From Alkalihalobacillus sp. CinArs1 (GTDB taxonomy: Bacteria; Bacillota; Bacilli; Bacillales; Guptibacillaceae): DNA of 64,000 bases. The notes below the pieces were generated by a model. It was given only the letters and a program-made list of their open reading frames with translations, had not been told where the DNA came from and did not search any database. Within the stretch, counting starts at the first letter, position 1, and each line of letters opens with the position of its first letter. Positions 1-64,000 of the stretch are shown here, piece after piece. The stretch spans positions 1,364,001-1,428,000 of the forward strand of contig NZ_CANDOB010000001.1 of NCBI RefSeq assembly GCF_947387515.1, written 5' to 3'. The translations under genes and the position numbers were made by a program.

Positions 1-16
1 CATCAAACTCTCTCAT
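1..16 (-). CDS. 5' end of the next gene of the sugar ABC operon (partial)
   Basis: A start codon at 16-14 (minus strand) is preceded by AACGGAGGGG, a strong ribosome binding site, and lies 13 bases after the permease stop codon. Only Met-Arg-Glu-Phe-Asp can be read before the window ends, so the product is unknown. Its position suggests a fourth gene of the sugar transporter operon, possibly a catabolic enzyme or second permease. Confidence 0.5.
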
Positions 17-29
17 TTTACCCCTCCGT

Positions 30-1040
30 TTAATGTCGCTTATTGTAATACGTGGATGCTAACGCAAGCGCTAGGACAAGACCTTTAATAATGTTCAGTG
101 AATAATAAGGAACAGACATCATGATTAACCCGTTTTCTAACACACCAACGAGGATCGCACCGATCAGCGTTCCGATGGCGTTCGGCTTTCCTAAGCCTGC
201 GAAAGATGAACCTATAAAAGCTGCCGCAACCGCTGGCATAAGAAAGCCTGCGCCAGCATTGATTTGAGCAGAACCAATTTTTGAAGCAAGAATGATACCA
301 CCGAGCGCTGCAAGGAACGTGGAAATGGCATAGGCGAGCGTTCGATAACGGTTCACGGGTATACCTGATAAGCGTGCAGCCTCCATGTTTCCACCAACCA
401 CATAGAGATAACGGCCATGCTTCGTGTGGTTCAAGAAAATATGCACAAGGAGTACAACCACAGCCATGATGATGATGATCCATGGTGCCTGACCAAGTTT
501 TATAAATACCGTGCTAAGCTGCCCTTCTGTTGGCGTGCCATCAAGGCGCGGCATCCCTTCACTAATCGAACCACCGCCGGTATACGTCATCGCAACTCCT
601 TCGAATATAAACATCGTCGCAAGAGTCGCGAACAAATCTGGTATCTTAACTTTTACGATGAGAAAAGCGTTCACTGCAGCTACTACGAGCGTAATGCCGA
701 TTGCGATCAAAATTGAAGGAACGGTAGGCATGCTAAACCAGACAAACATAGAGACGATCAATGAGCTTGAAAGTGTAGCAGCGGATCCAACGGACAGGTC
801 AAATCCATTCACCGTTAACGAAACGGTCAACCCGATCGCAATAATGGTCACAATTGCGATACTTCGAAAGATCGTTAAGATATTAGATCCCGTTAAGAAC
901 TGCGGCATCGCTACCGAAAAGAAGATGACGAGAAGAATAATCGCGATAACCGTTCCCCAATTGTTTACGAATTGGAGTGCCCCGCTTAATCCTCTCCCGG
1001 TCTGAGATGCGTGTTTATTCATTTCTGGATTCGTTGACAT
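30..1040 (-). CDS. sugar ABC transporter permease (RbsC/YtfT-like, BPD_transp_2 family)
   Basis: Membrane subunit of a carbohydrate importer of the ribose/galactose/autoinducer-2 class (CUT2). The 336 residues hold about eight to ten hydrophobic segments from residue 30 onward. The family hallmark GLTVSLTVNGFDLSVGS (about 70-87) and the region around AARLSGIPVNRYR, which should contact the ATPase, are visible. It begins four bases before the stop of the upstream ATPase gene is passed, behind an AGGGGGAAAG-type ribosome binding site, so the two are translationally close. Together with the lipoprotein and double ATPase it makes a complete importer. The substrate cannot be told from sequence; an aldose or furanose is likely. 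Confidence 0.9.
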   Translation of the reverse strand: MSTNPEMNKHASQTGRGLSGALQFVNNWGTVIAIILLVIFFSVAMPQFLTGSNILTIFRSIAIVTIIAIGLTVSLTVNGFDLSVGSAATLSSSLIVSMFVWFSMPTVPSILIAIGITLVVAAVNAFLIVKVKIPDLFATLATMFIFEGVAMTYTGGGSISEGMPRLDGTPTEGQLSTVFIKLGQAPWIIIIMAVVVLLVHIFLNHTKHGRYLYVVGGNMEAARLSGIPVNRYRTLAYAISTFLAALGGIILASKIGSAQINAGAGFLMPAVAAAFIGSSFAGLGKPNAIGTLIGAILVGVLENGLIMMSVPYYSLNIIKGLVLALALASTYYNKRH

Positions 1041-1043
1041 ACA

Positions 1044-2561
1044 TCACTTTCCCCCTGTGGAATAATAAAGAATTTCTTCTTCGGACGTGGAAGAGGTCTC
1101 AAGTTCTTTTACAATTTCACCATCGTACATTACATAGATGCGATCTGTGATCGAAAGAATCTCTGATATCTCGCTCGATGCATAGAGTACACCTTTTTTC
1201 GATTTGGCTAAGTTTGTGATCAAATCAAAAATATCGCCTTTGGCACCAACATCGACACCCTTTGTCGGCTCATCGAATAAATAAACGCTCGCATCTGTCA
1301 TGAGCCACTTTCCTACGGCTACCTTCTGCTGATTACCGCCTGAAAGAAAGGCAACTTTCTGGTTTTCACTCGGGGTTTTAATACCCAGACGTTTGATCAT
1401 CTCTCTAGCAGACTCTTTTTCCTTTGAAGGCTTAAGAAAGCTTAGCTTAGTAGAAAACCTTGCTAGATTAGCAGCTGAGAGGTTTGAATATACCGGTTCT
1501 TCTACTAACACACCTTCTTTACGCCTTTCCTCAGGCACAAGGGCGATCCCTTGTTTCACAGCAGCGTAAGAATTTTTAATCGCTAACTTTTTATCTCGTA
1601 AATTCATACTTCCAGAAGCTGTTTGATAGGACCCGAAGATCGTTTTGCATAGCTCTGTTTTCCCAGCTCCTACGAGCCCAGCTACCCCGACGATCTCCCC
1701 TTCTCGAACCTGAAGATTGATATCCTTGATCCGTCCTTTTTTCTCTGTAATATTTTGAACACGAAATAGCGTATTACCGATTTCGACTGACTCTTTCTTA
1801 TGCTCTTCATCAAACGTTCTACCGAGCATGTATTCAACGACTTCTTTTGATGTTAATCCTTCCATCTCACGAGTAATCACTAGCTTTCCATCTTTCATAA
1901 TCGTGATGTCTTCACAAATCTCAAAAAGTTCAGGAAGACGGTGAGAGATAAACACGATTCCTACATCGTGGTTTTTCGCAAGATCTCTTACAATACGAAA
2001 GAGCTCTTCTGTTTCTCGATTACTAAGAGGCGCCGTGGGTTCATCTAAAATAAGGAACCGTCGTTCTTCGACGATCGCCCGTGCAATGAGCACCATTTGT
2101 TTTTCAGCTAGATCAAGATCTTCCACCTTTTTCTTCACATCGATGTTGATGTTCAACCTGTTAAGAGCTTCCTGAGCCTTTTTATATACGTGATTCCAAT
2201 TCACAAAATGCTTCTTTCCCATTTTATTCACGAGAATATCGAGCATAATGTTTTCGCCAACATCCAGGTAAGGGATAAGTGCGGTATCGACTTCCTGATA
2301 AACGATGTCGACACCAATTCCTTTTGCTGTTTTAGGCGAGTCGATAACAACATGGTTACCATCAAGAGAGATATCACCCGTGTAATGCGTATAGGCTCCT
2401 GATAACACCTTCATTAACGTTGACTTCCCTGCTCCGTTAGCACCGATCAACGCATGAATACTTCCAGACTGGAGTTCAAAATCAACACCTGAAAGAGCTT
2501 TTACACCGGGGAATTCAATCGATATATTCTTCATCGTTATTACGGATTTTTGTTTTTCCAT
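1044..2561 (-). CDS. sugar ABC transporter ATP-binding protein with two ATPase domains (MglA/RbsA-like)
   Basis: Cytoplasmic motor of the CUT2-type importer. The 505-residue length is normal for the fused double-ATPase form. The first half has Walker A GANGAGKST (about 41-49), Q-loop YQEVD and Walker B FLILDEPTAPLSN. The second half has a degenerate Walker A GLVGAGKTE, signature LSGGNQQKVAVGKWL and Walker B VYLFDEPTKGVD. The first half lacks a canonical LSGGQ (it reads DLAEKQMVLIARAI), which is usual for this subfamily. It lies between the binding protein and permease genes on the same strand. Confidence 0.93.
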   Translation of the reverse strand: MEKQKSVITMKNISIEFPGVKALSGVDFELQSGSIHALIGANGAGKSTLMKVLSGAYTHYTGDISLDGNHVVIDSPKTAKGIGVDIVYQEVDTALIPYLDVGENIMLDILVNKMGKKHFVNWNHVYKKAQEALNRLNINIDVKKKVEDLDLAEKQMVLIARAIVEERRFLILDEPTAPLSNRETEELFRIVRDLAKNHDVGIVFISHRLPELFEICEDITIMKDGKLVITREMEGLTSKEVVEYMLGRTFDEEHKKESVEIGNTLFRVQNITEKKGRIKDINLQVREGEIVGVAGLVGAGKTELCKTIFGSYQTASGSMNLRDKKLAIKNSYAAVKQGIALVPEERRKEGVLVEEPVYSNLSAANLARFSTKLSFLKPSKEKESAREMIKRLGIKTPSENQKVAFLSGGNQQKVAVGKWLMTDASVYLFDEPTKGVDVGAKGDIFDLITNLAKSKKGVLYASSEISEILSITDRIYVMYDGEIVKELETSSTSEEEILYYSTGGK

Positions 2562-2633
2562 CCTTCACCCAACTCTTCTATCTAGAATGGTAAAAGGAGA
2601 GAAGCTTGCTCCCTCCTTATTTAAAACTCTCAC

Positions 2634-3713
2634 TTATTTTCCGTGAACGTCACGAAGCTTCTTCATCCACTCTTCATTAAACTCGTCTGATTCTCCCCAC
2701 CCTTCTACTACCTCACCAAGGTTCGTCATGTTTGTATCTTCTTTCAAGTCACTTTGCTTGATCAGCATCGCTTCAAGATCATATGTTTCAGGTGTTTCTT
2801 CACCTGCAAGTTTCTTAGCCATCAAACGCATGTTCATCTTTCCGATTAGACCAGGATCAACAGCTGCCGTCGACATCCAGTTGCTTCCCTCTTCACGCAT
2901 AAAGTTAATGTCCTGGTTTGAAATGTCGATTGAGAATAGCTTAATATCCGTACGTTTGTTATCCTTCATTGCTTTATAAGCACCTTTGGCCATCTCGTCC
3001 CAAGATCCCCACACCGCATCGACCGTACCATCTGGGTATTTTGCTAGAACAGAACTCACCTTCGAAGCAATGTCACCTTGAACATCTTGGAAGTTCGTTG
3101 GTCCAATGACTTCAAGCGTTTTAATTTTCCCTTCATCTTCATACTTTTGATAAATCTCCTGACGTCGATCTAATGGAGGAACACCAGGACCGAACCAAAG
3201 CTTTATCACTTTCACAGGCTGAGAGGAAGCGCTTACAACCTCGTCCAAAGAAAGTTCCGCAAGCTTATAGTCATCCTGGAAAGTAGAAGTGATTCCCTCA
3301 AGGGTTTCTCCGTCCTGTTCAGCAATCGTGTCAAATGCTACAACCTTAATGCCTTTATCAATCGCTGGCTTGATCATTTTATAAGAGTAGTCCTTCTTAC
3401 CATGTGAAATAATCAATCCGTCATACTGTTTCTGAATCGCTTGAGCCACAAGTTCCTGAAACTTTGCGTCATCATTATCAGAGATAAACGTATCTACCTT
3501 AAACCCGAACGCTTCTCCTTCTTTGCGCGCACCATCCAAAAATTGCTTCGTATGATCATCAGAAGGCAAGTTACGAATAACCGCAATCTTCTTGCCACCC
3601 TGAACTTCTTCAGGTACACCCTCAACACTCTCCGTAGAAGCCTGTTCACCTTGACCAGAGCAAGCTGTCAACACAAGAACGAAAGCTAGTAAAATCACCG
3701 CTACCTTTTTCAT
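2634..3713 (-). CDS. sugar ABC transporter substrate-binding lipoprotein (Peripla_BP_4)
   Basis: Extracellular binding lipoprotein of the importer, about 359 residues. I place the start at 3713 because AAGGGGGAAG lies just upstream and a lipoprotein signal follows at once: MKKVAVILLAF, then lipobox LTAC with the acylated Cys near residue 18. An upstream in-frame start would add 26 residues and spoil the signal peptide. The mature part begins with KKIAVIRNLPSDDHTKQFLDG, typical of type I periplasmic binding folds. It is the first gene of the operon behind the promoter at 3861-3888. The ligand is unknown. Confidence 0.9.
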   Translation of the reverse strand: MKKVAVILLAFVLVLTACSGQGEQASTESVEGVPEEVQGGKKIAVIRNLPSDDHTKQFLDGARKEGEAFGFKVDTFISDNDDAKFQELVAQAIQKQYDGLIISHGKKDYSYKMIKPAIDKGIKVVAFDTIAEQDGETLEGITSTFQDDYKLAELSLDEVVSASSQPVKVIKLWFGPGVPPLDRRQEIYQKYEDEGKIKTLEVIGPTNFQDVQGDIASKVSSVLAKYPDGTVDAVWGSWDEMAKGAYKAMKDNKRTDIKLFSIDISNQDINFMREEGSNWMSTAAVDPGLIGKMNMRLMAKKLAGEETPETYDLEAMLIKQSDLKEDTNMTNLGEVVEGWGESDEFNEEWMKKLRDVHGK

Positions 3714-3833
3714 ACTCTTCCCCCTTAACGTAATAGATGTGTTCATTAGTAACAAACTTGGATAGTTTAGTAGTGAAGTGAATGGTAACATTTCTGCTCT
3801 TGAAGTTAATCACTAGTGGTTACAAACTAACAT

Positions 3834-3846
3834 TTAGTGTTACTAA
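3834..3846. promoter_or_regulatory. putative operator palindrome downstream of the sugar operon -10 box
   Basis: TTAGT-GTT-ACTAA is a perfect 5-bp inverted repeat just downstream of the -10 box, where a repressor would block initiation. Related TTAGTAACAAACT-like and GTTACAAACTAAC-like sequences recur at 3746-3759 and 3818-3831. The bound regulator is not in this window; a LacI, GntR or ROK repressor is a guess. Confidence 0.4.
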
Positions 3847-3860
3847 TTAACATTTATTTT

Positions 3861-3888
3861 ATTATAACCTTAGTGGATGGGAAGTCAA
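3861..3888 (-). promoter_or_regulatory. sigma-A promoter of the sugar ABC operon
   Basis: On the minus strand TTGACT (3888-3883) and a perfect TATAAT (3866-3861) are separated by 16 bases. The box lies about 150 bases upstream of the lipoprotein start, with operator-like palindromes in between. Confidence 0.65.
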
Positions 3889-4477
3889 TATCTTTTCTGG
3901 GTATATTTTAATAGGTCTAAAGGACTTTTGGTTTGCAACAAAAAAAAAAAAACAGTTGAAACCCAACACATGAAGGGGTCAACTGGAATAATACTTCAGC
4001 TTTATTATCACTATATCTAGTAAACTAAAGAATTAGAAAAGGCACTATTGCTAACACTCTCTTTACAATGGTTGTTTCACCTCTTCTACCCATCAATTAA
4101 ACTTCTTCTCTGTATCCACTTAATGATTCACTTTCGAAATAAAATTTGTCTACATCTATTTCATGCTCCTTCGGAAGGAGCATTTTCAGAACCTCTTCAC
4201 TTAACTTAAATTTGGCCAATGTTGGGACATATTTTATATTTAAAAATTATTCATTATTTCCTTTCTTTGAATCCACTATAATCTTATTCATCGAGAAAAT
4301 GAATAAATGAACAAAATGATAAGAACAGATCCATGATTTAATTCAGGAGAGACTAAACGTTAAGGCGAAAGATACAGCTCGAAGATCAAGATGTTGAAAT
4401 CTTAATTAGGGGAAACTGTTAAATTCTAGTTACATTTACAATATATTATAATTATTTTAAAACATAAATAGCATTCA
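3889..4477. other. intergenic region with no intact gene
   Basis: About 590 bases separate the sugar operon promoter from the EPS operon terminator. I see an A12 run at 3940-3952, a 10-bp palindrome (ATGCTCCTTC and its complement, 4163-4183) and one short decayed-looking reading frame listed separately. No start codon with a ribosome binding site is convincing on either strand. Confidence 0.6.
4097..4246 (-). pseudogene. possible C-terminal gene remnant
   Basis: A 49-codon open frame with gene-like composition ends at a stop at 4099-4097. It contains the stretches LAKFKLSEEVLKMLLPKEHE and IDVDKFYFESESLSGYREEV, with amphipathic, charged character unlike random AT-rich frames. It has no convincing start and opens directly after a stop codon, so it may be the tail of a deleted gene. 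I do not recognise the family. Confidence 0.25.
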
Positions 4478-4519
4478 ATAATAAAAGCAGCCTTTTCATA
4501 TAACTTAGAAAAGACTGCT
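4478..4519 (-). terminator. intrinsic terminator of the EPS operon
   Basis: On the minus strand AGCAGTCTTTTC and GAAAAGGCTGCT form a 12-bp stem with one mismatch, followed by TTTATTATTG. It lies 52 bases after the UDP-glucose dehydrogenase stop codon and closes the 16-kb polysaccharide gene run. Confidence 0.75.
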
Positions 4520-4570
4520 AACCATTTACTAACATACTTCCTTGATGACGAGTATTTATCTTCCAGATTC

Positions 4571-5737
4571 TTAATCCCTACTAAACAAATCTCTTGTGTA
4601 TACCTTCCCTTTAACATCATGTAACTCATCAGATAAACGATTTGCAACTATCAAATCTGAAACACTCTTAAATTCTTCAAGGTTATTTATAACTTTAGAA
4701 TTGTAGAATGTTTCTTCATGTATTGCTGGTTCATACACAATAACTTCAATGCCTTTAGCTTTTATTCGCTTCATTACGCCTTGAATTGCTGATTGCCTAA
4801 AGTTATCTGAATCCATTTTCATAGTGAGTCGATAAATACCCACGATCTTTGGATTCTTCTTTATTACCATATCAGCTATGTGATCTTTACGAGTTCTATT
4901 TGCATCAACAATTGCTGTCATTATATTGTTTGGAACATCACTATAATTGGCTAAGAGTTGTTTTGTATCTTTAGGCAAACAGTATCCACCATAACCAAAA
5001 GATGGATTATTATAGTGATCTCCTATTCGCGGATCCATACCCACTCCATCAATAATTTGCTTCGTATTTAACCCTCTCACTTCAGCATAGGAGTCTAATT
5101 CATTAAAAAAAGCTACTCTCATACCCAAGTAAGTATTAGCAAATAACTTAATGGCCTCAGCCTCAGTTGAATTTGTATATAAAACAGGTACGTCCTCTTC
5201 TATAGCTCCTTGTAGTAATAATTCACCAAACATTTTTGCTCTATCTGATTGCTCTCCTACAATTATTCTTGAAGGATATAAGTTATCATACAAAGCTTTT
5301 CCTTCTCGTAAAAATTCAGGAGAGAATATTATATTGTTTGTCTCGAATTTTTGTTTTACTTTTTCTGTGTAACCTACTGGGACAGTTGATTTTATTACCA
5401 TAACAGCATCAGGATTTATTGATAATACATTTGCAATTACGGCTTCTACAGTTCTAGTATTAAAATAATTCAGTTTTGGATCATAATTGGTTGGGGTAGA
5501 AATAATAACATAATCAGCATTTATAAAAGCCTTATAATTATCGGTGGTTGCAACTAAGTTTAATTCTTCTTGCAACAAATATTCTTCAATTTCTTTGTCT
5601 ATAATTGGTGAAACTTTATTGTTTATCATATTAACTTTTTCTTCAATAATATCTAGTGCAATAACTTCATTATCTTTAGCCAAGAGTATTGCATTTGATA
5701 GACCAACATAACCTGTACCCGCTATTGTAATCTTCAT
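4571..5737 (-). CDS. ugd: UDP-glucose 6-dehydrogenase family nucleotide-sugar dehydrogenase
   Basis: Oxidises UDP-glucose to UDP-glucuronate with two NAD+, supplying an acidic sugar for the polymer. The start at 5737 (388 residues) puts the dinucleotide-binding motif [10 protein letters not shown] at the very N-terminus and uses GAGGTG 10 bases upstream. The catalytic Cys lies in [14 protein letters not shown] (Cys253), and the active-site segment [11 protein letters not shown] is present. The length fits the short bacterial Ugd branch. It is the last gene of the EPS operon before the terminator. A GDP-mannose or UDP-HexNAc dehydrogenase is the alternative, but the motif spacing favours the UDP-glucose type. 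Confidence 0.85.
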
Positions 5738-5812
5738 ATAAATAAAACACCTCAACATTCAAACTCTAATGTATATTAAATTGTTAGTATCGATATTTCA
5801 ATCTTTTGTTCC

Positions 5813-7141
5813 TCAAAGGGTGTTACTATAAATTTTATTTTGATCATATTTCTTACTAATCCTTAGTGTAATTATTATTAATCCTATATTTAAGAGTGCA
5901 CCTGATATACCAAATAGAGCTATTGCTATTATATCACTAGCAAAAACATAGTAGCCTAGGCTCAACATCGAAATTCTCATAACTAACATAAAAATAGTAT
6001 ATTTTAGTTGGAAACTTTGAGCAGACAAAACTGGTAAAGACTTAACACTTGGTAGATTTAATAAGGCAAAAAAAGACCATAGAGAAATATACCTTGCATA
6101 TTCTCCTGCACTCAACCAATCTGAACCAAAAACAAAACTAAAAAGCCAAGGACCAAATAATACTACTACACCAAAAGGAAGAAATCCAATTAATGCGAGT
6201 GACAAAGTTGCTTTTCTAATCAATCCTGTAACGTTCTCATTTAAATTAGCTGCTTCAGCTACTCTTGGATAAAACACATCTCCAACTGACTTTCCAACTA
6301 ATTGTGCAGGCATATTTAACACGGTTTTACATATCGTGTAAAATCCAGCGGAAGCTGGTCCAAAAAAACTAGTCAACATTAGGATTGGCAACCCCTGAGA
6401 AACAGCGTTCAAGAAAACTTCTGGGGCTCTAAAAAATGGGAAATCATTATACTTCTTTAAGATTAATCTTTTTGGGATTTTATCATTTGTAAGTTTTACT
6501 ATTCTGTTTTTTTCTTTCTTTCTCAAAGAAAATAACATTAATGCGGCTTTGAGACCTTCTTTAGAGGACTGAAACATAACTAATACAGATGCCAGTGGAT
6601 TAAAAAAACCTATAGTTGCGATACCACCGTGTGTTAAGAAAGCTTGTATAAAAGTTACTCTGGCAGATATTTTAAAATATTTCATACGAATCAGCCACTG
6701 TTCAGTTACTTGAAGAATTCCAGCAAAAAGGATGGTCAAAGGTATTAAATACAAGAAATTCCCAAGTTGATTAAGGTTGAATACATCTAAAATCGTTTGG
6801 TAAAAAGCCAGTAAAACTATTAACAAGATGCCTGCGTTTATCATAGTAATAGTTATAGAAACCCTTATTATTCCCTTAGCTTCCGTTTCACTTTTTGGCA
6901 AAACTATAGCAATTGGATAGGTTAAGGCTGCAACAGGTACTATTATAGCTACAATAGCCATATATGAACCCATCAAACCATATGATTCTGGACCATATAA
7001 TCGAGTAATAACTGGGGAAAGTAATAGTGCAATTACTTGTGCAGCAGCAGTACCAGAGGCCATTATTATTACATTTTTAATAAATGAGTTTCTTTTTATA
7101 TTTTTTAATTTTTGTGTCGTGAAGGTTATCATGTTCCCCAT
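5813..7141 (-). CDS. oligosaccharide flippase (Wzx-like, MATE/MOP superfamily)
   Basis: Polytopic membrane protein of 442 residues with about 12 hydrophobic segments. It probably flips the undecaprenyl-linked repeat unit across the membrane. The N-terminal IMASGTAAAQVIALLLSPVI followed by TRLYGPESYG is typical of the polysaccharide biosynthesis (RfbX) family, as is FYTICKTVLNMPAQLVGKSV further on. Two in-frame starts (7141 and 7132) are possible; GGGG lies just before the second. It lies between the TupA-like ATP-grasp gene and ugd, all on the minus strand. Confidence 0.85.
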   Translation of the reverse strand: MGNMITFTTQKLKNIKRNSFIKNVIIMASGTAAAQVIALLLSPVITRLYGPESYGLMGSYMAIVAIIVPVAALTYPIAIVLPKSETEAKGIIRVSITITMINAGILLIVLLAFYQTILDVFNLNQLGNFLYLIPLTILFAGILQVTEQWLIRMKYFKISARVTFIQAFLTHGGIATIGFFNPLASVLVMFQSSKEGLKAALMLFSLRKKEKNRIVKLTNDKIPKRLILKKYNDFPFFRAPEVFLNAVSQGLPILMLTSFFGPASAGFYTICKTVLNMPAQLVGKSVGDVFYPRVAEAANLNENVTGLIRKATLSLALIGFLPFGVVVLFGPWLFSFVFGSDWLSAGEYARYISLWSFFALLNLPSVKSLPVLSAQSFQLKYTIFMLVMRISMLSLGYYVFASDIIAIALFGISGALLNIGLIIITLRISKKYDQNKIYSNTL

Positions 7142-7197
7142 TAAATATTATACATCCCTTAATTTTTAAACGTATTATAATGAAAAGCTATATCTTA

Positions 7198-8130
7198 TTA
7201 TGAAATTCTATATTTCTCCCAAAGTCTGCCTAATTCACCGTCATACTTTCTTGGGGTTATCAAATCATATCCACTTCCATTAGTAAACGTCATCTCTCCA
7301 AAATATATTTTTCCTTCTACATTATAAAAATCCACTCTTACGTGTGAAAAGTCAGACGCTAGTTTTTCTGCCAGATCTACCATTAGGTCAAAATTCTGCG
7401 GTTTTGGTATATCTTTAATAGCGTTTTCTTTTGCTTGTCCCCAAGGTTGTAAATTCCACTCAAGATCATAAACATTTCTTCTGTGATGCCCATTCCTATC
7501 TACATCTACCCAGCAAAAATATGCCTTGCCATTAAAACAAAGGAATTTATAATCTTCTAAGTCATCTCCAATGTTATTTATAAGTTCTTCAGCATATATT
7601 TTTCTCGTAATTGCAGAATAATGAAGCTCAAAACCATGGCTGTAACCAAAGTCTGTTTTCATCCAACCATCCATTAAAATTTTAGCAGTCTTACGATCAA
7701 AATGACTTTTATCTTTAACTATAATATTTGTACCAGAACCATGATTAGTTTTTAGTACAAAAGAGTTAGGGAGTGATTCAATATCTATCTCGTCAAATGA
7801 ATTCCAAACACCTATAACAGGAATTAAAAAGTCATTTCCGATTATTTTTTTTACGTAATCTCTCACAAGCACTTTATCTGAGTACTCAGTTATCCGTTTA
7901 TCATCTAGAAATAGTTTCCTCCATTGGATTTTTTCTGTATATTTCTTAGGATTCGTCCAGTCTATCGGCTCATGAATTCTATCGTAATATTCTTTTTCAA
8001 TTATACTTTTGATTTCATCAATATTCATTTTTTTACGTTTCTTACACTTTTTTATTGTTTTAAAAAACTTAATTCTTAAATACGTTCTGTACATAAACTT
8101 ATTTTGTTTAACAATGTTCCTCAAATTCAC
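7198..8130 (-). CDS. TupA-like ATP-grasp protein of the EPS locus
   Basis: Cytoplasmic 310-residue protein starting at GTG behind GGAGGT with 7-base spacing. It matches the TupA-like ATP-grasp family, named after a teichuronopeptide synthesis protein. Visible are WTNPKKYTEKIQWRKL (about 59-74), the glycine-rich KTNHGSGTNIIV loop, and the metal-binding tail HVRVDFYNVEGKIYFGEMTF. Members occur in capsule and teichuronic acid loci and are thought to form amide or ester bonds between amino acids and sugars. It lies between the polymerase and flippase genes. The exact acceptor is unknown. Confidence 0.75.
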   Translation of the reverse strand: MNLRNIVKQNKFMYRTYLRIKFFKTIKKCKKRKKMNIDEIKSIIEKEYYDRIHEPIDWTNPKKYTEKIQWRKLFLDDKRITEYSDKVLVRDYVKKIIGNDFLIPVIGVWNSFDEIDIESLPNSFVLKTNHGSGTNIIVKDKSHFDRKTAKILMDGWMKTDFGYSHGFELHYSAITRKIYAEELINNIGDDLEDYKFLCFNGKAYFCWVDVDRNGHHRRNVYDLEWNLQPWGQAKENAIKDIPKPQNFDLMVDLAEKLASDFSHVRVDFYNVEGKIYFGEMTFTNGSGYDLITPRKYDGELGRLWEKYRIS

Positions 8131-8171
8131 CCATTAAACCTCCATATTATCTTCTACAAACTAAGCTGCAA

Positions 8172-9353
8172 CTAAGTTTCATAATAATATTCTAATACAA
8201 GATCTATACGAGACATTAAAACAAATAGAATACTAAACATTAGGAATTCAGTAGAAATGAACGGCTCAGTAATCCACATCATAAAATAGGCACAGCTAGT
8301 CCCTGTTATTGTTCTCGTGACATGATTATTATTGATCGTAATTCTCTTACCGAAGTAAATTAATCCTGAAATCAAAAAAATTAAAGCGGTTAAACCACCG
8401 CGGAACGTGGTATCAAGATAATAATTGTGCGAACCAAAAGCATTTCCAATGTGTTTCCATATTTCTTCAGTGTTTTGTACACCGTACCCCCATATCGGGG
8501 ATTCTTTAATACTTTCGATTGTATTAATCCATAGAAAATCGCGATTTGAGAAGGTTAGATCTTTTCCGAATATCTGTAATACATTTGCCAAGATATTAAT
8601 TTCATATCTTAAAAATATTATAATAATTGATGCGCATATGGAAAAAGCAAGAATAAAATAATAATCAAAAAAAAGATTTCTTTTGCCGAATTTATTCAAA
8701 ACCATAAAAGTAAATACGAACAACCCTATCATTGAAGTCACTGACCATGTAGTAAAAAGTGTTACCCAAACTAGTATGAGGAGTAACCAACTTTTCTTTT
8801 TGACTTTTTTAAATTTTACTAAATCATGTAAAAATACAAAACACAAGCCTGGAAGCACCAACTTAATTACACTGTTCTCATTACCAAATACATATTGAGG
8901 GAAGTCCACGTAAGTTGTAATTGAAGGTATTCCGTTAGGATAAATTATCATGAAAAACAAGTTTGCAACAACGTATATATAAAGAAGACTTCGAATAGCA
9001 GATGAAAAATACAAAAAGTCTGTTTTGGTTTGAAGACAATAATTAACTAGCAGTGAGAAACCTAGTGAAAATGTTATTAATGAAAAGTACTCAGAGTTTG
9101 GTGAAAAATCTTTTAGAGTTGTAGATATTAAAATTAATAAATAATACATAATAACAAACATCATACCACTATTTAATTTAAGTCTTCGCAATTCCAATAA
9201 GTAAAATATACAAATTATAATTAATGATAACGTAAATAAAATTTGATTTAATTCTGGAATTATACCTAGTGTGGAAAAGTAATAGGTTTTGAAGAAAGGA
9301 TAAACTATAATAATCAATAACAACTGCTTAGTGTTTATGGTGATATTCCCCAC
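8172..9353 (-). CDS. O-antigen ligase/polymerase-like membrane protein (Wzy-like)
   Basis: A 393-residue membrane protein with ten or more hydrophobic segments and the Wzy_C-type loop WGYGVQNTEEIWKHIGNAF followed by SHNYYLD at about 283-312. It probably polymerises flipped repeat units on the outer face of the membrane. The likely start is GTG at 9353. AGGTGGGG overlaps this start, so the ribosome binding site is not clear and the start is less sure. Its place between glycosyltransferases and flippase fits a Wzy-dependent locus. Confidence 0.8.
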   Translation of the reverse strand: MGNITINTKQLLLIIIVYPFFKTYYFSTLGIIPELNQILFTLSLIIICIFYLLELRRLKLNSGMMFVIMYYLLILISTTLKDFSPNSEYFSLITFSLGFSLLVNYCLQTKTDFLYFSSAIRSLLYIYVVANLFFMIIYPNGIPSITTYVDFPQYVFGNENSVIKLVLPGLCFVFLHDLVKFKKVKKKSWLLLILVWVTLFTTWSVTSMIGLFVFTFMVLNKFGKRNLFFDYYFILAFSICASIIIIFLRYEINILANVLQIFGKDLTFSNRDFLWINTIESIKESPIWGYGVQNTEEIWKHIGNAFGSHNYYLDTTFRGGLTALIFLISGLIYFGKRITINNNHVTRTITGTSCAYFMMWITEPFISTEFLMFSILFVLMSRIDLVLEYYYET

Positions 9354-9537
9354 CTGGTGATCATCCCCAATTCATGTAACAAATTCATTTAATAATCTTC
9401 TTCGAAGATGCAATCTCATTAGCGACAATATTAATTATTAATAAATTGTCTCTATAAAATACACACCAGTAAATTTTCGTGAAGTACAATTATTACTAAC
9501 TTGATAGCTGTTAGATAATTTTGTAGTTCTTTAACAC

Positions 9538-10689
9538 TTAGAGTGTCTCAAGAAATTCTACATACTTTATATTTTGTTTACTACGAGCATATTTCCCAAC
9601 ATCTTTATCATTCGTTAACGATGAAATATTTTCATCTTTAATTTTATTAATTGCTTTTAATGCATCATTTTCGTCGTAACAAGAAAAGCCATTTTCGAAT
9701 CCACTAATTAAGTTATCTAAGTCTGTATTTTTCTTTCCTATATAAACTAATGGCTTGTTAACAAAAACATAATCATAAAATTTTGTTCCCATAGCACCTT
9801 TTCTAACGTCTATAATTACACAAGCATCTGACTTTTTCAGCATTTCAATACCATCTACATAGTTAATAAAACCTGTATTTTTATAATTCTTTGGATTAAA
9901 ACCACTTATTTTAATGGCTTCATTAGTTTCTTTTTCTGGTAAACCAATATGAAGAACAAGTAACTCAGGATACTTTTTGTTTAGAGTTTTCATAGCTTTA
10001 AAGAAATCTATGCTATGTTTAACTGAGTAATAGGAAAGCTTTCCGAAAGCAGCCACTACAAATTTATCCTGATAAGGATTCTCAGTTGATCCTTGTGACT
10101 TTTTCAGTAGATTATCGTCATAACCATTAGATATGACCTCTAGATCTTTCTTTTTATATACTCTTTTTAATATTTGCTTCCATTCCTCAGTTACAGTAAC
10201 AACTAAATCAGCATATTTGATATTCTCTTTTTCAATTAAGAAATAGGCTGTTTTCTTAGAAAGATTGTAAGGATTGAAGAATTCCATTTTATTCCTCATA
10301 TCAAAAATCCATAAATCCCTGTAGTCAATAACACACTTTGTGTTGTATTCTTCCTTAGCAACTTTACACAGAGGGATTGTGTAGTACGGGCCAGCCGTAA
10401 TAAATACCAAATCAAACTTTTCTTTATTCATTACTTCTCTAAATACAGATTTATAGCGGTTACTTGCTTCAAAATATCTGACAGACTGATCTACATTTAC
10501 TGTATGTGTTTCTAGTTTTAGTAGGTCTTCATCACTATCTGACAGCTTATCTATTCTCTCATCAAACTCATTTCTAATAATAGTAAGTTCGTGACCCTGT
10601 TTTATCAATTCATGGGCGAGACTGGAAACTCTTACTATTGCAACTGTTCCAAAAGGTGGGAAAAAGGGTGAAACTATTAATATTTTCAA
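9538..10689 (-). CDS. glycosyltransferase, GT4-like (GT-B fold)
   Basis: A 383-residue cytoplasmic or membrane-associated transferase starting at TTG behind GGAG with 8-base spacing. The N-terminal MKILIVSPFFPPFGTVAIVR is the first strand and loop of a GT-B enzyme, followed by a GT4-type acceptor domain with VIDYRDLWIF. The donor half has FVVAAFGKLSYYSVKH and the weak nucleotide-sugar loop GMGTK..DYVFVNKPLVYIG. It probably adds one sugar of the repeat unit. Donor and acceptor cannot be told. The upstream glycosyltransferase gene ends 13 bases before this start. Confidence 0.8.
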   Translation of the reverse strand: MKILIVSPFFPPFGTVAIVRVSSLAHELIKQGHELTIIRNEFDERIDKLSDSDEDLLKLETHTVNVDQSVRYFEASNRYKSVFREVMNKEKFDLVFITAGPYYTIPLCKVAKEEYNTKCVIDYRDLWIFDMRNKMEFFNPYNLSKKTAYFLIEKENIKYADLVVTVTEEWKQILKRVYKKKDLEVISNGYDDNLLKKSQGSTENPYQDKFVVAAFGKLSYYSVKHSIDFFKAMKTLNKKYPELLVLHIGLPEKETNEAIKISGFNPKNYKNTGFINYVDGIEMLKKSDACVIIDVRKGAMGTKFYDYVFVNKPLVYIGKKNTDLDNLISGFENGFSCYDENDALKAINKIKDENISSLTNDKDVGKYARSKQNIKYVEFLETL

Positions 10690-10701
10690 ATCAATTACTC
10701 C

Positions 10702-11856
10702 TTAAGAATTTTTAGATAGACAGCTTTGATATATTTCGAATAATTGTTCACCAATCGCTTCTTCACTGAATTGTTCATGTGCAAAATCAGCAATTTCTTT
10801 AGAGTTATACATTGAGCGATTCTTGTGAATTTCATTCATTTTATCACCAAGACTTTCGACACAATCCACTTGAAAGAACAGTCCTCTGTCATTATTAATA
10901 TACTGAGCTAACGGCGAGACATTAGCCACTATAACCGGTTTTCCACAAGACATGGCTTCAACAACAGGAACACCAAAGGTTTCAAAAGAGCTAGCTGTAA
11001 CATAAGAGTTACTTTTACTTAGTAATTTTGCGGTTTTCTCTCTGTTTAAAAACCCAGTTAACTTTATTTTATCACTCATATTTAAGGAATTAATCTGCTC
11101 TTTAAGATTTGAATATTCCTCACCATCACCTACAATAATGAGTTCTACATTTTTCACATTATTGAACCTCTTAGCAAATGCTTCAATAACAATGTCAAAC
11201 TTCTTCCCTTTTACTAGTCTACCAATTGATACAAACCTATATATATCGTTATTTAAATCCTCACAATACGAGAAAGAGGATGCAACAACATTGGGTACTA
11301 CTATGTATTCTCTATCTACTCCTGTTAATTCTTTAATACTTGTAGGTAAAAGATTATTAACACTGAGAAATTTATCCGCGTTAGCAGTTACCTTCCGAAG
11401 AAGATTAATTTGTTTGATAGACAATTCCTTATTTTGTACTCTTGAATAGTGCTCAGTAATAACAATATTGGTATCAAGAGATGCTAAGTAATCCCATATC
11501 TCTTCAGTGAGGGTTATTATAGGGAAGTGAATATGTATAATATCCGGGATTCCATGTTCATTAATTATCTTTTTAATATTATATAAACTTGAGATAGTTT
11601 TAAGTTTATCAAAAAGTATTTTTGGGAGCCCTCCTATAGGAAAGTGACTCCCCCTGATATAAATATTACTGTCATACTTTTTGATGTTATTTAACTTTCG
11701 CAACCTAAAAACCGAGCGATTATCGCTAAATGTAAATAAAATTTGAAGAGGACTATCAGAAAAGTTAGAAACTGCTTTTGCTTGCTCATATTCAAAAATA
11801 CCAATCATCCCAGTTTCAACTTCTGGATAACCTCTTCCTATGATTAATAGCTTCAT
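10702..11856 (-). CDS. glycosyltransferase family 4 protein
   Basis: About 384 residues, GT-B fold. The donor-site signature is clear: VPNVVASSFSY, then FVSIGRLVKGKKFDIVIEAF (about 217-236) and the E-x7-E element SSFETFGVPVVEAMSCGKPVI (about 292-312) that holds the nucleotide sugar. I prefer the ATG at 11856 because AAGGTGAG lies 11 bases upstream; the GTG four codons earlier overlaps that site. It should act in repeat-unit assembly on the lipid carrier. Confidence 0.88.
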   Translation of the reverse strand: MKLLIIGRGYPEVETGMIGIFEYEQAKAVSNFSDSPLQILFTFSDNRSVFRLRKLNNIKKYDSNIYIRGSHFPIGGLPKILFDKLKTISSLYNIKKIINEHGIPDIIHIHFPIITLTEEIWDYLASLDTNIVITEHYSRVQNKELSIKQINLLRKVTANADKFLSVNNLLPTSIKELTGVDREYIVVPNVVASSFSYCEDLNNDIYRFVSIGRLVKGKKFDIVIEAFAKRFNNVKNVELIIVGDGEEYSNLKEQINSLNMSDKIKLTGFLNREKTAKLLSKSNSYVTASSFETFGVPVVEAMSCGKPVIVANVSPLAQYINNDRGLFFQVDCVESLGDKMNEIHKNRSMYNSKEIADFAHEQFSEEAIGEQLFEIYQSCLSKNS

Positions 11857-11956
11857 TAATTTAACCACTCACCTTAAATATATCTACCATAATATTAAAA
11901 TCTGAAGCAAAAGTTAGTATTATAATTGATACTTAATATTATTTCTTAATACAGAA

Positions 11957-13159
11957 TTATTTTAATTTAACAATAATATCTTCTTTAATTTGTTCTATTT
12001 TGTCTTCACATTCTTCAATTGATTTGCCTTTCACAATAACCTGACCAATACAATCATTTGAACTTTCGAAGGTATTAACTTCATCTCCTGGTTTTACGAA
12101 GAACGTAATTTCTACAATATCCTCATTCGTTGGTCCAGTGTATTCTATTTTATCAAGAGTACCCTTTTCAGTTTCAGAAAATAACATTCTTGCTAATCCA
12201 GCATTAGGATACTTATCACGCTTTTCCCATATTAGTCTTGGATCTTCGCCTATAGCCATAGCACTTATCATTTCATAATAATTTATTCCATAATTAATAG
12301 AAACTAATTCAGGAAGGCAGTTAGCTCCCACACGACCAGTAAGCTCAATAATGTAAACTTTCCCTTCTTTTACTATTAAATCCACATTTACAGCACAATT
12401 ATCAAGGTTTAAAGCTCGGATGGCACTACTCACGCATTCTTCAGCTTGTTGAAGTATATCCTTAGAACATTCAATAGGTACAGAATGGCCTACTGGTATT
12501 TCTGTATGACTCCTGAATGTCTCATCTCCATGAGGTAAAACGAATAATATTTCGTTATTAAAAATGAAAGATTGTGCACCAAACTCCCATCCTTCAATGA
12601 ATTCTTCTACAATACAGTAATTCCGTTTTGTATCTTGCATTGATTTTCTAAATCCTTCAAACGCTTCTTCTTTTGTATGAGCAATATAGATACCTTTACT
12701 TCCTTGTAAGTCGGTGGCTTTGATGATGACTGGCAACATTAAATCTTCAAGACATTGACTAAGTTCTTTTTCAGATGAAACTTTAGAAAATTTAGCAGTA
12801 CTAACACCGTTTTCCATTAATGCAGTTTTCATCTTCAACTTATCTTGACAAAATGTTGCAGCATCCTCATCTAACCCAGTTAAACCTAAATTTTCGCATG
12901 ATTTCCCTAAAGCAGTTACTCCTGTATCTAGGCAACATGTAGCTATTCCATCAAGATTTAACTCTCTCGATTTGGCCAATACCATATCTGGATTTGAAAT
13001 ATCCATATGTGCTACCTCATCCGCAAGTAAAGTTCCAGGTGGGTTACCGTTTGGCATAGTTCCCACAACTGTATGTATCCCCATCTCTTTTGCAGCTTTT
13101 ATTAATCCAACTTGTCCTCTTCCTGCTCCTAATATTAATAACCGCTTATTTTCGAACAT
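11957..13159 (-). CDS. ATP-grasp domain protein (carboxylate-amine ligase-like), copy 2
   Basis: A 400-residue enzyme with an N-terminal Rossmann-like preATP-grasp domain (RLLILGAGRGQVGLIKAAKE), central ATP-binding residues in IIKATDLQGSKGIYIA, and the metal/ATP site CAVNVDLIVKEGKVYIIELT followed by GRVGANCLP. This is the architecture of enzymes that join a carboxylate to an amine through an acyl phosphate. It sits directly after a second ATP-grasp gene of the same length, 36 bases away. Since the locus makes an amino sugar, adding an amino acid or other acid to it is a plausible job. The substrate is not predictable. Confidence 0.75.
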   Translation of the reverse strand: MFENKRLLILGAGRGQVGLIKAAKEMGIHTVVGTMPNGNPPGTLLADEVAHMDISNPDMVLAKSRELNLDGIATCCLDTGVTALGKSCENLGLTGLDEDAATFCQDKLKMKTALMENGVSTAKFSKVSSEKELSQCLEDLMLPVIIKATDLQGSKGIYIAHTKEEAFEGFRKSMQDTKRNYCIVEEFIEGWEFGAQSFIFNNEILFVLPHGDETFRSHTEIPVGHSVPIECSKDILQQAEECVSSAIRALNLDNCAVNVDLIVKEGKVYIIELTGRVGANCLPELVSINYGINYYEMISAMAIGEDPRLIWEKRDKYPNAGLARMLFSETEKGTLDKIEYTGPTNEDIVEITFFVKPGDEVNTFESSNDCIGQVIVKGKSIEECEDKIEQIKEDIIVKLK

Positions 13160-13195
13160 ATTATTATCCCCTTTTTCGTAATAACTTAATGAAAT

Positions 13196-14386
13196 TCAAT
13201 CAATTTCTAATTTTATACATTCTATTGCTTTTTCACAGTAATTAATTGCATCTGCCGCTGTTGTACCTTGAGCTACCACATATCCTAAACGATTATGACT
13301 ATTATTTATTTCTTCAGATTGGTCTCCAACACGTTTTAGCATCTTCACCTCATATACCCCGTCAATATTTCTTGCAGTGTCTATTCCGTCTATATTTTTT
13401 ATTTCTCCTTTTTTTGCTGACAAATACTGAATGGAGCTTCCCTTCTCGAAAGATGGATTTAAATCGACTTCTTCCTGACACGAAATATTGATAACGGCCT
13501 TCAACATGTCTATTCCCGTAGAGAGCGGGACTAAGTATGTAGAGATGAAGTCACCTCCCATACGAGCACCAAGTTCAATTATTTTAGGGCCATGTTTGGT
13601 TTGCATGATTTCAACATGAGCAGGTCCGTTTGCAATTCCTATAGCCAAAACTGACTTTATAGCTAGTTTTTTTATACTATCTATGTTAGCTTCACTTAAT
13701 CTACTAGGTTGGCTATGCCGCATTTCTACAAAATGTGGTGCACCTGTTGTTAATTTATCAGTAACAGCTAGTACATGTACTTTTCCATTTAATACAACGA
13801 TCTCTACACTTACTTCATATCCATCCATATATTCTTCAATAATTACTCCCGAACTAGAACCTTGAGAGGAGCTATATGCAACAGACTCTTTTAGTTCTCT
13901 AGGGTTGTTGATTAGTACCACACCTCTACTACCAGAACTATCGATGGGCTTACTAATGCAAGGATACTCAATCTCACTTTCGATACTTCCAAGTTCATCA
14001 ACTGTTTGTAAAATATAATACCAAGGATGCGCTACACCCATTTTCTCAAAAACTTTTATCATTTCTCCTTTATCAGTAGCCTTAAGAGCTGAATCATAAG
14101 AAATTCCATTTAATCCTAGTTTTTCACAAGTATATGCCACAGCACGTACAGGCATATCTGTGGCTAATGTCATTACACCATCTGCACAAAATTCTTTAGC
14201 AGTTTCATATATACCCTGTTCATCTATAGTGCTTACATTATAATATTTATCTGCATAAGATACTCCGATTGCTCTTGAATTGTAATCTGCTACAGCTACT
14301 TGATAGCCCATTTGTTTAGCCTTAATTATAGCTGGTAATTGTAAATACGATCCGCCTACAATGAGTATTCTTTTCTTATTTTTCAT
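13196..14386 (-). CDS. ATP-grasp domain protein (carboxylate-amine ligase-like), copy 1
   Basis: A 396-residue paralogue of the following gene. Visible are the preATP-grasp start RILIVGGSYLQLPAIIKAKQ, the flexible loop SKPIDSSGSRGVVLI (about 145-159), the ATP-binding EEYMDGYEVSVEIVV, and the metal-binding end VEIMQTKHGPKIIELGARMG. Its start overlaps the end of the priming sugar transferase gene by 11 bases, which implies translational coupling and a role in early repeat-unit chemistry. The pair may add two different groups. Confidence 0.75.
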   Translation of the reverse strand: MKNKKRILIVGGSYLQLPAIIKAKQMGYQVAVADYNSRAIGVSYADKYYNVSTIDEQGIYETAKEFCADGVMTLATDMPVRAVAYTCEKLGLNGISYDSALKATDKGEMIKVFEKMGVAHPWYYILQTVDELGSIESEIEYPCISKPIDSSGSRGVVLINNPRELKESVAYSSSQGSSSGVIIEEYMDGYEVSVEIVVLNGKVHVLAVTDKLTTGAPHFVEMRHSQPSRLSEANIDSIKKLAIKSVLAIGIANGPAHVEIMQTKHGPKIIELGARMGGDFISTYLVPLSTGIDMLKAVINISCQEEVDLNPSFEKGSSIQYLSAKKGEIKNIDGIDTARNIDGVYEVKMLKRVGDQSEEINNSHNRLGYVVAQGTTAADAINYCEKAIECIKLEID

Positions 14387-15008
14387 TTTGTTTTTCAGTT
14401 ACCCTTCCACTACCAGAAGGATTTGTATTAATATTTTTGTTTAACAATACTGTTCCAACAGTTTTAAATAGGATTTTCATATCTAGTACAAGTGAAACAT
14501 GATCAACATAATAACAATCATTTATATATTTTTCTCTCTGGGGAATAGAATTTCTGTAATAGGCTTGATTATACCCAGTGATTCCTGGCCTGATGGTAAT
14601 TCTTTTCCTTTCTATTTCATCAAGGGAACTAAAAGCTTTAGAAGTCAAATTAGGTCTTGGACCTATAAAACTCATATCTCCCTTTAATACATTTAAAATT
14701 TGAAGTACTTCGTCTATAGAAGATTTCCTTAATATTTTTCCTACTTGCGTCACTCGAGGATCATTTTCACTATTAAATGTAGAAGAATCTTCATTCCTTA
14801 TATCAGGGGCATTTACATGCATTGATCGAAACTTGAACATTTTAAATGCTTTCCCATTAAGACCACGTCTTTCGGCATTATAAAAAATTGGTCCACGATC
14901 CTCTAAATATATGAAAGGAGCAACTATTATTATAATTAATAAAACAAAAGGTAGTGCTACTAATGCAACTACTATATCTAATATTCTTTTAATGTATGTT
15001 TGATACAT
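14376..15008 (-). CDS. undecaprenyl-phosphate sugar-1-phosphate transferase (PglC-like initiating enzyme)
   Basis: Starts repeat-unit synthesis by moving a sugar phosphate onto undecaprenyl phosphate at the inner membrane face. The 210 residues have one N-terminal hydrophobic hairpin (about 8-33), then FKMFKFRSMHVNAP (about 55-68), the family's Asp-Glu pair in SSIDEVLQILNVLKGDMSFI, and GPRP followed by RPGITGYNQAYYRN. The short form without extra N-terminal helices resembles PglC, which uses diNAcBac. That agrees with the PglF-like dehydratase and PglE-like aminotransferase just upstream. Confidence 0.9.
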   Translation of the reverse strand: MYQTYIKRILDIVVALVALPFVLLIIIIVAPFIYLEDRGPIFYNAERRGLNGKAFKMFKFRSMHVNAPDIRNEDSSTFNSENDPRVTQVGKILRKSSIDEVLQILNVLKGDMSFIGPRPNLTSKAFSSLDEIERKRITIRPGITGYNQAYYRNSIPQREKYINDCYYVDHVSLVLDMKILFKTVGTVLLNKNINTNPSGSGRVTEKQNEK

Positions 15009-15114
15009 TTTTATACCTCTCTCAATCTTTTATTTAAGAATATGCTTTGTAATTCTTATTTAGATTTATTTAGAGTTTATAAAACACATGAGATTCTATA
15101 TTGTATTTCTGTAT

Positions 15115-16341
15115 TCAATTAACTGATTTTACTTCATTTATAACTCTTTTTAGGTTCTCTACTATATATCTCACATCTTCATCACTTAGTAAGGTATGAA
15201 GTGGGAGAGTAATTTCATTAATATACTGACTATGAGCATTTGGAAAATCCTTAATATTAAAGCCCAATAATTTGTAAGCCGTCAACAGAGGTAGAGGTTT
15301 ATAATGTACATTACAAGCAATACCACTTTCAGCCATTTTTATAATGATTCTATTTCGTTGACTTTCATTTATTTCCGGAATTCTAATCATATAAAGGTGT
15401 CCAGAAGAAGCGAAGTCATATCCATAATGTACTAAACTTTGGAGCCCTAATGGTTTAAGTGTGGTATCATACATCATGATGATCTCTTTTCGTCTTTCCA
15501 ATAAACTTTCATATCTATCTAGCTGTACTAAGCCTATACTAGCCATTATATCTGTCATGTTGCATTTATAAGCAGGGTAGATAATGTCGTATTCCCATGC
15601 ACCCTTCTGAGTCTTAGCAAGTGCATCCTTAGACTGACCATGAAGACTATACAACATAAATTGGTTATATAACCATTCATCGTCTATATTATTATTATTC
15701 CAAACCACTGCTCCTCCTTCTGCTGTAGTGAAATTTTTCACAGCATGGAATGAAAAGCATGTAAAGTCAGCAGCTTGTCCACACATTATCCCTTTTCTTT
15801 CAGATCCAAAAGCATGAGCAGCATCAGTCATAACAATCACTCTATTAAACACCTTTTGAAACTCATTATTTGGTTTAAATAGATTCTTCCTTTTATTTAC
15901 CACTTCATAAATAGTATCGTAGTCACACATCTTCCCTGCAATATCAACAGGAACAATAACTTTAGTTTTCTCTGTTATTGCGTCACTTAATTTGGAATAA
16001 TCCATTTCAAAAGAGTCTGGAGCAGTATCAACTAAAACGATTTTAGCCCCTACATGCTCAATAACTGAAGCGGTAGCTGTATATGTATAAGCTGAGGTGA
16101 TAACTTCATCGCCTGGACCTACTCCTAGGATTCTCAATGTAAGTTCCATTGAAGCTGTTGCAGAATTTAAACATACAGCTTTATTAACATCTACAAAATG
16201 AGCTATTCTCTTTTCAAGTTCCTTAGTTTTTGGACCAGTTGTAATCCATCCAGATTTCATGGCTTTAATTACTTCTTCAATCTCACCACTTTTAATATCT
16301 GGTGGAGAAAAAGAGATATTTCTTAAATTTGTTTCAACCAT
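15115..16341 (-). CDS. DegT/DnrJ/EryC1/StrS family sugar aminotransferase
   Basis: A PLP enzyme of 408 residues that should aminate a 4-keto (or 3-keto) nucleotide sugar. The family features are all present: GWITTGPKTKELEKRIAHFV near the N-terminus, TSAYTYTATASVI at about 81-93, the Asp that binds PLP in VMTDAAHAFGS, and the Schiff-base Lys202 in FHAVKNFTTAEGGAV. A GTGAGGA ribosome binding site precedes the ATG. It follows the PglF-like dehydratase in the same direction, so the likely product is a UDP-4-amino-4,6-dideoxy-HexNAc. Confidence 0.9.
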   Translation of the reverse strand: MVETNLRNISFSPPDIKSGEIEEVIKAMKSGWITTGPKTKELEKRIAHFVDVNKAVCLNSATASMELTLRILGVGPGDEVITSAYTYTATASVIEHVGAKIVLVDTAPDSFEMDYSKLSDAITEKTKVIVPVDIAGKMCDYDTIYEVVNKRKNLFKPNNEFQKVFNRVIVMTDAAHAFGSERKGIMCGQAADFTCFSFHAVKNFTTAEGGAVVWNNNNIDDEWLYNQFMLYSLHGQSKDALAKTQKGAWEYDIIYPAYKCNMTDIMASIGLVQLDRYESLLERRKEIIMMYDTTLKPLGLQSLVHYGYDFASSGHLYMIRIPEINESQRNRIIIKMAESGIACNVHYKPLPLLTAYKLLGFNIKDFPNAHSQYINEITLPLHTLLSDEDVRYIVENLKRVINEVKSVN

Positions 16342-16703
16342 TTAATGATTCCTCACTTCATTTGTATTTTAACCTAATCTTTTTAGTTCTTTATGACTAT
16401 GCATCACTTTCCAACTTACCAAATATTAATTGTTATGAAGACTATCAAAGAACCTTGGGGATAGATTAAAATCGTTATTACTTATACAATTTAGTTAAAA
16501 AATAGTTACTAGTTACATAATTTCTTCAATCACATAATTGAAATATTCGTAAAATATCAAGTGTATATAAGTCAAGGGACTCTTGTTTGAAACGCACAGT
16601 AAATCACCCACCAAATCCATTTGTAAATATGAGTATGGTGGGTTAACCTATGTACAATCAAACGTTGCGGAGCTCTTTAATGTTTAATAAAACTATGAGC
16701 GTG
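16342..16703 (-). other. intergenic region with a long-loop inverted repeat
   Basis: The 362 bases between the dehydratase stop and the aminotransferase start are AT-rich and show no reading frame with a start signal. They hold an 8-bp inverted repeat with a long loop (ACCCACCA at 16606-16613 and its complement at 16636-16643) without a T-tract. This is the largest gap in the EPS operon, so an internal promoter or processing site for the downstream genes is possible. Confidence 0.4.
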
Positions 16704-18527
16704 TTATTTAGCATATATGAGTCGTTCTTCTGAACTAATTCTGTTATGTGCAATATCTAAAACTCTCTCTCTAACAGAAACTTTATCCATAACATCAAAA
16801 TTATTTACAAACTCTATCACAACTGTCAAATCTACATTAACGGACTTACCAACATAAATCTTTGGATAAACTTGTTCTTCATGAACTTCATCCTTACCAA
16901 GAAGCTCCTCAAATAATTTCTCACCGGGTCTAACTCCTGCAAATTTGATTCCAATCTCATCGACTGAATATCCGGAAAGCTTAATTAAATTTTCTGCAAG
17001 ATCTACTATTTTGACTGGTTCACCCATATCAAGAACAAAAATTTCTCCACCTCTTGCCATAGCTCCTGCCTGTATTACCAGTCTTGAGGCTTCTGGAATA
17101 GTCATAAAATAACGAATCATATCTGGATGTGTCACTGTAACTGGGCCCCCTGCTTGAATCTGTTTCTTAAAAAGAGGGATAACGCTGCCACGACTTCCAA
17201 GGACATTTCCAAAACGAACCGCTACAAACCGAGTATTACTGATTGTATCCATTTGCTGAACAATCATTTCAGCTAGACGCTTTGTAGCACCCATAACGCT
17301 TGTTGGGTTTACAGCTTTATCAGTTGACACCATTACAAATGTATCTACATCTGCTTCATTTGCTGCTTCTGCAACATTCTTAGTTCCAATCACATTATTC
17401 TTAACAGACTCATGCGGATTAGCCTCCATTAATGGGACATGTTTATGAGCAGCTGCATGATATACTACATTTGGACGATAAAGATTAAATACTACACTTA
17501 GTCCTTCACGATCTTGGACATCAGCAATAACAGGAGTAAAAGTAATCTTATCTCCATAAGTATTTTTTAATTCCATCTCGATAGTATAAATACTGTTTTC
17601 CCCATGACCAAGTAAGACTACTTGGTTTGGTTTAAACTTGCTAACCTGACGACATATTTCAGAGCCAATAGATCCACCAGCACCTGTTACAAGAACAGTT
17701 TTTCCAGTGATAGTTTCTGCAATATTATCAGTATCTAACTGAACAGGCTCTCTGCCCAACAAATCCTCTACCTTTACATCTCTAAAATTACTAATTGAAA
17801 CATTGCCAACCATAAGGTCTTCAATCATAGGGATAATTTGTGTTTTAGCTTTAGTTTTAGAACATTCTACATATATACGGTTTAACTCTTTTTTAGATAG
17901 GGAAGGGATAGCAATGACGATATTGTCAGCTTCCATTTCTCTTACATATTTTGTGATTTCATTTGTTGAACCTAATACTGGAACGCCCATTATTTCTAAT
18001 TGATGCTTCTTAATATCATCATCTATGAATCCGACTGGATTAAGGTCAGAGTCAGCACTCTGCTTTAATTGGCGGACAACCATCATACCAGCTGAGCCAG
18101 CCCCAACTACTAACACACGTTTTTTCTTACTCTTTGGATTTATATAATTGTCACGTAAGATACGCCATGAAAAACGAGATCCCCCAATAAATAACATATG
18201 AAGCATCCAAGAGATAAATAGAGCTTTAAAGTATACGTCCTGCAGAAGAATAAATTGAACTATTGCAGCTGTAACTACAGAAAATGTAACAATTTTGAAA
18301 ATAACAACCAATTCACCAATACTAGCATACTGCCAGACACGTTTATATAATTTGTAATAATAAGAAAAAAAATGATGACCAAGAAGTAAGACAATTGAAC
18401 TTGCAACTAAGGGAAGTGAAGTAAGTAATATATTGTAATTCAACAAAAAGCTACTTAAGAAAATAGCGAAAGCGACTATCAGTGAATCTACCACAATTAA
18501 GTAAGACAATCGTTTGCGATACGTCAT
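16704..18527 (-). CDS. polysaccharide biosynthesis protein, membrane NDP-sugar 4,6-dehydratase (CapD/PglF/WbpM-like)
   Basis: A 607-residue protein with four N-terminal membrane segments (about 8-110), a first Rossmann domain (VLVVGAGSAGMMVVRQL) and a catalytic SDR domain (VTGAGGSIGSEICRQVSKF, about 280-298). The active site reads STDKAVNPTSVMGATKR: the usual SDR tyrosine is replaced by Met, as in the UDP-GlcNAc 4,6-dehydratases PglF and WbpM. It probably converts UDP-GlcNAc to a 4-keto-6-deoxy sugar for the aminotransferase downstream. GGAGAGTGAGTGA precedes the ATG. Confidence 0.92.
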   Translation of the reverse strand: MTYRKRLSYLIVVDSLIVAFAIFLSSFLLNYNILLTSLPLVASSIVLLLGHHFFSYYYKLYKRVWQYASIGELVVIFKIVTFSVVTAAIVQFILLQDVYFKALFISWMLHMLFIGGSRFSWRILRDNYINPKSKKKRVLVVGAGSAGMMVVRQLKQSADSDLNPVGFIDDDIKKHQLEIMGVPVLGSTNEITKYVREMEADNIVIAIPSLSKKELNRIYVECSKTKAKTQIIPMIEDLMVGNVSISNFRDVKVEDLLGREPVQLDTDNIAETITGKTVLVTGAGGSIGSEICRQVSKFKPNQVVLLGHGENSIYTIEMELKNTYGDKITFTPVIADVQDREGLSVVFNLYRPNVVYHAAAHKHVPLMEANPHESVKNNVIGTKNVAEAANEADVDTFVMVSTDKAVNPTSVMGATKRLAEMIVQQMDTISNTRFVAVRFGNVLGSRGSVIPLFKKQIQAGGPVTVTHPDMIRYFMTIPEASRLVIQAGAMARGGEIFVLDMGEPVKIVDLAENLIKLSGYSVDEIGIKFAGVRPGEKLFEELLGKDEVHEEQVYPKIYVGKSVNVDLTVVIEFVNNFDVMDKVSVRERVLDIAHNRISSEERLIYAK

Positions 18528-18599
18528 TCACTCACTCTCCGTTCTGTTATTAAAGTTTTCAATATAAATCTTATTTTGGAGCTAAATGAAGGAAATTCA

Positions 18600-19301
18600 C
18601 TACTGCTGTGCATAGTAATAATAGTAACTACCTTCTTTGATCTTCTTTCGATTTAAAACGACTCCCAGTAATTTACTACTTGTACTTTCTAACCGTTCTT
18701 TAGCCTTAATTGCTGCTTCTTTCTCTGTTGTTTCACTACTAACTACCAAGACCGTTCCCTGAACCTTATTAGCTATAATTTGAGAATCTGCAACTGCGAG
18801 AATTGGCGGACAATCGAAAAGAATAATATCATAATAATTTTGGGCTTCTTCAATTAATTCATCCATAGCTTTGGATCCTAGTAACTCAGAAGGATTTGGA
18901 GGAATGGGTCCGCTCGTTAAAACATGAAGGTTCGGCACTTCAGTTTCATATGTAACTTCTTTTAATTTTGCCTGCCTCGTTAGTACATTTGTAATCCCTC
19001 TAGTATTCATTGTGCGAAACGTATAATGAACAGTTGGCTTTCTTAAATCTGCATCTACAATAAGGACACGTTTACCCTGTTGAGCCATAACTACTCCCAA
19101 ATTGGCGATTGTAGTCGATTTACCTTCCATTGGCCCAGAGGATGATATCATTATTGTAACCATCTCTTTATCTAAAGAAGCGAATTGAATATTAGTTCGA
19201 ATCGTTTTGAACTGCTCTGCAATTGGTGATTTAGGATTTTGATGAGTTAATAAACTTCTTTCTTTTGCAACAGTGATTGATTTTCTATTTTTACGACTCA
19301 A
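18600..19301 (-). CDS. capsular/EPS tyrosine-protein kinase (CpsD/CapB/EpsB-like)
   Basis: Cytoplasmic BY-kinase of 233 residues starting at TTG behind GGAGGG. Walker A is SSGPMEGKSTTIANL (about 53-67), Walker A' is VLIVDADLRKPTVH, and Walker B is DIILFDCPPIL. The C-terminus carries a five-Tyr cluster before a short tail, the autophosphorylation site in this family. Its start overlaps the end of the membrane adaptor gene by 11 bases. With the adaptor it should control polymer length and export, and the PHP phosphatase upstream would reverse phosphorylation. Confidence 0.93.
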   Translation of the reverse strand: MSRKNRKSITVAKERSLLTHQNPKSPIAEQFKTIRTNIQFASLDKEMVTIMISSSGPMEGKSTTIANLGVVMAQQGKRVLIVDADLRKPTVHYTFRTMNTRGITNVLTRQAKLKEVTYETEVPNLHVLTSGPIPPNPSELLGSKAMDELIEEAQNYYDIILFDCPPILAVADSQIIANKVQGTVLVVSSETTEKEAAIKAKERLESTSSKLLGVVLNRKKIKEGSYYYYYAQQ

Positions 19302-20031
19302 CTGCTTCCCTCCTCATGGATTTTTTCATTTTTTTTGTTCGAGAGCCAACCTCTTTGTCACTAATGACTGCAATTGTGCCAAGGACTGGTAACCCAAGTA
19401 CTTTCTCAATATCATCTTCATCTTTAATAGTGTTATCAAGGAATTCAAGTAAAAACGCTAGTCCTACACCCACCATTAATCCCACAACTAAGGCAATTGC
19501 CATATTTAAAATTGGATTTGGATTGACTGGAGAAGGTGTTCCTTCAAAATTCGCCTTTGAAAGTATACTAACGTTATCCACATTCATTATTGAAGTAATT
19601 TCCTTTTCAAAAACACTCGCTGTTGTATTAGCTATTTTGACAGCAAGTGCAGGGTCTGCATCATTAACTTCAACTGATACTACTTGTGAGTTCTGTGCAT
19701 TGTTAACAGAAATCTTTTCATTTAATTCACTTGTAGACATATCTAAATTTAGGTCTTCCACTACCTGATCTAGAATGGTGGGACTCTTTATAATTACACT
19801 GTAAGTGTTAATCAGTTCAACATTAGTTCTAACCTGATTATAGTCAAAACCGTTTTCTGAATTGGCTTTTTGATTTACAAGAATTTGAGTGGATGTTTGG
19901 TAAATTGGGGTTAATAGGAAATAAGAGACGATTCCGCTAGTTGCTGTAGCAACTAACGTGATAAGTAGAATAAGGGAGAGTCGTTTTTTTAGTACTTCGA
20001 ATATTTCCTTCAAGCTGATTGTTTCTTCCAT
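19291..20031 (-). CDS. chain-length determinant/kinase activator (Wzz, YveK/CapA-like)
   Basis: Membrane adaptor of 246 residues with the Wzz layout: N-terminal transmembrane segment (about 18-40), an extracellular domain, then a proline-rich stretch NPNPILNMAIALVVGLMVGV leading into the second transmembrane segment. The start at 20031 is chosen because GGAGG lies 7 bases upstream and METISLKEIF-type sequence then opens the Wzz domain. An earlier in-frame start would add 22 odd residues. It activates the tyrosine kinase encoded next. Confidence 0.9.
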   Translation of the reverse strand: MEETISLKEIFEVLKKRLSLILLITLVATATSGIVSYFLLTPIYQTSTQILVNQKANSENGFDYNQVRTNVELINTYSVIIKSPTILDQVVEDLNLDMSTSELNEKISVNNAQNSQVVSVEVNDADPALAVKIANTTASVFEKEITSIMNVDNVSILSKANFEGTPSPVNPNPILNMAIALVVGLMVGVGLAFLLEFLDNTIKDEDDIEKVLGLPVLGTIAVISDKEVGSRTKKMKKSMRREAVES

Positions 20032-20124
20032 TAGATGCCTCCAGCAAAATATAAAAATTTTAGTTTTAAGAGTAACATTTTCCAGTACAGATTCCACTAT
20101 AACACAGAAAACCCTCGAATTTTA

Positions 20125-20145
20125 GGTGGATTTTCGATATCCACC
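20125..20145. repeat. inverted repeat between phosphatase and Wzz genes
   Basis: GGTGGA and TCCACC flank a 9-base loop in the 246-base gap between the phosphatase and Wzz genes. No T-tract follows on the minus strand, so it is not a simple terminator. A TATAGT-like -10 box lies about 25 bases further downstream on the minus strand, so a regulatory site for the wzz-kinase genes is possible. Confidence 0.3.
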
Positions 20146-20277
20146 CCCACGAAAATAGTATTAGTACGAATTACCCGTTCTTTTTTGTCGAATATTAGCG
20201 AAGAAAAGGCTTGCATTGCTGTTTTCTTAATTTTCGTGTCGAAAGTTTTTTTCTGTTACTTTTTCTGTCATATTTTC

Positions 20278-21045
20278 TTAAAATATTCCTAAGAATTTCT
20301 TACGCTTGATTTCTTGTGGTAGTTCTTTCGATACCATTTTTCCTTGGATCATCTCTTGCGCATTTTCTTGCAGCATATACCTTGTCGACATGTCGAATTC
20401 TCGTTCGACTGACTCCATTGCATTTCTTAAGTCAAAAGGCCTATTTGTGATGTTATGAGCGTCAGATGCAACAAAGTGCGCAAGGTTATGATGAATTAAA
20501 TCCATAGAGAACTTTTGAATTTTCTTACCCATCTTTCCAGTAACGCTTGAGCCGGTCAGTTGACTCAGTGCTCCTTCTTTTATTAACTTAAACAGCCGGT
20601 CAGGATTCTCCATAATTTCACGATTTCGCTCAGGGTGGACAATAACCGGGATAATTCCATTTACTTGGAGATCAAACAGGAGCTTATTTGCATAGCGCGG
20701 AAGATGACTCGATGGAAATTCGATCAACATATACATTCCAGTATCATTCACTGTCAACAGGTCTTCACCATTAATATCCTCTATGAGTTCTCCATAGATC
20801 CGGTTTTCTTGACCTGGTAGAATCTCTATATCGATTCCCTCTTGCTGTAACTTTGTGTTTAACAAACCAACCTCATTTAATATAGTAGTTTTGTCATTTT
20901 CAAAAGAACCATTTCTGTGGTGTGGACTAGCTACGATTTTTGTAATCCCCTGCTCATAGGCTTGCCTAGCCATAGCCAAACTATCTTCTATCGTTTTCGC
21001 TCCATCATCTATTCCTGGTAGAATATGTGAGTGAATATCGATCAT
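20278..21045 (-). CDS. PHP-type tyrosine-protein phosphatase (CpsB/CapC/YwqE-like)
   Basis: Manganese-dependent phosphatase of 255 residues that dephosphorylates the EPS tyrosine kinase. The PHP metal sites are visible: MIDIHSHILPGIDDGAKT at the start, VASPHHRNG at about 45-53, VHPERNREI and ASDAHNITNRP. The start at 21045 uses AAAGGGGAG upstream and puts the metal-binding DIHSH at residue 3, as in homologues. An earlier start would add nine residues. It leads the EPS gene run and is divergent from the LCP gene. Confidence 0.93.
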   Translation of the reverse strand: MIDIHSHILPGIDDGAKTIEDSLAMARQAYEQGITKIVASPHHRNGSFENDKTTILNEVGLLNTKLQQEGIDIEILPGQENRIYGELIEDINGEDLLTVNDTGMYMLIEFPSSHLPRYANKLLFDLQVNGIIPVIVHPERNREIMENPDRLFKLIKEGALSQLTGSSVTGKMGKKIQKFSMDLIHHNLAHFVASDAHNITNRPFDLRNAMESVEREFDMSTRYMLQENAQEMIQGKMVSKELPQEIKRKKFLGIF

Positions 21046-21085
21046 ATGATGCTCCCCTTTCAAATTTTGCACTATCCTATTAGAG

Positions 21086-21100
21086 TAGCATATTCTGCTA
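21086..21100. promoter_or_regulatory. palindrome in the EPS-LCP divergent intergenic region
   Basis: TAGCA-TATTC-TGCTA is a perfect 5-bp inverted repeat about 41 bases upstream of the phosphatase start. It could be an operator for the EPS operon. I could not assign a clear -35/-10 pair to it. Confidence 0.3.
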
Positions 21101-21187
21101 TCGTTTTTTGAAATTTCTCACCAAAACAACTGTTTAACTTTACCATATTTCCCGGTTTTGTCTATTCCTTTTTGTTTTTGGAAGGTA

Positions 21188-21217
21188 TTTACTTTGCGTT
21201 TTACTTGGACGTATAAT
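21188..21217 (+). promoter_or_regulatory. putative sigma-A promoter of the LCP gene
   Basis: TTTACT (21188-21193) and a perfect TATAAT (21212-21217) with 18-base spacing lie about 60 bases before the LCP start codon. The -35 match is only moderate. Confidence 0.45.
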
Positions 21218-21277
21218 AAAGATTAGGACTTTGCACTTATTTGAATTTATTACGTTATAGAAAGCTGGAATGTATTT

Positions 21278-22183
21278 ATGAGAAAGTTCTTACTAATTAC
21301 CGGTATTATCATGGGAGTACTTTTGATTTCGGCTGGGGGATATGCTTTCTACCTATATTCTTCAGTGAAAGATACGGCTAGTACGATGCATGAGCCAATC
21401 GATCGTGAAACGTCAGCTAAACGAACTGAAAACGTAAATATGGCTGAAAAAGATCCGATTTCCATTCTTCTCGTAGGCGTCGATGAACGCTCGAACGATC
21501 AGGGGCGATCTGATACGATGATTATGATCACCCTTAACCCTAACGATGAGTCGATGTATATGTTTAACTTACCACGTGACACCAGAACAGAGATTGTAGG
21601 CCGCGGGACGATCGAAAAAATGAACCATGCCTATGCATATGGCGGCGTTGAAATGACGATGGATACGGTTGAAAACTTTTTGGATGTCCCAATCGACTAT
21701 TATTTCAAAGTAAACATGGAAGCATTCAAGGATGTTGTGTCAGCACTCGGAGGCGTAACTGTCGACAATCCTCTCTCTTTTGACTATGAAGGATACACCT
21801 TTCCCAAGGGTGAAATTGAGTTAAATGCACAAGAAGCTCTTGCGTTTTCACGAATGCGATACGAAGATCCAAAAGGCGACCTTGGTCGAAATGATCGTCA
21901 GCGCGAAGTGATTAAAGCCATTATTAATGAAGGCGCAAGTGTTGGAAGTATCAATAAAGTAGGCACGCTACTTGACGCTGTTGGCAGCAACGTAAAGACG
22001 AACATGACGTTTGAAGAAATGAATAATATTTTCCAGAATTATAGAAGCGCACGTAAGAATATGAATACGTTTGAAATCAACGGTCATGGCGAAATGATCG
22101 ATAACCTTTGGTACTACATCGTACCTGAGCAAGAGAAACAAATGATTACACAAAAATTAAAAGATCATCTAGGAATCAGCTAA
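21278..22183 (+). CDS. LytR-CpsA-Psr (LCP) family cell-wall polymer ligase
   Basis: Membrane-anchored enzyme of 301 residues that moves lipid-linked anionic polymers (teichoic acid or capsule) to peptidoglycan. It has one N-terminal transmembrane helix (about 4-26) and the LCP domain from about residue 60. Visible are ILLVGVDERSNDQGRSDTMI, the arginine-bearing NLPRDTRTEIVG, and the downstream AFSRMRYEDPKGDLGRNDRQ. It lies divergent from the EPS operon, so attaching that polymer to the wall is the natural guess. A 19-bp terminator follows at once. Confidence 0.93.
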   Translation: MRKFLLITGIIMGVLLISAGGYAFYLYSSVKDTASTMHEPIDRETSAKRTENVNMAEKDPISILLVGVDERSNDQGRSDTMIMITLNPNDESMYMFNLPRDTRTEIVGRGTIEKMNHAYAYGGVEMTMDTVENFLDVPIDYYFKVNMEAFKDVVSALGGVTVDNPLSFDYEGYTFPKGEIELNAQEALAFSRMRYEDPKGDLGRNDRQREVIKAIINEGASVGSINKVGTLLDAVGSNVKTNMTFEEMNNIFQNYRSARKNMNTFEINGHGEMIDNLWYYIVPEQEKQMITQKLKDHLGIS

Positions 22184-22185
22184 TT

Positions 22186-22229
22186 AAAAAGAAGGTGCTT
22201 TTGACATTCATCAAAAGCACCTTCTTTTT
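22186..22229. terminator. bidirectional terminator between LCP gene and a small ORF
   Basis: A perfect 19-bp stem (22186-22204 with 22211-22229) around a 6-base loop, with A-tract and T-tract inside the stem ends, serves both the LCP gene (plus) and the small gene at 22235-22405 (minus). Confidence 0.9.
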
Positions 22230-22234
22230 GTTGT

Positions 22235-22405
22235 TCAATCCGTATACAGTTTTGCTTCGTCAGCAGACATATACTTCGTAAGGATTTTTCTAATCTTTTC
22301 TATGTACGGTCCTGCAGATTCTGGCTGCTTTTGCTCTTTTTCTACTTCTTGAACAAACGCTTGAAGTTCCGTCCACATTAAATTCCCTTCCTCTTTTGTA
22401 TCCAT
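22235..22405 (-). CDS. small hypothetical protein, 56 residues
   Basis: An ATG at 22405 lies behind GGAGGTAAGGTGTTA, a good ribosome binding site. The frame reads 56 codons and stops just before the shared terminator. The product is soluble, charged and probably helical: it begins MDTKEEGNLMWTELQAFVQE and ends IRKILTKYMSADEAKLYTD. I do not recognise the family. The ribosome binding site, convergent terminator and codon use all support a real gene. Confidence 0.65.
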   Translation of the reverse strand: MDTKEEGNLMWTELQAFVQEVEKEQKQPESAGPYIEKIRKILTKYMSADEAKLYTD

Positions 22406-22860
22406 TAACACCTTACCTCCGTAATCTCGTAAACTATTTTTTTGATTATAGCACCGACTTCAAGTAATTTCCACTTAATTGAGAGAATTTACACTTGTTT
22501 ACAATTGAAGGATTCGATAAATAGTTCTTTTTACCTGCTTTTTGTACGTTATAACGACCTTTTGGTAACTAGCGATTAGTGTTGACTAGGAGATATCTAC
22601 CCGGAGCTTTTAAATTTCAAACTTTTATTATGGTACAACTTAAAAAATATGCTCTTTCATTTATTTCGTCGAATCGTAGCGATCTTTATGGATAGGTTGC
22701 TAATAGTTGAGTATAAGTTATTGAATCGTAGTAATAAGTTCCATAAGCATGAGAATGAAAATACAATATGAACGAAATCTTGGTCTGGGTACGTTTTGGG
22801 AGATTCTTTATGTATTGTAGTTTGGAAGTATTAGGAGGAATCAATTTATGTAAACCTAAT
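22406..22860. other. intergenic region, no gene recognised
   Basis: About 455 AT-rich bases between two small minus-strand genes. I see only frames under 25 codons without ribosome binding sites, including an ATG-TAA start-stop behind AGGAGGAATCAATTT near 22830-22853, perhaps a remnant of a lost gene start. Confidence 0.5.
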
Positions 22861-22894
22861 AAAAGACCATCTGAGTATAATCAGATGGTCTTTT
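22861..22894. terminator. terminator after the 42-residue membrane peptide gene
   Basis: AAAAGACCATCTGA (22861-22874) and its exact complement (22881-22894) form a 14-bp stem with a 6-base loop. On the minus strand the T-rich arm is followed by ATTAGG. It overlaps the stop codon of the small gene. Confidence 0.8.
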
Positions 22895-23021
22895 AACTAG
22901 CTAGCAAACTAATGACAGCGCCTACAAGTATTGAAAATAAAGGTATTAGAGCATAACCTATTTGCTTATTACGTTTCTTTTTCCATGCAATCTCTTCAGG
23001 AGTCATCCATGTTCCGTTCAT
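22893..23021 (-). CDS. small single-span membrane protein, 42 residues
   Basis: The ATG at 23021 is preceded by AGAGGGATTGA. The product starts MNGTWMTPEEIAWKKKRNKQ and continues as one hydrophobic helix (about 22-41) with a basic stretch before it, so it should insert in the membrane with the N-terminus inside. A terminator overlaps the stop codon. I do not recognise the family. Confidence 0.6.
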   Translation of the reverse strand: MNGTWMTPEEIAWKKKRNKQIGYALIPLFSILVGAVISLLAS

Positions 23022-23728
23022 TCAATCCCTCTTTTTCGATAATTTTTGTGATTATGAAGTGGGTTTTTTACAAGGTCGGCTTATTTACAAGTTATATTTT
23101 AGCATAATATGTCTAACGATGTAGGTATAATTAAGAAAAATTTACCTATAAGTCTAAAATATTCCTAAAACCGAGTTTGAATTCGATCTTACTAAATTCC
23201 TACTTATAAATTCACCTCTAACTAACTACATCATTATCTATCGGAAGAATTGACTAAATTTATACCCATACGATGAAAAATAGGTAAATATAATTATGCA
23301 AAGATAATGATATGTATTCCAAAATTTTCTTCGGTATTTTAAAGAATAATGATTAATCCTGCTCTTCAATCTCTAAAAAAGCTTTTCACAGCAAGGATAA
23401 AGTACTAAAATCGTTCTGGCTTTCGGAGATAGATAACAAATTGGAAGATCGTCACCTTCATTCACCTCCTACTATCAACCTATTATGATCAAGGTATAAA
23501 GATATACGTAATTCCCTTTTACTTCCTATAGAAACTCACTTCCTAGTCCTTCCTTCCTCTTTCACTCAATATTCCTCCAGTTATATTTTCAAACAAATAC
23601 CGTAGAAAACGTAAGATAAGCTCCTTATCCCCGTTTATAGTAACCCTCTATCACCCACAACATCTCCTCTATCAATCTTTTACAATCATACCTAAGCAAG
23701 CCAAAACATTCTCGAAGGAGATTCAAGC
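23022..23728. other. intergenic region upstream of the peptide cluster
   Basis: About 700 AT-rich bases without a supported gene on either strand. I could not find a convincing sigma-A promoter directly before the first cluster gene. The length leaves room for a regulatory RNA or complex control region, but I see no specific structure. Confidence 0.5.
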
Positions 23729-24241
23729 GTGATTCTTTTACCGACGGTTTGGTTGACCCTATTAATTCTTTTTTATTTTTATCAAAAACAATATAAAGAA
23801 GAACTACAGTTACTGCCAGCGTTGGATGAGGTCAGCGTCGCTACTACGACTCATCCGATCGTTGGGAAGAGTGTTAAGCACCAGCTGATCGAGTCATTCT
23901 CTTCACCATATTCTATTATTCTGGTTGCAAGTGAACGTTGTAACTACTGTGAGCCGGAACTTGAGGAACTTTTGTTAGAAAATAGAACGGCTCAGCTGCC
24001 GGTCTTTGTTGCCGTTTTAGATGAAGAAGGAAAAAGCGATTCAAAATATACGAAGTACGATAACGAGGTCGCACTCTCAAAAGTTGAAGAAGACACGTTA
24101 AAGAAGTACTCGATTTATGAATTCCCAACACTGCTGTTAGTCGATGAGAAAGGAGTCGTACTGGAGGCATCGGGTTGGAATCGAGCGTTATTCGTACACT
24201 ATGACATGTTATTGAAAGGAGGTGGAAGAGATGTTGAATAA
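23729..24241 (+). CDS. membrane-anchored thioredoxin-like protein with CNYC motif
   Basis: A 170-residue protein starting at GTG behind GAAGGAG with 8-base spacing. One N-terminal transmembrane helix (about 2-18) is followed by a thioredoxin-like domain exposed outside. VASERCNYCEPELEELL (about 66-82) carries the redox CxxC and YEFPTLLLVDEKG carries the cis-Pro loop. It probably oxidises or isomerises disulfides. Its end overlaps the start of the six-Cys peptide gene by 11 bases, so the two are translationally linked, and the peptide is the obvious substrate (inference). Confidence 0.8.
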   Translation: MILLPTVWLTLLILFYFYQKQYKEELQLLPALDEVSVATTTHPIVGKSVKHQLIESFSSPYSIILVASERCNYCEPELEELLLENRTAQLPVFVAVLDEEGKSDSKYTKYDNEVALSKVEEDTLKKYSIYEFPTLLLVDEKGVVLEASGWNRALFVHYDMLLKGGGRDVE

Positions 24242-24407
24242 GCTTTTAGGTGTGAAGCCGAATGCGTATCCTTGTGACTCAAAAATAAAGCGCAGTTACT
24301 GCGGTGCTACTTGTAACACAGTAGGAGACCGTTCTTGGCAGACGTCTTATTATGATAGCGTTACAGGGAAAACGTGTAAGACGATCTATCATTCTTGCTC
24401 TTGCTAA
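24231..24407 (+). CDS. six-cysteine secreted peptide precursor, 58 residues (bacteriocin-like or Mau-small-subunit-like)
   Basis: The ATG at 24231 has AAGGAGGT 7 bases upstream; a GTG at 24222 overlaps that site and is unlikely. The product has Cys at 15, 24, 28, 49, 56 and 58, one Trp (36), many Tyr/Ser/Thr, and ends TIYHSCSC. The first 14 residues, MLNKLLGVKPNAYP, could be a short leader. There is no double-glycine motif and no Sec signal peptide. Flanking redox proteins and an exporter imply a disulfide-bonded secreted peptide. The spacing of Trp, Tyr-Asp, Gly-Lys and the C-terminal Cys loosely recalls methylamine dehydrogenase light chain, but with one Trp it cannot form a tryptophan tryptophylquinone. 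Function unknown; a bacteriocin is the leading idea. Confidence 0.7.
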   Translation: MLNKLLGVKPNAYPCDSKIKRSYCGATCNTVGDRSWQTSYYDSVTGKTCKTIYHSCSC

Positions 24408-24420
24408 TCTAGTCATTACA

Positions 24421-24446
24421 TAGACCAGGGATTCGTTCCTGGTCTA
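24421..24446 (+). promoter_or_regulatory. stem-loop between peptide gene and exporter gene
   Basis: TAGACCAGG and its complement form a 9-bp stem with an 8-base loop, followed by AAAAAC rather than a T-tract. It lies 14 bases after the peptide stop codon and 24 before the ABC exporter. Such hairpins after precursor genes often protect the short mRNA or let the peptide be made in excess. It does not look like a full terminator. Confidence 0.55.
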
Positions 24447-24469
24447 AAAACTTATTTGGCGGTAATGCG

Positions 24470-26254
24470 ATGGATATGACTTACTTAAAGAAAAGTTTCG
24501 CTTTCATTTGGAAAATCAGTCCCTTATGGTTTTTAGCTTCGATCCTCATTCGAGTAATCACAGGATTACTACCATTAGCTGCTTTATGGGTGACGAAGGA
24601 ACTCGTCAATGCTGTTGCTGCGATCATCACATCAGCGGACCCTGATTACGAACATGCTTTTATCTTTCTAAGTCTTGAACTTCTCATCGTCGGTCTAGGA
24701 TCCACCCTTCGGCATGTTTCCGAGATATTCGATGAGCAAATCGAAATCAAACTAGACTACAGAGTGGGGAAGCTTGTTTCAGATAAAGCAGCATCCGTAC
24801 CACTCAGCTATTATGAAATACCTGAATTTTATAATCACCAGGAACGCATAAGCGGCAACTATGGAAACAAGCTTATGTCACCGGTGAAAAACGTGCTTGA
24901 TCTTGGTCAGTACTCGATCAGCTTAATTTCTTATCTCTCTTTCTTATTGTCATTCCACTGGGGTCTCATGATATTAAGCTCCATCGCAGCAATTCCGATT
25001 TTACTCATGCAAACTCGTTTCGGGAACGAGAAGTTTTTCTTATTAAAGTTTCAAACTCGAAAAGCGCGAGAAGCCAATTTCTTAAATAACCTGCTGCATG
25101 ATCGGCAATCGGCTAAGGAGATCCGACTCTTTAACCTCGGTCAGCGCTTTATTTCGAATTGGGGACGCTTGTTTTTAGAGAACAATCACGAGATCCTCGC
25201 GTTGTTAAAAAAGGAAAAAAAGGTGCAGATCATATTAGATTTCTTTACTGCCGTCTTGTACAGCCTCTCTGCTGCCGTTGTCATCTGGCTGTTAAGAAGT
25301 CGCTCGTTAGGAATCGGAGAGTTTGTGTCGATCGGGCAAGCGATCAAAGGCTCTCAATCTTCCTTAAACATGATTGCATCCAACCTTGCAAGAATATATG
25401 AAGAAAATTTATACATAGAAGATTTATTCGAGTTTCTCGATTTTCGCGATGAACGGTACACGTTGTCTCATCTCGACCGGTCCACTCCGTTTCCAGAGAA
25501 GCTTCAAAACGGTATCTCAATCAGAAATGTGAGCTTTTGGTACCCGGATAGTGACAAAATGGTGCTCGATAATGTTAGTTTTACGATTTCACCTGGAGAG
25601 AAGGTCGCGATCGTCGGGGATAACGGGTCTGGGAAGACAACCCTTGTGAAATGTTTATTGGGCATGTACCCAGTCAGCACCGGTGAGATCGTTGTTGATG
25701 GCATGAACATCAATGAATACGATCCTTCTACGCTGAAGAATAGTATGACAGGCATTTTTCAAGACTTTATGCAGCTGCCTTTCACTGTTCGAGAAAACAT
25801 AACGCTAGGCGACATCGATCGTGATGATGATCTTTTGATGCGCAAAGTAGTCAAGCAGTCTGGTATTTTCGATACGATTCAGAAGTTTCCCGATCAGTTT
25901 GAGACGAGGTTAGGCAAGCTTCTCGGTGACGGAGAAGATTTATCAGGTGGACAATGGCAGAAGCTTGCGTTAGCACGTGCGTTATTCAGTAAGGCGAACA
26001 TCATTATACTCGATGAACCGACAGCGTCACTTGATCCGTTAACCGAGCTGAAGATATTCGATCAGTTCAAACAGATCACAGAAGATAAAACGACGATCTA
26101 TATTTCACATCGCATGGCAGCAGCACGGCTTGCCGACCGCATTCTCGTGATGAAAGCAGGCAAAGTAGTCGAGGTAGGAAGTCACGAAGAATTGATCGCT
26201 CGTGGCAATGACTATTACGACATGTTCACGAGCCAGGCTCAATGGTATGCATGA
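24470..26254 (+). CDS. ABC transporter, fused permease-ATPase (peptide exporter-like, no C39 peptidase)
   Basis: A 594-residue half-transporter: membrane domain with about six helices (roughly 15-330), then an ATPase with Walker A VGDNGSGKTTLVK (about 379-391), Q-loop GIFQDFMQLPF, signature LSGGQWQKLALARAL and Walker B IIILDEPTAS. It lacks the N-terminal C39 peptidase of double-glycine bacteriocin exporters, so it resembles lantibiotic-type or McjD-type exporters. Placed right after the six-Cys peptide gene, it is the likely export pump for the peptide; its gene ends just before the MauE-like gene's ribosome binding site. Confidence 0.85.
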   Translation: MDMTYLKKSFAFIWKISPLWFLASILIRVITGLLPLAALWVTKELVNAVAAIITSADPDYEHAFIFLSLELLIVGLGSTLRHVSEIFDEQIEIKLDYRVGKLVSDKAASVPLSYYEIPEFYNHQERISGNYGNKLMSPVKNVLDLGQYSISLISYLSFLLSFHWGLMILSSIAAIPILLMQTRFGNEKFFLLKFQTRKAREANFLNNLLHDRQSAKEIRLFNLGQRFISNWGRLFLENNHEILALLKKEKKVQIILDFFTAVLYSLSAAVVIWLLRSRSLGIGEFVSIGQAIKGSQSSLNMIASNLARIYEENLYIEDLFEFLDFRDERYTLSHLDRSTPFPEKLQNGISIRNVSFWYPDSDKMVLDNVSFTISPGEKVAIVGDNGSGKTTLVKCLLGMYPVSTGEIVVDGMNINEYDPSTLKNSMTGIFQDFMQLPFTVRENITLGDIDRDDDLLMRKVVKQSGIFDTIQKFPDQFETRLGKLLGDGEDLSGGQWQKLALARALFSKANIIILDEPTASLDPLTELKIFDQFKQITEDKTTIYISHRMAAARLADRILVMKAGKVVEVGSHEELIARGNDYYDMFTSQAQWYA

Positions 26255-26268
26255 TCGGAGGTGTCATG

Positions 26269-26835
26269 ATGGAACTACTCGTTCTTTTCTTACGGATAGG
26301 GCTCGCCTCTATCCTCTTAACATCTGCCTATACAAAGATTAAAGAGATGGCAGGGCATATCGAAAGTATAAGAAACTATCGAATCCTGCCTTCAAAGCTC
26401 GTTAAAACCGCTGGATACGTGGATGTAACGGTAGAACTACTGCTCGGCACGTGTATTCTAGTCGGACTGCTTTTTAATGGCAGCGTTGCTATTTCTATTT
26501 TGTTGATCGGAACCTATACACTAGCCATCGTCATCAACCTTAAAAGAGGGAGAACTGACCTATCGTGTGGATGTGGCGGGATCGTTGGGGAAAACCTCCT
26601 TTCATGGAGGCTTGTTTTGCGGAACGTCGGCATCATGATTGGCGCTTCTCTTCTCTTCTTCAGTCAAGTTGATCTAGGTATGCTTGATGCGGTATTGAGC
26701 GGAAAGTCGATTCGCGACGTTTATCCTGAATCTTTCTTTATTGCGTTTTGCGGGGGATGGGTAACGCTGATCTGCATCATCATCGTGCGTGAAGTCACAA
26801 CGCTAAGGAAGCATTTTAAAAGATTGCTAGCGTAA
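26269..26835 (+). CDS. MauE/DoxX-like redox-associated membrane protein
   Basis: A 188-residue protein with about four or five membrane helices. The start at 26269 is chosen because GGAGGTG lies 5 bases upstream; the adjacent ATG at 26266 is also possible. It opens LLVLFLRIGLASILLTSAYT-like, typical of MauE, and carries the paired cysteines DLSCGCGGIVGENLLSW after the fourth helix. MauE and MauD are known to be needed for disulfide-rich methylamine dehydrogenase light chain in methylotrophs. Here it should pass electrons or disulfides to the thioredoxin-like partners. Confidence 0.8.
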   Translation: MELLVLFLRIGLASILLTSAYTKIKEMAGHIESIRNYRILPSKLVKTAGYVDVTVELLLGTCILVGLLFNGSVAISILLIGTYTLAIVINLKRGRTDLSCGCGGIVGENLLSWRLVLRNVGIMIGASLLFFSQVDLGMLDAVLSGKSIRDVYPESFFIAFCGGWVTLICIIIVREVTTLRKHFKRLLA

Positions 26836-26849
26836 AGGAGGATACAAGA

Positions 26850-27389
26850 ATGAACTGGCAGCTACTGTCTCATATTGGTTTATGGCTCTTTCTATTCTTT
26901 CAATTTGCTATATTACTATATTTTCTGAAGCAGGTTACCCACTTTCTTAATCGGTTTAGAAGCAGTGGTGGAACAGTTGAGGAGAAAGCGTTACGAATCG
27001 GTGATCCAGCACCGCTTTTTCGCTCGAAGGATCAAAACAATCGTCTTCTTTCTATGAGTGAGTTAAATGGAAAACACACGATCATGATCTTCAGGAGTGC
27101 AACATGCCCCACTTGCTCAACACTACTGAGCAATGTGCCACACCTTGCAGAACAATTCGAGGCGAACATGCTTATTGTTTCACAGGAAAAATTAGGGAAG
27201 GAATTTTGTCCTTCTATCGCTAATACTTCTTATATAGTCGCTCCAGAATTATTTGAAACGTATTATATTAAAAAAGTGCCGACCATCTTTATCATCGACC
27301 CGAGTGGTAACGTCGCAGCTACTGGCGATATGAATGAACTCGACAATCTATTACGCTTCGTTCCGTTGGCCGCCAATATCGCACAGTAG
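26850..27389 (+). CDS. MauD-like membrane-anchored thioredoxin
   Basis: A 179-residue protein with an N-terminal transmembrane helix (about 8-28), then a TlpA/AhpC-type domain: RIGDPAPLFRSKDQNNRLLS, redox site SATCPTCSTLL (about 88-98) and cis-Pro loop KKVPTIFIIDPSGNV. The CPTC site and helix match MauD-type disulfide proteins. It sits 14 bases after the MauE-like gene. It is the second thioredoxin-like protein in the cluster, so a reducing and an oxidising branch may coexist. Confidence 0.82.
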   Translation: MNWQLLSHIGLWLFLFFQFAILLYFLKQVTHFLNRFRSSGGTVEEKALRIGDPAPLFRSKDQNNRLLSMSELNGKHTIMIFRSATCPTCSTLLSNVPHLAEQFEANMLIVSQEKLGKEFCPSIANTSYIVAPELFETYYIKKVPTIFIIDPSGNVAATGDMNELDNLLRFVPLAANIAQ

Positions 27390-27406
27390 AGACAAGGGGG
27401 ATCTAC

Positions 27407-28354
27407 ATGGTACGTTCTTTCTTCACAAGAACCGCTATCCAATTCTTACTCACATCGATAGGGATCTTTCTCATCGGCTCCCTTCCCTATCTTCTTTTCA
27501 ATATGGAGTCGCAGCTTGAAGTCCTCAAGATGATCGAACGGAAAGAACTCAATAATACGCTCTTTCTATCAGATAACATCGTGATGAATGTAGGTGCTTA
27601 TGTTACGAACATCATCGATACCATCGCGGTGATCTTCTCAGGAAATGCCGATCAGTACTATGCGCGTGGTGGCGTGTGGCCGCTGTTCCCTGAGTTTTGG
27701 GAGGCCTATCTTCAGTCGATGCAATATTTGATCGCATCTCTATTCATAGCGCTCGTGGCAGCAATTCTCCTGACGATCTTAACGATGTTATTACCCACTC
27801 ACAGAAGGAGATTACCGAAAGCGTTCCTTTTTGTAATGGAATCATTGCCTGATATTTTTATTATTCTCATTACACAGATCACGATCATTTGGATTTATAA
27901 AAAGACGGAGATTCTGTTATTTAACATTACGAGTGGATTCGGAGAACAAGCGATTCTTCTCCCGATCCTCGTTCTCTCATTTCTCCCTGCCCTCTACATC
28001 TATAAATACTTGCTGCTATCGTTTGAAGATGAAGAGAAACTTCTCTACGTGGAGCTTGCGCGAGGCAAAGGATTGAATCGTAGTCGCATCTTACTCATAC
28101 ATATTTTTAGAAATTCGATTTTCACTCTCTTCAACCATTTCAAAGGCATCTTCCTTTTTGCATTAGCGAACCTTCTGATGCTTGAAGTGATCTTTGAAAT
28201 AAAAGGATTTATGACCTTTATTTTTCAAAACGGGGTTCTCAATAACGAGATCGTTACGATGGGATTATTTATGGTGTTCCTTCCATCTTTTCTCTTTTTT
28301 ACGGTTACACAATGGTTCTTAGAAAAATCCTTTAATGTGATGGGTGATCCTTAA
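27407..28354 (+). CDS. DppB-like ABC permease subunit, divergent
   Basis: A 315-residue membrane protein with about six helices and the binding-protein-dependent permease EAA loop VELARGKGLNRSRILLIHIF (about 216-235). It resembles DppB/OppB, but the usual large extracellular segment differs and the sequence is divergent. RBS AAGGGGG lies upstream. It overlaps the next gene by one base (TAATG). No oligopeptide-binding protein or DppD/DppF ATPases are nearby, so it may use ATPases encoded elsewhere or have another role such as immunity or peptide uptake. Confidence 0.75.
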   Translation: MVRSFFTRTAIQFLLTSIGIFLIGSLPYLLFNMESQLEVLKMIERKELNNTLFLSDNIVMNVGAYVTNIIDTIAVIFSGNADQYYARGGVWPLFPEFWEAYLQSMQYLIASLFIALVAAILLTILTMLLPTHRRRLPKAFLFVMESLPDIFIILITQITIIWIYKKTEILLFNITSGFGEQAILLPILVLSFLPALYIYKYLLLSFEDEEKLLYVELARGKGLNRSRILLIHIFRNSIFTLFNHFKGIFLFALANLLMLEVIFEIKGFMTFIFQNGVLNNEIVTMGLFMVFLPSFLFFTVTQWFLEKSFNVMGDP

Positions 28355-29352
28355 TGAAGAAGCTGATTAAACAACCGATGGTCACTGGAGGCACCTTGTT
28401 CATCGTCCTCCTTCTCGTTGGAAGTTTTTTGTATAGTGCGCTGGTTGAACCTCCGAAACCGGAGAAGATGCTATACGACAGTAACGGCGATATCATTGCG
28501 TTAGCCCCTTTCCCGCCGTCAGCACAGTTCCCTCTAGGTAGTGACATCGACGGAAATAACTTTATGCTGAAACTTCTGGAAGGAGCGAAGTTTACGATTG
28601 GCCTGTCGATTCTCGTGGCGTTAGGAAGGATCGTTCTTTCTGCGATCGGGGGCTATTTACTGTTCTTACTCCCCGGGTCTTTTCGTAAATTTCTCGCTGG
28701 TCTCGCAGATACGTTTCACTATGCTCCTGTTACGATCTTTACATATGTACTGATCGCACCTGTCGTGATGACGTTCAGCTGGAGCTACAGTACGCCGACG
28801 AAGATCATATTCCCTATGCTCGTTCTCGTGCTTATCAGTGTCCCAGTGTTGTCGCTATACGTACAGAAAGAACTCGACCTCATCGCGCAGAAAGAGTTCA
28901 TCGATAGTGCCAAAGTGATGGGTGGAAGTCACTTTCATATTTTCAAAGCCCACATGGCGCCGTTCTTAAATCCGAAACTGTTGATCATTTTCATTCAGCA
29001 AGTCGGACAAGTACTGATTATCTTTGCCCACCTCGGGTTATTGAAAGTATTCATTGGGGGAACAGACGTGAGAGTCCTTGAATATGACTTCGAAACTGGA
29101 GATGCAACGACTGCTTCATTTTCTATGTCAAACGAATGGGCAGGCTTGATCGCGCAGAACTTTCAGTACGTGAATTCCTTCCCGTGGATGATCCTTGCAC
29201 CAGTGACGGCATTTGCGCTGACGATTCTTGCAATAAACGGCATCGTGTATGGATTGAAAGCGAGTCCGACTTATAGAAGAAAGAAGAAGAAGGCTAAAGC
29301 ATCTAGTCCGAGCTATACCGTTAGTGCGGAGAGCTTTGAGTTGCGGAATTGA
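28354..29352 (+). CDS. DppC-like ABC permease subunit, divergent
   Basis: A 332-residue partner of the preceding gene, translationally coupled to it. Its EAA loop reads FIDSAKVMGGSHFHIFKAHM followed by APFLNP. An N-terminal transmembrane helix (about 12-31) and the segment PSAQFPLGSDIDGNNFMLKL match OppC/DppC, where PLGTDxxGRD precedes the second helix. The usual Arg is missing. The C-terminus is basic (RRKKKKAK). A terminator follows, so it ends the peptide cluster. Confidence 0.75.
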   Translation: MKKLIKQPMVTGGTLFIVLLLVGSFLYSALVEPPKPEKMLYDSNGDIIALAPFPPSAQFPLGSDIDGNNFMLKLLEGAKFTIGLSILVALGRIVLSAIGGYLLFLLPGSFRKFLAGLADTFHYAPVTIFTYVLIAPVVMTFSWSYSTPTKIIFPMLVLVLISVPVLSLYVQKELDLIAQKEFIDSAKVMGGSHFHIFKAHMAPFLNPKLLIIFIQQVGQVLIIFAHLGLLKVFIGGTDVRVLEYDFETGDATTASFSMSNEWAGLIAQNFQYVNSFPWMILAPVTAFALTILAINGIVYGLKASPTYRRKKKKAKASSPSYTVSAESFELRN

Positions 29353-29359
29353 TGATGAA

Positions 29360-29391
29360 GGGGATCAGGCATGTGCCTGGTCCCCTCTTTT
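29360..29391 (+). terminator. terminator at the end of the peptide cluster
   Basis: GGGGATCAGGC (29360-29370) pairs with GCCTGGTCCCC (29375-29385) with one mismatch around ATGT, followed by TCTTTTTAATT. It belongs to the GCCTG(A/G)(C/T)CC hairpin family seen repeatedly in this window. Confidence 0.8.
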
Positions 29392-29502
29392 TAATTCAAC
29401 TCTTACTTTTTATGTAATTAAATGAAATAATTAGATTATTAAACTAAGGATACGGATCGCTATGTAAGAACATCCAACCTATAGAGGGGGAGAGTTTTAA
29501 AG

Positions 29503-30513
29503 GTGTTAACGATTAAAAATGTTGAAAAGCAGATTAGCGATAAACTAGTTCTCCCAGCGTTTGATTTGGTTATCGAAAAAGGCGAGACCGTTGCACTTCA
29601 TTCCAACATGAGTGTCATTAGCGAATTGCTTAAAGGTTTCACTGGTCGTGACCGAAGTTTTCAGAGATCTATTCAACTAGACGGCAAGAACATTTCAAAA
29701 CACAATTCTGATATTGGCGTGTCCTTCTTAAAAGGTGGCGTTTATGAACGATTAAGCGTTCTCGATAACTTTAAATTTTATAGAGGATTATACAAGTCGA
29801 ATTTACGTATTGAAGATGTTCTTCACCTTGTACAGCTTGAAGATAAGAAGAATGTAAAAGTTAAAAAACTTACCTATTCAGAAGAAAGAAGGATCCAATT
29901 CGCTCGCTCCCTCTTTCAGAATCCGCTGCTGTTTGTTTTTGAAGAGCCCGATCAGAATGTCGATATGGAAACGAAAAGGGTGTTTCTCAAACTTGTCACC
30001 TATTTAAAGCAACAGCAAAAATGTGTATTGATCCTCACAGGAAACATAGAAAGTGCGATTACACTTGCGGACATTCCATATCGTTTGAATGAAAATGGAT
30101 TACACGGTTTAGAAAGTGAAGACGACACATCCTCTGAGGAGTCAGAGGACGAAGAAGCTGAGCCGAACGTTTCACCCTCTATTCACTTTAGGAAGATTCC
30201 TGCCAAAGTTGAAAAGAAGATTTTATTGTTTGATCCTACGGAAATCAATTATCTCGAGAGTTCTGGAGGGGACGTTACCATCCATGTGAACGGTGAGGAG
30301 TTCCAGGGGTTTTTCAGTTTAACGGAATACGAAGAAAAGTTAGCTTCATATGGTTACTTTCGCTGCCACCGCTCATATCTCGTAAACTTAGAAAAAGTAA
30401 CCGAAGTCATCACTTGGACAAGGAATGCGTATGGCCTCATCCTTGAAGATTCATCAGAGCTTCCACTGTCTAAGAATAAAATGGCGACATTAAGAGAGAT
30501 ACTCGGCATTTAA
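29503..30513 (+). CDS. degenerate ABC ATPase fused to a LytTR DNA-binding domain
   Basis: A 336-residue protein starting at GTG behind GAGGGGGAG. Residues 1-205 look like an ABC ATPase but lack a Walker A: the site reads ALHSNMSVISELLKGF with no GxxGxGKS. The signature is LTYSEERRIQFARSL, and the Walker B LLFVFEEPD is partly kept. Residues about 235-336 form a LytTR domain, including EINYLESSGGDVTIHV, FFSLTEYEEKL and the conserved FRCHRSYLVNLEKV. It is probably a transcription factor for the ABC exporter encoded 140 bases downstream, sensing exporter state or ligand through the dead ATPase. Confidence 0.82.
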   Translation: MLTIKNVEKQISDKLVLPAFDLVIEKGETVALHSNMSVISELLKGFTGRDRSFQRSIQLDGKNISKHNSDIGVSFLKGGVYERLSVLDNFKFYRGLYKSNLRIEDVLHLVQLEDKKNVKVKKLTYSEERRIQFARSLFQNPLLFVFEEPDQNVDMETKRVFLKLVTYLKQQQKCVLILTGNIESAITLADIPYRLNENGLHGLESEDDTSSEESEDEEAEPNVSPSIHFRKIPAKVEKKILLFDPTEINYLESSGGDVTIHVNGEEFQGFFSLTEYEEKLASYGYFRCHRSYLVNLEKVTEVITWTRNAYGLILEDSSELPLSKNKMATLREILGI

Positions 30514-30654
30514 CATGCTCCATTCGGATAAAAATAGACACCATTCATCCCTGCCAATGCTCCATTTAACTTTTTCAGCCTCCGTTTGACGGGATTTTAA
30601 TGCCTCCTTATCGGTCGTTCTGTAATCTTAGGTTACAAACAACGAGGAGGTATG

Positions 30655-31506
30655 ATGTTGGAGAATATCATAGAGGTACGTTCATTGATGAAAGCATTTG
30701 GTAATCAGGTGGCATTAAATGAAGTGGATTTCTCAGTAAAGAAAAAAGAAATCTTTGCGTTTCTAGGACCAAGCGGTTCTGGAAAAACGACGACGATTAA
30801 AATTTTGACGGATCAACTTTCACCTACTGATGGTGAAGCTACTGTATTCGGTATAAGCTCCCATCGATTAACAAAGGAAGGTGCGCATCGCAGAATCGGC
30901 ATTTTAACCGATAATAGCGGACTGTATAATCGACTATCAATCTACGATAACCTTAAGTTGTACTGCGAGCTTTATGGGGTTACACATGCTCGTATCACAG
31001 ACGTGTTAGAAATCGTAAATTTACAAGATGAGCAGCAGAAGGTTGTTTCTCTGCTATCTAAAGGGATGCTGCAACGCGTTCTTCTTGCGAGAGCCCTTTT
31101 GCATAAACCAGACCTTCTTTTTTTAGATGAGCCGACCTCAGCCCTGGATCCTGCTAACTCGAGACATATTTACCGTGGCTTGCGTGAGCTGAATAACGAA
31201 GGAACAACGATCTTTTTGACGACGCACGACATGAGCGAAGCAGAGTTACTTTGCGATCGAGTTGCGTTTCTTCATGAAGGGAAGATTCAGTTACTCGATG
31301 AACCGAAGAAGATAAAAAGACAGTTCTCAGATTCAACGATTACGGTGGAGTTAAACGATGGAAGGAAAGTTGTTATGAAGAATGGACCAGAAGATGCTGA
31401 ACGAATGCATCAGTATATGTCGAGCAGCCAGGTCGCCTCGATCTATTCAAACGAGCCGACGTTAGGAGACATCTTCATCAACGTGACAGGGAGGGAATTG
31501 GTATGA
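30655..31506 (+). CDS. ABC transporter ATP-binding protein (drug/peptide efflux type)
   Basis: A 283-residue ATPase with Walker A LGPSGSGKTTTIKIL, signature LLSKGMLQRVLLARAL (degenerate LSKG), Walker B LLFLDEPTSALDP and H-loop FLTTHDM. GAGGAGG lies 4 bases before the ATG at 30655; ATG 30652 and TTG 30658 are alternatives. It overlaps the permease gene by four bases (ATGA). With that permease it forms an ABC-2 exporter, probably controlled by the LytTR protein upstream; a resistance or immunity role is inferred. Confidence 0.88.
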   Translation: MLENIIEVRSLMKAFGNQVALNEVDFSVKKKEIFAFLGPSGSGKTTTIKILTDQLSPTDGEATVFGISSHRLTKEGAHRRIGILTDNSGLYNRLSIYDNLKLYCELYGVTHARITDVLEIVNLQDEQQKVVSLLSKGMLQRVLLARALLHKPDLLFLDEPTSALDPANSRHIYRGLRELNNEGTTIFLTTHDMSEAELLCDRVAFLHEGKIQLLDEPKKIKRQFSDSTITVELNDGRKVVMKNGPEDAERMHQYMSSSQVASIYSNEPTLGDIFINVTGRELV

Positions 31507-32213
31507 CTTTTTCGATGAGGCGCGCGTATGCGATCTTCCAAAAAGATGTAAAAGATTTAACGAAAAATTTATTCGTCATCACGACTGCACTCTTACCGCT
31601 CATATTAGCCGTTTTCTACGGTACATCTGATCTTATATCGATCGAAACTCACTACACTGTTATCAACCTTACGTTCGCTGCAGTAGCCGTCTTTATTCAG
31701 AGTGCCTTGATAGCTGAAGAGAAGGAGAAAAATACGTTAAGAGGACTCATGCTTTCCCCTGCCACGCTATCAGAGATTCTCGGTGGCAAAAGCGCGCTAA
31801 CGTTCCTTTTTACAATCGCGACGATCGTTGTTTGTTCCTTCATTACTGGGTATGAGCCTTCGAATCTAGTTGTAGTAGGATTTGCTATTCTTCTTTCCAC
31901 GGTGTTTTATATCGCGCTGGGTACGCTTGTGGGATTGCTATCGAAGTCCGTCATGGAAGCCTCGGTCATGGTGCTGCCGGTGATGTTTATTTTCGGATTC
32001 GGGTCGGTCCTGCAATCCTTCGCGGACAAATATGCGATTCTAGCATTTATCGAATATATGCCGAACGTGCAGCTTATCGAGTTAGCGAACAAAGTGGAGA
32101 ATAGTGTAGGTATGACTGAATTCTTGCTACCTTTATTCGTCATCGCAGGATGGGCGGTTGTTACCGGCATATGCGTAGTCATAATGTATAAGAAAAGAGC
32201 TTTGGATGATTAG
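31503..32213 (+). CDS. ABC-2 type transporter permease
   Basis: A 236-residue membrane protein with six predicted helices and the ABC-2 motif region AEEKEKNTLRGLMLSPATLS (about 71-90), where LSP is typical of efflux permeases. Translation is coupled to the ATPase gene by an ATGA overlap. A strong terminator lies ten bases downstream, ending the regulator-exporter unit. Confidence 0.87.
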   Translation: MTFSMRRAYAIFQKDVKDLTKNLFVITTALLPLILAVFYGTSDLISIETHYTVINLTFAAVAVFIQSALIAEEKEKNTLRGLMLSPATLSEILGGKSALTFLFTIATIVVCSFITGYEPSNLVVVGFAILLSTVFYIALGTLVGLLSKSVMEASVMVLPVMFIFGFGSVLQSFADKYAILAFIEYMPNVQLIELANKVENSVGMTEFLLPLFVIAGWAVVTGICVVIMYKKRALDD

Positions 32214-32222
32214 AAATTATGA

Positions 32223-32257
32223 AGAGCGAGGGTCAAGCACTGACCCCCGCTCTTTTT
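32223..32257. terminator. terminator after the ABC-2 exporter
   Basis: AGAGCGAGGGTCA and TGACCCCCGCTCT form a 13-bp stem with one mismatch around AGCAC, followed by TTTTT on the plus strand. The minus-strand small gene at 32257-32355 converges on it. Confidence 0.85.
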
Positions 32258-32355
32258 CATTTATTCATAAACCATTCGATAAAAAGAATATATCCTGCAA
32301 AAACAGCAAGTGCAAACCATAGGAACCAATCTGGTACGTACTCCCATCCAAACAT
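32257..32355 (-). CDS. very small membrane protein, 32 residues
   Basis: ATG at 32355 follows TTTTGGAGGTAAACA, an excellent ribosome binding site. The peptide is MFGWEYVPDWFLWFALAV followed by more hydrophobic residues and ends FIEWFMNK: one aromatic-rich membrane helix with Trp at 4, 10, 13 and 28. It stops at the terminator T-tract. Family not recognised. Confidence 0.6.
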   Translation of the reverse strand: MFGWEYVPDWFLWFALAVFAGYILFIEWFMNK

Positions 32356-32441
32356 TGTTTACCTCCAAAAGAAAGCTTTTGTGGAAGATTGCCGTCATTT
32401 TAATCCTCATAAGAGGCTACATAGCCGCTACCACAGTTATT

Positions 32442-33620
32442 CTAACTCGTATGCGCTAGCTGAGAATAACTCCGTTCCGCTTTTAATAGGACAAGAGTCA
32501 ATAGGACACCTATGAGCGCTAACCCTCCAAAGAATAAGTACACAACGAAAATATTAAAGAAATCATATAGGTATCCGCCAACAAACGTACAGAACCAGTT
32601 TCCGATACCATTTCCCACTGCAGCATATAACGTTACCGCCGTTGCATCCATATTGATTGGAGCGATTTCCTTAACATACTGAAGACCAGCTGGAATAAAT
32701 AAGCCTAGGGAGAACCCTTGGATAACTGTCGTTGCATAGATAACCGTTAAGCTTGGTTCAAAGAAATAAAGCACCCACCTTAGCATGGAAGCTATACCGG
32801 CGAATAATACTACCATAAGTAACCCATACCGCTGAATCCATTTTCCTGAGATTCGCATGAATGGAATCTCTAATAGGACGGCAAGCATAAACGCAAGTCC
32901 AATCCCCGCATACGTTCCTCCGCTATCTTCTACAAACAATCCAAAGTACGTATTATTTGATAAGTTCGGTCCGAAGATCATGAACGTCACGATGAGAAAC
33001 AGAAGAAACTTTCGGTAGACTAGTAGCTTTCTCATCCCATTCTTCAGGTCCACTTTCTTTGTCTGACGCTCACTCGGTGAACGCCACGCGAGGATAGAAG
33101 CTAGCGTAAGAGAAATCAAGAATGCGTAAAAGATAACCCCTGGTCCTAAGACTGACTCTGATAGTTTTCCCATAATGAAAACGGCTAGACCGAATCCTAA
33201 CGAGCCAAACAGTCGTATATTTCCATAGTTATAGTTCACCTTACCTGTGTACTTTAAGGTAATACTGTCTGAAACGGGAATGATCGCACTCTGAAAGATT
33301 GCGACGACGATAGCGATCACGAGAAACCAGTAAAAGCCATCAAAAACAAGGTATCCCATTCCGGCGATACCCGTTAAGAGTGCTGTTAAGGTGAGGACTC
33401 GAGTCGGTGACTGCGTGGCGTCACACACCATCCCCCATATTGGTTGAAAGAAAATCATGATGATCGGTCCGAGCGACATGATCATACCGATCTGCGAACC
33501 GTTCAGATTTTCTACTTGTTTTAAATAGACGCTCAACAACGGAAATAAGCTTCCCACCCCGAAAAAGGCGAGTAAGTAGAATCCTTGTAGCGTAAGTATG
33601 TTTTTCTTTGCCTCCTGCAT
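32442..33620 (-). CDS. major facilitator superfamily transporter (MFS_1-like)
   Basis: A 392-residue protein with 12 predicted helices and RBS GGAGGTGCACG before the ATG. It resembles the MFS_1-like group that includes 3-phenylpropionate (HcaT) and nucleoside-type transporters: LLSVYLKQVENLNGSQIGMI near the N-terminus and GMVCDATQSPTRVL in the loop 2-3 region. The substrate is unknown. It stands alone on the minus strand. Confidence 0.8.
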   Translation of the reverse strand: MQEAKKNILTLQGFYLLAFFGVGSLFPLLSVYLKQVENLNGSQIGMIMSLGPIIMIFFQPIWGMVCDATQSPTRVLTLTALLTGIAGMGYLVFDGFYWFLVIAIVVAIFQSAIIPVSDSITLKYTGKVNYNYGNIRLFGSLGFGLAVFIMGKLSESVLGPGVIFYAFLISLTLASILAWRSPSERQTKKVDLKNGMRKLLVYRKFLLFLIVTFMIFGPNLSNNTYFGLFVEDSGGTYAGIGLAFMLAVLLEIPFMRISGKWIQRYGLLMVVLFAGIASMLRWVLYFFEPSLTVIYATTVIQGFSLGLFIPAGLQYVKEIAPINMDATAVTLYAAVGNGIGNWFCTFVGGYLYDFFNIFVVYLFFGGLALIGVLLTLVLLKAERSYSQLAHTS

Positions 33621-33696
33621 CGTGCACCTCCGTAATGAGCTACCTTATATTGTAAGCCCATCTTGGAAATAGTCAATAGCGGGGGCAGGAAGGTGC

Positions 33697-34104
33697 CTAG
33701 CTCCTCGTTAAAAAATATAAAAACCACACAGCATGGTTCTGTTCATCCGCCGCTGCTCGCTTAAAGACCTCCTTGATATAGGAATCCTGCGTTTGATCCG
33801 CGATGTCGAGGTAAAAGTCGACAGCTTTTTGCTCATCTTCAATCGAGTACTTAAGTCCAGAAATGTAAGAGGTGGGACACTCTTCGATTAATTGCGGTGA
33901 ATGCTGTTGACCCGTTAACTGTGTATAGATAGTTGTGAACGCTTGATAATGATTGACTTCATCTTGTCGAATCTCTAGAATTTGATCCTTCGTCTTCTCA
34001 TTCGGTGCCAGTTGAGCGAGTATGTCATAACACTGAATCGCGCTATACTCCCCATTGATGGCAGTCGCGATATCCTCAACAAGTGTGCGGTATACATGAT
34101 GCAT
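33697..34104 (-). CDS. ferritin-like/rubrerythrin-type protein
   Basis: A 135-residue four-helix protein. The start at 34104 follows GGGAGAGAACAGC; an upstream in-frame start would add nine residues. Metal-ligand candidates recur as in ferritin-like proteins: ATAINGEYSAIQCYDIL, EIRQDEVNHYQAFTTIY (ExxxxExxH-like), SIEDEQKAVDFYLDIAD and AAADEQNHAVWFLYFL. A di-iron site is therefore likely. Similar small ferritin-like proteins are common in Bacillus, but the role is not known. Confidence 0.75.
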   Translation of the reverse strand: MHHVYRTLVEDIATAINGEYSAIQCYDILAQLAPNEKTKDQILEIRQDEVNHYQAFTTIYTQLTGQQHSPQLIEECPTSYISGLKYSIEDEQKAVDFYLDIADQTQDSYIKEVFKRAAADEQNHAVWFLYFLTRS

Positions 34105-34166
34105 GCTGTTCTCTCCCTTATTTAGACCCAAGATAGAACAGTATATGTGGGAAGCCTATTAAATAG

Positions 34167-34203
34167 TGAAAAAAGCAGGCAGAGGAAAAACGTTTTCCCT
34201 GCC
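34167..34203 (-). terminator. terminator after the MazG-like gene
   Basis: On the minus strand GGCAGGGAAAA and TTTTCCTCTGCC form a stem with one mismatch, followed by TGCTTTTTTC. It lies 20 bases after the stop codon. Confidence 0.8.
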
Positions 34204-34222
34204 TTCCCCACTATTAAACAAT

Positions 34223-34546
34223 TTACTCATCCACCGTCTTTAAGAAGACTTTGTTAGAAAAACCGCCTCGTTCTTTCTCTTTTTCCTCTCTTGCAACTTC
34301 TATATCCTCATACCCTTTTCCATGAACACCTGCTAAAGCACAAATCACTTCCACCACATCCCCAAGTTCTGAGATCGCCTCTTCATTTGAACTCACTTCA
34401 AGATATTCGTTCACTTCCTCAAGAAGCTTTCTTCTAAGCTCTATCTTGAATGCTTCGTCAGATAGCGTGATAGCTTCATAGGTTTTTCCATTCTCTGAAA
34501 TGATTTCAGGAATTCGATCTCTGACTAGCTTATTGTATTCCGGCAT
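34223..34546 (-). CDS. phosphoribosyl-ATP pyrophosphohydrolase-like (MazG superfamily) protein
   Basis: A 107-residue all-alpha NTP pyrophosphohydrolase. It begins YNKLVRDRIPEIISENGKTY and has the metal site LLEEVNEYLEVSS plus EAISELGDVVEVICALA, the paired ExxE and ExxD motifs of the MazG fold. It overlaps the deoxyribosyltransferase gene by 17 bases, so both may act in nucleotide clean-up. The natural substrate is uncertain. Confidence 0.85.
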   Translation of the reverse strand: MPEYNKLVRDRIPEIISENGKTYEAITLSDEAFKIELRRKLLEEVNEYLEVSSNEEAISELGDVVEVICALAGVHGKGYEDIEVAREEKEKERGGFSNKVFLKTVDE

Positions 34547-34931
34547 GTTTCTTCTCCTGAACGACCTTATGAAACAGATCTGTTAATGTACCAGAACAAA
34601 TCGTCACCCCGCTCGTATGGTAAAACGAACTTGAAGTGACAGGATCCGTTATCTCCTCTCCAGAGTAAAGATAGACAGGAATACCGAGGCCAAGCGCGAT
34701 GCCAATCTCGATGTGCGTCCCTTTCCCACCAGGGAGAAGTGCGATAAGAAAATCGGACTCTTTCACTGCGTCGAGTTCTGAAGTGCCTATTCTCCCAAGT
34801 TCCTCAAACGTTGTCGCTCTCTCATTCTTCGTCCAATCATATGTATGTGTGTACCCTTCATTCTTTAATAAATCACGAAGCTCTTGTACCTGTGCTTTGT
34901 TTTGAAAACTTGATGCGATATAGAATTTCAT
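34530..34931 (-). CDS. nucleoside 2-deoxyribosyltransferase-like protein
   Basis: A 133-residue protein with the start at 34931 behind GGAGAAGGACA. MKFYIASSFQNKAQVQELRD and the segment ESDFLIALLPGGKGTHIEIG (Asp and Glu around the sugar site) followed by IALGLGIPVYLYS match the Nuc_deoxyrib_tr family. It either swaps bases on deoxynucleosides or hydrolyses nucleotides. It is coupled to a MazG-like gene. Confidence 0.8.
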   Translation of the reverse strand: MKFYIASSFQNKAQVQELRDLLKNEGYTHTYDWTKNERATTFEELGRIGTSELDAVKESDFLIALLPGGKGTHIEIGIALGLGIPVYLYSGEEITDPVTSSSFYHTSGVTICSGTLTDLFHKVVQEKKHAGIQ

Positions 34932-34959
34932 TGTCCTTCTCCTCACCTTTCCTTCATAT

Positions 34960-35259
34960 CTATCCTGATTTTACAGCAAACTGCTTGTTCATTTCCTTTT
35001 TTAGCTTCCTTTCCATCCTCTCTTCATACATCGGTGACTTCTTCATCTTCTTCACCCGCATCTTCCCAATTACATATCGAACAGACTCATTTTTCGTGAT
35101 GAGCGGCTTCGCTTCAGGCATTTTTGTAAGGTCTACAAACCACGCGAATGCCATGAGTGCGATGATGTTTTCTTCAATCTTCTCTTCATCAGGCGCTTCT
35201 CCTCCGCCAAAACCAAATATTCCACCTAAATTTGCGAGAATCTCAAGGAATAGTTCCAC
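34960..35259 (-). CDS. hypothetical protein, 99 residues
   Basis: Starts at GTG with GGGAGGAAACGGCAC upstream. An N-terminal hydrophobic stretch (about 3-20) with IFGFGGG is followed by an acidic segment, a helix ALMAFAWFVDL, and a strongly basic C-terminus (VIGKMRVKKMKKSP onward). I do not recognise the family. It lies between the nucleotide enzymes and the divergent gas vesicle promoter. Confidence 0.6.
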   Translation of the reverse strand: MELFLEILANLGGIFGFGGGEAPDEEKIEENIIALMAFAWFVDLTKMPEAKPLITKNESVRYVIGKMRVKKMKKSPMYEERMERKLKKEMNKQFAVKSG

Positions 35260-35351
35260 GTGCCGTTTCCTCCCTCTCTTCTACTCTTATTTTTATATAC
35301 GGACCATCTAGGTCATTTGTTTCATAAAGGGAGAAAGAGTGTTGAAGCTTT

Positions 35352-35377
35352 GTTTAAACAATTCATTTCCGAGGTAT
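35352..35377 (+). promoter_or_regulatory. sigma-B-like promoter of the gas vesicle operon
   Basis: GTTTAA (35352-35357) and AGGTAT (35372-35377) are separated by 14 bases, close to the Bacillus sigma-B consensus GTTTAA-N13/15-GGGTAT. It lies about 80 bases before gvpA. This suggests general-stress control. Confidence 0.6.
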
Positions 35378-35400
35378 ACTCATGTGAATTGTTTTCCTTT

Positions 35401-35429
35401 CCAACCATTTCTTTTATTGAGATGGTTGG
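35401..35429 (+). promoter_or_regulatory. stem-loop in the gvpA leader
   Basis: CCAACCATTTC and GAGATGGTTGG form an 11-bp stem with one G-U pair in the 5' leader between promoter and ribosome binding site. No T-tract follows. A role in mRNA stability is plausible. Confidence 0.5.
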
Positions 35430-35458
35430 CATTCTACAGCTTAAAAAGGAGTGACGTG

Positions 35459-35716
35459 ATGAGTATTCAAAAGAGTGCAGAGAGTTCGAGTCTTGCAGAA
35501 GTGATCGACCGCATCCTTGATAAAGGCATTGTCATCGATGCATTCGCGCGTGTTTCGCTCGTTGGGATCGAGATTCTTACGGTTGAGGCAAGGGTAGTTA
35601 TCGCAAGTGTCGATACGTGGTTACGTTACGCGGAAGCCGTCGGACTACTTCGAGATGACGTTCAGGAAGAAGGTCTTCTTCAGCAATCAAACGAGCGCGC
35701 ACAGTTTAGCATGTAG
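35459..35716 (+). CDS. gvpA: gas vesicle structural protein GvpA
   Basis: The 85-residue major shell protein. The ATG at 35459 follows AAAAAGGAGTGACGTG. The GvpA core is complete: [40 protein letters not shown] and [16 protein letters not shown]. It self-assembles into the ribbed hydrophobic wall. It is nearly identical to GvpB 530 bases downstream and differs mainly in the last 15 residues and L/V at one position. First gene of a 12-gene run. Confidence 0.95.
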
Positions 35717-35773
35717 TACGTTGGATTCATTTTTCGGAAAATTGAGTAATTCGTACCACGGAGGGGGTATCTC

Positions 35774-36226
35774 ATGAGTAAACCCTTTGGGAAAGCGCTC
35801 GATAAAGTCACGGAAAAAGTTGTTGAACATACGCCTGAGCATATTAAAGAAAAGGTAAAGGACACGGTTCAAGATCATGCGCATGAAACGTTTAAGGAAA
35901 ACGTACAGGAAGGTGTTCAATCAAAGGTAAATCAGGCGTCTGAACAGCTTCAAAACACAAAAGAAGAGAATGCTTCCAAGGTTCACAGCACGGCAGAGAA
36001 AGCGAAAGAAAAAGTGCAGGACGCTCTTCTATCTGTAAAAGAAAAGGTGTCGACGGCAAAGGAAGCTGGTGATGCATTTCAAGAGGAAGTCTCCTCTTCT
36101 CGCGAAAGTAAAACGATTAAAGGCGTGCATGACATCAAGAGTTCAACAAACATCAAAAGCTCTACGAATATCAAGAGTTACCAGAACATTAAAACATCCA
36201 AAGACATCAAAACGATCAGTTCGTAA
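35774..36226 (+). CDS. gvpQ: gas vesicle accessory protein, GvpQ/GvpP-like, with hexapeptide repeats
   Basis: A 150-residue hydrophilic, helical protein in the position that gvpP/gvpQ hold in Bacillus megaterium. Most of it is Lys/Glu-rich with 11-mer-like amphipathic periodicity (EKVKDTVQDHAHETFKENVQ), resembling LEA-like or coiled-coil proteins. The C-terminus has five hexapeptides: DIKSST, NIKSST, NIKSYQ, NIKTSK and DIKTIS. It may act on vesicle shape or clustering, but this is inference. The choice between P and Q is uncertain. Confidence 0.7.
   Translation: MSKPFGKALDKVTEKVVEHTPEHIKEKVKDTVQDHAHETFKENVQEGVQSKVNQASEQLQNTKEENASKVHSTAEKAKEKVQDALLSVKEKVSTAKEAGDAFQEEVSSSRESKTIKGVHDIKSSTNIKSSTNIKSYQNIKTSKDIKTISS
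36131..36220 (+). repeat. hexapeptide-coding tandem repeat in gvpQ
   Basis: Five consecutive 18-base units encode (D/N)IK(S/T)xx. Codons differ between units, so selection on protein rather than recent slippage is suggested. Confidence 0.7.
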
Positions 36227-36247
36227 CTACTGAAAGGAGAGAACATC

Positions 36248-36508
36248 ATGGCTATTCAAAAAAGCGCAGAAAGTTCAAGTCTTGCAGAGGTAATCGATCG
36301 CATCCTCGATAAAGGAATCGTAATCGATGCGTTCGCAAGAGTTTCAGTTGTAGGTATTGAAATTTTAACAGTTGAAGCACGTGTCGTCATCGCAAGTGTA
36401 GATACATGGTTACGTTACGCGGAGGCGGTTGGGTTACTTCGTGATGACGTACAAGAGAATGGACTAGCGAATCAGCAGAACGAACGCAGCCCTCAATTTA
36501 GTATTTAA
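36248..36508 (+). CDS. gvpB: gas vesicle structural protein GvpB (GvpA paralogue)
   Basis: An 86-residue second structural protein, preceded by AAAGGAGAGAACATC. The core sequence matches GvpA over about 70 residues; the tail differs ([17 protein letters not shown]). In Bacillus megaterium the gvpB product is the structural protein that supports vesicles in E. coli (known). Two nearly identical copies flank the gvpQ-like gene, pointing to duplication. Confidence 0.93.
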
Positions 36509-36573
36509 TTCAAACGGGGATTGGTGTCTTAAGAAGGCACCTTTCCCTTCCATTACGTTTGCAGGAGGCCACT

Positions 36574-36840
36574 ATGGAAATTAAACAGATCATGGGTAAT
36601 GTTGCCGAGTTTCTTAATGAAAACGTTGCTCCCGTTCATAAGATTACCTCAGTTGAGGCGAATGAAAACGAAGGCTGGAGAGTTACGGCTGAAGTCATTG
36701 AAGAAAAAGAATATATGAAGCGATATGCAAAGGATGAATTGGTCGGCTCATACGATGTCCTTTTAAATGAAAACAAAGAAGTCACGTCGTTTAAACGCCG
36801 AGACGTTCGTTATCGCAGTGCGATTGGCGAGGAAGCATAG
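36574..36840 (+). CDS. gvpR: gas vesicle protein GvpR (GvpO family)
   Basis: An 88-residue protein with ATG at 36574 behind AGGAGG (5-base spacing). It shows the GvpO family pattern EGWRVTAEVIEEKEYMKR and GSYDVLLNENKEVTSFKRRD. GvpR of Bacillus megaterium belongs to this family. The role is regulatory or assembly-related and not well defined. It lies between gvpB and gvpN, as expected. Confidence 0.85.
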   Translation: MEIKQIMGNVAEFLNENVAPVHKITSVEANENEGWRVTAEVIEEKEYMKRYAKDELVGSYDVLLNENKEVTSFKRRDVRYRSAIGEEA

Positions 36841-36861
36841 CGAGATCAGGAGGTCGACACG

Positions 36862-37782
36862 ATGTCAGTTTTAACCCAAAAGATGAAAAAAGATAAACAT
36901 GCATTACTTGAAGACGACGCAACTAAGAAGCTTATCGACCGCTCGCTAACCTACATTGAAGCAGGGTACCCTGTTCATTTCACCGGTCCATCAGGGGTTG
37001 GGAAAACAACGGTTGCACTTGCACTAGCTAAAATGCGAAAGCGACCCGTCATGTTGATGCACGGTAATCATGAGTTAAACAATCGGGACTTGATAGGGAA
37101 TTTTACGGGTTACTCAAGTAAGACCGTGATCGACCAGTACGTTCGCTCAGTCTACAAAAAGGATGAAAACGTTTCTGAACAGTGGCGGAACGGGCGGTTA
37201 CTTGAAGCGGTGAAGAACGGGTATACGCTCGTATACGATGAGTTCACTCGGTCAAAGCCGTCGACGAACAATCTTTTTCTATCCATTTTGGAAGAAGGCG
37301 TGCTCCCTCTATACGGCACAAAAGCAACCGAACCGTTCGTTCGTGTTCACCCAAAGTTTGCGGTTATTTTCACGAGCAACCCTGCAGAATATGCAGGCGT
37401 TTATGAGACGCAGGATGCGCTGCGCGATCGCTTGATTACGATCAACATGACGTTAAATGATACTGACAAAGAGGCTCGCATTCTTGAGAATAAATTCGAT
37501 CTTTCTTCAGATGAAGCGAAAGCGATCACGTCTCTTGTGCACCAAATCCGGAGCCACTACTCAAATGAGAACCACGGGCCAAGCATACGCGCCTCTCTCA
37601 TGATCGCCCGTCTTACAGAGGAAGCAGACATTCCAATTCAAGGGAATCACCAAGACTTTCAGCGCTTATGCATCGACATTTTAGGCGATGGGTTGAGCCG
37701 GGAATTGGATTCTGAGAATCCGATCGCCGATGCGGAAGAACGCATCATAGAGGCATGCAGCAATATGAGACACCAGTCGTAA
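36862..37782 (+). CDS. gvpN: gas vesicle AAA+ ATPase GvpN
   Basis: A 306-residue MoxR-like AAA+ ATPase. Walker A is GPSGVGKTTVALAL (about 41-54), Walker B is TLVYDEFTRSKP (about 118-129), and sensor 1 lies in FAVIFTSNPAEYAGV. It speeds vesicle growth by ATP hydrolysis, probably with GvpO/GvpR. A GGAGGTCGAC site precedes the ATG. Its place after gvpR is conserved in Bacillus-type clusters. Confidence 0.95.
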   Translation: MSVLTQKMKKDKHALLEDDATKKLIDRSLTYIEAGYPVHFTGPSGVGKTTVALALAKMRKRPVMLMHGNHELNNRDLIGNFTGYSSKTVIDQYVRSVYKKDENVSEQWRNGRLLEAVKNGYTLVYDEFTRSKPSTNNLFLSILEEGVLPLYGTKATEPFVRVHPKFAVIFTSNPAEYAGVYETQDALRDRLITINMTLNDTDKEARILENKFDLSSDEAKAITSLVHQIRSHYSNENHGPSIRASLMIARLTEEADIPIQGNHQDFQRLCIDILGDGLSRELDSENPIADAEERIIEACSNMRHQS

Positions 37783-37797
37783 AGGAGCGGTTTAAGA

Positions 37798-38562
37798 ATG
37801 AGCCAAGACACAGGCATTTATATTTTTTGTGCGATTCAAACAGAGAAGAAACAGCAATTCGGCGCAGTGACGATCGAAGGCGTCGATCATGAAACGTTTA
37901 CGATTCACTATCAAGACGCTGCGATGGTTGCAGCGGAAGTACCGATGAAAATTTATCATCCGAAGAAAGATAATCTGATGATGCATCAGAGCACCGTTTC
38001 TCGTGTGATGGAAAAAAGTGATACGGTCCTTCCGATCAGCTTTGGGAACGTCTTTCATTCAGAGGAAGATGTAAAAGTTCTTCTCGAAAACCTTTACCCT
38101 CAATTCGAAAAGCTTTTTCCTGCCATCAAAGGGAAGATTGAAGTTGGGCTAAAAGTAATCGGCAAGAGCGAATGGCTCGAATCAAGAGTGAACGAAAATC
38201 CAGAGGTTGAAAAGATGGCTTCTAATGTAAAAGGAAAATCTGAAGCGGCTGGCTACTACGAACGAATTCAGCTCGGTGGAATGGCGCAGAAGCTTTTCGC
38301 TTCCCTTCAACAAGAAATCAAAGAAGACATTTTTAACCCATTAGATGAAACGGCTGAAGCTTCAAAAGCAAATGATCCGATTGGAGAAAAGATGTTATTG
38401 AACGCTTCGTTCCTCGTTGACCGGGAAAAAGAGGAAGCATTCGATGCAGTGGTCAATGAGGCGCATGATAAGTGGAAAGACAAAGTTGAGTTTCGTTATA
38501 CCGGGCCTTGGCCTGCCTACAACTTCGTTAATATTCGCTTGAAGGTTGAAGAAGGTGCATGA
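37798..38562 (+). CDS. gvpF: gas vesicle protein GvpF (GvpL/GvpF family)
   Basis: A 254-residue accessory protein with the family's two ferredoxin-like halves: N-terminal GIYIFCAIQTE and C-terminal KVEFRYTGPWPAYNFVNIRL, where the TGPWPAYxF motif is diagnostic. It contacts GvpA at the first steps of shell assembly (known from other species). RBS AAAGGAGCGG. It overlaps gvpG by four bases. Confidence 0.93.
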   Translation: MSQDTGIYIFCAIQTEKKQQFGAVTIEGVDHETFTIHYQDAAMVAAEVPMKIYHPKKDNLMMHQSTVSRVMEKSDTVLPISFGNVFHSEEDVKVLLENLYPQFEKLFPAIKGKIEVGLKVIGKSEWLESRVNENPEVEKMASNVKGKSEAAGYYERIQLGGMAQKLFASLQQEIKEDIFNPLDETAEASKANDPIGEKMLLNASFLVDREKEEAFDAVVNEAHDKWKDKVEFRYTGPWPAYNFVNIRLKVEEGA

Positions 38563-38813
38563 TCCATAAACTGGTGACCTCACCCATCAACCTTGTGATC
38601 AAAGTCGGTGAGAAAATAAAAGAAGAAGCAGACAAAGAACTATACGACCTGCCTACGATTCAGCAAAAGTTAATTCAGCTGCAGATGATGTACGAGCTAG
38701 GCGAAATTCCTGAAGAAGCGTATAAAGAAAAAGAAGAAGAGCTGCTCCTGCGTTACGAGACAGCGAAGCGTTTAGAAATGGAACAGTGGGAAGAATTAAC
38801 GAAAAAGAAATGA
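38559..38813 (+). CDS. gvpG: gas vesicle protein GvpG
   Basis: An 84-residue helical protein whose start overlaps the gvpF stop (ATGA). It opens IHKLVTSPINLVIKVGEKIK and continues EEADKELYDLPTIQQKLIQL; the (LPxI)QxKLxxLQ segment typifies GvpG. The C-terminus is Glu-rich coiled coil. It is thought to be part of the assembly complex with F, L, S, K and J. Confidence 0.92.
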   Translation: MIHKLVTSPINLVIKVGEKIKEEADKELYDLPTIQQKLIQLQMMYELGEIPEEAYKEKEEELLLRYETAKRLEMEQWEELTKKK

Positions 38814-38822
38814 GGGTAACCG

Positions 38823-39617
38823 ATGAGTCTTCTCTATTTATATAGCTTTATTCCAACAAGTGAATCTAACCAGCCGCTCCCCTCTTTAAAAGGATTCGAT
38901 GGTGATCGCGAACTATACATGATTTCGATCGGTGATGTGACCGCAATCGTGTGCGATGTCGCGGCGTCTGAAGAAACGATAAAAGAAAAGATGGATCAAG
39001 ATGTAGAGTGGCTTCAGGAAAAAGCATTTCACCACCATGAAACGGTGCTGCAGCTTACCAAAATCTATACGTTAATTCCGTTAAAATTTTGTACTCTGTA
39101 TAAATCAGAAGACAGTTTGCGAAACACCGTCGAAAGCAACCAGGAAAAGCTGCGGGAAACTTTCTCCCTATTAGAAGGCAATGAAGAATGGAACGTGAAG
39201 ATCTACTGCGATGATGAAGCGCTGCGAAAGCAAATTAGCGAACAAAGTCCTTCTATACAAGCAAAACGGGAAGAAATCGAGGCGCTTTCGCCAGGGAAAA
39301 AGTTTTTCGAGCGTAAGAAAATGGATCAGTACATCGACCAGGAGCTTGAGAATGAAAAGACCTCATTCTGTGAAGGAATTCATGAAGCGTTAAAAACACA
39401 TTCGATCTTAGGGAACATCAAGAAAAACTGGAACAAAGACGTGACGGGACGACAAGAAAAAATGGCTTGGAACAGTGTGTTTCTCCTTCCCCAAGATGAG
39501 GTGGAAGCCTTCATTAAAACGTTTAAGGGATATGAAGAGAAATTCACCGCCTCAGGGTGGCAATTCGAGGCCTCAGGTCCTTGGCCTGCCTATCATTTCT
39601 CTAGTTTCACTTCATAA
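38823..39617 (+). CDS. gvpL: gas vesicle protein GvpL (GvpL/GvpF family)
   Basis: A 264-residue paralogue of GvpF, starting nine bases after gvpG. LYLYSFIPTSESNQPLPS opens the first domain, and ASGPWPAYHFSSF at the C-terminus keeps the GPWPAYxF hallmark. PLKFCTLYKSEDSLRNTVES lies in the middle. It probably forms the hub for binding other accessory proteins (known for GvpL in haloarchaea). Confidence 0.93.
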   Translation: MSLLYLYSFIPTSESNQPLPSLKGFDGDRELYMISIGDVTAIVCDVAASEETIKEKMDQDVEWLQEKAFHHHETVLQLTKIYTLIPLKFCTLYKSEDSLRNTVESNQEKLRETFSLLEGNEEWNVKIYCDDEALRKQISEQSPSIQAKREEIEALSPGKKFFERKKMDQYIDQELENEKTSFCEGIHEALKTHSILGNIKKNWNKDVTGRQEKMAWNSVFLLPQDEVEAFIKTFKGYEEKFTASGWQFEASGPWPAYHFSSFTS

Positions 39618-39634
39618 AAAAGGGAGGATGCGCC

Positions 39635-39901
39635 ATGCCTGTGAAAGAGTCCCTCGAAAACAAAGACATTGCACTGATCGATATTCTAGATGTGATTCTC
39701 GACAAGGGCGTTGCCATTAAGGGCGATTTACTTATATCCATTGCGGGCGTTGATCTCGTGTACTTAGATTTACGAGTGTTGATTTCATCTGTTGAAACGC
39801 TTGTCGAGCAGCAGGTGGGGGCACTTAGTTCGGAACAATTTGATGAAGAAAGGGAGGATTTGATTCATGCAACTGGCCAAGTCGACAGATGGAAGGATTA
39901 A
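39635..39901 (+). CDS. gvpS: gas vesicle protein GvpS (GvpA-family accessory)
   Basis: An 88-residue protein of the GvpA/GvpJ/GvpM family: IALIDILDVILDKGVAIKGD, then LLISIAGVDLVYLDLRVLIS and SVETL. The GvpA-like helix-strand-strand-helix core is kept, with a polar tail. It is a minor component that may help tip or cone formation. Its end overlaps gvpK by 35 bases, so the two are coupled. Confidence 0.9.
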   Translation: MPVKESLENKDIALIDILDVILDKGVAIKGDLLISIAGVDLVYLDLRVLISSVETLVEQQVGALSSEQFDEEREDLIHATGQVDRWKD

Positions 39902-40151
39902 TATCGATCAAGAAAATGCTGAAAAAGGATTAGCGCAGCTTGTTCTCACGGTAATTGAATTACTAAGGCAAATCGTTGAACGAAATGCGATGAGGCGCGT
40001 CGAAGGCGGTTCCCTTACCGATGAGCAAGTTGAAAATCTTGGCGTTGCTCTTATGACGTTAGAAGAAAAAATGGAAGAGTTACGTGATGTATTCGGTCTT
40101 GAAGCGGAAGACCTGAACATCGATCTCGGTCCACTAGGAAGCTTGCTTTGA
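39867..40151 (+). CDS. gvpK: gas vesicle protein GvpK
   Basis: A 94-residue protein with ATG at 39867 behind GGGAGGATTTGATTC inside the gvpS gene. It shows the GvpK core KGLAQLVLTVIELLRQIVER and AMRRVEGGSLTDEQVENLG, then GLALM-like VALMTLEEKMEELRDVFGL and the DLNIDLGPLGSLL end. An accessory assembly protein required for vesicles in tested species. Confidence 0.93.
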   Translation: MQLAKSTDGRINIDQENAEKGLAQLVLTVIELLRQIVERNAMRRVEGGSLTDEQVENLGVALMTLEEKMEELRDVFGLEAEDLNIDLGPLGSLL

Positions 40152-40178
40152 TATTCATGGAGATGTGGAGGTGTCACG

Positions 40179-40502
40179 ATGGGAGTTGAACACCCGGTAC
40201 AATCGAATACGATTGTCGACGTATTAGAAAAAGTGTTGGACAAAGGCGTCGTTGTTGCTGGTGATATTCGCGTTGGAATTGCGGATGTCGAGCTTTTAAC
40301 AATTAAAATTCGTTTGATCGTTTCCTCGGTTGATAAAGCGAAGGAAATCGGAATGGATTGGTGGGAAAACGATCCTTACTTAAGTTCGAAGGCAGCCGAC
40401 CAGAACACAAAGGCGCTTGAGGAGGAAAATAAAAAGCTGCATGAAAGACTTGAACAGCTTGAAAGAAGACTTGAAACGAGCGAGGCGAAACCACGGTACT
40501 AA
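40179..40502 (+). CDS. gvpJ: gas vesicle protein GvpJ (GvpA-family accessory)
   Basis: A 107-residue GvpA-family protein: TIVDVLEKVLDKGVVVAGDI, RVGIADVELLTIKIRLIVSS and VDKAKEIGMDWWENDPYL. The C-terminal part is a charged coiled coil (EENKKLHERLEQLERRLE). GvpJ proteins are linked to the conical ends. RBS TGGAGGTGTCACG. It sits between gvpK and gvpU; the gvpT expected here in B. megaterium is missing. Confidence 0.92.
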   Translation: MGVEHPVQSNTIVDVLEKVLDKGVVVAGDIRVGIADVELLTIKIRLIVSSVDKAKEIGMDWWENDPYLSSKAADQNTKALEEENKKLHERLEQLERRLETSEAKPRY

Positions 40503-40529
40503 CCGTTAATTTGAAGGGAGAATAACATT

Positions 40530-40949
40530 ATGAGCGTTGAAACAGCTGCTATCACTGAAAAAGACAGTGTTCTTGAATTTTTCGTACAAGCATCGAACAA
40601 GCACGACTTCTCTTTAGACATCACGTTGAATCTAAAAGGCGCGATGGTGACAGGCACCCTCGTTTCTGCAGGTGAATACTTTTCAACACTAAGCGAATCG
40701 TTTGAAGATGAAGGTGACGTTTCTCAGAAACTAAGTGAAGAATTAACGAAGGCTGGGGAAGCTGTTGAAGGCAGTAGTGTTAAGGATGCACAGTTCATTC
40801 ATTTGAAAAATGCGAGGGTGTATTGCGGAGATACGAAACCTACTCCATCGAAAGGAAGCATCCTATGGAGAGGCAAACTCACGGAAGTCGATGGCTTCTT
40901 TCTTGGAAGGATTTCAGAATCGAAGTCAAAGGATCAGCAGAATGGGTGA
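40530..40949 (+). CDS. gvpU: gas vesicle protein GvpU
   Basis: A 139-residue protein at the end of the cluster, preceded by AAGGGAGAATAACATT. Features match GvpU: SVLEFFVQASNKHDFSLDIT, TLNLKGAMVTGTLVSAGEYF, and the late VYCGDTKPTPSKGSILWRGK. In Bacillus megaterium GvpU affects vesicle clustering (reported for that species). The last gene before a GC-rich stem-loop. Confidence 0.87.
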   Translation: MSVETAAITEKDSVLEFFVQASNKHDFSLDITLNLKGAMVTGTLVSAGEYFSTLSESFEDEGDVSQKLSEELTKAGEAVEGSSVKDAQFIHLKNARVYCGDTKPTPSKGSILWRGKLTEVDGFFLGRISESKSKDQQNG

Positions 40950-40954
40950 ATTGT

Positions 40955-40997
40955 CAGCGGTGCCGGAATGGGAGCTAGCCCCACTCCGGCACCACTG
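40955..40997. terminator. GC-rich stem-loop between gvpU and dsdA
   Basis: GGTGCCGGA (40959-40967) and TCCGGCACC (40985-40993), with CAG/CTG outside and TGGG/CCCA inside, form a strong hairpin between convergent genes. There is no long T-tract, so termination may be partial or protein-aided. Confidence 0.55.
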
Positions 40998-40999
40998 CT

Positions 41000-42283
41000 T
41001 TACAATTTCCCTTTTTCATAATCTTCTTTCCACACCGCATCTGGTACTAACCTTCCACCAGTCGCCCACACAACATGTGTCCCTTTCCCGCTACCTTGTT
41101 TCGCTACATGGACAGGACCTATCATTCCTGCTAGTGCGGATGGCTCGAGCTTGATTCCTTCTGCGTTATAGAGCATATGCAGGAGGCGGTACAGCCTCTC
41201 ATCCTCAATCGTATACACACCATCAATATATGTCTTCACCCGCTGACCTACATACTTCGATGGGCGACCCACTGCAAGGCCGTCTGCAGCTGTCAGGTTG
41301 TCGATGCCAAAGTCTTGCACACATACCTTGTCGTGCTGGTTCGTCATTAACCCGATCAGCATTGACGGTGAATGCGTAGGCTCTGAGAAATAACAATGTA
41401 CGTGATCACCGAAGACTTGATTGAGTCCAAAGGCGATGCCGCCCGGTCCTCCACCTACACCGCATGGGAGATAAACCGTTAAAGGGTTATTTTCATTAAC
41501 CTGTATGTTCCGTTCATCTAACTGCTTCTTCAAGCGTAATGCAGCTACTGCATACCCCATGAAGAGATCTTTCGAATTTTCATCATCGACATAGTAACAG
41601 GTGAGCTTTTCTTCACACTGCGCCCTACCTGCATCGACCGCTACACTAAAATCTCCTTCATGCTCGATTACGGTTGCACCCTTTTCTCGCAGTAAATCTT
41701 TCTTCCACTGCTTGGCGTCACTCGACATATGTACCGTAACGTTGAATCCAAGTTTTGCAGGTAAAATTCCAATACTAAGGCCAAGGTTTCCCGTCGAACC
41801 TACCATAATCGAAAATGCTGAAAAGAACTCTTCAAACTTTTTGTCAGCTAGCACACTATAGTCATCGTCTTTCGATAAGATGTTATGACCGAGTGCGAGC
41901 TTCTCTGCATGTTTGATCACTTCATGAAAGCCGCCTCTCGCTTTAATGCTTCCTGCGACCGGAAGACGGTCATCTTGTTTGAGTAGGAGCTTCCCTTTTA
42001 TTGTTGTGCTGTACTCCTTTTCAAGTGCCGTTTTCATTTCGTCGATCTCGGTTAAAGGCGATTCGATCACGCCATCCGTTTCAGGGAATACCTTTTTAAA
42101 ATAAGGTTCGAATCGTTCGAAGCGCGCCTCTGCTTCCTTAATGTCTTCGAGTGTTAAATCAAGTCCTGAGGGTGAGAAACCCTTGCTTGGATTTTGCCAA
42201 AATACTTCTTTGTATTGAATGAGGTTGTCTAGTAGAGGATATTTGATTTTCCAATCTTGAAGGGATTTTCCTGCTATTAACAT
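41000..42283 (-). CDS. dsdA: D-serine ammonia-lyase
   Basis: PLP enzyme that converts D-serine to pyruvate and ammonia. The ATG at 42283 (427 residues) is chosen: AAGGAGG lies upstream and the N-terminus then aligns with E. coli DsdA, whose PLP Lys is 118; here it is Lys114 in [15 protein letters not shown]. An earlier in-frame start would lie inside a repeated hairpin at 42319-42347. The glycine loop binding PLP phosphate ([12 protein letters not shown]) and [20 protein letters not shown] are present. It stands alone. Confidence 0.93.
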
Positions 42284-42318
42284 ATGTAGAATTGCCTCCT
42301 TTTCAAAAATTGTTTTAA

Positions 42319-42347
42319 GGTGAGATAGGCTCGTGCCTGACCCCACC
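42319..42347. repeat. copy of the GTGCCTGACCC hairpin family
   Basis: GGTGAGATAGGC pairs imperfectly with GCCTGACCCCACC around TCGT, between dsdA and the first CWB2 gene. On the minus strand it lies just after the CWB2 stop codon and may act as its weak terminator. Confidence 0.55.
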
Positions 42348-42353
42348 TCTTAC

Positions 42354-43745
42354 CTATTCAAACAATTTCATTATATCTTCTTCTACACTTTTCTCTACAG
42401 CTCCTGTTCCACCTAATATTGTGAAGTTGTATTTATGATTCTTTACAATGTACGCCTCTATTGTTGGATCAAGCTCTGCCTTTGGTGTTAAAAGCATCGG
42501 CTCACTGAACTTGGCTGAGAGAACTGAGCCTGTGAGAGCGTCAGCGTAGGATGATCCTGTTGCGAGGGTAAGAGATTGCGAGTCTCGTCCGAAGTAGTCT
42601 GCAATCGCAACTGACGTTTCATAGCGGTCGCTTCCTGCTAACCGCTCAGGGTCTGGTAGACTACCAAATACGCCTTTTCCAATCACTCCCGTTCCTCCTA
42701 CTGCAAATGTACTTTTATAATCAGAAAGTACATCACTTGTTGCCGCTGGAATGGTATCAGTTTCAGTCAGCAGGATCGGCATCCCTAGCTGCGCAGCCAC
42801 TGGCGCAATGGAGAGTGCATCAGGAAAGTCCTTACCGTATGCTACGATAGCCTCATTTGAAGTCGGAAGCTTTTCTGCTATCGCCGCTGCCGTTTCATAG
42901 CGATCGCTCCCTGAAATACGATTTACAGCAATACCTAAATCAGTTTCAATATACCTCGCGACATCTTCTGATATCGCACCTTTTCCTCCAACGATCGTTA
43001 CCTTCTCAGTCTTCAGCAGTTCCAACGCTTTCTCTGTTACTTTCGTAAGCGTATCTCTCTCCGTTAATAGAATCGGAGCATCGAGGTGATGTGCAAGTGG
43101 TGCTCCTGCAAGAGCATCAGGAAAATTGTCTCCAGTTGCGAGAACGACATTCTCAGCTTTTCCTTCAATCCGTTCATGCATAGCGATTTTCACCGCAGTA
43201 TCATAGCGATCCTCTCCTGCAATTCGATCGATATAAGGTTCAACTTGTTCATATTCTAGGACATTTAGTTCATATTCTTTGCCATTAGCCAGATTGGCAC
43301 GATCCATCGTTTCTATGTAATAAGTTCCTGGAGCTAGAGCGTAGACTGCACTGAAACTAATCTCGGTCGACTCATGATGCGGCTTGATTTCATTCTTATT
43401 AATATCGTACAGATTGACATGGAGGTCCATGTCAGAAATTTGTCCATCCGTCTGGTAAATTGAAAGTTCAACGTCTTTGAATTCACTAACCTTCAATTTG
43501 AAGACGTCTTTATCACCCTCTGAAAAAGTTCCACGCATATTTTCAGAGGGTGTAATGGTTTGATTCACTTCATCAATGGAATCATTTGGCTCATTTTCAT
43601 TGAGAATCTTGTATTCAACGGCTCCCTGATTTGTAACAGATGACGTTTGTTTCTCATCTCCTGAACCGTTCGTTGCTAAAGTAGAGGTACCTATCACGAG
43701 ACTTCCAGCTAAAAATACCGCGGATACACCAATCATTTTCTTCAA
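42354..43745 (-). CDS. secreted protein: PPC-like domain plus three CWB2 repeats (copy a)
   Basis: About 463 residues. TTG at 43745 lies 9 bases after GAGAGGA, matching the start spacing in its paralogues; ATG at 43754 is possible but too close. Signal peptide (about 1-26), then a pre-peptidase-like domain (EPNDSIDEVNQTI at about 53-65 to YALAPGTYYIETMDRANL), then three CWB2 units from IDRIAGEDRYDTAVKIA to the C-terminus, each with a FPDALA/YADALTG core. The repeats should hold it on wall polymers. No catalytic domain is seen; the role is unknown. Confidence 0.85.
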   Translation of the reverse strand: MKKMIGVSAVFLAGSLVIGTSTLATNGSGDEKQTSSVTNQGAVEYKILNENEPNDSIDEVNQTITPSENMRGTFSEGDKDVFKLKVSEFKDVELSIYQTDGQISDMDLHVNLYDINKNEIKPHHESTEISFSAVYALAPGTYYIETMDRANLANGKEYELNVLEYEQVEPYIDRIAGEDRYDTAVKIAMHERIEGKAENVVLATGDNFPDALAGAPLAHHLDAPILLTERDTLTKVTEKALELLKTEKVTIVGGKGAISEDVARYIETDLGIAVNRISGSDRYETAAAIAEKLPTSNEAIVAYGKDFPDALSIAPVAAQLGMPILLTETDTIPAATSDVLSDYKSTFAVGGTGVIGKGVFGSLPDPERLAGSDRYETSVAIADYFGRDSQSLTLATGSSYADALTGSVLSAKFSEPMLLTPKAELDPTIEAYIVKNHKYNFTILGGTGAVEKSVEEDIMKLFE

Positions 43746-43813
43746 ATCGTTCATTCCTCTCGAGTAATAATGTATGCCTTCTACTAATACCCTTACATTC
43801 CATTAATTAACAT

Positions 43814-43850
43814 AAAAAAAGAGAGAACCAGACAATAGTCTGATTCTCTC
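43814..43850 (-). terminator. terminator of the fused CWB2-epimerase gene
   Basis: GAGAGAACCAGAC (43821-43833) and GTCTGATTCTCTC (43838-43850) form a 13-bp stem with one mismatch around a 4-base loop. On the minus strand TTTTTTT follows. The arm sequence is almost the same as in the terminator at 47240-47273. Confidence 0.85.
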
Positions 43851-43868
43851 TAGCACGATTAGTAGAAT

Positions 43869-46100
43869 TTAGTTCTCTACATCATAGTCTTGCTTGAAAT
43901 TCAAAGCTTGCTTCTCAAAATAAGGATCACCGGTGATCTGATGTAGATACTCCAGTTGTTCGATATGAATCATATGATAGCGAACACTCTGGACATGATG
44001 ATCGCGGCAGTAATAACTAACTTCACCTTCGACTCGATAGACAGGAAGATAGTGTTTTACTGTCGTAATCGCACCCTGCAGATAACGTTCTGTCTCCTCA
44101 TCTTGCTGCAGCAAATAATAATCATACACACCAAAAATCGCGAATAAGAAACCATTAAGGGCATACGTTGGTTCTTCTCGTGGAAACTCTTCTAGCCATA
44201 GGTAACCCTCATCATCGATCATCGAAACCCATACATCATTCTCACTTCTAAGATTCTTTAGGCTTTGAAACGTCTTATGCGCTGCATCAAGATATTTTTC
44301 CTCACCAGTGACCTGATATAATCTTGTGAATGATGAAAGGATTTGGCCCTGCGCCATTGCTGAATACCACGTTCCTTCCATAATATCCTCACCAAACCCA
44401 TGCAGATCAAAATCATTTTCGTAAGGAAAATAGAGCCCACCGTTATATTCATCAGCTACTTCTAGTAGTTTATCTCCATGCAAGATTGCTTTTTCTAAAA
44501 ATGCTTCATCATTCGTTTGTTCATAGCTAATGAGAAAGGATTTTGCATAGCGTCCAATTTTTAAAGGATGGTAATACAATTCACCATTTTGATTGTACTG
44601 TACGATCCCATTCTCATCTGTCGGCTCATCGGGATTTAATGGCACAACTCCTCCTATATATGGAACTTCATCTGATGGCACTTCTATGATTTCAGTCGAC
44701 CCGATACGGAAGCCATAGTCTTCGTTTATTTCGCTAGTATGTTTGATTTGATCTGATGCAAGTTCTTCATATAAACCTTCAGATAATACTCCCTTGCCGC
44801 CAAGAAGTGTGTACTTGTGCATTCTATTATTCTGGTAATAGTCTTTCGTGGCTGCATGAAGCTCATCTTTTGGCGTTAGCAGCAATGGTGCTGATTGTTT
44901 TGCTGAATAAACTGAACCTGCGAGAGCATCTGCAAAACTTGCTCCTGTTGCTAGGTTAGATGAAGGTGTTGGCCAATCAAAATATTCAGCGATCGCAACT
45001 GACGTACTGTAACGATCTTTTCCTGAAATTCGTTCGGCATCAGGTAACTCTTTAAACACTTTCTCGCTGATCACACCTGTTCCTCCAACAGCAAGTGTTC
45101 CTTCATACGCTTTTAAAGCCGTGGCTGTAGCTTCAGGAATACGTTTTGTGTCAGTTAAGAGAATAGGCATGTTACTTTTTGCAGCGTATGGAGCGATCGA
45201 TAGTGCATCCGGAAAGTTGCTTCCGTAGGCTACGACAGCTTTGTTCGTGTTTGGAAGCTTTGATGCGATAGCAGCTGCGGTTGCGTAGCGGTCTTTTCCT
45301 GAAATACGATCAACTTCGATACCTAGTTTCGTTTCAAGGGTATCCTCAACATCTTCTGACACCGCACCCGTTCCACCAACGATCGTGACCTTTTTCGTTT
45401 CAAACGATTTTAATGCTGATTCCGTTGCTTCTGGCAGCTTGTCTTTCTGAGTTAATAAAAGCTCAGCATCGAGGTGATATGCGAGAGGTGATCCTGCTAG
45501 GGCATCCGGAAAATTCTCGCCTGATGCAAGAACAATGTGTTCAGCTCTGCCATATGCACGTGAGTTTATCGCAATCTTTGCAGCAGTCTCATACCGATCC
45601 GTTCCTGAGATTCGATAGATCGCCCCTTCATTTTCCTTTGGTACATATGCATTCAGCTCATATTTCTTACCATTGTTCATATTGGCAAGATCTGACGCTT
45701 CGATGTAATACGTCCCTTCTTGAACCAAATACCAGGATCTAAACGTCGGATCAACATGAAAAGGATGAATTTCCTGTTTATCACTGTTATATACGTTTGC
45801 ATGCATCTTCATATCCTTTTTTCTTCCATCTTCTTGCGAAAGAAGTATCGCTAAATCGTGATAGCCTTCACCCGTTACCTGTACTTTATAAAAGTCTTTA
45901 TCATCCTTAGAGAAAGTACCATGTACGTAGTCTTTGTTTGTCAGTGTTTGATTTGCACTGCTAAACGTATCGTTTATTTCTACTTCATCTATGTAGTTAT
46001 GCTGATTTGATTTTGATTCGCCATTTGCAAGGACCGTGGGCCCTGAAAGTAAGCTTGTGGCCATCAAAACTGAAGATAAGATTCCAATCGATTTTTTCAC
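43869..46100 (-). CDS. CWB2-anchored D-glucuronyl C5-epimerase-like protein (fusion)
   Basis: A 743-residue secreted protein starting at GTG behind AAGGGAG. Order: signal peptide (1-25), PPC-like domain (about 38-150), three CWB2 repeats (about 160-455), then a C-terminal epimerase domain (about 460-743). That last part matches the D-glucuronyl C5-epimerase C-terminal family: GGLYFPYENDFDLHGFGEDI, WYSAMAQGQILSSFTRLYQV, WLEEFPREEPTYALNGFLFA and the closing RYHMIHIEQLEYLHQITGDP. It could change glucuronate to iduronate units in a surface polymer. The neighbouring split version (46175-48649) has the same parts as two genes. Confidence 0.82.
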   Translation of the reverse strand: MKKSIGILSSVLMATSLLSGPTVLANGESKSNQHNYIDEVEINDTFSSANQTLTNKDYVHGTFSKDDKDFYKVQVTGEGYHDLAILLSQEDGRKKDMKMHANVYNSDKQEIHPFHVDPTFRSWYLVQEGTYYIEASDLANMNNGKKYELNAYVPKENEGAIYRISGTDRYETAAKIAINSRAYGRAEHIVLASGENFPDALAGSPLAYHLDAELLLTQKDKLPEATESALKSFETKKVTIVGGTGAVSEDVEDTLETKLGIEVDRISGKDRYATAAAIASKLPNTNKAVVAYGSNFPDALSIAPYAAKSNMPILLTDTKRIPEATATALKAYEGTLAVGGTGVISEKVFKELPDAERISGKDRYSTSVAIAEYFDWPTPSSNLATGASFADALAGSVYSAKQSAPLLLTPKDELHAATKDYYQNNRMHKYTLLGGKGVLSEGLYEELASDQIKHTSEINEDYGFRIGSTEIIEVPSDEVPYIGGVVPLNPDEPTDENGIVQYNQNGELYYHPLKIGRYAKSFLISYEQTNDEAFLEKAILHGDKLLEVADEYNGGLYFPYENDFDLHGFGEDIMEGTWYSAMAQGQILSSFTRLYQVTGEEKYLDAAHKTFQSLKNLRSENDVWVSMIDDEGYLWLEEFPREEPTYALNGFLFAIFGVYDYYLLQQDEETERYLQGAITTVKHYLPVYRVEGEVSYYCRDHHVQSVRYHMIHIEQLEYLHQITGDPYFEKQALNFKQDYDVEN

Positions 46101-46140
46101 TAGATTCGTTCTCCCTTTACCTGTTTAATAGTGGAATCAA

Positions 46141-46168
46141 GCACGTTCTTGGAACGTGCCTGACCCCT
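46141..46168. repeat. copy of the GTGCCTGACCC hairpin family
   Basis: GCACGTTC and GAACGTGC form an 8-bp stem, followed by CTGACCCC on the plus strand. It lies between the epimerase stop codon and the start of the fused gene. No T-tract on the minus strand. Confidence 0.55.
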
Positions 46169-46174
46169 TCTCAT

Positions 46175-47197
46175 TTACGATGATAGTTCAAAGTCAGCTC
46201 TAAACTTTGAAGCTTGCTCTTCAAAGTAAGAACCTCCTGTAATTCGATTTAAATACTCAAGTTGAGCGATATGAATCATGTGGTAACGGTCGCTCTGCAC
46301 ATGATGATCGCGACAATAGTAGCTGATTTCCCCTTCCACTCGATATACAGGAAGATAGTGTTTAACAGTAGTGATCGCACCCTTTAGATAACTTTCTGTC
46401 TCCTCATCTTGCTGCAATAAATAGTAATCATACACCCCAAAAATCGCGAATAGGAAGCCATTCAGTGCGTAGGTTGGCTCTTCACGAGGAAACTCTTCTA
46501 GCCATAAGTAACTCTCATCGTCTACTAATGAAACCCACACATCATTCTCGCTCTTAAGATTTTTCAAGCTTTGAAACACCTTATGTGCAGCATCTAAATA
46601 TTTCTCATCACCTGTATAGTTATATAACCTTGTAAATGTCGAGAGGTTTTGACCTTGCGTCATTGCCGAATACCAAGGTCCTTCCATTATATCTTCTCCA
46701 AATCCATGCAGGTCAAAATTATTGGTATAAGGAAAATAAAGTCCGCCATTATGTTCTTCAGCCATTTCTAATAGCTTATCTCCATGTAGAATGGCTTTTT
46801 CTAAAAATGCATCTTCTTTTTTCTTTTCATAGCTAACTAGAAAGGATTTTGCATATTTTCCTATTTTCAAAGGATGGTAATGCAGCTCACCTTCTTGATT
46901 ATACATTACAATCCCATTCTCATCTGTTGGCTCATCAGGCTCTAGTGGCACGACAGCACCGACGTACGGGACTTTATCTAATGGAACGTCTACAATGTCA
47001 GTTGAACCGATTCGAAAACCATATTCTGCGTTTATTTCCGCTACGTGCTCTAATTGAGCTGCAAGATCAGCTGGTTCTTCTTTCTGAGTAGCTGTCCCAG
47101 TCGTTTCTTCTGATCGTGTCATGAATACACTTCCAAAGATGATAATGAGTGCAACTAATGATGATAAAACTAGTATTCGTTTATTTGATTTTTTCAC
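46175..47197 (-). CDS. stand-alone D-glucuronyl C5-epimerase-like protein, membrane anchored
   Basis: A 340-residue protein. GTG at 47197 is preferred: GGGGGAT lies 9 bases upstream and the next codons read KKSNKRILVL as in a signal anchor (hydrophobic about 7-25). Earlier codons would run back into the terminator of the upstream gene. The rest is an epimerase domain nearly the same as that of the fused protein 43869-46100, including the WLEEFPREEPTYALNGFLF segment and RYHMIHIAQLEYL. It lacks CWB2 repeats and stays at the membrane. It directly follows a CWB2 gene. Confidence 0.8.
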   Translation of the reverse strand: MKKSNKRILVLSSLVALIIIFGSVFMTRSEETTGTATQKEEPADLAAQLEHVAEINAEYGFRIGSTDIVDVPLDKVPYVGAVVPLEPDEPTDENGIVMYNQEGELHYHPLKIGKYAKSFLVSYEKKKEDAFLEKAILHGDKLLEMAEEHNGGLYFPYTNNFDLHGFGEDIMEGPWYSAMTQGQNLSTFTRLYNYTGDEKYLDAAHKVFQSLKNLKSENDVWVSLVDDESYLWLEEFPREEPTYALNGFLFAIFGVYDYYLLQQDEETESYLKGAITTVKHYLPVYRVEGEISYYCRDHHVQSDRYHMIHIAQLEYLNRITGGSYFEEQASKFRADFELSS

Positions 47198-47239
47198 TGC
47201 TTTTATCCCCCATGTTACTGTCGATATAAAATAGATTCC

Positions 47240-47273
47240 AAATAAGAGAGAACCAGACGGTGGTCTGGTTCTC
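47240..47273 (-). terminator. terminator of the CWB2 gene 47279-48649
   Basis: GAGAACCAGAC (47248-47258) and its exact complement (47263-47273) form an 11-bp stem around GGTG, with TCTTATTTGG following on the minus strand. Confidence 0.8.
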
Positions 47274-47278
47274 ACTAT

Positions 47279-48649
47279 TTATTTACCTTGCTGAATTTCA
47301 ACCAACTCATCTATGACGCTCTTTGAAATTGCTCCTTCTCCTCCAAACAACCTGTAGTAATTCGCTTCATTCTCTTTAAGATACTGCTTTGTTGATGGAG
47401 CGAGCTTGTCCTTAGGTGTAAGCACCATTGGAGCGCCAAGTTTTGCCGACTGAATCGACCCAGCGAGTGCGTCTGCATATCCTTCACCTGTAGCAAAGTT
47501 AACCGTAGGGATTGTCCAATCGAAATATTCTGCTACAGCGACCGATGTACTATAACGATCTTTTCCTGAGATTCGTTCAGCGTCAGGCAGGTTATTAAAT
47601 ACGTTTTCACTTATAACACCCGTACCGCCTACAGCAATTGATTTGCCGTAATTCTTAAGTGCTTCTTCTGTGGCTTCAGGAGTCTCATTCTTTCCAGTTA
47701 AAAGAATAGGTATGCTGTTTTTGGCTGCATAAGGAGCGATGGAGAGCGCATCAGGATAGTCACTGCCATAAGCAACCACTGCTTTCTCTGAATCTGGAAG
47801 CTCTGCAGCAACAGCAGCAGCAGTCGCATAGCGATCTTTTCCTGAAATTCGATCAACGTTCATGTTCAGTTCATTCTTTAGATAGTTCTCAACTTCTTTT
47901 GAAACAGCACCTGTTCCACCTATAATCGTTACATTCTTAGTTTTGAATGTTTCCAACGCTTTTTCAGTTGCTAATGGCAGCTTGTCTTTCTGTGTCAATA
48001 GCAATTCAGCGTCAAGATGGTAAGCGAGCGGTGACCCAGCTAGAGCATCTGGGAAATCTTCACCCGATGCTAGTACGATATTTTCTGCGTACCCATAAGC
48101 TCTTGATTCGATCGCTATATGCGCAGCCGTCCAATATCGATCTTTTCCAGCAGTCCAGCGTACAACATCTTCTGATTCCCCTGTCACATACGTTACAAAT
48201 TCGTATTTCTTCCCATTATTAATGTTCGCTAAGTCTTGAGCTTCAAGATAGTAAGTACCAGGCTTTACAAAATATGTTCCAGAAAACATATTAAACGCAG
48301 AATGCGGATGAACTTCTTCTTTATCACTGTTATAAACGTTTACGTGCATTTTCATATCCGTTTCATTAACCCCGTCTGGATATAAAGCTAAAAGCAATTG
48401 TTGATACCCTTCTCCACCGACTTCCACTTTATAATAATCCACATCGCTTTCAGAAAAAGTCCCGTGAACAGCCGTTTTGTTTGAAAGAGTTTGGTTTGCA
48501 CTACTAAACGTATCATTGAGCTCAACTTCATTAATATATGTATACTCTTCCATGTCATTTGGCAGATTACCCTTCGCATGTGCGACTGGACCTGCTAGTA
48601 AGCTCGTCGCCATCACAACTGAGGAAAGTATTCCGATCGATTTTTTCAC
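47279..48649 (-). CDS. secreted protein: PPC-like domain plus three CWB2 repeats (copy b)
   Basis: About 456 residues; GTG at 48649 is supported by GGAGG upstream and by the VKKSIGILSS start shared with the fused gene; ATG at 48655 is an alternative. Signal peptide (1-25), PPC-like segment (YINEVELNDTFSSANQTLSN, about 37-56), then three CWB2 repeats to the end. The first repeat reads VRWTAGKDRYWTAAHIAIES instead of the usual RISG. Sequence is closest to the N-terminal 450 residues of the fused epimerase protein, which suggests that the two came from one ancestor. Confidence 0.87.
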   Translation of the reverse strand: MKKSIGILSSVVMATSLLAGPVAHAKGNLPNDMEEYTYINEVELNDTFSSANQTLSNKTAVHGTFSESDVDYYKVEVGGEGYQQLLLALYPDGVNETDMKMHVNVYNSDKEEVHPHSAFNMFSGTYFVKPGTYYLEAQDLANINNGKKYEFVTYVTGESEDVVRWTAGKDRYWTAAHIAIESRAYGYAENIVLASGEDFPDALAGSPLAYHLDAELLLTQKDKLPLATEKALETFKTKNVTIIGGTGAVSKEVENYLKNELNMNVDRISGKDRYATAAAVAAELPDSEKAVVAYGSDYPDALSIAPYAAKNSIPILLTGKNETPEATEEALKNYGKSIAVGGTGVISENVFNNLPDAERISGKDRYSTSVAVAEYFDWTIPTVNFATGEGYADALAGSIQSAKLGAPMVLTPKDKLAPSTKQYLKENEANYYRLFGGEGAISKSVIDELVEIQQGK

Positions 48650-48687
48650 TTTCATGCTCCCTCCGTTTAATAGTTTAATTGTTTATT

Positions 48688-48715
48688 GGGTCAGGTACGT
48701 ACCTGACCCTTTTTC
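48688..48715. repeat. perfect palindromic copy of the TACCTGACCC hairpin family
   Basis: GGGTCAGGTAC (48688-48698) is followed directly by its complement (48699-48709), then TTTTTC. The T-tract points along the plus strand although both flanking genes are on the minus strand. Confidence 0.7.
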
Positions 48716-48720
48716 ATTCG

Positions 48721-50121
48721 TTATTTTATTAATTCCCAGATATCGATCTCTACCTCTTTACTAACTGCACCTTCACCACCAAGAATGGTGTAATAACGTG
48801 TGTCATGCTCTTTAAAGTAACTTGCTACAGACGAATCCAGCTTTTCTTTCGGTGTTAAAAGAAGTGGTTGTGAAAAATTAGCTGCTAGCAAAGACCCTGT
48901 TAAAGCATCTGCGAAGCCTTCTCCAGTTGCAACGACTGCAAAGTTTTTATCGTTTTTAAATTCATTGGCAATCGCAATAGAAGTGGCATAGCGATCTTTT
49001 CCTGACAGACGCGTTGGTTCAGGCAATTCATTGTTGAAGACATCCTCACTGATTACGCCTTTTCCACCTACTACATAGCTTTTTTCATAGTTTTCTAGTG
49101 CTTTCTTTGTAGCTTCTGGAACGTTATTTGTGTCTGTTAACAAGATTGGCATCCCATTTCGAGCTGCCTCAGAAGCAACGGATAATGCATCAGGAAAGTT
49201 CTTTCCATAAGCCACAACCGCAGTATCTGTCTCTGGAAGCTCTGCAGCTACTGCAGCTGCCGTTTCATATCGGTCTTTTCCTGAGATACGATCAACTTGA
49301 AGACCAAGCTTTTCTTTCAAATAGTTCTCTACATCCATTGAAACGACGCCTGTCCCTCCAACAATCGTAACCTTCTTAGCCTCTAGGAAGTCTAATTCTC
49401 CCTTCGTAGCGTCTGGAAGCTCATTCTTCATCGTTAACAGGATTGGGGCTTCAAGGTGGTATGCAAGTGGCGCACCTGCAAGCGCGTCAGCATAATTAGC
49501 ACCTGTTGTAAGTACTACGTTATCCGGTTTTCCCCCACCTTCTAATGTTTGCAGATAAGCGATGTAGGCCGCTGTCTCATAACGGTCCTTACCTTTTGCG
49601 CGGTCAACATATGGCATTTCATGAACAACAATGTCATGAGAAAGAATGTATGCTTCGCCATTATCCACATTCGCTAAATCCGATGCCTCTATGTAATAAA
49701 CACCCGGGGTTAGTTTATATACTCCATAAAAATGAGTGTATTCCGTTTCTGATTTGTAAGGTTCGACTACCTTCTCGCTAGAATCATAGAGTACGATGTT
49801 AAGATCCATTTCCTTCACTGAATAATCTTCTTTATTTAGACCTAGTGAATAATCAACTGGCTCGTCACCAGTAATCGTTACTTTGTAGTAATCTTTATCA
49901 TCCTTTGTAAATGTTCCTTTATAGGATTCTTCTAACGCGATCTTATTCGCATTTTCAAACGAATCATTTGGTTCTTGCTCCTGTGAAACTACATTAGAAC
50001 CTTGCTTACCATCTTTCGTTTTCACATCTACATGGCTACCTGTCGCAGCGCTCGCAGCTGGACTTGCTAGTATACTAGCTACCAAAAGTAACGAGAATAA
50101 GATACCGATCGTTTTTTTCAC
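48721..50121 (-). CDS. secreted protein: PPC-like domain plus three CWB2 repeats (copy c)
   Basis: About 466 residues. GTG at 50121 lies 9 bases after GGAAGG, as in the paralogues; earlier ATGs overlap that site. Signal peptide ending near SPAASA, PPC-like domain (EQEPNDSFENANKIALEESY, about 50-69, to VYKLTPGVYYIEASDLANVD), then three CWB2 repeats. The first starts VDRAKGKDRYETAAYIAYLQ. A promoter at 50173-50201 and its own stem-loop suggest monocistronic expression. Function beyond wall attachment is unknown. Confidence 0.87.
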   Translation of the reverse strand: MKKTIGILFSLLLVASILASPAASAATGSHVDVKTKDGKQGSNVVSQEQEPNDSFENANKIALEESYKGTFTKDDKDYYKVTITGDEPVDYSLGLNKEDYSVKEMDLNIVLYDSSEKVVEPYKSETEYTHFYGVYKLTPGVYYIEASDLANVDNGEAYILSHDIVVHEMPYVDRAKGKDRYETAAYIAYLQTLEGGGKPDNVVLTTGANYADALAGAPLAYHLEAPILLTMKNELPDATKGELDFLEAKKVTIVGGTGVVSMDVENYLKEKLGLQVDRISGKDRYETAAAVAAELPETDTAVVAYGKNFPDALSVASEAARNGMPILLTDTNNVPEATKKALENYEKSYVVGGKGVISEDVFNNELPEPTRLSGKDRYATSIAIANEFKNDKNFAVVATGEGFADALTGSLLAANFSQPLLLTPKEKLDSSVASYFKEHDTRYYTILGGEGAVSKEVEIDIWELIK

Positions 50122-50172
50122 TAGATTCATTCCTTCCAAGGTTATTTAATTCCATTTATTAACTCCTAATCC

Positions 50173-50201
50173 ACTATATCACACTCGTTTTGTAATGCAA
50201 A
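50173..50201 (-). promoter_or_regulatory. putative sigma-A promoter of CWB2 copy c
   Basis: On the minus strand TTTGCA (50201-50196), 17 bases, then TATAGT (50178-50173) with an upstream TG, an extended -10 form. It lies about 50 bases before the start codon. Confidence 0.5.
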
Positions 50202-50327
50202 TGTAACAATCGTAATTTTTGTAACACTTTTCACCCGTTTTCCCAATTTATTGGACAAAACCATTAGGATTCTCTCTATTACTCGTTTTTACTAGGAAAA
50301 TATAACTTGAGGAATTCTTTTTGAAAT

Positions 50328-50361
50328 AAAAAAAGAGTACCCCTATGGTTACTGGGTACTC
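50328..50361 (-). terminator. terminator of CWB2 copy d
   Basis: On the minus strand GAGTACCC and GGGTACTC pair around an 11-base loop and are followed by TTTTTTTATTTC. It lies 30 bases after the stop codon. Confidence 0.8.
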
Positions 50362-50390
50362 GTTCCTATGAATTTAACGTCTACAGAAAA

Positions 50391-51815
50391 TTATTCAAAG
50401 ATACTCCAAATATCAGCTTCTACGCCTTCACCTACAGCACCTGTTCCACCAAATATTCTAAAGTAGTGCGTATCCTGATCGATGAAGAACTGTTTCACAT
50501 CTGGATCCAGGTTATGTTTAGGAGTTAGCAAAAGCGGTTCGTTCAAGTTTGCTGCAAACACTGATCCTGTGAGCGCATCTGCGAAACTTGCTCCTGTTGC
50601 AATGTTAACGAACTGATTATCAAGATCAAAACGTTTTGCAATGGCTAAGGACGTTGCATAGCGATCCTTCCCTTTAATTCGTTCTGGGTCTGGGAGTCGA
50701 TCATATACCTTTGAACTGATAACGCCAGTTCCACCTACGACAAAGCTGCTCTTATAGTTTTTAAGAGCCGAGCTTGTTGCTGCAGGAATGCTATCTTTTT
50801 CTGTTAAAAGAATTGGCATCCAGTTTTGCGCAGCAACAGGTGCCATCGCTAATGCATCCGGGAAGTTCTTTCCGTATGCAACCACTGCTGTATCTGAAGG
50901 TGGAAGTTCTTTAGCGATCGCTGCAGCAGTTTCGTAGCGATCTTTTCCAGAAATTCGGTTTACTTCAATCCCTAATTCATCTGTTAAGTAATCCTCAATT
51001 GATTGAGAGATAACACCTTTCCCGCCGATGATCGTAACATTCGTGGTTTCTAGCAGTTCCAACGTTGTCTCCGTAATGGCTGGTAACGTTGTTTTTCCCG
51101 TTAGTAGAATCGGTGCATCCATCATGTAAGCGAGTGGTGCACCTGCTAGTGCATCAGGGAAATCTGATCCTGTCGCAAGGACCACGTTCTCAGTTGTGTA
51201 GCCTCCATGTGATCTGATCGCAATCGCTGCGGCTGTATGATAACGGTCCTTCCCTTTTACGCGATCGATCTCAGGCTCCATTTCGAATACATAAGCATTC
51301 AACATATATTCCTCACCATTATTAAGGTTGGCAAGGTCTGATGCTTCTAAATAATATACCCCTGGTTGAACGGTTACAATCGAAAGATAACCATACTGGT
51401 CTACTTCTTCATATTCACCTTCAAGCTTTTGCTTCGCTTCATCATAAAGGTTCACGTTCAAATTCATCTTAGTGCCATCCTCTTCAGTTGAAAAAAGAGA
51501 AATAATGAAATCAACTTCTTGATCCCCAGTAATTTCGACTTTATAGAAATCTTTATCTTGATCATTGAATGTTCCGATGGCATAATCATCGAGTTTAATC
51601 GCGTTTGCTTGATTAAAACTATCGTTTGGCTCTTCTTCTAAATAGTAGCCCCACTCGTCGTACCCCTGTAACTCAACGCGTTCTTCAAGCATTTTCTCCT
51701 TTGAAACCTTCTTTATGCTATCTACATCTGTTTGACCATTTGCAGAAGCAGCAGGACTCGCTAGTAAACTAGCACCTAACACGACAGACGACAAAATCGT
51801 TAACGCTTTCTTCAC
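50391..51815 (-). CDS. secreted protein: PPC-like domain plus three CWB2 repeats (copy d)
   Basis: About 474 residues. GTG at 51815 is 9 bases after GGGGG; ATG at 51824 is possible. Signal peptide ending near SPAASA, an acidic linker, PPC-like domain (EEEPNDSFNQANAIKLDDYA, about 57-76, to VQPGVYYLEASDLANLNNGE), then three CWB2 repeats starting IDRVKGKDRYHTAAAIAIRS. It is the most upstream of the tandem PPC-CWB2 family. Terminator follows at 50328-50361. Confidence 0.87.
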   Translation of the reverse strand: MKKALTILSSVVLGASLLASPAASANGQTDVDSIKKVSKEKMLEERVELQGYDEWGYYLEEEPNDSFNQANAIKLDDYAIGTFNDQDKDFYKVEITGDQEVDFIISLFSTEEDGTKMNLNVNLYDEAKQKLEGEYEEVDQYGYLSIVTVQPGVYYLEASDLANLNNGEEYMLNAYVFEMEPEIDRVKGKDRYHTAAAIAIRSHGGYTTENVVLATGSDFPDALAGAPLAYMMDAPILLTGKTTLPAITETTLELLETTNVTIIGGKGVISQSIEDYLTDELGIEVNRISGKDRYETAAAIAKELPPSDTAVVAYGKNFPDALAMAPVAAQNWMPILLTEKDSIPAATSSALKNYKSSFVVGGTGVISSKVYDRLPDPERIKGKDRYATSLAIAKRFDLDNQFVNIATGASFADALTGSVFAANLNEPLLLTPKHNLDPDVKQFFIDQDTHYFRIFGGTGAVGEGVEADIWSIFE

Positions 51816-51960
51816 TTCATTCATTCCCCCGAATCAAACTATTTTTTGCAACTAAAACAACGCCAAATCCCCGGCAGCTTCACCTTCCGTTTCCTATTGC
51901 TAAGAGGATTATATACGACAATGACAAGCATTACCATCTCTTTTTTTTGCTAAATTTCGC

Positions 51961-51990
51961 CAAAAAAGAGCACCGAGTTAGGTGCTCTTT
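51961..51990 (-). terminator. terminator of the LTA-synthase-like gene
   Basis: AAAGAGCACC and GGTGCTCTTT form a 10-bp stem around a 6-base loop; TTTTTTG follows on the minus strand. It overlaps the stop codon region. Confidence 0.85.
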
Positions 51991-53854
51991 ATACTGCTTC
52001 TTCACGTATGCTCTGTAACCTTTCGAGAAGGTTATTTTCTAAAATTTCATCTGACATTTCGATGTGCTTTTTGATCTGCTCGTATCCCTCACGACACTTT
52101 TCAACGTCTACTACTTTTCCACTTTCTGTTCTCGTACACGTCCCCTTTGTAAACTCTCCTGTTGGGGACATATCGAATGAATAAGTTTCCCCAAAGAAAG
52201 TGTACGTTGGAAATCCATGTCGAAATCCGACGAAACCTTTTTCTTTTGTAGTAAGGTCTTGTCCAACGTGGTAGATCGCGTTCTCTAGGCCTAGTAAGCT
52301 TGTAATCGTCGGCTTAACATCGACCATGCCACCGATCACGTCATTCACTTCGCCTTCTTCTTGACCTGGATAGTGGATCACGAGTGGAACGTTATACATT
52401 TCTTTCCGATCGAACGTCACTCCGAGGAGTTCATCTAATTCTTGTTTCTTTTCAGGTAGAAGACCATAGTGATCGCCGTAGAAAACGAATAACGTATCTT
52501 CCCAGAGACCTCTTTCCTTCAAGTCCTCGATAAATACACCTAGTGTTTCATCTGCATACTTTGAGCTTTGAAGATAGTCTCCAACCGCTGTATCGTTGAA
52601 CCGCTCTGGTAAGTCGAGGTACTTCTTCTCATCAGGTAATTTAAAAGGTCGATGCTGCGAAAGGGTGATGAAGAAATTATAAAATGGACCGCGCTCCGCT
52701 TTTTGTTCATAAATGTCAGCTAACTGAGCGTACATACTTTCATCCGAAACACCCATCCCTAACTGGTCACTAGCGTCGATACTCTCTGAGATCGCACTAT
52801 AAAATTCATCGAACCCTTGCGCAGGATATGCTGCCTTCCGATTCCAAAATTCAGGATCATTTCCGTGAGCTACGCTCGTTTGATAGCCCTCTTCACCAAG
52901 GATGATTGGCAATGAGCGAAAAACGCCCTCTTCATAACCAATGTATCCACTCTCACGCTCCGAAGGAAACAGGGAGTTATTCACGATGAACTCCGCATCT
53001 GACGTATTTCCTCTCCCAATCTGGGTGTAGAATTGATTGTAATAAAAGCTTTTTTCAATAAGATCATTTATATTCGGGGTGATTTCCACTCCGTCCACTT
53101 CTAAGCCAATGACGAATTCATTCAGAGATTCACCTTGAACAACAACGAGGTTTTTACCTTCTGCGACACCAAAGTAAGGGGATTCTTTTCCTTTATGCTT
53201 AGTAAAGTACTCGTTGATCTCTTCAAGCTCTTCCGTTGAATAGCCTTGTCCCATCGCAGGTGCGACCTTATTTTCATTAAAATAGATCGTGCTTGCGTGT
53301 AAGTGCGCTGGCAAGATTCCTGCCTTCGCCACTTTATATTGATCGCTGTACTGCGCATCGATCGAGAAAATGGACAACAGCGTTAATGTGATGATTCCAA
53401 CCGCTAGAAAACTTGTTCCGATAAATCGACTCTGCACCGCACTTCTTTTGAGCGTCATCATAATCAACAAAGGAATCAATACGATGATGTCTACTATGTA
53501 AAGAAGGTCGCTTCGTTCGATCAGGGTAACGATCGAATCGCCCACTTCTGCAGTCTGACCCGCTTGATTCAGTAGTTCTAGCGACAATAGACTAGAATAG
53601 TACCGTTCGTAAAGCACGTCTCCGTATAGTAAGAACGAGACGAGCAGATAAAGAGAGAATGCTAGAATTGCGTACCGCACCTTGCCAGACATCACTTGGA
53701 AGCTTATTAATACAAACGTTAGGCCGAGTGCTCCGAGAAAAATAAGGCCAAGGTGTGCTTCACCTATAATTTGATGGGAGAAGTAGGTGTTTTTAAACGT
53801 CCATCCTCCGAGAAGAATAAGTGACCAAAGAATGATAGGTATGTATTTTGTCAT
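51989..53854 (-). CDS. LTA synthase family protein (glycerol phosphate transferase-like, sulfatase fold)
   Basis: A 621-residue membrane enzyme. ATG at 53854 follows AAAGGAATTTTCTC. About five N-terminal membrane helices (4-185) are followed by an extracellular alkaline phosphatase/sulfatase domain. The catalytic Thr lies in IGRGNTSDAEFIVNNSLFPS, metal ligands in VVQGESLNEFV (Glu) and VFYGDHYGLLPEK (Asp-His), and TSVAHGNDPEFWNRKAAYPA is typical. It should polymerise or transfer glycerol phosphate on the outer membrane face. Its place among CWB2 genes is notable, since CWB2 modules bind anionic polymers. Confidence 0.9.
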   Translation of the reverse strand: MTKYIPIILWSLILLGGWTFKNTYFSHQIIGEAHLGLIFLGALGLTFVLISFQVMSGKVRYAILAFSLYLLVSFLLYGDVLYERYYSSLLSLELLNQAGQTAEVGDSIVTLIERSDLLYIVDIIVLIPLLIMMTLKRSAVQSRFIGTSFLAVGIITLTLLSIFSIDAQYSDQYKVAKAGILPAHLHASTIYFNENKVAPAMGQGYSTEELEEINEYFTKHKGKESPYFGVAEGKNLVVVQGESLNEFVIGLEVDGVEITPNINDLIEKSFYYNQFYTQIGRGNTSDAEFIVNNSLFPSERESGYIGYEEGVFRSLPIILGEEGYQTSVAHGNDPEFWNRKAAYPAQGFDEFYSAISESIDASDQLGMGVSDESMYAQLADIYEQKAERGPFYNFFITLSQHRPFKLPDEKKYLDLPERFNDTAVGDYLQSSKYADETLGVFIEDLKERGLWEDTLFVFYGDHYGLLPEKKQELDELLGVTFDRKEMYNVPLVIHYPGQEEGEVNDVIGGMVDVKPTITSLLGLENAIYHVGQDLTTKEKGFVGFRHGFPTYTFFGETYSFDMSPTGEFTKGTCTRTESGKVVDVEKCREGYEQIKKHIEMSDEILENNLLERLQSIREEAV

Positions 53855-53935
53855 GAGAAAATTCCTTTTTTTACATAGTTTTACCTCACATTGTAACATA
53901 AAATTTACAATCTATTAACAAACCTGGCCTACTCA

Positions 53936-53970
53936 AAATAAAAAAGACCGATCTACGAATAGATCGGTCT
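53936..53970 (-). terminator. terminator of the NlpC/P60 gene
   Basis: AGACCGATCTA and its exact complement (53945-53955, 53960-53970) pair around CGAA; TTTTTATTTTG follows on the minus strand. Confidence 0.88.
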
Positions 53971-53975
53971 ACCTA

Positions 53976-55841
53976 TCAATGAGCTCTCTTAGCACCGAGG
54001 TACCTCGGTGACCAATAGCTAGAATCCATGCTGCTTATCGTAACACCACTTGAAGAGCCGGCGTGAATGAATTTGTTGTTTCCGATGTAGATGCCACCGT
54101 GGGAAGCACCTGGCTTATAAGTTTCAAAAAACACGATGTCCCCAACGGATGGGCTGCTGACTGGCGTCGTCACATTCCACATCTGTGCCATTGTACGCGG
54201 CAAGGAAACTCCCTGCTTTTTGAAAACATAAACGAGAAAGCCACTGCAGTCAAAACCAGATTGCGGCGTGTTGCCGCCCCACGTATAAGGTACACCAATG
54301 AATTCAGAAGCATCCGCGATCAAGTCCATGACGCTGAATGAACCGGTGTTGGAATCTCCCGTTCCGCCGCCGTCGTAGGATGTTCCCTGCTTGAGCTTCT
54401 CCCAAGTCGATGAATCTACTATTCCATTCGCCGTTAGCTTATTTCGCGATTGGAACGTCTTCACGGCACTCTCCGTAAGCGGTCCGAACGCGCCGTCTAC
54501 ACCGCCTTTATAGTATCCCAGTGCTTTCAGCTTCGATTGAAGTTCAACAACAAGCTCACCTTTTGAACCTACTTTTAAGACATCGTCATTTGAAGTGTCT
54601 TGAACAGGAGGATGAACCGCTGGACCGTTATTACTCAGTGCATCGAGGGTTTCCTTCGTTGCTGTACCTGTCACAGTTAAGCCTTTTGCTCTTTGGAAAT
54701 CTTTTACGGCTTTTTCAGTAATCGGTCCAAAGTAACCAGTTACGCCAACATGAAACGTTCCTGCCGTTTTGAGGTCCTGCTGAAGCTTCGAAACATTGTC
54801 ACCTCTTGAACCTACTTTCATCACTGGTTCAGTTGTCTTTGTTCCGCCGCGAGACTTTAACGCATCAAGGGTCGCATCATCTGCAACGCCCGTTACCTTA
54901 AGGCCTACTACGCTTTGGAACTCTTTCACTGCTTTTTCAGTGATCGAACCAAAGATACCGTCGACATTGTAATTATAATAGCCGCGATCCTTAAGTCCTT
55001 GCTGCAGTGCAGTGACTGCACTGCCCCTTGCACCGATCGTAAGGCCTGTAGCTTTTTCCTCTTTCTTCTCTTGTACCGCTGCACCTGAAAGCTTTTCCTT
55101 TGTCTTACCATCCACGACGCCCGTGCTCGATAAGCCATTCGCACTTTGGAACTGCTTCACAGCTTTCTCAGTAATTGGGCCGAAGATACCGTCAACGGCA
55201 TAGTTGTAGTATCCTTTGTTCTTCAACTGCTGCTGAACGGTTGATACTTCAGCACCTCTAGCACCTACTTTTAGCGTTTGTTCTGCTTCCTGTGTGGGCT
55301 TATTCGTTGTCGTTGAAGCGTTCAATGCATTCTCGGTCGCCTGATCGACGATACCAGTAACGGATAGACCTTTTGCAGATTGAAATTGCTTCACAGCTTT
55401 CTCCGTAATCGGACCAAAGATACCATCGACATTGTAGTTATAATAGCCTTTACTCTTCAACTTAGATTGAACATCGCTTACAGCCTGACCACGTTCTCCA
55501 ACTGTGAGAGTATTTGAAGAAGTAGAAGTTGCTTTCGCACTTCCCTTTAACGCATTTAGCGTTTCCGCATTTGCTGTCCCTGTTACGGATAAACCTTTTG
55601 CTTTTTGAAAGTCGCTAACGGCTTTCTCGGTGATCGGGCCAAAGTATCCTGTTGACGTATGATATGTAAAGTAACCCTTTTCTTTCAAAACGTCCTGCAG
55701 TTCTTTTACATCAGAATTGTTCATTCCGAGCTTTAATTCCTGACTACCAAGGGCTGCTTCTACTTCCCCGGCTTGAACATAAAAAAAACCAGACAAAAGC
55801 GCTGATCCAACTACCGTTTTCTTAAGCGTAGAACCTTGCAT
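53976..55841 (-). CDS. peptidoglycan hydrolase: six PG_binding_1 repeats plus NlpC/P60 domain
   Basis: A 621-residue secreted endopeptidase. The ATG at 55841 follows AAGGGGG with 6-base spacing. Signal peptide (about 1-30), then six peptidoglycan-binding repeats of about 65-80 residues, each with a (V/T)DGIFGPITEKAVK-like core. The NlpC/P60 domain covers about 504-621, with catalytic Cys532 in SGFDCSGFLVYVF, His581 in GASHGGIYIG and His593 in NKFIHAG. It should cut stem peptides (D-Glu-mDAP type bonds in related enzymes). Repeats 2-4 are most alike, pointing to recent expansion. Confidence 0.93.
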   Translation of the reverse strand: MQGSTLKKTVVGSALLSGFFYVQAGEVEAALGSQELKLGMNNSDVKELQDVLKEKGYFTYHTSTGYFGPITEKAVSDFQKAKGLSVTGTANAETLNALKGSAKATSTSSNTLTVGERGQAVSDVQSKLKSKGYYNYNVDGIFGPITEKAVKQFQSAKGLSVTGIVDQATENALNASTTTNKPTQEAEQTLKVGARGAEVSTVQQQLKNKGYYNYAVDGIFGPITEKAVKQFQSANGLSSTGVVDGKTKEKLSGAAVQEKKEEKATGLTIGARGSAVTALQQGLKDRGYYNYNVDGIFGSITEKAVKEFQSVVGLKVTGVADDATLDALKSRGGTKTTEPVMKVGSRGDNVSKLQQDLKTAGTFHVGVTGYFGPITEKAVKDFQRAKGLTVTGTATKETLDALSNNGPAVHPPVQDTSNDDVLKVGSKGELVVELQSKLKALGYYKGGVDGAFGPLTESAVKTFQSRNKLTANGIVDSSTWEKLKQGTSYDGGGTGDSNTGSFSVMDLIADASEFIGVPYTWGGNTPQSGFDCSGFLVYVFKKQGVSLPRTMAQMWNVTTPVSSPSVGDIVFFETYKPGASHGGIYIGNNKFIHAGSSSGVTISSMDSSYWSPRYLGAKRAH

Positions 55842-56017
55842 GTACATCCCCCTTAATGGTTTCACTGCAATGACTAACCGACATATGCTTTTAACAATAT
55901 CGGCTATTATTCGCTAAGTTTGAATAGTAATCCTTTAAATATGTTAAATTTTTCTTTAAAAAAGGGGGTTTTCTTCGAATAGTAGCGAATTTTGGTAGAT
56001 AGTAGTAGGTACAATGA

Positions 56018-56058
56018 CATAAAAAAAGCCACTGTTCTTAAATCGAACAGTGGCTTTT
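56018..56058 (-). terminator. terminator of the M6 protease gene
   Basis: AAAAGCCACTGTTC (56024-56037) and its exact complement (56045-56058) form a 14-bp stem; a T-tract follows on the minus strand. Confidence 0.9.
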
Positions 56059-56060
56059 GG

Positions 56061-59000
56061 TTATTCAGAAAGAAGTTTTTCTACATCCTCATCGATTGCA
56101 CCGCTGCCTCCTAAGATTACGTAGGATTTGGCTTTTCTTTCATTTATAAGCGTCATTATTTCTGCAGGGATTTTATCTTTCATCACAAGGAATTTAGGAG
56201 CTGCATTCTGCGCTGCTGCAACTGAACCTGTAAGTGCATCCGGGAAGTTCATTCCACTCGCATAATAAACAGTGTCGTAGTTTGAATACAATTTTGATAC
56301 GATCGCTGCGTTTGTTGCGAATCGGTTTTTACCAGCATATCTCGTTGGGCTAGGTAGACTTTTTGAAACATTCTCAGAAATGACGCCAGTACCTCCGATC
56401 ACATACGTTTTTGTGACGCCTTTAATAGCATTTTTCGTAACATCTGGCAGTTCCTTTGTCTTCGTTAATAAAATTGGGTAGCCATTTTGTGCAGCAAATG
56501 GCGCAATTGCCAGCGCGTCAGGGAAGTTCATTCCGTAAGCAATAACAGCTCTGTCGTAAAGTCCCATTTTTTCTGCTATTTTAGCTGCAGTTTCAAAGCG
56601 ATCCTTACCACTGATTCGTTCAACTGAAAGACCTAGCTTCTCAAGCTGCGTTCTCACTGAATCAGAAACCGCTCCTGTACCTCCAAGAATAACGGCTTTC
56701 GATGCTTTTAATCGTTTGATTTCGTTAATCGTATCCTCAGATAAGCTCGTTTTACCTGCTAAGAGGATCGGGGCTTGCAGCTTCTTTGCTAGCGGACCTC
56801 CCGCTAAGGCATCAGGAAAATCATAGCCTGTTGCAATGACAACTGTAACCGCAGATTTATATGTGTTTTGACTTATTTGATTGGCAGTCCCAAATCGATC
56901 TTGTCCTTTAATTCTTACTACACTCTCCAGTGGTGTTTTCACAGTAACGAAAGGACCATTCATCGAGCTGTTTCCTTTTGGATCTACAGCTTCCACCTTA
57001 AATGTATAGGATTTGTTCGGTGTTAGGTTAGAGACCTGTGCAGTGGTTACGTCACCACTTACCGTCTTCATTATTTGATTTCCTACATAGATATGATAGC
57101 TAGCTATCCCAGACTCATCCGTTGCTGGTGACCAAGATAGCTCCACTGAGTCAGAATTGATCTTCGTAGCTGATACACTAGCGTTTGCTGGCCATTCTGG
57201 TTTCTTTTTGTCTGGCTCTTCTAGCGTTTTTGCAGTGACAGATGGGCCGTTCGTCGTTGTATTCGTTTCTGGGTCTGCTGCTTGAACCGTGAATGTATAA
57301 GAAGTGTTTGCATTAAGATTTGTTACGGTTGTATTTGTTACATCGCCATTTAACGTTTTAATCAACTTAGCTCCCTGGAAAATGTAATAATGAGCAATTC
57401 CGGATTCATCGGTCGCTGGTGTCCAAGTAAGTTTTAAGGTATTCGTTTCGACCTCCGATGCTTTTAAACTTGCATTGGCAGGCCATTCTGGTTTCTTTGT
57501 ATCTGACTCTGTACCAGTTTTTACTGTTAGTGATGGTCCATTTAGTGATTTATTTCCTTGAGCATCAGCCGCTTCAACCCTAAACGTATAGGACGTGTTT
57601 GGTGTAAGAGCATCTATTACTGTGCTTCTCACATCTCCATTCACCGTCTTGACTAGTGTATTTCCTTCATAAATATGATAGTTTGAGACCCCTTTGTTAT
57701 CTGAAGCTGCTGACCAGGATAGTTTTACAGAGTCCGTTCCAACTTCTGTAGCGTTAAGAGTTGAACCTGCTGGCCACACTGGCTCATCTATATCGATTCC
57801 ATCTCCAAGATCAATCGATACGCCCATTACGTCCTGGCTGTAATCATTAACCTGAATGGCTACCTTTGTAGACGTTCCATTGTATAGCTTGCTATTAGGG
57901 GTTGTTATTGTGTTAAATAGCGCTTCGTTCCCTTTACGATAGTAATGGTTGAAGTCGACATACCACCTATACGTATCTAGATCACTACCATACTTCTCAT
58001 TTGCTTCTTCAAGATCTACTAGCTTGTGAAACTCATTATCGTTTTGCTCCCACGACCGATCCTCATCGATGTGCCAGATCGCGACTCCACCCGACACCGT
58101 TACGTTCTCAAGACCTCTATCGTACCCTGTATACTGACGATTTTCGATTAAAAAATACTCAGAAGGATCTATCGTATTTATTCTAATAACGTTATAGCTG
58201 CCATCTTTATTAGAATTCATTTTCGTTTTTGTAGAGGCGGAAATCACATTAGGCACAACATAGCCAAGCTGTTGCTTTGACCATGCATCCATATGAGTCG
58301 GCGTTTGACCAGGGTACTCACCATTCTGATATGCCCAAGACCCTGAAGCCATGAGGCTATGGACTCCGATTCCAAGAGATGAACCGTCACGGTCATAGAG
58401 ATCCGGCAAACCTAAGTCGTGTCCAAGCTCATGCGCAATAATTCCAATCGTCGCCATATGGTCATCGTGCTTTTCTCCAAACTGTGTGTAACCTCCACCG
58501 TTGTAGATGGAACCAACTGTTACACCGTCCAGCATAGGAGCTTCAGAAAACAGTCCCCACTTGTGACCCCATACACGAGGAGACGGGTCACCATAACTTC
58601 CTTCCCCACCTGCCACAATTGTCACGACATGCAGCTCGTCCACACTGATGTAACCATCATTATTTTTGTCATATTGACTATAATTCACGCTACTATCTGA
58701 AGCTTTTAGAGCATCAGCAACAATCTTTCTGTAGAGATCTCCTTCATTCCATCTATCTACAGGATCGGGGTGGTTATAGTTTAATGAAACAGATGCCACA
58801 CCATTGTTCGATCCGCTAGTTTCTTGAGCTGGAATGAATTGAAACTTCCCATCAGATATTTCATTGTAGTATGTGTTTAACGAATTAACTGTTTTACTAA
58901 AGATTTGGGTGTTCCACTGTGACTCAGAGTATTGTGCCTTTGTATCCGTAAAATTGATGAGAAGGACTAATAGGTTATGTGAGGAAGAGCTTTCAACTGA

Positions 59001-59387
59001 TTGGAGCGTTATGTTATTCGATTCCGGACTTTTGGATGGAGATTCAAACTTGTTTTTAGATGGGAGATCAACCATATCCTTCTTGTCTGATGCGTTTGAA
59101 GGAACCGAATCGATGCCCACTTTTGAGGAGGTAATGGTAACGTTAGCGTCCTTAATTGTTGAGTAATACCAATACTTATCTTTGCCCTGTACAATGACAT
59201 AGCCGTTCTTTGTTTCCATCCAGTGCTTGAACTCATCACCAACTGCCTTAGCTAGAAATGTTGTTCCATCAGGTTGTTTCATCGTTCTAAACATATCGTT
59301 AGCAGGAGCAGCAAGGGCATTACCGTTCAACATAAAGAACATGAAAGCAGAAAAAAGTAGGATAGCCATCACTTTAGCAGGTTTCAA
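56061..59387 (-). CDS. M6-family metalloprotease with three Fn3 domains and three CWB2 repeats
   Basis: A 1108-residue secreted, wall-bound protease. Signal peptide (1-27); propeptide-like region; M6 (immune inhibitor A-like) catalytic domain with zinc site AHELGHDLGLPDLYD (HExxH at about 319-323). An EF-hand-like loop DKNNDGYISVDEL sits at about 240-252. Three fibronectin type III domains follow (about 545-810), each opening with a WPA(G/N) motif, then three CWB2 repeats starting VVRIKGQDRFGTANQISQNT. It may cut host, prey or self surface proteins. The Fn3 repeats are a likely spacer. Confidence 0.92.
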   Translation of the reverse strand: MKPAKVMAILLFSAFMFFMLNGNALAAPANDMFRTMKQPDGTTFLAKAVGDEFKHWMETKNGYVIVQGKDKYWYYSTIKDANVTITSSKVGIDSVPSNASDKKDMVDLPSKNKFESPSKSPESNNITLQSVESSSSHNLLVLLINFTDTKAQYSESQWNTQIFSKTVNSLNTYYNEISDGKFQFIPAQETSGSNNGVASVSLNYNHPDPVDRWNEGDLYRKIVADALKASDSSVNYSQYDKNNDGYISVDELHVVTIVAGGEGSYGDPSPRVWGHKWGLFSEAPMLDGVTVGSIYNGGGYTQFGEKHDDHMATIGIIAHELGHDLGLPDLYDRDGSSLGIGVHSLMASGSWAYQNGEYPGQTPTHMDAWSKQQLGYVVPNVISASTKTKMNSNKDGSYNVIRINTIDPSEYFLIENRQYTGYDRGLENVTVSGGVAIWHIDEDRSWEQNDNEFHKLVDLEEANEKYGSDLDTYRWYVDFNHYYRKGNEALFNTITTPNSKLYNGTSTKVAIQVNDYSQDVMGVSIDLGDGIDIDEPVWPAGSTLNATEVGTDSVKLSWSAASDNKGVSNYHIYEGNTLVKTVNGDVRSTVIDALTPNTSYTFRVEAADAQGNKSLNGPSLTVKTGTESDTKKPEWPANASLKASEVETNTLKLTWTPATDESGIAHYYIFQGAKLIKTLNGDVTNTTVTNLNANTSYTFTVQAADPETNTTTNGPSVTAKTLEEPDKKKPEWPANASVSATKINSDSVELSWSPATDESGIASYHIYVGNQIMKTVSGDVTTAQVSNLTPNKSYTFKVEAVDPKGNSSMNGPFVTVKTPLESVVRIKGQDRFGTANQISQNTYKSAVTVVIATGYDFPDALAGGPLAKKLQAPILLAGKTSLSEDTINEIKRLKASKAVILGGTGAVSDSVRTQLEKLGLSVERISGKDRFETAAKIAEKMGLYDRAVIAYGMNFPDALAIAPFAAQNGYPILLTKTKELPDVTKNAIKGVTKTYVIGGTGVISENVSKSLPSPTRYAGKNRFATNAAIVSKLYSNYDTVYYASGMNFPDALTGSVAAAQNAAPKFLVMKDKIPAEIMTLINERKAKSYVILGGSGAIDEDVEKLLSE

Positions 59388-59471
59388 TTCATTTCCTCCT
59401 CAACTATGTATCTCCTATAATATCTATGATAATAGCATGATAGTAAGAGTTAAGATATCTTTTTCGTTTTA

Positions 59472-59509
59472 CAAAAAATGAGAGATGCCAGTAAAATCCG
59501 ACATCTCTC
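59472..59509 (-). terminator. terminator of the transglycosylase-CWB2 gene
   Basis: GAGAGATG (59480-59487) pairs with CATCTCTC (59502-59509); TTTTTTG follows on the minus strand. Confidence 0.8.
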
Positions 59510-59524
59510 GTTCGTTTTGAAGAA

Positions 59525-61324
59525 CTACTTGTTTATGATGATTTTTGTTAAATCACGTTCAACATCAATCACATCGTTACCGCCTAGGAGTCCAAAGCGA
59601 TCGTAAGAAGAGTTCTCAAGGAGAGACTTTGTCACATCCTGTAGAGTGTTTGGTGTGGAAAGAATCAACGGAGCGTTGTTTTTCGCTGCGAGCACTGCTC
59701 CTGTTAGAGCATCAGGGAAACTTTTACCTGTTGCTACATACGCTTGCTCATTTCCAAGCGGAAGGTTTTTCAGAATATCAACGTTCGTTTTATAGCGATC
59801 CTTACCTGCATAGCGGTCGTAATTTGAAATACCCGCCAATGCTTTTTCGCTTATAACCCCGTTACTTCCTACTACGATCACGTTGTCATAGTTTTTGATT
59901 GCTTTTGCAGTAGCTTCTGGTAGTTTATCCTTTAGAGCTAGGTAGATCGGATAGCCGTTTTTTGCTGCATATGGAGCGATGGAGAGAGCATCCGGGAAGT
60001 TTAGACCGTATGCGAGAATCGCCGTGTTACTACTCGGTAGGTTCTCTGAAATGATCGCTGCTGTTTCAAAACGATCAGATCCACCGTAACGGTCTACTTT
60101 GATCCCCATACTTTCGATTGCCGTCTTCACATCGTTCGTGATTGCACCTGCACTACCAAGTAGGATGACATTGTTAGGATTTAAACGCTCTAACTCTGCT
60201 TTCGTTGATGCTGTTAGCTTATTATCTTGTGTTAGCAGCATCGGTGCATTTAGTTGGTGTGCAAGAGGCGTTCCTGCAAGGGCATCTGGATAATCCCCAC
60301 CTCTAGCAATAACTACTGTATCCGCGCCGTTCGGCCACCCATCTTGCGCAATCGCTGCTGCTGTTTTGTATCGATCAGGACCCGATAAGCGTTGTCCAAG
60401 TTGAAGAAGATCACCTGAAGCAATGTATGCTTCATTACCATTTTCAAGTTCAACTTTATACCAAACGTAGTGTTTGAATACCATGCTCGCATCGCTTACA
60501 CCGTATTTAGGCGATTGGTCATAAACACGATTGCTTGAAAGCGTCACTGGCTCTCGTTCTGTAGTGGATGCAAGGCTCTTGGCTTTTGAAGACGGCGCGT
60601 CTCTGAAGTTAGCGCCCTTTGCTGTGATGACAATATCTTGATTTTTGTAGTTCTGAGCTGTTTTATGAAGAACTTCCTCTGGCAGTTCATAATGGAACGT
60701 TTCAAAGTAAAGCTGATTTTTTTCTCCATAGCTAAAATCATCGAGTTCAAACGTAAATGGAATCGGTTGGACGTTCCCAGCTATGCTAAATTGTTCAATA
60801 GATTGATAGACTTTTTCTTGATAAGCATCAAGGTTACGATCGCCAGAACCATCACTTTTGATAATCGGGCTATTTTTTTGAACGACACTATTATACGCGA
60901 GAACAGCGAAATACCAGCTTTCAAGTACATCACGATCGTTATCGTTCACGGTAGGAAGCTTCCCGCTCTTCCCTTCAAACTTGTCGTTCAGAATTTTCAA
61001 GCCCTCTTGAATGTTATAACGGGTGTTGCTCTTAAGCTTCTCCTTTTCTGCATCTGATGCATTTGGCTTATACACCTGCATAACGCCAAGCGCTCCTACA
61101 CTCGAAACCTTTTCCTGGTTCCAGCCGCTTTCTTCATATGCGATCGCCTTCGCTACTTCAGGTGGAATATCCATTTTAATCGCTTCTTCAGTAAGAATTT
61201 GTCCAATTTCTTCGTATGTAAGATCTTCAGCTGCTTGAACGTCCTTGCCCCCTAGCTGCAAACTACCAAAACTACTAACTACAAGTAACGCAATAACCAT
61301 AGAAATAAAAAACTTTTTCAACAC
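59525..61324 (-). CDS. lytic transglycosylase-like (SLT) protein with SH3-like domain and three CWB2 repeats
   Basis: About 599 residues, starting at GTG 61324 (or TTG 61321) behind GGGGAAGGGGAG. Signal peptide (about 1-30), then an SLT-like domain: AIAYEESGWNQEKVSSVGAL with the catalytic Glu in YEES, followed by GVMQVYKPNA and the late VLAYNSV. An SH3-like region (ANFRDAPSSKAKSLAS to NEAYIASGDLLQLG) precedes three CWB2 repeats starting RLSGPDRYKTAAAIAQDGWP. It should cleave glycan strands while bound to the wall. Confidence 0.88.
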   Translation of the reverse strand: MLKKFFISMVIALLVVSSFGSLQLGGKDVQAAEDLTYEEIGQILTEEAIKMDIPPEVAKAIAYEESGWNQEKVSSVGALGVMQVYKPNASDAEKEKLKSNTRYNIQEGLKILNDKFEGKSGKLPTVNDNDRDVLESWYFAVLAYNSVVQKNSPIIKSDGSGDRNLDAYQEKVYQSIEQFSIAGNVQPIPFTFELDDFSYGEKNQLYFETFHYELPEEVLHKTAQNYKNQDIVITAKGANFRDAPSSKAKSLASTTEREPVTLSSNRVYDQSPKYGVSDASMVFKHYVWYKVELENGNEAYIASGDLLQLGQRLSGPDRYKTAAAIAQDGWPNGADTVVIARGGDYPDALAGTPLAHQLNAPMLLTQDNKLTASTKAELERLNPNNVILLGSAGAITNDVKTAIESMGIKVDRYGGSDRFETAAIISENLPSSNTAILAYGLNFPDALSIAPYAAKNGYPIYLALKDKLPEATAKAIKNYDNVIVVGSNGVISEKALAGISNYDRYAGKDRYKTNVDILKNLPLGNEQAYVATGKSFPDALTGAVLAAKNNAPLILSTPNTLQDVTKSLLENSSYDRFGLLGGNDVIDVERDLTKIIINK

Positions 61325-61365
61325 ATTCTCCCCTTCCCCTTTTACCAACTTTTTCTAGTGTAACA

Positions 61366-61407
61366 TGAAAAAGGGTCAGATGGGGGACGATCCCCTACCT
61401 GACCCTC
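61366..61407 (-). terminator. terminator of the SGNH-CWB2 gene, ACCTGACCC family
   Basis: GGGTCAG (61373-61379) and CTGACCC (61399-61405), with an inner GGGGA/TCCCC pair, form a long hairpin; TTTTTC follows on the minus strand. Confidence 0.82.
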
Positions 61408-61415
61408 TTATACCA

Positions 61416-63038
61416 TTAGTTAATCGATTCGAGCAGAGATTCAACGTTGCTGTTAACTGCTCCTTCACCGCCTAGAATAGTAAAGTGCCTGATGCCTAGT
61501 TCACTAGCTGCTGCTGAAATGGAATCATCTACACTCGTCGGTAGTGCGAGTAAGAATGTGCTGTCCGTTTTCGCAGCGAGGACAGAGCCTGTTAGAGCGT
61601 CTGCAAAGTCTGCTCCTGTCGCAATAAACGCTTTGTCAGCAGGGTTGAGCATCGTCGCGATCTTTGCAGAAGTAGCGTAGCGGTTTTCTCCACCGTAGCG
61701 ATCTGCTCCAGGAAGGTGTGCCAAAACGCTATCAGAAATAACGCCAATCCCTCCTACTGCAATGGATGATTCAAATTCATCTAGCGCTTTTTTCGTTGCA
61801 TCTGGTAATGTGTCTTTCATTGTTAAAAGGATTGGATAGCCGTTCTCTGCCGCATAAGATGCGATGGAAAGCGCGTCTGGGAAATTCATTCCGTTCGCTA
61901 CGACGGCTTTCGCTGGATCACCGTCGAGAACAGCTGCGATGTTTGTAGCCGTTTCAAAACGATCAGAACCACCGATGCGGTCGACATCGAGACCTAATCC
62001 TTTGAGCTCATTATAGACATATGTTGAGACAGCACCTGTTCCTCCAAGGACATATGCCTTCTTCGCATTTAATCTAGCAATCTCATCTTTTACCGTTTGA
62101 GGTAGCGTTTTACCAGTTAACAAGATCGGTGCATCCATCTTAAATGCAAGTGGAGCTCCAGCGAGCGCATCCGGGAAGTCGTCTCCCCTTGCGATGATGA
62201 CGGTCTCAGCAGACTCCCACCCTTGTTCAGAAATGGAAACAGCCGTTTCATATCGGTCTTTGCCAGAGATTCGATCGACTTTCACTGGTACGACTACCTT
62301 AATATGCTTCCAAAACTCTTCCGCTATCACTTCATATCCTGCTTGACCAGGGTGAACATTTTGAGGGTTCGGTAAATATTTCGTATAGTTCGCTGCAATG
62401 ACATCATACGTAGGAACAAATCCACTGCCTGATTTTAAAGCAATGGCTTCAATCATTTGATTTAAAGAAGTCATCAGTTGAGTGAACACCGCTTGCTGTT
62501 CAGCTGGATAAGCGTAGAACGGGTTGTAGTAGCCCTGGATGAATACGTTGGCATCAGGGTTTAATGTACGAATGATGCCCATGATTTGAACATAGTTCGT
62601 TTGAACTTTCGTAAATAATGCCTTCACTACCTCTTCATTCTCAAGATCTTCTGGACTGGTTTTTAAAAGGTTAAGAAAATCATTCGCTCCGATCGTGAGC
62701 GTAATGAGGTCAGCACTCGCTACAGCTTGTTGTGCTTCAACGTTCATCGTTAACTGTTCCAGAAGGTCATCAGTCGTAAAACCTGGAACGGCAAATTTCT
62801 TTGTGAAAGATTCTAATCGATCGATATTCTCTAAATCATCTGCTATGTAATCAGCATAGCTATCGCCAAGTGTTCCATCTGACTGAACTCCTGCAGCCAA
62901 TGAGTCCCCAAGGGCAACATATTTCCATTCATCATGAACATTGTTTGACTGGGCAGCATATGCAATGGACGGAGCAAATAACATCAGTACAAGGGACAGG
63001 ATAAACAGTAATCGCGTTTTTCGAACACTTTGCTTCAA
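61416..63038 (-). CDS. SGNH/GDSL hydrolase with three CWB2 repeats
   Basis: A 540-residue secreted hydrolase starting at TTG behind GGAGGGAAACGA. Signal peptide (1-28). The SGNH domain covers about 35-250: block I WKYVALGDSLAAGVQ with Ser, Asn in LTIGANDFLNLL, and His in NVHPGQAGYEVIAEEF; the usual Asp two residues before His is Asn here. Then three CWB2 repeats from VDRISGKDRYETAVSISEQG. It may deacylate or deacetylate a wall or extracellular substrate (inference). Confidence 0.9.
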   Translation of the reverse strand: MKQSVRKTRLLFILSLVLMLFAPSIAYAAQSNNVHDEWKYVALGDSLAAGVQSDGTLGDSYADYIADDLENIDRLESFTKKFAVPGFTTDDLLEQLTMNVEAQQAVASADLITLTIGANDFLNLLKTSPEDLENEEVVKALFTKVQTNYVQIMGIIRTLNPDANVFIQGYYNPFYAYPAEQQAVFTQLMTSLNQMIEAIALKSGSGFVPTYDVIAANYTKYLPNPQNVHPGQAGYEVIAEEFWKHIKVVVPVKVDRISGKDRYETAVSISEQGWESAETVIIARGDDFPDALAGAPLAFKMDAPILLTGKTLPQTVKDEIARLNAKKAYVLGGTGAVSTYVYNELKGLGLDVDRIGGSDRFETATNIAAVLDGDPAKAVVANGMNFPDALSIASYAAENGYPILLTMKDTLPDATKKALDEFESSIAVGGIGVISDSVLAHLPGADRYGGENRYATSAKIATMLNPADKAFIATGADFADALTGSVLAAKTDSTFLLALPTSVDDSISAAASELGIRHFTILGGEGAVNSNVESLLESIN

Positions 63039-63130
63039 TCGTTTCCCTCCTTTGATTGGTGTTCTTTATCGTATGCATTATAAAGAACGTCGTTTATACT
63101 ATTTGCTACCTCATCCAAAAGTCCTGCATG

Positions 63131-63166
63131 AAATAAAAATAAAGGAAGCGCCGCAGCACTCCCTTT
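63131..63166 (-). terminator. terminator of the edge CWB2 gene
   Basis: On the minus strand AAAGGGAGTGC and GCGCTTCCTTT pair (with two G-U pairs) around TGCG, followed by TTTATTTTTATTTC. Confidence 0.75.
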
Positions 63167-63175
63167 AGTATTTCT

Positions 63176-64000
63176 TTATTTTGAAAGCTTATTAAATACG
63201 TCGTCACTTACAGCACCAGTTCCACCAGTTACTGTGAAGTCGTAAGCTTCTAGATCAGCAATTGCTTTTTCAGTCGCTTCAGGAAGCTTGTTCGGTTGTA
63301 CGAGTAGGATCGATGCATTTTGCTTCGCTGCAAGTACAGAGCCTGATAGCGCATCTGCAAAGTCCATGCCAGTTGCTACGAATACGCGAGCTGATGGATT
63401 TAGATCAGTCGCGATCGTTGCAGCTGTGCTGAAACGGTCTTTCCCAGCATAGCGAGTTGCTTTTGGAAGCATCCCTTCTACTTCTTCACTGATCACACCA
63501 GTTCCACCAGCAACGATCGACATATCAACGTTCGTAAGAGCACGCTTCGTTACGTTAGGAAGCTTATCGTCTTCAGAAAGTAAGATCGGATAGCCGTTAC
63601 GAGCCGCGTAAGATGCGATCGAAAGTGCATCTGGGAAGTTCATACCATTCGCTACGATTGCTTGTTCAGGTGAGCCTCCAAGACGTGCAGCGATGTTTGC
63701 AGCCGTATCGAAACGGTCTTTTCCGCTGATTCGCTCAACGTCGATTCCAAGACCTTCAACTTGATATTCTACATATTCACTCACTGCGCCAGTTCCTCCT
63801 AGAATCACAACATCCTTCGCACCAAGACGCTTGATTTCTTCTTTAACCTTTTTATTAAGAGAATCCTTACCAGTAAGCAAGATTGGAGCATCTAGCTCAT
63901 ATGCAAGTGGAGCACCAGCAAGTGCGTCAGGGAATGCATCGCCACGAGCTAGAACGACAGTGTCTGCACTTACCCAGCCAGCTTTAGAAACTTCTATCGC
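63176..64000 (-). CDS. CWB2-repeat protein, 5' part beyond the window (partial)
   Basis: The frame stays open to the last base, so the N-terminus is outside the window. The 274 visible residues hold most of the first CWB2 repeat (TVVLARGDAFPDALAGAPLA) and the complete second and third (VERISGKDRFDTAANIAARL; ATRYAGKDRFSTAATIATDL). The end is VSDDVFNKLSK. The repeats are closest to those of the SGNH-CWB2 protein next to it. The cargo domain, if any, is not visible. Confidence 0.9.
   Translation of the reverse strand, partial: AIEVSKAGWVSADTVVLARGDAFPDALAGAPLAYELDAPILLTGKDSLNKKVKEEIKRLGAKDVVILGGTGAVSEYVEYQVEGLGIDVERISGKDRFDTAANIAARLGGSPEQAIVANGMNFPDALSIASYAARNGYPILLSEDDKLPNVTKRALTNVDMSIVAGGTGVISEEVEGMLPKATRYAGKDRFSTAATIATDLNPSARVFVATGMDFADALSGSVLAAKQNASILLVQPNKLPEATEKAIADLEAYDFTVTGGTGAVSDDVFNKLSK

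Follow-up and report, generated by a model that had tools for sequence, protein, structure and literature searches.

Methylamine dehydrogenase maturation involves the proteins MauE and MauD, according to passages of PMC7794033 and to the earlier note. The same paper describes decRiPPter families of Streptomyces in which MauE, and in one family also MauD, belongs to candidate peptide clusters that have no further mau genes; there the role of MauE is termed speculated. These families are predictions filtered for biosynthetic genes, a peptidase and a regulator, and are set beside our locus by their genes, not their peptides. Lasso peptide clusters likewise pair a DoxX-family protein with a CxxC oxidoreductase (SviE/SviF and MslE/MslF; relevant passages of PMC9266682), next to a disulfide-containing peptide and the transporter that serves it. 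The window, by which we mean the whole 64,000-nucleotide stretch of the Alkalihalobacillus sp. CinArs1 genome that was analysed, brings together MauE, a MauD-like protein, an ABC exporter and a six-cysteine peptide (Table 1). The likeness to the Mau system lies in a MauE that passes its Pfam cutoff and a MauD-like protein, both of which would serve a Cys-rich exported product; among the operon proteins nothing matched methylamine dehydrogenase, and the MauD-like protein is far below the NCBIfam cutoff. The operon is probably a cassette that secretes and oxidatively folds a small peptide stapled by disulfides, for which a bacteriocin is the likeliest identity.

Table 1. Features of the peptide operon, with positions in the window
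Feature	Position	Strand	Remarks
TRX, putatively membrane-anchored thioredoxin-like protein, CNYC at residues 71-74	23729..24241	+	one N-terminal TM-like segment
Peptide gene, family A	24231..24407	+	ATG 24231 to TAA 24407, 58 aa
Stem-loop, 11 bp, between peptide and exporter genes	24421..24446	+	z-scores -2.66, -2.94, -2.51
ABC exporter half-transporter, C39-less	24470..26254	+	ABC_tran 109.3 bits
MauE/DoxX-family membrane protein, CGCGG	26242..26835	+	PF07291 85.9 vs 27 bits
MauD-like, putatively membrane-anchored thioredoxin-fold protein, CPTC	26850..27389	+	AhpC-TSA over cutoff
DppB/OppB-like permease	27407..28354	+	BPD_transp_1 35.7 vs 26.4, over cutoff
DppC/OppC-like permease	28354..29352	+	BPD_transp_1 20.5, under Pfam cutoff 26.4
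Terminator-like hairpin, 12-bp stem then T-run	29359..29386	+	probable operon end

MauE exceeds the curated cutoff for its family, and its C-x-C is invariant in 26/26 aligned homologues. Its neighbor is MauD-like only, since it does not reach the cutoff of the MauD equivalog TIGR02661 (52.3 vs 188.6 bits), and all 22 of its full-length homologues have CxxC. TRX is under every Pfam and NCBIfam cutoff (TraF 20.4 vs 23 bits; Thioredoxin_2 18.9 vs 27), and its companions, which we chose and aligned ourselves, have CxxC and cis-Pro in 17/17 cases. For the exporter, a Pfam scan gave no Peptidase_C39 match, PADLOC gave ATPase-type matches only, and a search in phages at E<=1e-60 returned two distant records. 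The DppC-like permease is recognized through Opp/Nik-type NCBIfam models, with E down to 1.8e-15, all below their cutoffs; no oligopeptide ATPase or binding protein was seen in the operon. The earlier note had described an exporter without C39 peptidase, a MauE-like protein with CGCGG, a MauD-like CPTC protein and two DppB/C-like permeases, and these descriptions hold at the levels just given. The host genome carries a DsbB-family gene of its own. A LytTR-ABC operon (29503-32213) was considered as part of the cassette and dropped: it lies 3' of the terminator and is missing from an 18-kb stretch from another genome (L054).

The case for a dedicated pathway comes from co-occurrence. A MauE search of 397 genomes found 20 places in 19 MauE-positive genomes; an exporter of this kind adjoins MauE at 17 of them, and every one of these 17 has, no more than 3 kb away, a small ORF rich in Cys (12 of family A, supported by a profile; four of type B and one of type C, assigned by eye). 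Peptide-to-MauE distances run from 116 to 2826 nt in the 26 loci measured. Across the same 397 genomes, the peptide profile has strong matches (E<1e-10) in 12, all among the 19 MauE-positive genomes (hypergeometric P 2e-18, for a profile built from these loci, several of them close kin). Outside this first set it recovered five new genomes (G800, G867, G916, G934 and G946), and in 5/5 the exporter, MauE, MauD and TRX adjoin the peptide. A single-sequence search with the peptide reached 152 of the 397 genomes at E<=1, three of them strongly; two weak matches (G058 and G099) were later confirmed as family A. One weak profile match (G096, E 0.0023) has the peptide with exporter and TRX on a 4.1-kb contig on which neither MauE nor MauD was found, and MauE was not found in its genome. 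Three other weak profile matches (G162, G198 and G291) were rejected, since their loci, 3 kb each, contain nothing that matches the exporter, and the two phylum-level MauE matches have neither exporter nor family peptide. ORFs with the family A motif, which was written after the family had been seen, occur in 18/30 target loci and in 1/27 control loci, this one (L017) being itself the G058 cassette; five first-order Markov resamples of the target loci contained none. The earlier note had proposed a profile search for such co-occurrence, and it held that peptide homologues without the redox and ABC genes would speak against its idea: the co-occurrence was found, and no strong match lacks these genes, the weak G096 being the instance without MauE and MauD. 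Co-occurrence, in the five later-found genomes too, thus gives good support to a pathway devoted to folding and exporting a secreted peptide rich in disulfides.

The other half of the earlier proposal, a new bacteriocin class, is a suggestion drawn from distribution. Family A is patchy (3/14 genomes of the genus; 3/41 and 1/36 in two other families), the peptides are highly divergent and sometimes tandem, and the cassette is on plasmids of Priestia and Exiguobacterium in 4/4 examined, out of seven plasmids with a MauE match (the three Pseudomonas/Indioceanicola plasmid matches H4, H6 and H7 are left out of the 4/4); tblastn of the window peptide against plasmids matched nothing. Such patchiness, divergence and partial plasmid carriage would fit a bacteriocin, and suggest a so far undescribed family of peptides that are secreted and stapled by disulfides, patchy in Bacillales-type bacteria and some plasmids and possibly antibacterial. 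It is unlikely, though well short of negligible, that a disulfide peptide is indeed secreted but has no antibacterial function, serving instead as a signal, metal binder, protease inhibitor or part of the surface or spore. A clear immunity gene was not found in the window, and a DppB/C-like pair, of oligopeptide-importer type, lies in the stretch at 9/20 MauE places (an excess over chance, P 2e-12 against an assumed rough baseline; three of the nine share descent) and could mean re-uptake or sensing of the peptide. However, the distribution suits competition better, and the permeases have a history of their own. A close homologue of the DppC-like protein is present in 13/14 genomes of the genus, nine of them without a MauE match, and species of the genus without the peptide have the pair at another locus. 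Judged by these comparisons, it is a genus-core gene pair, apparently relocated to the cassette here and within the operon in three family A species, so that the earlier note, which had counted it with the cluster, is corrected: the pair is not specific to the system, and its place in the pathway by descent was dropped. A PHROGs search gave one weak match for the DppC-like protein, of unknown function.

The proposed cassette would work in four steps. The 58-residue peptide would be translated from a gene overlapping TRX, and then exported by the C39-less ABC exporter, unprocessed or with N-terminal trimming only, the exporter perhaps reading the hydrophobic N-terminus (MLNKLLGVKP...). Its disulfides would be made by membrane-anchored, outward-facing TRX and/or MauD, three of them consuming all six cysteines, and MauE would re-oxidise TRX and MauD by moving their electrons into the membrane, a role like that of DsbB towards DsbA. 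A still less probable reading has MauE, MauD and TRX mainly helping export, or isomerising or reducing wrong bonds, rather than making disulfides. Passages of PMC9266682 on two class I lasso peptides, sviceucin and MS-271, report that the peptide still formed, its disulfides intact, after the thioredoxin-like or the DoxX partner was lost: SviF and MslE/MslF knock-outs still made it, with changed localisation or lower yield, and thiol intermediates were not seen in the MS-271 knock-outs. DoxX/thioredoxin-like pairs may therefore act in export or yield, and the host's own DsbB homologue points the same way. Disulfide formation is nevertheless favored by the presence of three membrane-linked redox components with invariant cysteines, by the CPHC variant in four TRX companions (three of them close kin), and by MauE/MauD beside other Cys-rich products (L066, L070 and L071).

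As for the peptide itself, the coordinates bear out the earlier account of 58 residues, with cysteines at 15, 24, 28, 49, 56 and 58 and a start within the CNYC gene. It is basic (pI 9.0), with a calculated average mass near 6448 Da before the loss of 6 Da that three disulfides would bring, its six cysteines are kept in 3/3 same-genus sequences, and GG, GA or GS was not found ahead of the first. Pfam and NCBIfam scans gave no match; a phmmer search of the PDB gave four weak kringle-type matches and did not return the defensin-like bacteriocins laterosporulin or actifensin, and an AlphaFold2 model from two sequences was poor (pLDDT 54, three weak strands). The stem-loop that follows the gene recurs with 11 bp in L001 and 9 bp in L054, with no T-run found 3' of it in the window. 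That the 58 codons form an ORF merely by chance at the 3' end of the thioredoxin-like gene, as the 11-nt overlap with that gene and the lack of a matching family model might imply, is already contradicted by a good RBS (AAAGGAGG at 24215-24222, 8 nt 5' of the ATG), a dN/dS of 0.12 (window vs L001) that indicates purifying selection, an alignment of 15 family members in which five of the six Cys columns do not vary, and a motif not present in resampled DNA, and we give it practically no weight.

ORFs with at least four cysteines occur by chance in most 18-kb stretches, and hence types B and C are supported by where they lie and by their resemblance to one another; no separate TRX was seen at type B loci. 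Mapped on a tree of 23 exporters, the four types, which we assigned, need three changes, the minimum possible (the tree omits the close kin L061, L062 and L069 and the short ORF L109, and a second tree also L066). Pfam and NCBIfam scans of nine peptide relatives and the L066 precursor reached no cutoff (L067 had two weak Pfam matches; for L066, three lasso models and DUF5972 scored under theirs). Near the 20 order-level MauE places are encoded 17 peptides, one lasso-type precursor and two larger Cys-rich proteins (L070 and L071). Candidates for methylamine dehydrogenase light chain, these last two were rejected: neither has a Pfam or NCBIfam match, and a PDB search with L070 did not find that chain. 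A Cys-rich small or secreted product is thus near all 20 order-level places, though not near the two phylum-level ones, and for that reason MauE might assist disulfide formation more generally.

Common mining rules look for a GG leader, C39, radical SAM, LanM or a glycosyltransferase. If our reading is true, it would add a class of stable mini-proteins that such rules would probably miss, for which MauE beside a C39-less exporter is a handle, and the cassette offers a small single-substrate system for probing MauE action. More tentatively, and with somewhat less than even confidence, we propose a distinct, widespread Bacillota class of disulfide-only bacteriocins on unrelated-looking Cys scaffolds, lacking both a C39-cleaved leader and any further modification, and sharing an N-terminal export signal and an exporter-MauE/MauD/TRX module in which MauE would be a substrate-dedicated DsbB-like generator.

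Sublancin is glycosylated, and enzymes of the glycocin, sactipeptide or lanthipeptide kind (glycosyltransferase, radical SAM, dehydratase) were not found among the seven operon proteins; the earlier note had seen no Mau structural, radical SAM or glycosyltransferase gene, in agreement with our Pfam and NCBIfam scans of the operon. Nor is there sign of a double-glycine (C39-type) system, neither a C39 domain on the exporter nor a GG-type leader on the peptide having been found. The lasso clusters differ in being actinobacterial (passages of PMC9266682), whereas the cassette has a six-Cys peptide and is from Bacillota; Pfam and NCBIfam scans of eight window proteins found neither an asparagine-synthetase-like lasso cyclase nor a lasso precursor, and no lasso-type leader peptidase was found among the operon proteins. 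A functional parallel is the cluster-encoded thiol oxidoreductase serving an exported peptide, as described in part for BlpT with gallocin A (PMC10100652) and TmcD with TMcin (PMC13252029), and for Bdb with sublancin (cited in PMC9266682); gallocin and TMcin use leader removal, unlike our reading of the cassette, and the passages on these two bacteriocins make no mention of MauE. Laterosporulin (PMC3293901) and actifensin (PMC6989792), whose texts do not contain the word "thioredoxin," are described in the relevant passages as small disulfide bacteriocins, as proposed for the window peptide. Actifensin has a 32-residue leader (PMC6989792, in part), unlike what we propose for the window peptide. 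Laterosporulin, in the passages of PMC3293901 on its export, has a transporter with no significant protease domain at the N-terminus, and the peptide loses Met only, much as we propose for the cassette.

The operon that carries the peptide runs from 23729 through the CNYC thioredoxin-like gene (TRX), the peptide, the ABC exporter without a C39 peptidase, MauE, the MauD-like gene and two DppB/DppC-like permeases (PermB, PermC) to a terminator-like hairpin, and all the elements named in the earlier note, including the six cysteines at residues 15, 24, 28, 49, 56 and 58, were located in the window sequence. Judged from sequence, the 58-residue ORF is a real gene. It follows a good ribosome-binding site, and close homologues occur in two same-genus genomes, G020 (Alkalihalobacillus algicola, locus L001; 86%) and G356 (74%). 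Its dN/dS against the L001 copy is 0.12, within the range of the operon (0.03-0.17). All six cysteines are retained in these three peptides, and across 15 members of the family, here called family A, five of the six cysteine columns are invariant, C28 being the variable one. The window peptide has a computed mass of 6448 Da and a pI of 9.0, and no TM-like segment was predicted from its sequence. Between the peptide and exporter genes stands an 11-bp stem-loop without a T-run, which recurs in the two nearest relatives and may play a role in mRNA stability. The LytTR-containing operon downstream is separate, and is shared with L001 and missing from the 18-kb stretch L054.

Features and neighbouring genes, with coordinates
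Stretch	Coordinates	Feature
Window	18600-22183	Upstream capsule/exopolysaccharide regulation-like genes (tyrosine kinase-, Wzz-, PHP phosphatase-like) and LytR-like gene, named by eye
Window	29359-29386	Terminator-like hairpin, probable operon end
Window	29503-32213	ABC ATPase fused to LytTR DNA-binding domain, then ABC ATPase and permease pair
L055 (G064)	8725-8886	MauD of the cassette, 53-aa stub, apparently decayed
L066	8944-12719	Lasso-type cluster including MauE and MauD-like gene
L070	10603-11058	Cys-rich protein after MauE/MauD, 151 aa
L071	10120-10548	Homologue of the L070 protein, after MauE/MauD, 142 aa
L110 (G916)	8698-9792	Three differing Cys-rich peptide ORFs in tandem, downstream of MauD

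In 397 genomes from the order, searching for MauE (E<=1e-5) returned 20 places in 19 genomes, 18 of them fetched as stretches and the other two being the window (G000) and L001; the counts include close kin (G043/G262/G382; G024/G068; the three same-genus loci). The exporter adjoins MauE at 17 places, and every one of these has a small cysteine-rich ORF within 3 kb of MauE: 12 of family A, with the pattern C..C..D..TG..C..C.C, four of type B (G261, two in G024, G068) and one of type C (G064). These type names are our own, and B and C were chosen by eye; because ORFs with at least four cysteines are present in most stretches examined, both types rest on position and mutual likeness, the type B loci standing at 38-41% to locus L063 and type C resembling Priestia plasmid peptides. 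The other three places are L066, with a four-cysteine lasso-type precursor and an asparagine synthase gene (lasso models below cutoff) and a DppB/C pair nearby, and L070 and L071, where the larger cysteine-rich protein after MauD has no Pfam or NCBIfam match. Two further MauE matches, among 398 genomes of the phylum, have neither exporter nor family peptide alongside. At five loci (L076, L077, L107, L108, L109) the cassette is adjoined by an ABC ATPase and a very large FtsX-like permease (~1070-1400 aa), a candidate immunity or resistance transporter.

The earlier note had set against its reading any homologue of the peptide lacking the redox and ABC genes. These 397 genomes were also scanned with a profile built from the 15 family A peptides, with 16 first-look candidates scored per genome, so that weaker peptides may be missed. 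The profile matched 12 genomes strongly (E<1e-10), all MauE-positive, and four weakly; since it was trained on these MauE loci, its chief result is that strong peptide matches were absent outside the MauE-positive genomes. The weakly matching G096 does qualify this, having the peptide with exporter and TRX while MauE and MauD are absent from its 4.1-kb contig; in the other three weak genomes, no exporter was found in the 3-kb loci. Independent draws from two families (41 and 36 genomes) and from the class (299 genomes, with 21 candidates scored per genome), which overlap with earlier draws, gave five new peptide genomes, and exporter, MauE, MauD and TRX adjoin in all five; the exporter ORF of G867 (L109) is short, at 408 aa.

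The redox motifs are uniformly kept: C-x-C in 26/26 MauE, CxxC in 22/22 full-length MauD (the L055 stub standing outside the count), and CxxC with cis-Pro in 17/17 chosen TRX companions. Four TRX (L059, L061, L062, L065) carry CPHC, the motif given for E. coli DsbA in PMC13252029. A single TM-like segment lies at the N-terminus of TRX and likewise of MauD, and both proteins probably face outward; at type B loci no separate TRX was seen. The host has its own DsbB-family gene (51.3 vs 22.1 bits), and thus the cassette is an addition.

Of 14 genus genomes, 13 have a close PermC homologue (>=62% identity). Ten of the fetched genus genomes lack family A (nine have no MauE match, and the tenth is G064), and in these ten the homologue has a constant locus, flanked by genes of 116-121 aa and 715 aa (by eye, glyoxalase-like and topoisomerase-like) and distant from any cassette; in G000, G020 and G356 the peptide operon holds the sole close copy. 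At 9/20 MauE places the stretch includes a PermB/PermC-like pair, which is unlikely by chance if four genes of this kind per 4.1 Mb are assumed as the baseline, though three of the nine share descent. The permeases may be functionally linked to the cassette, as in immunity or uptake.

Family A occurs in 3/14 genus genomes and the cassette MauE in 4/14, the fourth being G064 with type C. Seven plasmids have a MauE match, and the four examined (Priestia, Exiguobacterium) all carry exporter, MauE and a cysteine-rich peptide ORF; in one, a Tn3-family transposase gene occupies the position of MauD in its relative. In G934 the peptide occurs in tandem: at least two copies match exactly and a further one differs. 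On a tree of 23 exporters, the peptide types, counted as four by setting A with a short N-terminus apart from the other A peptides, B and C, require 3 changes, the minimum, so that peptide type goes along with exporter. Most A peptides, and B and C, share a hydrophobic N-terminus ending near Pro or Gly, which may be an export signal, while their cysteine patterns differ.

The proposal of a folding and export pathway for a disulfide-rich peptide is thus well supported by genomics, with the cassette as its predicted export and oxidative-folding machinery, and the putative role of the peptide, for which a new bacteriocin class had been suggested, is likely antibacterial. Among the open-licence literature matches listed, we recognised none on this peptide family or on MauE in Bacillales peptide clusters. 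Among these matches, the nearest known systems are the MauE/MauD predictions in Streptomyces (PMC7794033) and, in class I lasso peptide clusters, the pairing of DoxX with thioredoxin (PMC9266682). Knock-outs in the lasso systems make it less likely that pairs of this kind are required for disulfide formation. What is new beside these is the peptide family itself and the combination of a C39-less exporter with MauE, MauD and TRX.
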